Of a DNA stretch of 23,518 nt, positions 1 through 23,518 are shown one piece after another (positions within the stretch are counted from its first letter, which is position 1; every line of letters starts with the position of its first letter). The stretch spans positions 1-23,518 of the IMG/VR virus record IMGVR_UViG_3300029266_002517; one strand, given 5' to 3'. The notes beneath the pieces are model-generated. The model was not told the origin of the DNA and did no database searches. It worked only from the letters and a program-made list of their open reading frames with translations. A program made the translations under genes and the position numbers. Origin of the DNA: a virus.

Positions 1-357
1 CATGAAGTAAAAGTTTTTGAAGGAGGCCTGGAATATTTTTCAAACAACCCGGGACGCACTAAGTTTTTATTAGAGGTACATCCCCAGTTTTATAACAATG
101 ACAATGATTTTGAAGCGATTCTTAAAGAATACTTTAAACTAGGCTTTAAGTCAAAGTATGTAGTATCAACGCCTATTGCGAAACCACAAAATTTTATAGA
201 TACAGGTTACAATCCCATCGCTGAAGTACCCACTGATGGATTTGTCAGAGGTTTGTATGGAAATATCAGTAATGAACATCTTTTAGAATTTGCATGTAGA
301 GAAAATATAGAAGGTACTAGTAAGAAAATAGTTAGAAGCTTTATGCTTGAGAGGTAA
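1..357 (+). CDS. FkbM-family methyltransferase, C-terminal part (cut by window edge)
   Basis: An open frame runs from base 1 to a TAA at 355-357 (118 residues visible). It begins at HEVKVFEGG, followed by KFLLEVHPQF. In FkbM-type SAM-dependent methyltransferases the strand-4 motif is typically 'DVEGHE..VL.G', followed by 'IL.E.HP', so the window appears to start just after the conserved EG. The SAM-binding N-terminal half is outside the window. The family O-methylates sugars or small hydroxylated substrates. At the head of a glycosyltransferase and sugar cluster, methylation of a glycan is the likely role (inference). Its last codons contain the GAGAGG ribosome binding site of the next gene. 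Confidence 0.7.
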   Translation, partial: HEVKVFEGGLEYFSNNPGRTKFLLEVHPQFYNNDNDFEAILKEYFKLGFKSKYVVSTPIAKPQNFIDTGYNPIAEVPTDGFVRGLYGNISNEHLLEFACRENIEGTSKKIVRSFMLER

Positions 358-359
358 TT

Positions 360-1010
360 TTGATTAAAGTACTAACAACAACTAATGAAAAATACGTTCC
401 TGTTGTATCAAAGCTCTTAGAATCTTTTAGTAATTTTCAACCAGAAATACAAATATTTGTATCTTGCATAAATGTCAATTCTGAAAGCATTGAAAAAATG
501 AAAAATTTAAACAACAAAGCTTTGTTTTTAGTTGAAAATTATAAATTTGATAATCCTACTCATGAAAAAAATTATTGTGCTCATAACAGAGTATGGCTAA
601 TGCCGTCATTAATGAAAGAAGGAAAGTTTGATTTACTCTGGCTAGACGCTGATGTTTTCCTAGAAGGTAAAATTGATAAGTTTTTTGAGTGGTTAAGTGA
701 TAGAGACTTTGCAATAAGGGCAAAAGCAATGAATCCTTTTAGGTGTAACTGTGGAATGGTTTGGTCAAAATATTCTGATAAAAACATAGAAATACTAGAA
801 GAGTGGAAAAACGAAGCCGTAAAATTAGATATATTAAACTACTGGTACGCAGATCAAGATTCATTGAATACAGTTATGCATAAACATATTAACATTTTAA
901 AAGATATAAAATACGATACTTTTCCTGAAGAATTTAACGGGATAAGTACAAATGAAAAATCTGTAATAGTTCACATGAAAGGACCTGAAAAAATGATGAG
1001 GCTAAAATGA
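360..1010 (+). CDS. Putative GT-A-fold glycosyltransferase with DxD motif
   Basis: This is a 216-residue protein. The start is a TTG at 360, supported by GAGAGG at 349-354, five bases upstream. The motif LLWLDADVF puts D96-A-D98 after a hydrophobic strand, the usual place of the metal- and nucleotide-sugar-binding DxD of GT-A enzymes. Downstream, a CGMVWSK stretch and YADQDSLN resemble the acceptor-side part of GT8/GT77-like enzymes, where a 'DQD' follows the DxD. No membrane helix or signal peptide is visible, so it should be cytoplasmic. It ends in an ATGA overlap with the next gene, which suggests coupled translation. Family membership is inferred from motifs; donor and acceptor are unknown. 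Confidence 0.6.
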   Translation: MIKVLTTTNEKYVPVVSKLLESFSNFQPEIQIFVSCINVNSESIEKMKNLNNKALFLVENYKFDNPTHEKNYCAHNRVWLMPSLMKEGKFDLLWLDADVFLEGKIDKFFEWLSDRDFAIRAKAMNPFRCNCGMVWSKYSDKNIEILEEWKNEAVKLDILNYWYADQDSLNTVMHKHINILKDIKYDTFPEEFNGISTNEKSVIVHMKGPEKMMRLK

Positions 1011-1921
1011 AGTTAAGTGATTATTTAGAAGTTTTTGTACCTACGCATATTGTAAATGCCAATACTGATCCTTATATAGAAAATAAAATGATTGAACAAA
1101 CCATCAGATCCTGCCATGGATCTTTTAATTTAGAAGATGTTCAGTTTTCTATTGGGCCTGATGCAAGATTTAAAAAAAGTCATCCATTATTAATGGGTAA
1201 ATATGAGAGTTATCTAGAAGATATGTGTGATAGGCTTAAGCAAGATGGTATTAATGCTATTGTGAAAAAAGAGAACGGAGAAACTCTAAGGGGCAATTGG
1301 ATCAAGTTTGTCAATGAGTGCAAAAAGCCTTACATGTTTTTTCTTGAGCATGACTGGAAGTTTATAAGGCACATAGAAATTAAAAATATAATTCAGAGTA
1401 TGGAAGAAACAAAAGGTGTTAATTACGTTAGATTGTCTAGATTCGATTTAACAAAAAAATATTACAATAGTATGTGTTCTGCTTCAAATTGGGATTGGGT
1501 TTGTATTGAGGCAAATGATATGAACACTAGAATTCCTCTAACTCGAATATCTTTTTTTTCGGGAAACCCCCATTTTGCAAAAGTTTCTTTTTGCAAAGAC
1601 TTTATTGTCCCTGCCTTGAATAAGTATTGTCCTCTTGAAAAGGCAAAAGGCGCATCGCATCTCGAAAAAGATATTAAAAAAGCAGAAATGTATATGATTG
1701 ATGAAATGCGAGATTGCGGATTTAGCAATAAAAGTACAGATCCGGAAAAAGCTTGGGGGCATCAATGGCCATTATCGTCAGGTCCACATGTAGGTAATGG
1801 ATGTCAAAAATGTGCATCTGCCATTTATAATCAGCACTTATTGTGGGGTAATTTTATGTATGGGCACCAAAATGAAAAGGCAATAGTAGCCCACTTAGGT
1901 GATTGGTGTTCAAAAAAATAA
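1007..1921 (+). CDS. Putative glycosyltransferase-like protein with EHDW motif
   Basis: This is a 304-residue protein whose ATG overlaps the preceding TGA, with GATGAGG just upstream. A hydrophobic strand ends in FFLEHDW (E114, H115, D116). Such an acidic pair after a strand is a DxD-like metal site in GT-A enzymes, and the N-terminal part (VFVPTHIVN, then EQTIRSC) is compatible with a GT2-like nucleotide-binding half. The C-terminal third has several Cys, His and Trp residues (HQWPLSSGPH, CQKCAS) that I cannot assign. It is soluble, with no signal peptide. It sits between another glycosyltransferase-like gene and a nucleotidyltransferase. I do not recognise a precise family, so the function is inferred from the motif and neighbours. 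Confidence 0.5.
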   Translation: MKLSDYLEVFVPTHIVNANTDPYIENKMIEQTIRSCHGSFNLEDVQFSIGPDARFKKSHPLLMGKYESYLEDMCDRLKQDGINAIVKKENGETLRGNWIKFVNECKKPYMFFLEHDWKFIRHIEIKNIIQSMEETKGVNYVRLSRFDLTKKYYNSMCSASNWDWVCIEANDMNTRIPLTRISFFSGNPHFAKVSFCKDFIVPALNKYCPLEKAKGASHLEKDIKKAEMYMIDEMRDCGFSNKSTDPEKAWGHQWPLSSGPHVGNGCQKCASAIYNQHLLWGNFMYGHQNEKAIVAHLGDWCSKK

Positions 1922-1943
1922 TAACAAATCAAAGAGATGATTT

Positions 1944-3044
1944 ATGAATATAATAATACCCATGTCAGGCTTAGGATCTAGATTTTTAAAAGAAGGCTTT
2001 AGAAAGCCTAAGCCTTTAATTAAAGTAATTAGTAAGACATTAATACAGCATACTATTGAATCTTTAAACATTTATGGAAAGATAATTTTCATTACAAGAG
2101 ACTTCGGAAAAATATACAATGAAGAATTAACTTGTCACTTAAAATCTATTGCACCCGGTTCAGTAGAGATTAAGATTAAAAATCCTACTAGAGGCTCTGT
2201 TGAAACTAGTTTGTATGCAAAAGATTTGATCAACAATGATGAAGAACTAATAATTACAAATTGTGATCAAATATTAGAATGGAATGCTGCTAATTTTTTA
2301 GATGCATCAAGAAGCGCTAATGCATGTGGTTCAATTCTTACGTATAGCTCAAATAATTCAAAAAATAGTTTTGCATCAATCGACAAACAAAATAACGTAA
2401 TAAAAATAGTAGAAAAAAAGGTAATTAGTAACCACGCATTGGTCGGTCTTCATTACTGGAAATCAGGTTTAGATTTTGTTAATTCTGCAGAAAAACTTTT
2501 AAAAGATTTTGAATCGCAAGGAAAACCTGAGTGTTACATTTCAGAAACATATAATTACTTAATAAAAGAAGGTAAAAATATAATCGCGTTACCTGTTAGC
2601 CCTGGAAATTATATTTCTTTAGGTACACCTTACGATATATCTGTATACGCTGGAAAAATAGGGGAATTTAAAACTCCAAAGCCTAAAACAATATTTTGTG
2701 ATATCGATGGTACGATAATCAATCATGCGCATAAATTTAGTGATTTAATAAAAAACGAACAAAAACCCTTACCAGGCGTTTTAAAAAAAATTAACGAATG
2801 GGACTCAAAAGGTCATAAAATTATATTGTGCACTGCTAGAAAAGAGTCAGCAAGATCTATGACAGAAAAATATTTAATTAGCCTAGGCTTTTGCTGGGAT
2901 CAGCTTATAATGGGTGTTACAAGCGGAGTTAGAGTTTTGATTAACGATAATATTAGCTTAGACGAATCAAGAAGATCAGTTAGTGTTAATGTAAAAACAG
3001 ATGAGGGTTTTGAAAACATTAAATGGGGAGATGTGGGTCTATGA
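1944..3044 (+). CDS. Bifunctional sugar nucleotidyltransferase-HAD phosphatase fusion
   Basis: This is a 366-residue protein with two domains. Residues 1 to about 235 are a nucleotidyltransferase: IIPMSGLGSRF is the G-x-G-x-R nucleotide loop, KPKPLIKV follows, and TNCDQ carries the metal-binding Asp. Residues about 248-366 are a HAD-type phosphatase: CDIDGT supplies D253 and D255 (motif I), LCTARK is motif II with its Thr, and LINDN is the acidic motif IV. The likely role is to activate a sugar-1-phosphate and to remove a phosphate in the same or a linked pathway. Similar fusions occur in capsule and LPS loci; the exact sugar is unknown. The gene ends in an ATGA overlap with the cupin gene. 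Confidence 0.75.
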   Translation: MNIIIPMSGLGSRFLKEGFRKPKPLIKVISKTLIQHTIESLNIYGKIIFITRDFGKIYNEELTCHLKSIAPGSVEIKIKNPTRGSVETSLYAKDLINNDEELIITNCDQILEWNAANFLDASRSANACGSILTYSSNNSKNSFASIDKQNNVIKIVEKKVISNHALVGLHYWKSGLDFVNSAEKLLKDFESQGKPECYISETYNYLIKEGKNIIALPVSPGNYISLGTPYDISVYAGKIGEFKTPKPKTIFCDIDGTIINHAHKFSDLIKNEQKPLPGVLKKINEWDSKGHKIILCTARKESARSMTEKYLISLGFCWDQLIMGVTSGVRVLINDNISLDESRRSVSVNVKTDEGFENIKWGDVGL

Positions 3045-3361
3045 AAAAATTTAGATTAGAAGATATGAAATCAGGTTGGTTTGCAGGCAATTTTCTCCCA
3101 ACAGCTTTTAAAACTAAAGATTTTGAAGCATGCTACAGAATACACCTGAAAGGAGAAGTTTGGGATAAACATACGCATAAGATCGGTACAGAAATTAACC
3201 TTTTAGTGAAAGGAAAAATGAAAATGTGTGGTCATGTCCTAAATTCAGGCGACATATTCGTAGTATTTCCATGGGAATTATCAGATCCTGTTTTCTTTGA
3301 AGACTGTGAAATAGTTTGTATTAAAACACCGTCAGTGCCGGGCGACAAGTATGTCCTTTAA
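3041..3361 (+). CDS. Small cupin-domain protein
   Basis: I chose ATG 3041 (106 residues) over an upstream in-frame ATG at 3023. It gives an ATGA overlap with the preceding gene and has GGGGAG about ten bases upstream. H44-T-H46 followed by E51 (HTHKIGTE) is the first cupin motif with its metal ligands; GHVLNSGDIFVVFP is the G-D/P turn of the second motif. It forms one small beta-barrel with no second domain. Cupins of this size in sugar loci act as isomerases, epimerases or binding proteins, but no substrate can be read here. Its last 11 bases overlap the start of the next gene. Confidence 0.65.
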   Translation: MKKFRLEDMKSGWFAGNFLPTAFKTKDFEACYRIHLKGEVWDKHTHKIGTEINLLVKGKMKMCGHVLNSGDIFVVFPWELSDPVFFEDCEIVCIKTPSVPGDKYVL

Positions 3362-3794
3362 AGTAATCTCACATAGAGGCAATGTTAAAGGACCTAACAG
3401 GGAAAAAGAAAACAAACCTAACAATATTTTAGAAGTAATTAAATTAGGATATGACGTTGAAATAGATGTTTGGTACATTAACAACGAATGGTTTTTAGGT
3501 CATGATACTCCGGATTATTTTATTAATCTTAGTTTTTTGCAAAACAATAAGCTTTGGTGTCACGCAAAAAATATTAATGCTCTTTATGAAATGAATAAAA
3601 ACAACATAAGATGTTTTTGGCATCAAGATGACGATGTAACACTTACTAGCGACGGTTTCATGTGGACGTACCCGGGTAAAAAATTAACAAAAAATTCAAT
3701 CTGTGTAATGCCCGAGGCTGGTAACAATTCTTTAGCTGAAATTAAGAAAGCTGCCGGTGTTTGTTCTGATTATCCAGAAAGGTTTGCATTTTGA
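3351..3794 (+). CDS. Short glycerophosphodiester phosphodiesterase-like (GDPD-fold) protein
   Basis: This is a 147-residue protein. ISHRGN gives H8-R9, VEIDVW gives E37 and D39, and LGHD gives H51. This is the His-Arg...Glu-x-Asp...His pattern of the catalytic and metal site of GDPD/PLC-like phosphodiesterases. Known GDPD enzymes are usually 230-300 residues, so this is a shortened barrel; the strands VMPEA and VCSDYPERF at the end look like the closing GDPD strands. A role in cleaving a phosphodiester in a glycan or lipid is possible (inference). It overlaps the cupin gene by 11 bases and its TGA overlaps the TTG start of the next gene. Confidence 0.6.
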   Translation: MSFKVISHRGNVKGPNREKENKPNNILEVIKLGYDVEIDVWYINNEWFLGHDTPDYFINLSFLQNNKLWCHAKNINALYEMNKNNIRCFWHQDDDVTLTSDGFMWTYPGKKLTKNSICVMPEAGNNSLAEIKKAAGVCSDYPERFAF

Positions 3795-4594
3795 ACATAG
3801 GTATTATATTTCATGGTCACTTAAGAAGCTTTAGAGATACACACCAGGCATTTAGAGTTAATGTTTTAAACAAGCTTGAGCATAGCGGTCACAAGTATAA
3901 AATATTTATTCATACATGGGAAAAAGAAGAATTTACAACTAAGACTTGGCATGAAGGCGCAAAAGAAATAAAAGTAACTAGTCTAAAAGAAGTTAAACAT
4001 TGTTATAAAGATTGTCATGTTAAAATTGAAAAGCAAGTTCTAAAAACCAATACCAGAAAAATATTTGGTCGATCGTACGAAGCAATTAAGTCTGTGTGGT
4101 ATAGTTTTTATCAATCCTTTTTAATGCTAAAAGATTATGAAAATAATAATAACATAAAATTTGATGCAATTATTGTAACTAGACCTGATGTGCAACATTC
4201 GTCTAGCATTTTTTTAGATGAATTAGAAAATTTAAATTATCTGTGGCAATGCCAAGTCTTTGCAAAAAAGTCAGCATCTGACGTATTTCTTTTTGGACCT
4301 AGCGACTTCATTGAAAAAGCATTATGTCAATTTTACTTAAATTTTGATAGTTTGCATAAAGTTGAAAAATTAAAAAAGTTTAATAAAAACGAACATGTCT
4401 TTAATGAATTCATACAAAGCAAAGTTAAGGTTAAAACTTCGCAATACTGTATGCCAAGAGACTGGAGAATATTAAGAAGCTGGTGGACCGCGGACCATTT
4501 TGTAGGAAACAAAAAATGGGATAAAAAACTAGCTATTAAAGATATTAGCTCAAACCAAAAATATATTTATTTTCGGAGAAACAATGACAAATGA
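3791..4594 (+). CDS. Putative glycosyltransferase-like protein (HGHLRSF / FIHTW type)
   Basis: This is a 267-residue protein starting at a TTG that overlaps the upstream TGA. The N-terminus IGIIFHGHLRSF, then KIFIHTWE, then AIIVTRPDV form a pattern I associate with phage and bacterial surface-glycan proteins. The strand-RPD element may serve as the metal-binding site of a GT-A-like fold. The rest is rich in Lys, Phe and Trp, with no membrane helix. I cannot place it in a named family with certainty. Position between a GDPD-like gene and a sulfotransferase favours a glycan role. It overlaps the next gene by 11 bases. Confidence 0.4.
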   Translation: MNIGIIFHGHLRSFRDTHQAFRVNVLNKLEHSGHKYKIFIHTWEKEEFTTKTWHEGAKEIKVTSLKEVKHCYKDCHVKIEKQVLKTNTRKIFGRSYEAIKSVWYSFYQSFLMLKDYENNNNIKFDAIIVTRPDVQHSSSIFLDELENLNYLWQCQVFAKKSASDVFLFGPSDFIEKALCQFYLNFDSLHKVEKLKKFNKNEHVFNEFIQSKVKVKTSQYCMPRDWRILRSWWTADHFVGNKKWDKKLAIKDISSNQKYIYFRRNNDK

Positions 4595-5279
4595 CGAACA
4601 TAAGGTAGTCTTTATACACTTTGTAAAAACAGGCGGCTCTAGTATTGAAGACTATTTTGGAGGAGGTGATGGGTATAGGGAAACAATGTTTAACTTTAAA
4701 GATGGAAAGCAAAAAATAGTAAAAGAACAACATCATTTCAGCTCACATCAATATCTTCAAACAAATGGAATTGATGTCTGGAACGAATGTTTTAAGTTTT
4801 CATTTGTAAGAAATCCATGGGACTGGTTTTTATCATGTTTTTTTTGGGATATCAAGGTTTATCGGGACAATGAAAAAAAAGGATATCCTCAAAGATATCT
4901 TGAGGTAGTACCCCTCTTTCCACGGTGGAAGGAGGAACATCCTCAAAAATATCGCAGAAGGTTTATAGTCAATGAATGTAATTCAGATTTTAAAACATAC
5001 GTTGAAAAAGGAATGGCTCGACCTGACTGGTTCAAGTTTCCCATCATGAGAGACTACACACAAGGCGTTGACTTTATAGGCAGGTTTGAAAATCTACAAG
5101 ATGACTTCAATAAAGTCTGCAGGCAAATAGGTACGCCTATAAAAAAATTAGCTCATCTAAAGAAACCTGAGTCTAGACCTCATTATTCTCATTTTTATAA
5201 TGAAAAAACTACTGATTCAGTGTATAATTTACTAAAAGCTGATATAGAACATTTTGGATATGAATTTGAGAGAAAATAA
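4584..5279 (+). CDS. Sulfotransferase (PAPS-dependent, Sulfotransfer_2-like)
   Basis: This is a 231-residue protein from ATG 4584, with CGGAGA upstream. FIHFVKTGGSSI (K15-T-G-G-S-S20) is the 5'-phosphosulfate-binding loop, close to the family form 'IPKTGGTS'. FSFVRNPWDWFLS (R76, P78, S84) is the 3'-phosphate-binding motif with the Arg and Ser of PAPS enzymes. The length is normal for soluble carbohydrate sulfotransferases and no membrane anchor is seen. The expected reaction is transfer of sulfate from PAPS to a hydroxyl or amine, most likely on the glycan built by the neighbours (inference). PAPS would have to come from the host, since no PAPS synthesis gene is visible here. Confidence 0.8.
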   Translation: MTNDEHKVVFIHFVKTGGSSIEDYFGGGDGYRETMFNFKDGKQKIVKEQHHFSSHQYLQTNGIDVWNECFKFSFVRNPWDWFLSCFFWDIKVYRDNEKKGYPQRYLEVVPLFPRWKEEHPQKYRRRFIVNECNSDFKTYVEKGMARPDWFKFPIMRDYTQGVDFIGRFENLQDDFNKVCRQIGTPIKKLAHLKKPESRPHYSHFYNEKTTDSVYNLLKADIEHFGYEFERK

Positions 5280-6041
5280 GTGAATTCAATAATAAACAAT
5301 ATAAATTTTGCACAATTGAATAAAGATTACAATAGCTCAACAAAACCATACAGGTATGTTGTTATTGATAATTTTTTTGAAGAGTCTTTACTTAATGCTG
5401 TTGGTAATAATTTTCCAGCCTATGAAAACAAAGATTGGTTTCGATTTAGAGCTAATATTGGAGAATATGAAAACATTTTTGAGTCCGGTATGAATGCAAT
5501 TAGTAAGCCTGGAAAAATGCCCCCACTTTGCAGATCATTCTTGTATAACATAAATTCGATTGAATTTTGCAATGTTCTGGAAAAAATCACTGGCATTGAG
5601 GGTATACAGCCTGACACTCACTGGCATTACACCGGTCTTAGAATAAACACCACCGGTGCTCACCAATTAATTCATAGTGATTCCTTATTCCACCCACATT
5701 TGAAAAAAAGAAAAATATTGACTTGTATGATATATCTGACTCAAGATTGGAAAAGTGAAGACGAAGGCTGCTTAGAAATATGGTCTAACGATATGAAAAA
5801 TTGTACTAAAAAGGTCGAGCCTCTATTCAATAGAGTTGTTATTTTTGAGAACACTAAGACTTCTTTCCACGGTGTTACGAAAAATAGTCATTATAGAAAG
5901 GCAATCACAATGTCTTATCTACTAGATGAAAAACAAGAAAAAAGGTGGCGAGCTTTATTTGTAAAGCGTCCGCAAGATAAAAATTTAAGTAATTTTGACA
6001 AAATTGCAAATCAAAGATCAAAATTGAAAGATACAAAATAG
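5280..6041 (+). CDS. 2OG-Fe(II) oxygenase (prolyl-4-hydroxylase-like)
   Basis: This is a 253-residue protein from a GTG directly after the upstream TAA. IHSDS gives H132-x-D134, SFHGVT gives H197, and YRKAIT gives R206. This is the His-x-Asp...His iron triad plus the Arg that holds the 2-oxoglutarate carboxylate about nine residues later. Around it, LTCMIYLTQDW and GCLEIW are core strands of the double-stranded beta-helix. The family hydroxylates or otherwise oxidises proteins, sugars and small molecules using 2OG, oxygen and Fe(II). Phages often carry such genes, usually with unknown targets. Placement between a sulfotransferase and a dehydratase suggests glycan tailoring, but a protein substrate is equally possible. 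Confidence 0.8.
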   Translation: MNSIINNINFAQLNKDYNSSTKPYRYVVIDNFFEESLLNAVGNNFPAYENKDWFRFRANIGEYENIFESGMNAISKPGKMPPLCRSFLYNINSIEFCNVLEKITGIEGIQPDTHWHYTGLRINTTGAHQLIHSDSLFHPHLKKRKILTCMIYLTQDWKSEDEGCLEIWSNDMKNCTKKVEPLFNRVVIFENTKTSFHGVTKNSHYRKAITMSYLLDEKQEKRWRALFVKRPQDKNLSNFDKIANQRSKLKDTK

Positions 6042-6050
6042 GAGAAAAGA

Positions 6051-6908
6051 GTGTTTAACTTAAGTGGGAAAAATATTTTAGTCACGGGCGGCACCGGTTT
6101 TTTAGGAAGAAAATTATTAGAAAGATTGACGCGGTATAATTGTAATATTACTGTTGTTGCGAGAGATGAAGGAAAGTTAATTGAGACTTTACAAGACCAT
6201 AAATCTATAAAAATCATCACCGGTGATATATCTGATCCTTTTATAGTACGTCAATGTTTCAAACACAACATTAATTGTGTTTTTCATCTAGCAGCTTTTA
6301 AGCATGTAGGAATAGCTGAAACTCAGACGAGAGAGTGCGTAAAATCAAACGTGATTGGAACTTTAAATCTTCTAGAGCACTCAATTGATGAAAGTTTAGA
6401 ATTCTTTTTAAACGTCAGTACAGACAAAGCTGCAATAGTTTCCGGAATGTATGGCGCAACTAAGTTTCTTGCTGAAGGATTAGTGAGACAGTTTGAAGAT
6501 CTAAATGAAAAGACAGCATACAGAACTGTTCGTTATGGAAATGTCCTGTATTCAACCGGTTCTGTTCTATGCAAATGGAAAAAAATAATCGAGGAAGGTG
6601 GCGAAGTTATAATAACAGACCCAGATGCAACAAGATTCTTCTGGACAATCGATCAAGCAGTGGACTTATTATTTGAATGCCTTGAAAAGGCAGAAAACTC
6701 TGACCCGTGGGTTCCAGACATGAAATCTATGAAAATGGGTGACCTTTTAGAAGCAATGATATCAAAATATTCAAATGGCAATACTGTATCTGTAAAAGAG
6801 ATAGGACTTCAACAAGGTGAAAATAAACACGAGAAAATATTTTCTGATGGTCTTTCTTCGCAAGACGCAGAAAAGTTTACAATACAAGAAATAACAGAAC
6901 TAATCTAG
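6051..6908 (+). CDS. NAD-dependent sugar-nucleotide 4,6-dehydratase/epimerase (PseB/CapD-like)
   Basis: This is a 285-residue protein from GTG 6051, with AGGAG upstream (GGAG at 6041-6044). TGGTGFLG near the N-terminus is the Rossmann NAD(P) loop. AAFKHV, T124-D125-K126 and Y134-x3-K138 follow, then RYGNVLYS and TRFFWT. The TDK plus a Tyr nine residues on matches the active-site arrangement of UDP-GlcNAc 4,6-dehydratases such as PseB/FlaA1, rather than ordinary SYK epimerases. The product would be a UDP-4-keto-6-deoxy-HexNAc. The next two genes, a CMP-sugar synthetase and a DegT aminotransferase, complete a PseB-PseF-PseC-like trio. The exact stereochemistry cannot be read from sequence. Confidence 0.8.
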   Translation: MFNLSGKNILVTGGTGFLGRKLLERLTRYNCNITVVARDEGKLIETLQDHKSIKIITGDISDPFIVRQCFKHNINCVFHLAAFKHVGIAETQTRECVKSNVIGTLNLLEHSIDESLEFFLNVSTDKAAIVSGMYGATKFLAEGLVRQFEDLNEKTAYRTVRYGNVLYSTGSVLCKWKKIIEEGGEVIITDPDATRFFWTIDQAVDLLFECLEKAENSDPWVPDMKSMKMGDLLEAMISKYSNGNTVSVKEIGLQQGENKHEKIFSDGLSSQDAEKFTIQEITELI

Positions 6909-6916
6909 GTCTAAAA

Positions 6917-7573
6917 ATGGCAAGTATAGTAATACCCATAAAAACAAACAACCAGCGTCTACCAGGTAAAAATACAATGATGCTAGGTGAAAAACCTTTA
7001 TATCAACACCTGTTCGACACGATAAAGCAATGTAAGTGTGTAGACAGTGTTTACGTTGATAGTTCTGATGATGAAATTTTAAAAATAGCTAATCAAAGTG
7101 GTTTTAAGACAATCAAAAGACCTATAACGTTAAATAGTCCAGAAACATCAGGAAATGACCTGATTAATCATGCGCTTAACCACATAGATGATGAAATAAT
7201 TGGACAGTTTTTTGTAACAACACCTTTTTTAAACAGCCTGACAATAGACAAAGCATTTAATTTGATGAACGACAATAAGCACATTGGATCTTGCTTTGGA
7301 TTATATCCAGTACAAGATAGATTTTGGATGGATGGTGTACCAGTAAATCACAGTATTGATAATTTGTTAGGCACCCAGTACATGAAGACAATATACAGAG
7401 AATCAGGATTTTACGTGTTTAGAAAAAAACTCTTTAAGGAGTGTCAATCTAGAATTACTAAAGAACATAAAACTTTTATTGTAGACCCTAACGAATGTGT
7501 TGATATTGACATTAGAGAAGATTTAATTTATGCAAAAGCCATGTATGAAAATATCTGGAGCAAACTGAGATGA
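6917..7573 (+). CDS. CMP-sugar synthetase (acylneuraminate/ulosonate cytidylyltransferase-like), first copy
   Basis: This is a 218-residue protein. IPIKTNNQRLPGKN is the CTP-binding loop, with RLPGKN well kept. The usual 'ARGGSKR' segment is replaced by IKTNNQR, so it is a divergent member. YVDSSDDEI, IKRP and the C-terminal VDIDIREDL (metal-binding Asp pair) match NeuA/PseF/KdsB-like enzymes in order. The family couples CTP to an ulosonic or nonulosonic acid to give a CMP-sugar. The length is normal for a single-domain enzyme. Its TGA overlaps the start of the aminotransferase gene. A second, more canonical copy lies at 11048. The two probably use different acids. Confidence 0.75.
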   Translation: MASIVIPIKTNNQRLPGKNTMMLGEKPLYQHLFDTIKQCKCVDSVYVDSSDDEILKIANQSGFKTIKRPITLNSPETSGNDLINHALNHIDDEIIGQFFVTTPFLNSLTIDKAFNLMNDNKHIGSCFGLYPVQDRFWMDGVPVNHSIDNLLGTQYMKTIYRESGFYVFRKKLFKECQSRITKEHKTFIVDPNECVDIDIREDLIYAKAMYENIWSKLR

Positions 7574-8697
7574 TGATTAAAAAATACAGACTTCGGTATA
7601 GCGAAGATGATATTAAGTTTGTCAATGATGAGATTAAGAAATCTTTGGAGCTAGGTTACTTAACTGACGGCGGTCCTAATGTAAAAAAGTTTGAGGACGC
7701 TTGGTGCGAGTTTAACAAATCAAAGTATTCAATTGCAGTAAGCAGCTGCACGACAGGTTTAGAGTGTATACTGAAAGCTTTAGATATAACAGGAAAGTCT
7801 GTTATTGTTCCTTCGTACACTTTCATAGCTTCTCCCATGTCTATCTTTAACTCTGGTGCTGTACCTATTTACGCTGACGTTGACGTGAGAACATTAAGCC
7901 TAAGCCTGAAAAGCATAAAGGATGCAGTTCGTGAAGACACAGCGGCAGTTATGATTGTTCATGTGGGAGGTGTTGTGACTGATGAAATTGTTAAAATTAG
8001 AGATTGGTGTAAAAGCAAAAATATATATCTAATTGAAGATGCAGCTTGTGCTCATGGTTCGTCTTTTAATGATATTAACTCGGGTAACTTTGGTGTCGCT
8101 GGATGTTTTTCTTTCCATCATTCAAAAGTTTTAACTTCTGGTGAAGGCGGAATCATTACAACTAATGACAAAGCTTTAGCTATTAAAATGAGGAGAATTA
8201 GGGCTATTGGACTTGACAGGAGCATCAATAATTATGAATCTTTTGAGATAGGCTCAAATTATAAAATGTCAGAAATAACTGCTGTGCTAGCACAGCTTCA
8301 TACAAACAATGCCAACAAAATAATAAGTGAAAGACAAGAAATAGCAAAAAGTTATAATAAAAATATAAGATTCAATAGTAGCGTAAGAAAGTTTGACCTT
8401 CCTTCAAATTCCACGTCTTGCTATTACAAATATTACGTTTTTGTTAACAAGAAAGAGACACGTAAAAATCTTAAAGATTTTTGCAAAAGTAGAGATATAG
8501 AACTACCTCCGTTCACATACGAAAAATTATGTAGTCAACAGTCTATTTCTAAAAAAATGGGATGCTTGGAATCTGAATTAAAAAATTCTAAGTTTTTAAC
8601 TGATCATATTATGTGTTTACCCATGTATAACGGATTGAAAAAAGAAGAAATACAGTATATAATCTATACACTTAATCAGTTTTTAGGAGCCACATGA
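7570..8697 (+). CDS. DegT/DnrJ/EryC1/StrS-family PLP-dependent sugar aminotransferase
   Basis: This is a 375-residue, full-length family member. GYLTDGGPNVKKFE is the usual N-terminus. SSCTTGLE binds the PLP phosphate, IEDAACAHGS carries the Asp that contacts the PLP ring, and FSFHHSKVLTSGEGG contains K186, the expected PLP Lys. Such enzymes aminate keto-sugars, or keto-cyclitols in aminocyclitol pathways. Two substrate sources are adjacent: the PseB-like dehydratase (a 4-keto sugar) and the dehydroquinate-synthase-fold cyclase (a keto-cyclitol). The start ATG overlaps the upstream TGA, and a second ATG follows at once. Its end carries AGGAG and an ATGA that opens only a 10-codon frame before the next gene. 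Confidence 0.88.
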   Translation: MMIKKYRLRYSEDDIKFVNDEIKKSLELGYLTDGGPNVKKFEDAWCEFNKSKYSIAVSSCTTGLECILKALDITGKSVIVPSYTFIASPMSIFNSGAVPIYADVDVRTLSLSLKSIKDAVREDTAAVMIVHVGGVVTDEIVKIRDWCKSKNIYLIEDAACAHGSSFNDINSGNFGVAGCFSFHHSKVLTSGEGGIITTNDKALAIKMRRIRAIGLDRSINNYESFEIGSNYKMSEITAVLAQLHTNNANKIISERQEIAKSYNKNIRFNSSVRKFDLPSNSTSCYYKYYVFVNKKETRKNLKDFCKSRDIELPPFTYEKLCSQQSISKKMGCLESELKNSKFLTDHIMCLPMYNGLKKEEIQYIIYTLNQFLGAT

Positions 8698-8726
8698 GAA
8701 AAAAAGATACACTTCATGATAGTTAA
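8694..8726 (+). other. Ten-codon frame at the cyclase gene start
   Basis: An ATG at 8694 overlaps the aminotransferase TGA and has AGGAG at 8685-8689. It reads ten codons (MRKKDTLHDS) to a TAA at 8724-8726, just past the ATG (8716) of the cyclase gene in another frame. It may be a coupling leader that feeds ribosomes to 8716, or the remnant of an older start broken by an indel. No protein function is proposed. Confidence 0.3.
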
Positions 8727-9768
8727 ATCATCAATAAGAGATTACTCAGTTTTATTTTCTGATTCGAACTATATTAAAAATATGATAAACAATTATGAAT
8801 TTTTAATTGTAGATTCAAAAGTTTATAACCTACATAGCGATCTTTTTAGTGATATAGAAAAAGAAAAAATACTAACTATAGAAGCAATTGAATCCAACAA
8901 AGACTTAAGCAAATGCACTGATTATATTGAGTTGCTTATTAAGAATGGATTAAAAAGAGGCAATACTATCGCAGGAATAGGCGGGGGTGTAGTACAGGAC
9001 ATTGTTGGCTTTATATCATCAATCATCTATAGAGGTATTGATTGGTACTTTTTTCCAACAACTTTGTTAGCACAGTGTGATAGTTGCATAGGGGGCAAAA
9101 CTTCAATTAACTTCAAGGGTTATAAAAATCTTATAGGTAATTTTAATCCGCCTAAAGGAATATTTTTATGCAATAAGTTTTTAAGTACTTTGGAAGAAGA
9201 GCAAATACAGTCCGGGCTTGGAGAAATAATAAAAATAGCTTTTCTTGATAAACAAAAAAGAATAAAAGACTATGAGCTGATTAATGCAATTAATACTTGT
9301 CAAGTAGCAAACAGTCTTATTCAAAGAGCACTTTTGATAAAAAAAGAAATTATTGAAATAGATGAGTTTGACAAGGGTCTAAGAAATATTATGAATTACG
9401 GTCATACTTTCGGTCACGCAATAGAGACCTTAACAGCGTATAAGATACCTCATGGCATTGCTGTAGGATTAGGTATAGCCATTGCCAATAAAATAAGCAA
9501 CAATAGCACGATTGAAAATATATTTCCAGATTCAATGTCTACTTACTTAAAGTTTAATAAAAAATATACTAGTATTCTTTTTTTATTGTATAATAACAAG
9601 AAATATATTAAAATACTATTGATGGATAAGAAAAATACAACAAAAGACAATGTTAATTGCATACTGCCTAATGAATCAGGAGATATTGTCAAGAAAACAA
9701 TTGAAAAAAAGTATTTTGAAATTAATCTTGAAGAAATTGTAAGAGGTTTATATGATAATTCAATTTGA
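8716..9768 (+). CDS. 3-Dehydroquinate synthase-like sugar-phosphate cyclase
   Basis: This is a 350-residue, full-length member of the AroB/sugar-phosphate-cyclase family. GIGGGVVQDIVGF binds NAD; IYRG, DSCIGGKTSIN and YKNLIG carry the Arg, Asp and Lys residues of the active site. E170 (GLGEIIK), H230 (GHTFGH) and H246 (PHG) fit the three Zn ligands, with the same 16-residue gap between the two His as in known DHQ synthases. A late DKKN also matches. One change is clear: the usual HGE is HGI. It could make dehydroquinate, or act on another sugar phosphate such as sedoheptulose 7-phosphate or glucose 6-phosphate. With sugar genes on both sides, a cyclitol or related product is the better guess (inference). 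Confidence 0.82.
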   Translation: MIVKSSIRDYSVLFSDSNYIKNMINNYEFLIVDSKVYNLHSDLFSDIEKEKILTIEAIESNKDLSKCTDYIELLIKNGLKRGNTIAGIGGGVVQDIVGFISSIIYRGIDWYFFPTTLLAQCDSCIGGKTSINFKGYKNLIGNFNPPKGIFLCNKFLSTLEEEQIQSGLGEIIKIAFLDKQKRIKDYELINAINTCQVANSLIQRALLIKKEIIEIDEFDKGLRNIMNYGHTFGHAIETLTAYKIPHGIAVGLGIAIANKISNNSTIENIFPDSMSTYLKFNKKYTSILFLLYNNKKYIKILLMDKKNTTKDNVNCILPNESGDIVKKTIEKKYFEINLEEIVRGLYDNSI

Positions 9769-10348
9769 AAACTTAGAAGAAAAATTTAAAAAAGCTGTTT
9801 TAAGCAAAGATTATTATGATTTAGTTAAAAAAATAAAAAATGCTGAAAGAATATATGTAATTGGTAACGGAGGTCTTCATTACGTTGCTAGTCATATGGC
9901 AACAGACATGTCAAGATTAATTGAAGATAAATCTGTGTATTCTTTTGATAGTGTAGGCTACATTACATCAAATTCAAACGACCACGGTTTTGCTAGTGTA
10001 TTTATTAGATGGCTTGAAACTATTGCTAAAATTGACGATCCGAAGAAAACGCTTGTAATCGGTCTTTCATGTTCTGGTAATTCATCCAATGTTATAGGCG
10101 CTTTACACTGGGCAAATGATATGGGTATTGATACTTTCATGGTAAGCGGACAAAAATCACAATTGTTAAAAAAAGGGAATAGTGAGTTAATATTTGATTG
10201 TGAATATTTTCATACTGTTGAAGTACTTTGCATGATGCTTTTCTATGAACTAATCCATTCAGTAGGCAGTCATTGTCCATCAATCACAAAAGAAAAAGAA
10301 AGAATGGGTAATTCTTATCTTAGAACTTTAAAGAAAGAGGAAAAATGA
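9752..10348 (+). CDS. SIS-domain sugar isomerase (GmhA/phosphoheptose isomerase-like)
   Basis: This is a 198-residue protein. IYVIGNGGLHYVASHMATDM (GNGG at 38-41) and GLSCSGNSSNV are the two phosphate-binding SIS loops in GmhA-like order. The length matches GmhA (about 190) and not KdsD, which carries extra CBS domains. GmhA turns sedoheptulose 7-phosphate into a heptose 7-phosphate; related SIS isomerases interconvert arabinose and ribulose 5-phosphates, the first Kdo step. The start ATG at 9752 lies 17 bases inside the cyclase gene, with AAGAGG just upstream. The adjoining cyclase may use the same ketose phosphate. Its TGA overlaps the next gene's ATG. Confidence 0.8.
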   Translation: MIIQFENLEEKFKKAVLSKDYYDLVKKIKNAERIYVIGNGGLHYVASHMATDMSRLIEDKSVYSFDSVGYITSNSNDHGFASVFIRWLETIAKIDDPKKTLVIGLSCSGNSSNVIGALHWANDMGIDTFMVSGQKSQLLKKGNSELIFDCEYFHTVEVLCMMLFYELIHSVGSHCPSITKEKERMGNSYLRTLKKEEK

Positions 10349-11034
10349 AAAAAGCAATAATACTATCTAGGGGTAAATCAGTAGAATATGTAAAAACGCT
10401 AAACCCAGAAGACTACGATCTATGTGTTTTTGTAAATGATTGGACAAGAGAATTACAAATTCCATACTTGGCAAACTTTTTAATTAATTCTAAAAAGCTT
10501 CATCATTATGTTTGTAGAGAACACTTTGCAATTTTACACCCGCAAAACTATAAAGTATTAAAAACAGATATGGTTCGGTTAAATATTTTAAAAAAAGAAT
10601 ATTTTGGAATGAATCCATATCATAGACCTAGTCCAATAAAATCTTTTTTAGATGAAAATAGAATTCCAAGCGGCTATATTAGTGAAGAAATTTTAAAATG
10701 GTCGGCGCCGAGAGATGCTAGCGAGTTAAGACTTCCTGGATTTCCAACAATGGGTGTATTATCAACAGTAGAGCTGGCTACGATGTATGATTTTGACGAG
10801 ATTACAGTTTTAGGGGTTGATTTTTATGAGTCAGAATACATGACAGTTTGCTCCTCGAATCAACAAAAACATGCACCACAAAAGTCTGGAATAGGAAAAG
10901 CACCAATTATGAAAAAATTCCTAACAGAATTTTTCCCTAAAAAGAAAGATGTACAGTTTAAATTTTACACATATTCTTCTTTTGATCCAAAATGTGATCA
11001 TGTAGAAATTATTAATAAAAAACTAAAAGAATAA
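10345..11034 (+). CDS. Sialyltransferase-like glycosyltransferase (GT42/GT29-like)
   Basis: This is a 229-residue protein. The start AIILSRGKSV corresponds to the CMP-binding 'IIAGNGPSL' of GT42 enzymes such as CstII. VNDW near residue 30 fits the early Asn motif. In the middle, FPTMGVLSTVELATMYDF followed by EITVLGVDFYE closely follows the GT42 pattern 'SGVYMCAVAIALGYKEIYLSGIDFY'. The final FDPKCDHVEII lies where GT42 has its last conserved stretch. The expected reaction is transfer of a Sia, Kdo or other ulosonic acid from its CMP form. It is flanked by a SIS isomerase and a CMP-sugar synthetase, which supports this. It is soluble. Assignment rests on motif recall, not on a search. Confidence 0.62.
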   Translation: MKKAIILSRGKSVEYVKTLNPEDYDLCVFVNDWTRELQIPYLANFLINSKKLHHYVCREHFAILHPQNYKVLKTDMVRLNILKKEYFGMNPYHRPSPIKSFLDENRIPSGYISEEILKWSAPRDASELRLPGFPTMGVLSTVELATMYDFDEITVLGVDFYESEYMTVCSSNQQKHAPQKSGIGKAPIMKKFLTEFFPKKKDVQFKFYTYSSFDPKCDHVEIINKKLKE

Positions 11035-11047
11035 ACAGGGTACAAAA

Positions 11048-11731
11048 ATGAAAAAATATCCCAAAATAGTATCTATTACTCTTGCTAGAGGCGGTAGTAA
11101 AGGTGTCACTAGAAAAAATATTGCTGATGTTTCGGGAAAGCCTTTGATCTATTATGTTTTGGAAGCAGCAAGAAAATCAAAATACATAACAGAACGGTAT
11201 ATCTCAACAGAAGACAGTGAAATAAAATCTATTTCTGAAAGTTTTGGAGCGAAAGTTATAGACAGACCGGATGATCTAGCAACTGACGATGCTAAGTGCG
11301 AAGACGCGCTATTGCATTTTGCAAATCAAGAAGACTTTGATATACTAGTTTTTATTCAAACAACTTCCCCACTTGTTAAATCATCTGATATTGACAAGGG
11401 AATTGAAATGATTTTAAACAAAGACTGTGATTCAGTTTTTAGTTCAACAATAGAAACTTGGGTACCGAGATGGATAGAATTAGAAAACAATGTTACACCT
11501 ATTGACTGGACACCTAGTAGACGTCCGAGAAGGCAAATGATGCCTGAACTTTTGATTGAAAACGGAGCGTTTTATATAACCACGAAACAAAGACTAATGA
11601 AAAGTAAGCTGAGATATAGTGGTAGAATTGGAACTGTAAAGATGCCTTTAATAAGAAGTTTCCAAATTGACACACCGGAAGAATTAGAAATAATATCAGA
11701 ATTAATTAAACTGGAGAATAACAATGAGTAA
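11048..11731 (+). CDS. CMP-sugar synthetase (NeuA/PseF-like), second copy
   Basis: This is a 227-residue protein from ATG 11048, with AGGG upstream. LARGGSKGVTRKNI is the canonical CTP-binding loop of CMP-NeuAc and CMP-pseudaminate synthetases. YISTEDSEI, IDRPDDLA, FIQTTSPL and the late FQIDTPEEL (metal-binding Asp) follow in the family order. It would activate an ulosonic acid as a CMP-sugar for the GT42-like enzyme just upstream. Next comes KdsA, overlapping by eight bases, so the acid is likely a Kdo-type 3-deoxy-octulosonate rather than a sialic acid. The loop nevertheless resembles NeuA more than KdsB, so substrate choice is open. Confidence 0.85.
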   Translation: MKKYPKIVSITLARGGSKGVTRKNIADVSGKPLIYYVLEAARKSKYITERYISTEDSEIKSISESFGAKVIDRPDDLATDDAKCEDALLHFANQEDFDILVFIQTTSPLVKSSDIDKGIEMILNKDCDSVFSSTIETWVPRWIELENNVTPIDWTPSRRPRRQMMPELLIENGAFYITTKQRLMKSKLRYSGRIGTVKMPLIRSFQIDTPEELEIISELIKLENNNE

Positions 11732-12518
11732 TTTTTTTATTTTAGGGCCTTGTTCTATTGAAAACGAGGAAAACTATATGAAGTCTTTGGCGTACTTAAA
11801 GCCCTATATGAAAGATAGGGAATGGTATTTCAAAGCTTCATTTGATAAAGCAAACCGTACAAGCATTAACGGAGGTAGAGGTCCCGGGTTAGAATCATCC
11901 CTTGACATATTTAGAAAAGTAAAAAAAGAAAATCCGAATATTAAACTAATAACAGACGTTCATGAGCCATGGCAAGTAGAAAAAATAGCTGATGTTATTG
12001 ATGTAGTACAGATACCTGCTTTTTTATGTAGGCAAACTGATTTAATCGTAGAATGTGCAAAGCATTTTAACAAAATAAACATTAAAAAAGGCCAATGGCT
12101 TGGTCCAAACAATCTAGTTGTCTCTGTTGATAAAGTTCGCAATACAAACCCAGATGCTGAAGTTTGGTTAACAGAAAGAGGCACAGCGTTTGGATATCAC
12201 AGGCTAGTTGTAGATGTAGATATTGTTGATAGACTTAAAAAACACTATGATAAAGTTATCATTGATTGCACACATGCCACTCAAAGAAGTAGAGAAGTTT
12301 ATGGTGTACAAGGTAGAAGAGAGGTCGCAGAAAGATTTTTTCTATCTTCGCCGATATTTCACTATGACGGAATATTTACTGAGTGTCATCTTAAGCCAGA
12401 AACAGCAGTTTCTGATGGGGACTGTCAAGTTCAGATTGAGAGAATTCCTGTACTTTTAGATAGATTAGATAATATTAAAAAATGCTTATCTGGGTGGAAA
12501 GATGAAAATTTATGTTGA
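11724..12518 (+). CDS. kdsA: 3-Deoxy-8-phosphooctulonate synthase (KDO-8-P synthase), metal-dependent type
   Basis: This is a 264-residue, full-length protein. GPCSIE, FKASFDKANRTS, RGPG, TDVHEPWQ, PAFLCRQTDL, KKGQWL and ERGTAFGYH are the KdsA signature series. It condenses phosphoenolpyruvate with arabinose 5-phosphate to give Kdo 8-phosphate. KANRTS and AFLCRQTD separate it from the related DAHP synthases. C10, H184, E220 and D231 line up with the metal ligands of the metal-dependent class (Cys11, His185, Glu222, Asp233 of Aquifex KdsA), so this should be a metalloenzyme. It overlaps the CMP-sugar synthetase upstream by 8 bases and the HAD gene downstream by 17. A chance that it takes another aldose phosphate remains. 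Confidence 0.93.
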   Translation: MSNFFILGPCSIENEENYMKSLAYLKPYMKDREWYFKASFDKANRTSINGGRGPGLESSLDIFRKVKKENPNIKLITDVHEPWQVEKIADVIDVVQIPAFLCRQTDLIVECAKHFNKINIKKGQWLGPNNLVVSVDKVRNTNPDAEVWLTERGTAFGYHRLVVDVDIVDRLKKHYDKVIIDCTHATQRSREVYGVQGRREVAERFFLSSPIFHYDGIFTECHLKPETAVSDGDCQVQIERIPVLLDRLDNIKKCLSGWKDENLC

Positions 12519-12804
12519 TATTGATGAAACAATATGTCACTATCTTAATGAAAGAGACTATAATTTAGCACTACCTATTTTTTCTAGAATTAAAAAAATA
12601 AACAAGCTGTTCGATGAAGGAAATGAAATAACTTATTACACAGCACGTGGAACAGTTACCGGAATAGACTGGTATGATATCACAAAAATGCAATTAAATG
12701 AATGGGGTTGTAAATATCACATCTTAAGTGTTGGTAAAAAACCCGCCTATGATTTGCTGATTTGTGATAAAGTAGTTAACGCAGATAGATATTTTAAAAA
12801 TTGA
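12502..12804 (+). CDS. Small HAD-superfamily phosphatase
   Basis: This is a 100-residue protein starting 17 bases inside kdsA, with GGGTGGA upstream. VDIDET gives the nucleophile D6 and the general acid D8. YYTARGT supplies the motif II Thr, and a Lys-rich VGKKPAYDLLICDK provides motifs III/IV. There is no cap domain, as in minimal C0-type HAD enzymes and in KdsC (which is larger, about 180). Directly after kdsA, removal of the 8-phosphate of the Kdo-type product is the obvious role (inference). It resembles the HAD half of the fusion at 1944, so the two may have overlapping substrates. Confidence 0.7.
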   Translation: MKIYVDIDETICHYLNERDYNLALPIFSRIKKINKLFDEGNEITYYTARGTVTGIDWYDITKMQLNEWGCKYHILSVGKKPAYDLLICDKVVNADRYFKN

Positions 12805-12821
12805 CATAGGGCAGTATTGTA

Positions 12822-13730
12822 ATGATTACTAATAAAGAAAAAACCATTTTAGTAACAGGCGGTTGCGGGTTTGTTGGTTCACACATAGTAGATAGACTAA
12901 TTCAGTTAGGGTATGAAGTCAGAGTAATTGATGATCTGTCAGCGCAAGAAAATGAGATATTTTACACAAATCTAGATGCGCAGTATTGGCATAAAGATAT
13001 ATCTAAAGATGACTGTTTCAGCGCTTTTGTTGATGTTGACTATGTTTTTCATCTGGCAGCAAGAAGTCGGATTCAACCCACAATTGGCGCGCCAAATGAA
13101 TGTTTTGAAGTAAATGTAATAGGTACACAGCGGGTTCTAGAATGGTCACGGTTAAACGGAATTAAAAGAGTCATATATTCAGGTACTTCATCTCTGTACG
13201 GTAAACAGAATACAATTCCGTTTGCACCTAATATGCCCGCAGACTGCCTTAATCCCTATTCTATGTCAAAATGGATGGGCGAAAGATTATGCGAACTTTA
13301 CAGTCAACTTTACAGTGTACCTAGCATAGTTTTAAGATATTTTAATGTATACGGCCCAAGAGAGCCGATTAAAGGTGAATATGCACCGGTCATTGGATTG
13401 TTTAAACGCCAAATTAAAAATGGCGAATCTATGACTATAGTTTCTCCCGGTACGCAAAGAAGAGATTTTACATATATTAGTGATGTTGTGGAAGCAAATA
13501 TATGTGCAATGAACAAATCCAGCTGCAATATATCTCACAAGGTATATAATGTTGGTACAGGTAAAAATTATTCAATACGGGAAATAGCTAACATGATCGG
13601 TGATAAACAAGATATAATACCAGCTCGTCCTGCAGAGGTTCAAGAGACGTTGGCAGATATAAGCGAGACTATAAAAGATTTAGGCTGGTCACCAAAATAT
13701 TCGCTAGAAGAAAAAATAATGAGTTATTAA
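12822..13730 (+). CDS. NAD-dependent sugar-nucleotide epimerase/dehydratase (GalE/WbpP-like SDR)
   Basis: This is a 302-residue extended SDR. VTGGCGFVGSH (residues 11-21) is the NAD loop. HLAARSR, SGTSSLYG, Y146-x3-K150 (PYSMSK), LRYFNVYGP and RDFTYISDVV follow in the order of UDP-GlcNAc/GalNAc and UDP-Glc 4-epimerases. The Ser/Thr-Tyr-Lys set is intact, so it should be active. NPYSMSK and RYFNVYGPR place it in the GalE/WbpP/Gne group rather than with the dehydratase at 6051. The substrate is unknown. Its TAA is followed immediately by the ATG of the SET-domain gene. Confidence 0.85.
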   Translation: MITNKEKTILVTGGCGFVGSHIVDRLIQLGYEVRVIDDLSAQENEIFYTNLDAQYWHKDISKDDCFSAFVDVDYVFHLAARSRIQPTIGAPNECFEVNVIGTQRVLEWSRLNGIKRVIYSGTSSLYGKQNTIPFAPNMPADCLNPYSMSKWMGERLCELYSQLYSVPSIVLRYFNVYGPREPIKGEYAPVIGLFKRQIKNGESMTIVSPGTQRRDFTYISDVVEANICAMNKSSCNISHKVYNVGTGKNYSIREIANMIGDKQDIIPARPAEVQETLADISETIKDLGWSPKYSLEEKIMSY

Positions 13731-14036
13731 ATGTATAAGCCTCTGCCTTCTGTCCTAACAATCAAAGCATCAACTGTTCATGGTCTAGGTTTGTTTTCAA
13801 CAGAAAAAATTAAAATAAATACAAACTTAGGGTTAACCCATATTTTTAATCCACTTTTTGAAAATAATTACATAAGAACCCCCTTGGGTGGGTTTTTTAA
13901 TCACAATCAAATCGAGCCAAACTGTAAGATACTAAAGGACGGTGATTGTTTATTTTTAGTAACAATAAAAGATATCCAGCCTAACGAAGAATTAACTGCA
14001 AAGTATACGCTGTATGATCCGGAATTAATTGTGTAA
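13731..14036 (+). CDS. Minimal SET-domain protein (putative lysine methyltransferase)
   Basis: This is a 101-residue protein with no spacer from the upstream TAA. GLGLFST (18-24) is the first SET motif, FFNHNQIEPNC (55-65) is the N-H...PNC motif that forms the pseudoknot and binds SAM, and NEELTAKY (85-92) with Y92 is the catalytic-Tyr end. It lacks pre- and post-SET parts, and is shorter than the 119-residue viral vSET. The first Tyr of the usual 'ELTYDY' is Ala here. It may methylate a host or virion protein lysine; nothing in the neighbours tells which. It is the last gene before the AT-rich hairpin. Confidence 0.72.
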   Translation: MYKPLPSVLTIKASTVHGLGLFSTEKIKINTNLGLTHIFNPLFENNYIRTPLGGFFNHNQIEPNCKILKDGDCLFLVTIKDIQPNEELTAKYTLYDPELIV

Positions 14037-14073
14037 ATCTGATATATCCTGTGTAATATTAATATATCTTAAC

Positions 14074-14095
14074 ATATCAAATCCAGATTTGATAT
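14074..14095 (+). terminator. AT-rich hairpin between glycan cassette and nuclease gene
   Basis: A perfect 9-bp inverted repeat (ATATCAAAT / ATTTGATAT) closes on a CCAG loop and is followed by ATTTC. It lies in the 80-base gap after the SET gene. The stem is weak in GC and the T-run is short, so it may be a poor terminator, a processing site or a protein-binding palindrome. The same gap holds a second GATATAT...ATATATC pair at about 14041-14068. Confidence 0.35.
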
Positions 14096-14099
14096 ATTT
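14092..14099 (+). promoter_or_regulatory. Candidate phage promoter element ATATATTT
   Basis: The octamer ATATATTT ends 17 bases before the nuclease ATG. The same octamer ends 17 bases before the ATG at 15043, in the next gap. It overlaps the right arm of the hairpin. It could be a late-promoter core, but such strings are common in AT-rich DNA. Confidence 0.22.
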
Positions 14100-14116
14100 C
14101 TAACAAAGGGTGGAAA

Positions 14117-14959
14117 ATGAGTATACAGGAATTATTCCCAACAGGAAAACCACACATTTCTTTTTCTGAAATTAAACAGTGGAAAGAATGCAGCTACAGA
14201 CATAAGCTAACGTACATTGATAAGATAGATATGTTCCAGGACAGTCCTTATCTTCACTTTGGAACAGCAGTCCATGAAGGCTGTGAAACGCTAATAGAGA
14301 CCGGCAAAGTAGACCGTGATAAAATACTAGGGGTTATGAAAGAAAGCTGGCAGAAAGCTGGATTTGAAGACCCAGCATGGTATTCGAAGCAACCGGGTTG
14401 GTATAAACATCAGCCTGTTGAAGAGTGGGAAAGTTGGGCAAATAATATGTGGGATGAAGTGCTAGGTTTTTTAGATACACAACTACCGGGTTGGGAATGT
14501 TTTAAAGCTGAAGAACAGCTATATGAAGAAATAGAAAATTTAGACAAGGATCTTTCTTTCAAAGGCTTTATTGATGCTGTTTTTAAAGTTCCTAAAAAAA
14601 GAGGTAAAGGTCACGAATATTGGATCGTTGACTGGAAGACAGCCGGAGCATACGGATGGCGAAGAGATAAAAAGCAAGATTTGGGGATGACAGCACAGCT
14701 TATCCTATATAAACATTTTTGGGCAAAGAAACACAATATTCCCTTGAAAGACGTACGCTGCGCTTTTATTTTACTTAAGCGTGGTGCTAAACCCGGCAAG
14801 CTTTGTGATATTGTAAATGTCGGAGTAGGTCCTAAGACATATGCAAAAGGCATTAAGCTAATGAGGAATATGATTAAGTCTGTAAGAAAAGGAATGTTTT
14901 TAAAAAATAAGCATAGTTGCAAATTTTGCCCTTATTCGGGAACCGAATATTGTACTTAA
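14117..14959 (+). CDS. PD-(D/E)XK nuclease, Cas4/RecB-like, with Fe-S cysteines
   Basis: This is a 280-residue protein with GGGTGG upstream of its ATG. H53 (GTAVHE), D153 (FKGFIDAVF), D172-W-K174 (VDWKTA) and Q194-x3-Y198 (QLILYK) make up the complete motif set of the RecB/Cas4 branch of PD-(D/E)XK nucleases. C25 near the N-terminus, with C268, C271 and C279 at the C-terminus, matches the split four-Cys 4Fe-4S cluster of Cas4 and AddB. The family cuts or resects DNA ends in recombination and repair. No CRISPR array or cas genes are nearby, so a phage recombination or DNA-processing role is more likely than adaptation. Confidence 0.85.
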   Translation: MSIQELFPTGKPHISFSEIKQWKECSYRHKLTYIDKIDMFQDSPYLHFGTAVHEGCETLIETGKVDRDKILGVMKESWQKAGFEDPAWYSKQPGWYKHQPVEEWESWANNMWDEVLGFLDTQLPGWECFKAEEQLYEEIENLDKDLSFKGFIDAVFKVPKKRGKGHEYWIVDWKTAGAYGWRRDKKQDLGMTAQLILYKHFWAKKHNIPLKDVRCAFILLKRGAKPGKLCDIVNVGVGPKTYAKGIKLMRNMIKSVRKGMFLKNKHSCKFCPYSGTEYCT

Positions 14960-15005
14960 TATCATTTACTAATTTGGTAAAAAAGTTTACTTTTGAATCA
15001 AGATG

Positions 15006-15025
15006 TATAAAATTACTATATATTT
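15006..15025 (+). promoter_or_regulatory. Candidate late promoter region before the first GT4 gene
   Basis: TATAAAAT at 15006-15013 differs little from the T4 late promoter core TATAAATA and lies 29 bases before the ATG, followed by ATATATTT at 15018-15025. A gp55-like sigma encoded at 17782 makes T4-type late promoters plausible. The gap (14960-15042) has no other feature apart from a weak TTTAC/GTAAA pairing. Confidence 0.3.
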
Positions 15026-15042
15026 GATGAGGATGTAGGCTT

Positions 15043-16308
15043 ATGGAAAATAAAAAACTTAAAATATTAGTTCTTTCAGATCATGCACTTTCTACTAGCG
15101 GTGTTGGGACACAAACAAGGCATCTTATTGAAGGGCTGTTAAAGAAAAACAAGTGGACTTTTCGACAGTTTGGTGCTGCTATGAAACATACAGACTATAG
15201 AACTGTTGTTGTCAACGATGATTTCATAATTAAGCCAATTGATGGATTTGGCACGCCAGAGCTACTAAGAATAACTTTGGCAACAGAAAAGCCTGATCTT
15301 TTATTTATATTCACAGATCCTAGGTTTTTTACATGGCTTTTTGATATGGAAGATGAAGTTCATCAGGTATGCCCAATAGTCTGGTGGCATGTTTGGGACA
15401 ATTATCCTTTTCCAAAGTTTAACGAGCCCTACTATGAAGGCACAGATGTTATAAACTGTCATTCTCATATGACATACACAATGTTAAAAAAACACTACCC
15501 AGAAAAAACAAACTTTATACCTCATGCGCTACCAGAGAAGTTATTTTTTCCGCTATCTGACGAAGAAAAAAGAAAACACAAAGTAAGCCTTTTAGGTCCG
15601 GACCGTTCCGATCACTTTGTAGGGATTTGGGTTAATAGAAATGCAAAAAGAAAAAGACCTAATGATGTGCTAGAATCTTGGAAGCTTTTTCTAGACCAAA
15701 TTGAAAAAAGAGAGGGCCATAGAAAAGCCACATTGATCATGCATACAGAACCGACAGATCAAGAGGGCCCTAACTTATTTGCAACTGCTGAAGAATTAGG
15801 AATACAGAACAACGTATTCTTTTCTAGAGAGCGGCTAGAGTTTGAAAAAATGAATGTGTTATATAATATAACAGACTTTTGCATAAACATATCTTTTGCT
15901 GAAGGTTTTGGTTTGTCAACTTTAGAAGCAATGATGACAGGTACTCCTATAATTGCAGCAAAAACAGGCGGGTTGACTAGACAGGTTATAGACCACAGAT
16001 CGGGCAGAGAAAACGGGGTTGCATTAAAAATCGATCTTAAGACTCTAGTCGGCAGTCAAAATGTGCCTTACATTTATGAAGATTATGTTACAAATAAAAA
16101 TACTGCGCAAGGATTAATGAAGCTTTACAAAATGTGGAAGAAAAAACCACAAGAATACAAAAAATTAAGAAAGAAAGTTTTAAACTATGCAAGAACAGAA
16201 TTCTCGCTGCAAAAAACTGTTGATCTCTGGGACGCGTCAATGACGTCAGCGATAAAAGATTTTAAAGAAAAAAAAGAAAAAACTTCTTGGAAAGTTTTTG
16301 AGTACTAA
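15043..16308 (+). CDS. GT4-family glycosyltransferase (GT-B fold)
   Basis: This is a 421-residue protein with GATGAGGATG upstream. STSGVGTQTRHL near the N-terminus is the Gly-rich acceptor-side loop of GT-B enzymes. In the C-terminal half, E287-x7-E295 in FAEGFGLSTLEAMMTGTP is the GT4 nucleotide-sugar-binding motif, followed by AAKTGG. It uses a nucleotide-sugar donor with retention. No signal or membrane helix is seen. It lies outside the main sugar cassette, between the nuclease and the phage late genes, together with a second GT4 enzyme. Such pairs may glycosylate virion proteins or phage DNA or modify host glycans; the sequence does not decide. Confidence 0.88.
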   Translation: MENKKLKILVLSDHALSTSGVGTQTRHLIEGLLKKNKWTFRQFGAAMKHTDYRTVVVNDDFIIKPIDGFGTPELLRITLATEKPDLLFIFTDPRFFTWLFDMEDEVHQVCPIVWWHVWDNYPFPKFNEPYYEGTDVINCHSHMTYTMLKKHYPEKTNFIPHALPEKLFFPLSDEEKRKHKVSLLGPDRSDHFVGIWVNRNAKRKRPNDVLESWKLFLDQIEKREGHRKATLIMHTEPTDQEGPNLFATAEELGIQNNVFFSRERLEFEKMNVLYNITDFCINISFAEGFGLSTLEAMMTGTPIIAAKTGGLTRQVIDHRSGRENGVALKIDLKTLVGSQNVPYIYEDYVTNKNTAQGLMKLYKMWKKKPQEYKKLRKKVLNYARTEFSLQKTVDLWDASMTSAIKDFKEKKEKTSWKVFEY

Positions 16309-16320
16309 AAAGGAATATAA

Positions 16321-17490
16321 ATGAAAAGAATTTTAGTAAGAGCTCCTCTTCTTACAAATAGTGGGTACGGAGTTCATTCAAGGCAGGTTTTTAGCTGGTT
16401 GCTGTCAGAAAGTAAAAAAAGAAATTTTGAAATAGACGTAGAGTGTCTAAACTGGGGGAATTGTTCTTGGATTGTAGATGGAGCCAAAGAAGACGGCTTA
16501 GTTGCAGAAATTATGGAAAGATCTAAACCGCTAAATGCACCTTACGATGTTACATTCCAGGTTCAATTACCTGATGAGTGGAACCCAGAATTAGGAAAGT
16601 TTAACGTAGGAATAACAGCAGCTGTAGAATCTGATAAGTGTAACCCAGCGTGGATTGAATGCTGCAATAAAATGGATCAGATTATCGTACCTTCTACATT
16701 TACAAAAAACGTTTTAAAAAGATCGGGAATGCTACTTAAGAATATAGAAGTTATACCCGAGTGGTACCACGAAACAATTAATGATGCTAAGATAGAAGAA
16801 ATTAATTTAAACCTCAGCACGAAATTTAATTTTCTAACTGTCGGTATGTTAACTCATACAGAGCCAGATCAAGATAGAAAGAATCTAGCTAACACAGTAT
16901 TATTGTTATGCAATAAATTTAAAGACAATAAAGACGTTGGTATTGTTGTTAAAACATGTTTAGGTAAGAATTCTACATTTGATAGAAAGAAAACAAAAGA
17001 ATATTTTTCACAAATAGCAAGATCAGCAAAAGGTAATGCGCAGTATCCAAAAATATATTTATTGCATGGTGATATGACTAAAAAAGAATTAGCTTCGCTA
17101 TATAAGCACGAAGATATTAAATGTTATGTTTCTCTCACAAGAGCAGAAGGTTTTGGATTGCCGCTTATTGAGGCCGCCGCCGCTGGGCTGCCTATAATAA
17201 CAACAAATTATTCAGGGCACTTAGAATTTTTAAAAGGACAACCCTTTCTTCCTGTTGACTATTCAATGATACCAATACCTGCTAAGAAAATAGATAATAG
17301 AATATTTGTTAAAGATACTAAATGGGCTGAACCTTCAACAGAATCTTATTTTACAAACTTAGATAACGTGTATTATAATTACGAATACAATAAAAATAAT
17401 GCTTTGAATATATCTGATCATATTTGTGAAAATTTTTCAAAAAATGCAATTATTAAAAAGTATAATAAATTATTTGCGGAAGTACTATAG
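16321..17490 (+). CDS. GT4-family glycosyltransferase, second copy
   Basis: This is a 389-residue protein from ATG 16321, with AAGGA upstream. NSGYGVHSRQVF is the N-terminal GT-B loop. E276-x7-E284 in AEGFGLPLIEAAAAGLP and TTNYSGHLEFL form the donor-binding end. HTEPDQDRKN in the middle carries an Asp-Arg-Lys-Asn stretch near the position of the donor-diphosphate-binding Arg/Lys in GT4 enzymes. It shares only family motifs with the upstream GT4 gene, so the two are not a recent duplication. Its TAG overlaps the GTG of the next gene by one base. Substrate is unknown; a sequential action with the upstream enzyme is possible. Confidence 0.87.
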   Translation: MKRILVRAPLLTNSGYGVHSRQVFSWLLSESKKRNFEIDVECLNWGNCSWIVDGAKEDGLVAEIMERSKPLNAPYDVTFQVQLPDEWNPELGKFNVGITAAVESDKCNPAWIECCNKMDQIIVPSTFTKNVLKRSGMLLKNIEVIPEWYHETINDAKIEEINLNLSTKFNFLTVGMLTHTEPDQDRKNLANTVLLLCNKFKDNKDVGIVVKTCLGKNSTFDRKKTKEYFSQIARSAKGNAQYPKIYLLHGDMTKKELASLYKHEDIKCYVSLTRAEGFGLPLIEAAAAGLPIITTNYSGHLEFLKGQPFLPVDYSMIPIPAKKIDNRIFVKDTKWAEPSTESYFTNLDNVYYNYEYNKNNALNISDHICENFSKNAIIKKYNKLFAEVL

Positions 17491-17807
17491 TGTTTTTACC
17501 AGAATATGTTTATATTGCTATTATCGTTTTACTATTTTTGCTTTTTTGCTTTTGCGCAAAAAAGCTTTATGATTTTTCAATGATTATTCTAGCTGTAGAA
17601 GAATCAATAGAAGAGAGTCTTGATTTATTAAATCATCATTATAAGAAGATGAATGAAGTTGTCCAAAAGCCAATTTTCTTTGATTCAGTAGAAGTAAGGC
17701 AGGTTATTAATGATATTAAACAATGTCACATTGCTATTTTAAAAATTGCTAATAAGCTAACTTCTGATTCTGGGATACAAAGTGAAACTAAAGAAAAAGA
17801 CAGCTAA
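17490..17807 (+). CDS. Small membrane protein of unknown function
   Basis: This is a 105-residue protein from a GTG. Residues about 6-25 (YIAIIVLLFLLFCFCAKKLY) form one strong membrane helix with positive residues after it, so the C-terminal part is probably cytoplasmic (N-out). The rest is mostly helical and charged (VEESIEESLDLLNHHYKKM), likely a coiled coil. I recognise no family. It overlaps the sigma-factor gene by 26 bases. Small one-helix proteins of this kind occur in T4-like late regions. Confidence 0.6.
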   Translation: MFLPEYVYIAIIVLLFLLFCFCAKKLYDFSMIILAVEESIEESLDLLNHHYKKMNEVVQKPIFFDSVEVRQVINDIKQCHIAILKIANKLTSDSGIQSETKEKDS

Positions 17808-18543
17808 GACAAAGAGTATAGCAGGTAATTCACCAAAGCAAAAAAAGATTAAAAAGCGTCCTTACTTTGGTAAAGATGCGCACAATGCTGTTGTAAGATA
17901 CCAAGATTCAGAGATAAGAAAAGAAAAAAACAAAATATATACGACAGACATAAAGCCTTCTTTTGAAAAGCTAGCAGAAAATTTAATTTTTATTCATGGT
18001 TTCTCCTACAGCCAAGATCATTTTTTCCAACTAAAGAATGATTGTGTAAGTTTTTTATTTGAAATATTGGAAAAGTTTGATCCGGCAAAAGGTTCAAAAG
18101 CGTTTTCTTATTTTAACGTATGCGCTAAAAACTTTTTAATTATTCAAAGTAAAAAACGTGTTAAAAATAGAAATAGGCACGTAAGTCTTCATGATGAAAA
18201 TTTAAGTTTTAGAGATAAAGCTTACATAGAATCACACCAAGTGTCTCCGTCACCTGAAGATAGCTTTATTTTAAAGGAAGACATTGCAAATATTCACATT
18301 GTTAATGAAAAGCTAAAAGACAAAATTACAAATGCAAATGAAAAGCTGTGTATGGATGCGATTATAACATTATTTAATAATATTGAAGATTTAGATTTTT
18401 TAAACAAAAGAGCAGTATTCGTATATTTAAGAGAGATATCTGGTTTAAACCCCAAACAACTCTCAGTTGCAATGTCAGGTATTAGAAAACAGTATAGGGA
18501 ATTAGCAAAAAGTAACGATGAATATGTTCTTTTCAAGAGGTAG
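17782..18543 (+). CDS. 55: gp55-like late-transcription sigma factor
   Basis: This is a 253-residue protein from GTG 17782, with GGGA six bases upstream; an in-frame stop at 17758-17760 rules out an earlier start. FEILEKFDPAKGSKAFSYFNVCAKNFLI followed by basic QSKKRVKNR is a sigma-70 region-2-like core. It matches the T4 gp55 pattern '...[22 protein letters not shown]...KKE'. This factor redirects host RNA polymerase to late promoters. T4 gp55 is about 185 residues; here there is an extra basic N-terminus (about 30 residues) and a longer C-terminal half with helical repeats. The last residues, DEYVLFKR, may contain a hydrophobic-acidic contact for the sliding clamp, as at the gp55 C-terminus (inference). 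Confidence 0.72.
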   Translation: MKLKKKTAKTKSIAGNSPKQKKIKKRPYFGKDAHNAVVRYQDSEIRKEKNKIYTTDIKPSFEKLAENLIFIHGFSYSQDHFFQLKNDCVSFLFEILEKFDPAKGSKAFSYFNVCAKNFLIIQSKKRVKNRNRHVSLHDENLSFRDKAYIESHQVSPSPEDSFILKEDIANIHIVNEKLKDKITNANEKLCMDAIITLFNNIEDLDFLNKRAVFVYLREISGLNPKQLSVAMSGIRKQYRELAKSNDEYVLFKR

Positions 18544-18545
18544 CT

Positions 18546-18890
18546 GTGTCAGATTTAGAATCAAAAAAAGAAGAAAAAATAAAAGAGTTTTCTGAGCTAT
18601 TAGATTCTTTAGAGAACACAGCAGATAAAAAAAAGTTACTTTGGAAAGAATCATATCAAAATGCAGTAGATGATAGAGCAACTGCAGGCCTGTTGTTAAC
18701 TGATCTAGTACTACAGACGCAAGGAAACTCAACAAATCATCTCCAGTTTGGCACTTTAATGACAAAGTATCTAGAAAGAATGAGCAAGTCAAATGATCAA
18801 ATATTAAAACTTGCTGAGCTTATTGCAAAAGAACAAGAAAGCACGAACATGATATCTGATGATGATATATACAATAAAATATCGGATTAA
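18546..18890 (+). CDS. Small helical protein, possible small terminase subunit (gp16-like)
   Basis: This is a 114-residue protein from GTG 18546, with AGAGG just upstream. It is all-helical and charged. The central stretch NHLQFGTLMTKYLERM then SNDQILKLAEL resembles the core of T4 gp16, which has 'RHMEVFATLMGQM...NREILKLHKDM', from memory. In T4, gp16 forms a ring that recognises DNA for packaging. The protein is shorter than T4 gp16 (164). Position between the sigma factor and the spike gene does not match the T4 order. The end, SDDDIYNKI, is acidic. Alternatives are a late co-activator (gp33-like) or an unrelated baseplate chaperone. Confidence 0.42.
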   Translation: MSDLESKKEEKIKEFSELLDSLENTADKKKLLWKESYQNAVDDRATAGLLLTDLVLQTQGNSTNHLQFGTLMTKYLERMSKSNDQILKLAELIAKEQESTNMISDDDIYNKISD

Positions 18891-18892
18891 AA

Positions 18893-20611
18893 ATGAGTTT
18901 TTTAGGAAAAAGCCTTAAGCGAAAAGTTAGTGACAAAGATCCTACAACAAAAAATACCGGTTCAAAAAGTATCAATGCTTCCGGTACCGGATACTTTTAT
19001 CAAACAGGAATTGTCAAGGAATTCATTGGTGAACCTGACGTATATCTAAATGCTAGGAGAGGAAATCTCCCGCCAGTTGTTAATCCTAGTGATTATGGAA
19101 TAATGACAAAGAATTGCCTGATTGCATACATTATTGACAATTCAGAATCACTTAAAGGTAAACCGCCGGTCATATGTTATCCGTTCTTCCCACACCTGTC
19201 TTTACCGATAAAGACAGGTGAACATGTGTGGCTATTAAAAGAAGAATTTTTAGGAAGAGACGTTTATTATTGGATATCTAGAAAGACAGGCGTAAAGCAA
19301 ACAGATGACGTAAACTATACCCATGCTGAAAGGTTCATTCTAATTGATTCAAAGCTTAATCCTGAACAAAGAAATAAAAAAGAAAAAAGAGATTTACTGG
19401 AAGATACAGCACCGAATGAATTATCTGATTCTGCTTATACAAGCTTTGACAATTCATCGCAGGATAACCTTCCGGATGGTTTAAATAACAGTACACTTGT
19501 TAGTGATTCTTTTTCTTTTAAACAAGGTTTTACGCTAGAACCCGTACCTCCCGTTAGAAGAAAATGCGGTGATGCATTGTTACTGGGATCAAACAATACA
19601 CTTGTTCATTTAACAACAGAAAAATTTAAAACAAATGCTTTAAATAGAAAAGACTTAACCGGTTTATCTACTGAGCCAAACTTACCAGGAAGATACCCAT
19701 TATCCCCTGCAATCGACCTCTGTGTAGGTAGAAAAAAAGAAGAGCTCAGCCAGCTAAAAAACTCAACAGGTGATACAGCAAAATCAGGCGCAGTTGAAAT
19801 AGTTAAAGGAATCCGAGATTCACTCCATTCAGAGTTTGAAAGTTACGAAATAGATAAACTAGGAAATCTTCTAGATAAAAATAGACCATTCTCTCCCAGT
19901 TTATCAACAGATGCAGACGCAACAAATTGCGGTGCAAGACTCTATTTGAGTAATAATTGCGCAATTGACGAAACATTCGGATCCTCTTTTAATGTCTTAG
20001 ACACGTTAGGCGGATCAAGTCTTGCAACATACGCTGATCATAACAGAGTGATAGCAGACAACTCATTAAGGTTGACTAATAGGATAGGACAGTCTTTTCT
20101 TAACATGGACGCTAAAGGCAACGTCGTGATTAAATCTTCTATTAATAACGGGCAGCAATTTTTATCATTAAATATTAACGGTACTTCTCGATTACAAGCT
20201 AAACAAGGCGGAAAAATAGAATTAGCAGTCAGTAATGACAATGATAATGAGATAAACACAGTTAACGAACCCTATGTACTGTATTCAGAGTTACGACCGC
20301 TGCTAGAAGATATGTGTGCAGACATCGCGGGAACAAATGCTTTGTTGTTCCAGCTTGGTACAATCATTGATGTAATTGCTACCGTTGTTACTCCTCTTGG
20401 AATCCCAATTAAACCCGCCTTAGCAGCAGCTGACACTGCGATCGCGTTGGCTGGCGCAACAAAGCTTTTTGCTAAAGATGCCAAAATAACCCCAGCAACC
20501 TTTCCACTCTTAATGGCACCGGCTGAGTTGGGCGGTAGGCTTGGATCTGGAAACAGCGTTACAGAAAGCGGAACAATTGCTTCAAAAAAGATATTCGGCG
20601 AATCAAATTAA
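18893..20611 (+). CDS. gp5-like baseplate hub/central-spike protein with OB fold
   Basis: This is a 572-residue protein from ATG 18893. Residues about 30-160 (GIVKEFIGEP..., VICYPFFPHLSLPIKTGEHVWLL, then VYYWISRK) look like an OB fold like that of gp5/VgrG-type spikes. Residues about 410-460 (FLNMDAKGNVVIKSS, LNINGTSRLQA, GGKIELAVS) are short beta repeats fitting a spike beta-helix. A hydrophobic Ala-rich stretch follows near the C-terminus. T4 gp5 has a lysozyme domain between these parts; no lysozyme motif is seen here. The gene is upstream of gp25 and gp6 homologues, which supports the baseplate role. A general virion structural protein is the fallback. Confidence 0.6.
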   Translation: MSFLGKSLKRKVSDKDPTTKNTGSKSINASGTGYFYQTGIVKEFIGEPDVYLNARRGNLPPVVNPSDYGIMTKNCLIAYIIDNSESLKGKPPVICYPFFPHLSLPIKTGEHVWLLKEEFLGRDVYYWISRKTGVKQTDDVNYTHAERFILIDSKLNPEQRNKKEKRDLLEDTAPNELSDSAYTSFDNSSQDNLPDGLNNSTLVSDSFSFKQGFTLEPVPPVRRKCGDALLLGSNNTLVHLTTEKFKTNALNRKDLTGLSTEPNLPGRYPLSPAIDLCVGRKKEELSQLKNSTGDTAKSGAVEIVKGIRDSLHSEFESYEIDKLGNLLDKNRPFSPSLSTDADATNCGARLYLSNNCAIDETFGSSFNVLDTLGGSSLATYADHNRVIADNSLRLTNRIGQSFLNMDAKGNVVIKSSINNGQQFLSLNINGTSRLQAKQGGKIELAVSNDNDNEINTVNEPYVLYSELRPLLEDMCADIAGTNALLFQLGTIIDVIATVVTPLGIPIKPALAAADTAIALAGATKLFAKDAKITPATFPLLMAPAELGGRLGSGNSVTESGTIASKKIFGESN

Positions 20612-20651
20612 CAAACTTTAAATTAACATGACAACAAATTTAAACAAAAGA

Positions 20652-20659
20652 ATATATAT
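20652..20659 (+). promoter_or_regulatory. AT-rich element in the gap before the gp25-like gene
   Basis: The 70-base gap 20612-20681 holds ATATATAT ending 22 bases before the gp25 ATG, then TATAAC and an AAGGA ribosome binding site. A T4-type late promoter is possible but the match is poor. Confidence 0.18.
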
Positions 20660-20681
20660 CTAATGTATAACAAGGATTGTC

Positions 20682-21230
20682 ATGGCAAGAAAAAAATTTA
20701 GTTTTAAAAGTTCAGGAAAGTTAGTAACTGCTAGAGAACTAACAGACAACTTGATTGTTGTTAATCCTCCGATTGGGATAAAAACGCCTTTAGAGTTTTC
20801 TGCTGGACGGAATGGTGAAGATTTATACAAGATGCATTTTGATGCTGCAGATCAGATTAAGGATAACTTAAGAAACCTGATGCTCACAAATTTTGGTGAA
20901 AGATTGGGAAATGCGGCTCTGGGCGCAAATCTTAAGTCACTTTTATATGACGCGTCAAGCTTGGATTCAATTGAGTCAGAAGTGATAAGAAGAATAACAG
21001 TAACAACAAATAAATACTTACCTATTATAGAAATCAGCAATATAGAAATACGCGCTTTGGGGTTAGATTCAAATAGTAAAAGTATTCGATCAACAAATGT
21101 TTATAATGATTATCAACATCCGGGAAACTCATCCGGTTTATTTGGGATAGTTGTTTTTGTTAAATATGGCATTCCTAGATTGCAAGCATCAAATCAAGCT
21201 ATAGAAGTGACGCTAAAGGTCGCAGGATAA
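20682..21230 (+). CDS. 25: gp25-like baseplate wedge protein
   Basis: This is a 182-residue protein. GIKTPLEF, then the helix IKDNLRNLMLTNFGERLGNAALGANLKSLL, is the GPW/gp25 signature: an early Thr-Pro, the 'NL..LL.T..GER' core, and the G-x-x-L-x-x-L-L end. The protein sits in the baseplate wedge next to the sheath start, and its family is related to phage and T6SS baseplates. It is longer than T4 gp25 (132), with an extra C-terminal beta part. It is followed by the gp6 gene after 16 bases (with AGAGGA), the usual gp25-gp6 order. Confidence 0.85.
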   Translation: MARKKFSFKSSGKLVTARELTDNLIVVNPPIGIKTPLEFSAGRNGEDLYKMHFDAADQIKDNLRNLMLTNFGERLGNAALGANLKSLLYDASSLDSIESEVIRRITVTTNKYLPIIEISNIEIRALGLDSNSKSIRSTNVYNDYQHPGNSSGLFGIVVFVKYGIPRLQASNQAIEVTLKVAG

Positions 21231-21246
21231 ATAAAAGAGGATTCAA

Positions 21247-23136
21247 ATGGCAAGAAATATTAAAAAAGAAGTTAAAAAACATAAAGAAGTATCATATCTA
21301 CAAAAAGATTTTCAATCTTTTAGAAAACAGCTGGAGTCTTTTTCTAGACAGCATTACGGTGATAAAATAATTGACCTTTCAGAAGGATCACTAGCCGGCA
21401 TGATGATAGATATAGCAGCATATGTAGGTGACAGCATGTCTTTTTACATGGATCATCAATTTAATGAACTTTCTTTAGAGACTGCTGTTGAAGAATCAAA
21501 TATTGAATCGCATATAAGACAAACTGGCATCGAAATATCAGGCCCATCGGCTTCAATTGTAGAAGTAACAGTAAGAATTAAAGTTCCTGCGAAGCTAGCC
21601 CGCTTCCCGACGCTATTCAGCAGCAGAAAAAGAAAAAGAGCCGGCTTTAATTACGTTCCTGATCCAATCTTCATACCGAAAATTTTAAATGAAACAATAT
21701 TTTTAAGTCAAGGTGGAACTTCTTTTACGCTGTTGGACACAATAGACTTTGCAAAAAAAGATGAGTTAGGCAACTACATCGCAGACATCGAAATATTTTC
21801 TACAAATAGCGCCAATGAAGTTACTGAATTGTTAATGACAACAATAGGCACGTGTACTAGTGCAAGAACACATGTACAACAAATATCAATCCCAGATAAG
21901 CTTATACCTTTTAGAAAAATAGATTTGGAAAAAACAAATGTAATAGAAATAATATCAGTGATAGACTCGTCAGAAGACAAGTATCACGAAGTTGAATCTT
22001 TAACACAAGATACAGTTTATGAAAGAATGGAAAATACTAGAAAGGATCCGGAACTAGTTCAAGAAAGGATTAGAGTGATTCCTGCACCAAAAAGATATAT
22101 TAAGTTTAGGTCTAGAACTTCAGGTGTAACAACACTAAGGTTTGGTGCCGGAAATGAATTAAAATTTGATGAAGATATAATTCCAGATCCCTCTGATCAT
22201 GCAATAAAGCTATTTGGAGACAGAAAGACATTTTCCAAAATATCAATTGATCCAAACGCGCTGCTAGAGACAAATACATTAGGTATTAGTCCAAGAAACA
22301 CATTGTTGACAATAACTTATAGACACGGCGGCGGCCTAGACAATAATGTTCCAGCCGGCGAGATTCAATCAGTAAAAACGCTAATAACAAAGTTTAATTC
22401 AAGTGTACCTAGTAGTCAAGTTTCAGAAATCAGAAGTACCCTCTCAGTTACAAATAGACTTCCGGCTTTAGGTGGTGAAAACGAACCCACACTTAATGAG
22501 TTAAGAACAACTGCAATATTTGCTAAAACTTCGCAAGGTCGGGTTGTGACTCGGGAAGATTTAATTGCAAGAGTATACAGTATGCCGTCTAACTTTGGAA
22601 GAGTGTTTAGAGTCTCTGTTCGAGATAATCCATCAAATCCGCTCTCTGCTCAATTGCATATTATCTCTAGAGATAGTTTGGGGAAATTAATTCTATCCCC
22701 CGACGTATTAAAAGAAAACTTAAGACTATATTTGAGTCAGTATAGACTGATATCAGACGCTGTAGATGTTTTAGACGCACAAATAATTAATCTTGCATTT
22801 AAATACGCAGTAAATACAGATGCCATGTCAAATCCAGAATCAGTAATTCAATCAATTAATAGTAGCCTTAAGAAATATTTTAAAATTGAAAATTTTCAAA
22901 TTGATCAGCCAATCATGATTGGCGATATAGAAAACATTATTTTAAATACGCGTGGTGTGTTATCAATAGGCAGCATTAGGTTTTTAAATAGAATTGGAAC
23001 TTTTGAAAATAGACAATATTCTTTTGAATCTTATAGTCCAATAAGAAATCTAGACAGAGGCATGCTTTTTCCTCCTCGCGGAGGAATATTTGAGTTTAGA
23101 CATTCCAACGATGATATCATAGGCAGGATTAACTAA
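21247..23136 (+). CDS. 6: gp6-like baseplate wedge protein (gpJ superfamily)
   Basis: This is a 629-residue protein, close to T4 gp6 (660). The N-terminus (YLQKDFQSFRKQL, DLSEGSLAGMMIDIAAYVGDSMSFYMDHQFNELSLETAVEE in pieces) is the typical gp6/gpJ start. TREDLIARVYSMPSNFGRVFRVSV in the C-terminal third and the FKIENFQIDQPIMIGDIENII end are also typical of this family. gp6 dimers make the core of the six baseplate wedges and bind gp7, gp25 and gp53. The gene ends in a TAATG overlap with the next gene. Confidence 0.88.
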   Translation: MARNIKKEVKKHKEVSYLQKDFQSFRKQLESFSRQHYGDKIIDLSEGSLAGMMIDIAAYVGDSMSFYMDHQFNELSLETAVEESNIESHIRQTGIEISGPSASIVEVTVRIKVPAKLARFPTLFSSRKRKRAGFNYVPDPIFIPKILNETIFLSQGGTSFTLLDTIDFAKKDELGNYIADIEIFSTNSANEVTELLMTTIGTCTSARTHVQQISIPDKLIPFRKIDLEKTNVIEIISVIDSSEDKYHEVESLTQDTVYERMENTRKDPELVQERIRVIPAPKRYIKFRSRTSGVTTLRFGAGNELKFDEDIIPDPSDHAIKLFGDRKTFSKISIDPNALLETNTLGISPRNTLLTITYRHGGGLDNNVPAGEIQSVKTLITKFNSSVPSSQVSEIRSTLSVTNRLPALGGENEPTLNELRTTAIFAKTSQGRVVTREDLIARVYSMPSNFGRVFRVSVRDNPSNPLSAQLHIISRDSLGKLILSPDVLKENLRLYLSQYRLISDAVDVLDAQIINLAFKYAVNTDAMSNPESVIQSINSSLKKYFKIENFQIDQPIMIGDIENIILNTRGVLSIGSIRFLNRIGTFENRQYSFESYSPIRNLDRGMLFPPRGGIFEFRHSNDDIIGRIN

Positions 23137-23518
23137 TGCAAAGAGTTTTATCAGCTAGTAAAGATAGCTACATAACAAATAAAATAATAAATAATAGATT
23201 TAGAGCAACCGACGCAAATGTAGGTCAGGCAGGAACGCTTGACTTGTTTAAATTGTACAATGAGTCTACATTGAGCACTGAAGCGAAACCTATTGAAAAT
23301 TCAAGGCTTCTCTTAAAATTTGATTTATCAGTAATAAAAGAAATGCATGATGCCGGCAGCATAAACGTAGGAGACACAAGCTTTAAATCAAAATTAGTAC
23401 TCCATGATGTATACGGCGGTCAGACAACGCCATCAAATTTCAGCGTAATAGTCTTTCCACTTGCAAAAGATTTTGATGAAGGTTCAGGTTTTGATATATC
23501 TGAATATAAAGACTTGGG
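23136..23518 (+). CDS. Virion structural protein, N-terminal part (cut by window edge)
   Basis: An ATG at 23136 overlaps the gp6 TAA, with AGG upstream, and the frame stays open to the window end (127 complete codons). It starts SASKDSYITNKI, then NVGQAGTLDLFKLYN, then SRLLLKFDLSVIKE. This resembles the 'D.y....A..N.G....L.v......S.llkFdls' order of DNRLRE-type beta-sandwich domains found in phage and surface proteins. After gp6 in this gene order a further baseplate or tail component is expected (such as a gp7/gp8-position protein), but I see no direct match to those. Confidence 0.55.
   Translation, partial: MQRVLSASKDSYITNKIINNRFRATDANVGQAGTLDLFKLYNESTLSTEAKPIENSRLLLKFDLSVIKEMHDAGSINVGDTSFKSKLVLHDVYGGQTTPSNFSVIVFPLAKDFDEGSGFDISEYKDL

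Follow-up and report, generated by a model that had tools for sequence, protein, structure and literature searches.

A family of small SET-domain proteins in marine phages: putative minimal protein-lysine methyltransferases

SET-domain enzymes are best known from animals and plants, where they methylate histones. A SET gene in a phage raises the questions of whether so short a protein is a genuine SET protein and, if it is, what it might modify. The gene considered here lies in a stretch of 23,518 nucleotides of viral DNA (IMG/VR record IMGVR_UViG_3300029266_002517), referred to as the window. It runs on the + strand from the ATG at 13731 to the stop codon ending at 14036 and encodes 101 amino acids.

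The window protein and its fold

The open reading frame encodes a real SET-domain protein, as the original prediction from the DNA letters held. The protein matches Pfam SET (PF00856) over residues 54-92 with an E value of 9.9e-10 and 39.2 bits, above the curated cut-off of 22.4 bits, and belongs to PHROG 28741 (E 1.1e-18, residues 1-96 on positions 2-97 of 100), a marine phage family entered in PHROGs as "unknown function". No NCBIfam model matches the window protein, and two relatives give only sub-threshold matches (E 0.044 and 0.19). Structure prediction, suggested from the outset as a check on the fold, yields a confident AlphaFold2 model with a SET fold (pLDDT 90.9, pTM 0.81). Uncertainty is confined to the last dozen residues, where the pLDDT of the tail is 70 falling to 59.

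A Foldseek search with the model returns 61 matches with E <= 0.001, and the best 50 of the 61 are all SET- or PR-domain proteins or complexes that contain such a domain. Among solved structures, vSET (A612L) of the algal virus PBCV-1 matches best, with a Foldseek E value of 2.8e-5 and a TM of 0.71 (VIA: Z 11.7, rmsd 2.4, 88 residues aligned), followed by MLL, SET7, SET8, and PRDM domains. The anticipated resemblance to small SET proteins of algal viruses is thus borne out, and both proteins are free-standing small viral SETs with the same fold. However, vSET is 119 amino acids long in the PDB, is 17 residues longer over the matched range (102 versus 85), and shares 22% identity with the window protein. 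The host of vSET has histones, whereas the hosts of window-type phages are bacteria. A passage of PMC7019647 describes vSET as a histone H3 Lys27 methyltransferase carried in the virion, and the title of a reference given there calls it dimeric.

Two further proteins may be likened to the window protein by description, not by sequence. Go1-SET of Methanosarcina mazei is a free-standing prokaryotic SET with a non-histone substrate; the relevant part of PMC3980110 has this archaeal enzyme methylating the DNA-binding protein MC1-alpha. ORF62 of Stenotrophomonas phage Ps15 is also a phage SET-domain protein, named in a passage of PMC9025141 that gives no function, so phage SET genes are already in print. 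A SET domain is also named in a figure legend of PMC10734472, in an HIMB59 phosphate island.

Family, motifs, and selection

The window protein belongs to a large family of small SET proteins, spread among marine phages with a few bacterial members, that has hardly any annotation. Relatives with 36-51% identity occur in eight phage records, from P-SSM7, P-RSM6, and PH1 (two each), Kolga EXVC016S, and AG-345-P14. A search with a five-row alignment confirmed at least 531 stretches of viral contigs that encode relatives, of which 80 loci were retained; the proposed search for similar small SET genes in phages thereby uncovered a large family of equally short proteins. Contigs of bacterial and archaeal genomes hold 42 loci with relatives, among which statements about chromosomes rest on 12 metK-linked and 9 Porticoccaceae-clade loci, as the others may include phage contigs in bins. 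The alignment used throughout (A3) has 110 proteins, 72 viral including the window protein and 38 from genome contigs. It leaves out the phage-record loci L004-L008, the broken or partial L002 and L198, L169 and L174 with their unknown bases, the too distant L003, and identical duplicates.

All 110 aligned proteins match PHROG 28741, and the annotated phage members of PHROG 28741 that were examined are called "hypothetical protein". Family members have a median length of 103 amino acids, and 53 of the 110 rows are 101 or shorter. The description of the gene as a very small SET holds for its minimal size; its smallness is a trait of the family, and the idea that the protein is unusually small for its family is ruled out. 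A search of the open-licence literature found no study of the PHROG 28741 family and nothing that pairs a SET domain with a cyanophage or with an auxiliary metabolic gene. Some of the "SET domain" matches in that literature are immunoglobulin C2-set or I-set domains and were set aside. Two loci depart from the usual form. In Pseudoalteromonas phage PH1 (L008:4446-5276), the SET domain is the C-terminal part of a 276-residue protein. L003:1516-1887 encodes a more distant, longer SET protein, whose 123 amino acids include an insert in the SET-I region; gp25-like and gp6-like genes (named by eye) lie two genes downstream.

The motifs said to be kept are present in the window protein, with GLGLFS at residues 18-23, NHNQIEPNC at 57-65, and a tyrosine, Y92 in KYTLY, that aligns with the catalytic SET tyrosine; Y95 is a second tyrosine. 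The GxG motif, which binds SAM in other SET proteins, is formed by G18-L19-G20 (codons at 13782-13790, + strand) and aligns with GLG/GRG of MLL-type SETs; G20 is present in 110 and G18 in 109 of the 110 rows. A family signature, R49-T-P-L-G-G-F55 (13875-13895, + strand), has R49 and G53 in every row and T50, P51, L52, G54, and F55 in 107-109. In the SET NH(S)xxPN motif, N57-H58...P63-N64 (13899-13922, + strand), both asparagines are found in 110 rows, H58 in 109, and P63 in 92. The codon of Y92 (14004-14006, + strand) aligns with the Tyr of ELTYDY in MLL-type SETs, a position that is Tyr in 109 of 110 rows with a gap in the remaining one. GxG, NH, and this Tyr occur jointly in 107 of the 110 proteins, the window protein included; the exceptions are L050, with Tyr for His, L197, with Arg for the first Gly, and the truncated L176. 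Ten residues are invariant in all 110 rows: L5, S14, G20, G34, H37, R49, G53, N57, N64, and E87.

Three positions deserve separate mention. I61 (13911-13913, + strand) is an extra residue inside the NH-to-PN loop that occurs in the window row and is missing from the other 109; L002, outside that alignment, likewise has four residues in this loop. Position 90, two before the catalytic Tyr, corresponds to the Phe/Tyr switch, which a passage of PMC2797608 discusses together with the essential Tyr of SET enzymes. It is Leu, Val, or Ala in 96 of 110 rows, A90 in the window protein, and never Tyr. Position 36 is Thr or Ser in 105 of 110 rows and has no Tyr, although it may correspond to the first active-site Tyr present in many SETs; this correspondence is one that we infer, vSET not being among the five alignments listed in the shortened-profile search.

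The profile of 110 relatives finds MLL-type SETs best (2e-10) and vSET (1n3j) with 1.8e-9 over positions 10-94. The GxG, NHSxxPN, and catalytic-type Tyr of MLL/KMT2 SET domains align with those of the window family, and the differences lie between and beyond these motifs. The interval between the second Gly of GxG and the Asn of NH spans 64 residues in MLL4 (4z4p), 37 in the window protein, and 34-40 across the family, so that about 27 residues of MLL4 are missing here. Residues 45-61 of MLL4 (4z4p), where the SET-I region begins, have no counterpart, and R49-T-P-L-G-G-F stands in place of the MLL/KMT2 IDATLTGGPARY stretch. The post-SET cysteines of MLL/KMT2 are absent. The window protein is a bare SET core: it lacks a pre-SET, its SET-I insert is almost gone, and some nine C-terminal residues form a tail where a post-SET domain would otherwise stand.

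The SET gene is under purifying selection. Its closest relative, at L002:8001-8313, is 89% identical in the best segment, and dN/dS between the two is 0.076; the nuclease gene next to it gives 0.032 and the epimerase gene 0.095. In the L002 copy, a 7-nt insertion breaks the reading frame; dN/dS is 0.099 on one side of the break and 0.052 on the other, and since both parts are constrained, the break is recent or a sequencing error. A chance resemblance to SET is ruled out by the Pfam score, the relatives (all 110 in PHROG 28741, with the motifs together in 107), the profile matches, the model, and the dN/dS value.

Gene neighbourhoods in phages and bacteria

Upstream of the SET gene is a sugar or surface-glycan cassette that encodes a nucleotidyltransferase, a sulfotransferase, a DegT aminotransferase, a dehydroquinate-synthase-like cyclase, a SIS protein, a cytidylyltransferase, a DAHP/KDO8P-synthase-like enzyme, and, as its last gene, an NAD-dependent sugar epimerase (12822-13730, + strand; Pfam Epimerase, E 4e-59). 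The next gene downstream encodes a PD-(D/E)XK nuclease-like protein (14117-14959, + strand; Pfam PDDEXK_1, E 7.2e-21), and tail genes follow, with baseplate wedge proteins at 20682-23136. Placement at a cassette boundary is confirmed by three observations: the epimerase stop abuts the SET start codon (TAA-ATG); the window and L002 are collinear from the epimerase downstream, while the upstream sugar genes differ in content and order; and the slot before the PD-(D/E)XK gene is variable across 38 loci. Counts of promoters or terminators tied to the SET gene are no higher than in shuffled sequence. In the 80 bases between the SET and nuclease genes (14037-14116), several GATATA-like words accompany an inverted repeat, ATATCAAAT...ATTTGATAT; the region is partly altered in L002.

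In the window, L002, L090, and L009, SET fills the final slot of the cassette, just ahead of PD-(D/E)XK, and the PD-(D/E)XK gene is directly downstream of SET in L002, L009, L090, and L080. In three other loci (L096:6174-7526, L100:6628-7944, and L103:6595-7935), the slot holds ahcY, the SAH hydrolase gene, whose product is 51-55% identical to a Marinimicrobia protein. Among 68 loci fetched with the PD-(D/E)XK protein, SET was detected in the flanks examined of only three, L089, L124, and L090, many of the 68 being distant or cut short, which makes absence uncertain in some. L089 lies on the same contig as L002, and L124 on that of L009; L080 came by another route. With 3 of 68 loci, SET as a stable gene of the window's phage lineage is unsupported.

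Across 88 viral loci, the window included, the neighbours of SET are nuclease, gp25/gp6 baseplate, large terminase, HNH-terminase-portal modules, exonuclease, primase-helicase, and nrdB genes, and no shared phage neighbour that names a substrate was found. Such varied neighbours are the pattern of a mobile accessory gene and do not favour one fixed virion substrate.

Among chromosomal members, the order SET-metK-ahcY is found in 12 of 12 loci of one streamlined Marinimicrobia lineage. Nine of these have Marinimicrobia or Neomarinimicrobiota in their titles; the labels of the other three, L157 ("uncultured bacterium"), L161 (Flavobacteriales), and L169 (Chloroflexi), look misassigned, given a MetK identity of 88-92%. 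In a draw of 199 genomes from the phylum, 12 match, 9 strongly and 3 weakly (5e-5 to 2e-6); the 9 strong genomes, the only ones used, all have metK and ahcY next to SET and overlap with the 12 loci. Within the taxonomic family of that Marinimicrobia genome, SET is found in 10 of 24 genomes, metK in 13, and ahcY in 13, and all 10 genomes with SET are among the 13 with metK and among the 13 with ahcY. In G179, a relative without a SET match, 125 bases separate metK-ahcY from the same gene that lies upstream in the SET carriers; loss of SET there and gain elsewhere are equally possible. Several SET-less genomes of that family lack metK altogether, possibly through incompleteness.

A second chromosomal lineage is gammaproteobacterial, in the Porticoccaceae, where the fatty-acid gene fabB is directly upstream of SET in seven loci (L188, L190, L191, L193, L194, L197, and L198). 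The tree label "Porticocc_fabB" covers eight rows, among which L189 and L192 have no detected fabB. An order-level search around the Porticoccaceae genome gave matches in 18 of 145 genomes at E <= 0.001; apart from the reference genome, these are at 1e-12 or weaker and often cover part of the profile, and they were rejected as family members. In a quick tree of the 110 rows, each chromosomal group forms a single clade, with SH-aLRT values of 99 and 98-99. The metK clade falls within a weakly supported 18-row group (87) that includes the window, L009, L090, L010, L014, L021, and one Saccharibacteria-labelled row. This nesting among phage proteins hints at capture from phage to host; with 105 columns for 110 rows, the tree is a hint and not proof.

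Function and its alternatives

The window gene probably encodes a functional, minimal SAM-dependent protein-lysine methyltransferase. Sequence, predicted fold, and selection establish a SET protein; the activity and the substrate are inferred from these and from the gene contexts. SAM would be held between the GxG loop, N57-H58, and the knot, the substrate lysine would enter a channel lined by Y92, and the methyl group would then pass from SAM to the lysine. The likelier product is di- or tri-methylation, since the Phe/Tyr-switch position is never Tyr. According to passages in the sources, the substrate peptide docks on the first SET-I strand in every ternary complex compared (PMC2797608), and all other SAM-bound structures have a post-SET segment that contributes to the cofactor site (PMC3868588). 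With both elements minimal in the window protein, it must recognise its substrate, and perhaps complete its SAM site, in another way. The site is perhaps incomplete in a monomer, as SET-I is nearly absent and the post-SET region is a low-confidence tail; a dimer, or the substrate itself, may complete it. Against a methyltransferase stand the lack of Tyr at position 36, the extra I61 of the window copy, and the frameshift in L002.

The last two of these points would also suit a degenerate, inactive relic, or a SET fold kept for binding, but this reading is highly unlikely when dN/dS is 0.076 overall, both sides of the L002 break are constrained (0.099 and 0.052), and the motifs are kept in 107 of 110 proteins. 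A quite improbable alternative has the protein act on SAM or its supply, by binding, sequestering, or consuming SAM and so depriving host methylation or restriction of it. In its favour, the motifs that contact SAM persist while the substrate-docking SET-I and post-SET are reduced, chromosomal members head a SAM synthetase/SAH hydrolase cluster, and ahcY occupies the same slot before PD-(D/E)XK in three related phages. Pure SAM binding, however, would not need the catalytic-type Tyr that is present in 109 of 110 rows; ahcY at 3 of 38 loci may be a coincidence, as this slot accommodates a wide variety of genes, and we know of no SET protein that degrades SAM.

If the protein does methylate lysines, its substrate could be a virion or assembly protein of the phage (baseplate, neck, or tail), for instance to stabilise the particle. 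Genomic proximity speaks for this: SET is directly upstream of the gp25 and gp6 baseplate genes in T4-like relatives (L005, and L006 as judged from shared neighbour clusters), it directly follows a large-terminase gene (cluster 34) in L073, L075, L077, L078, and L082, and in the window it lies about 6.5 kb away from the baseplate genes. Packaging of vSET in its virion, as described in the passage of PMC7019647, points the same way. This target is nonetheless unlikely, as other contexts involve replication (primase-helicase in L004), nrdB (L007), HNH/packaging, lysis, or exonuclease genes with no structural neighbour common to all, and members on bacterial chromosomes beside metK-ahcY or fabB indicate a function that does not need a virion.

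For the lysine methyltransferase, a host protein as target is somewhat likelier than a virion protein. The targets named in the original prediction, such as a ribosomal, nucleoid, or virion protein, are guesses. The substrate may be a protein of the host, or one shared by many phages, that is modified in the course of infection, an assignment made with less confidence than the activity. It is suggested by the behaviour of SET as a single accessory cistron that moves between unrelated phages and also serves bacteria, and by its place inside a SAM-cycle gene cluster in one bacterial lineage. A wider and doubtful scenario is that a mobile phage SET methyltransferase of about 100 amino acids, working without the usual SET-I and post-SET docking, might serve host takeover, and that streamlined marine bacteria might have taken it from phages and set it at the head of a metK-ahcY cluster, tying protein methylation to SAM supply.

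The fold and the kind of enzyme are already known; what sets this variant apart is its SET-I-poor architecture, its RTPLGGF signature, its breadth among phages, and its metK-ahcY linkage. Recognition of the family would help annotate hundreds of phage proteins that presently have no function label. Copies beside metK-ahcY tie the family to the SAM cycle and offer a lead to a substrate. If active, these proteins would be among the smallest protein methyltransferases, would reveal how much of the SET core is enough, and would suggest that lysine methylation is a common, overlooked phage modification in the ocean.
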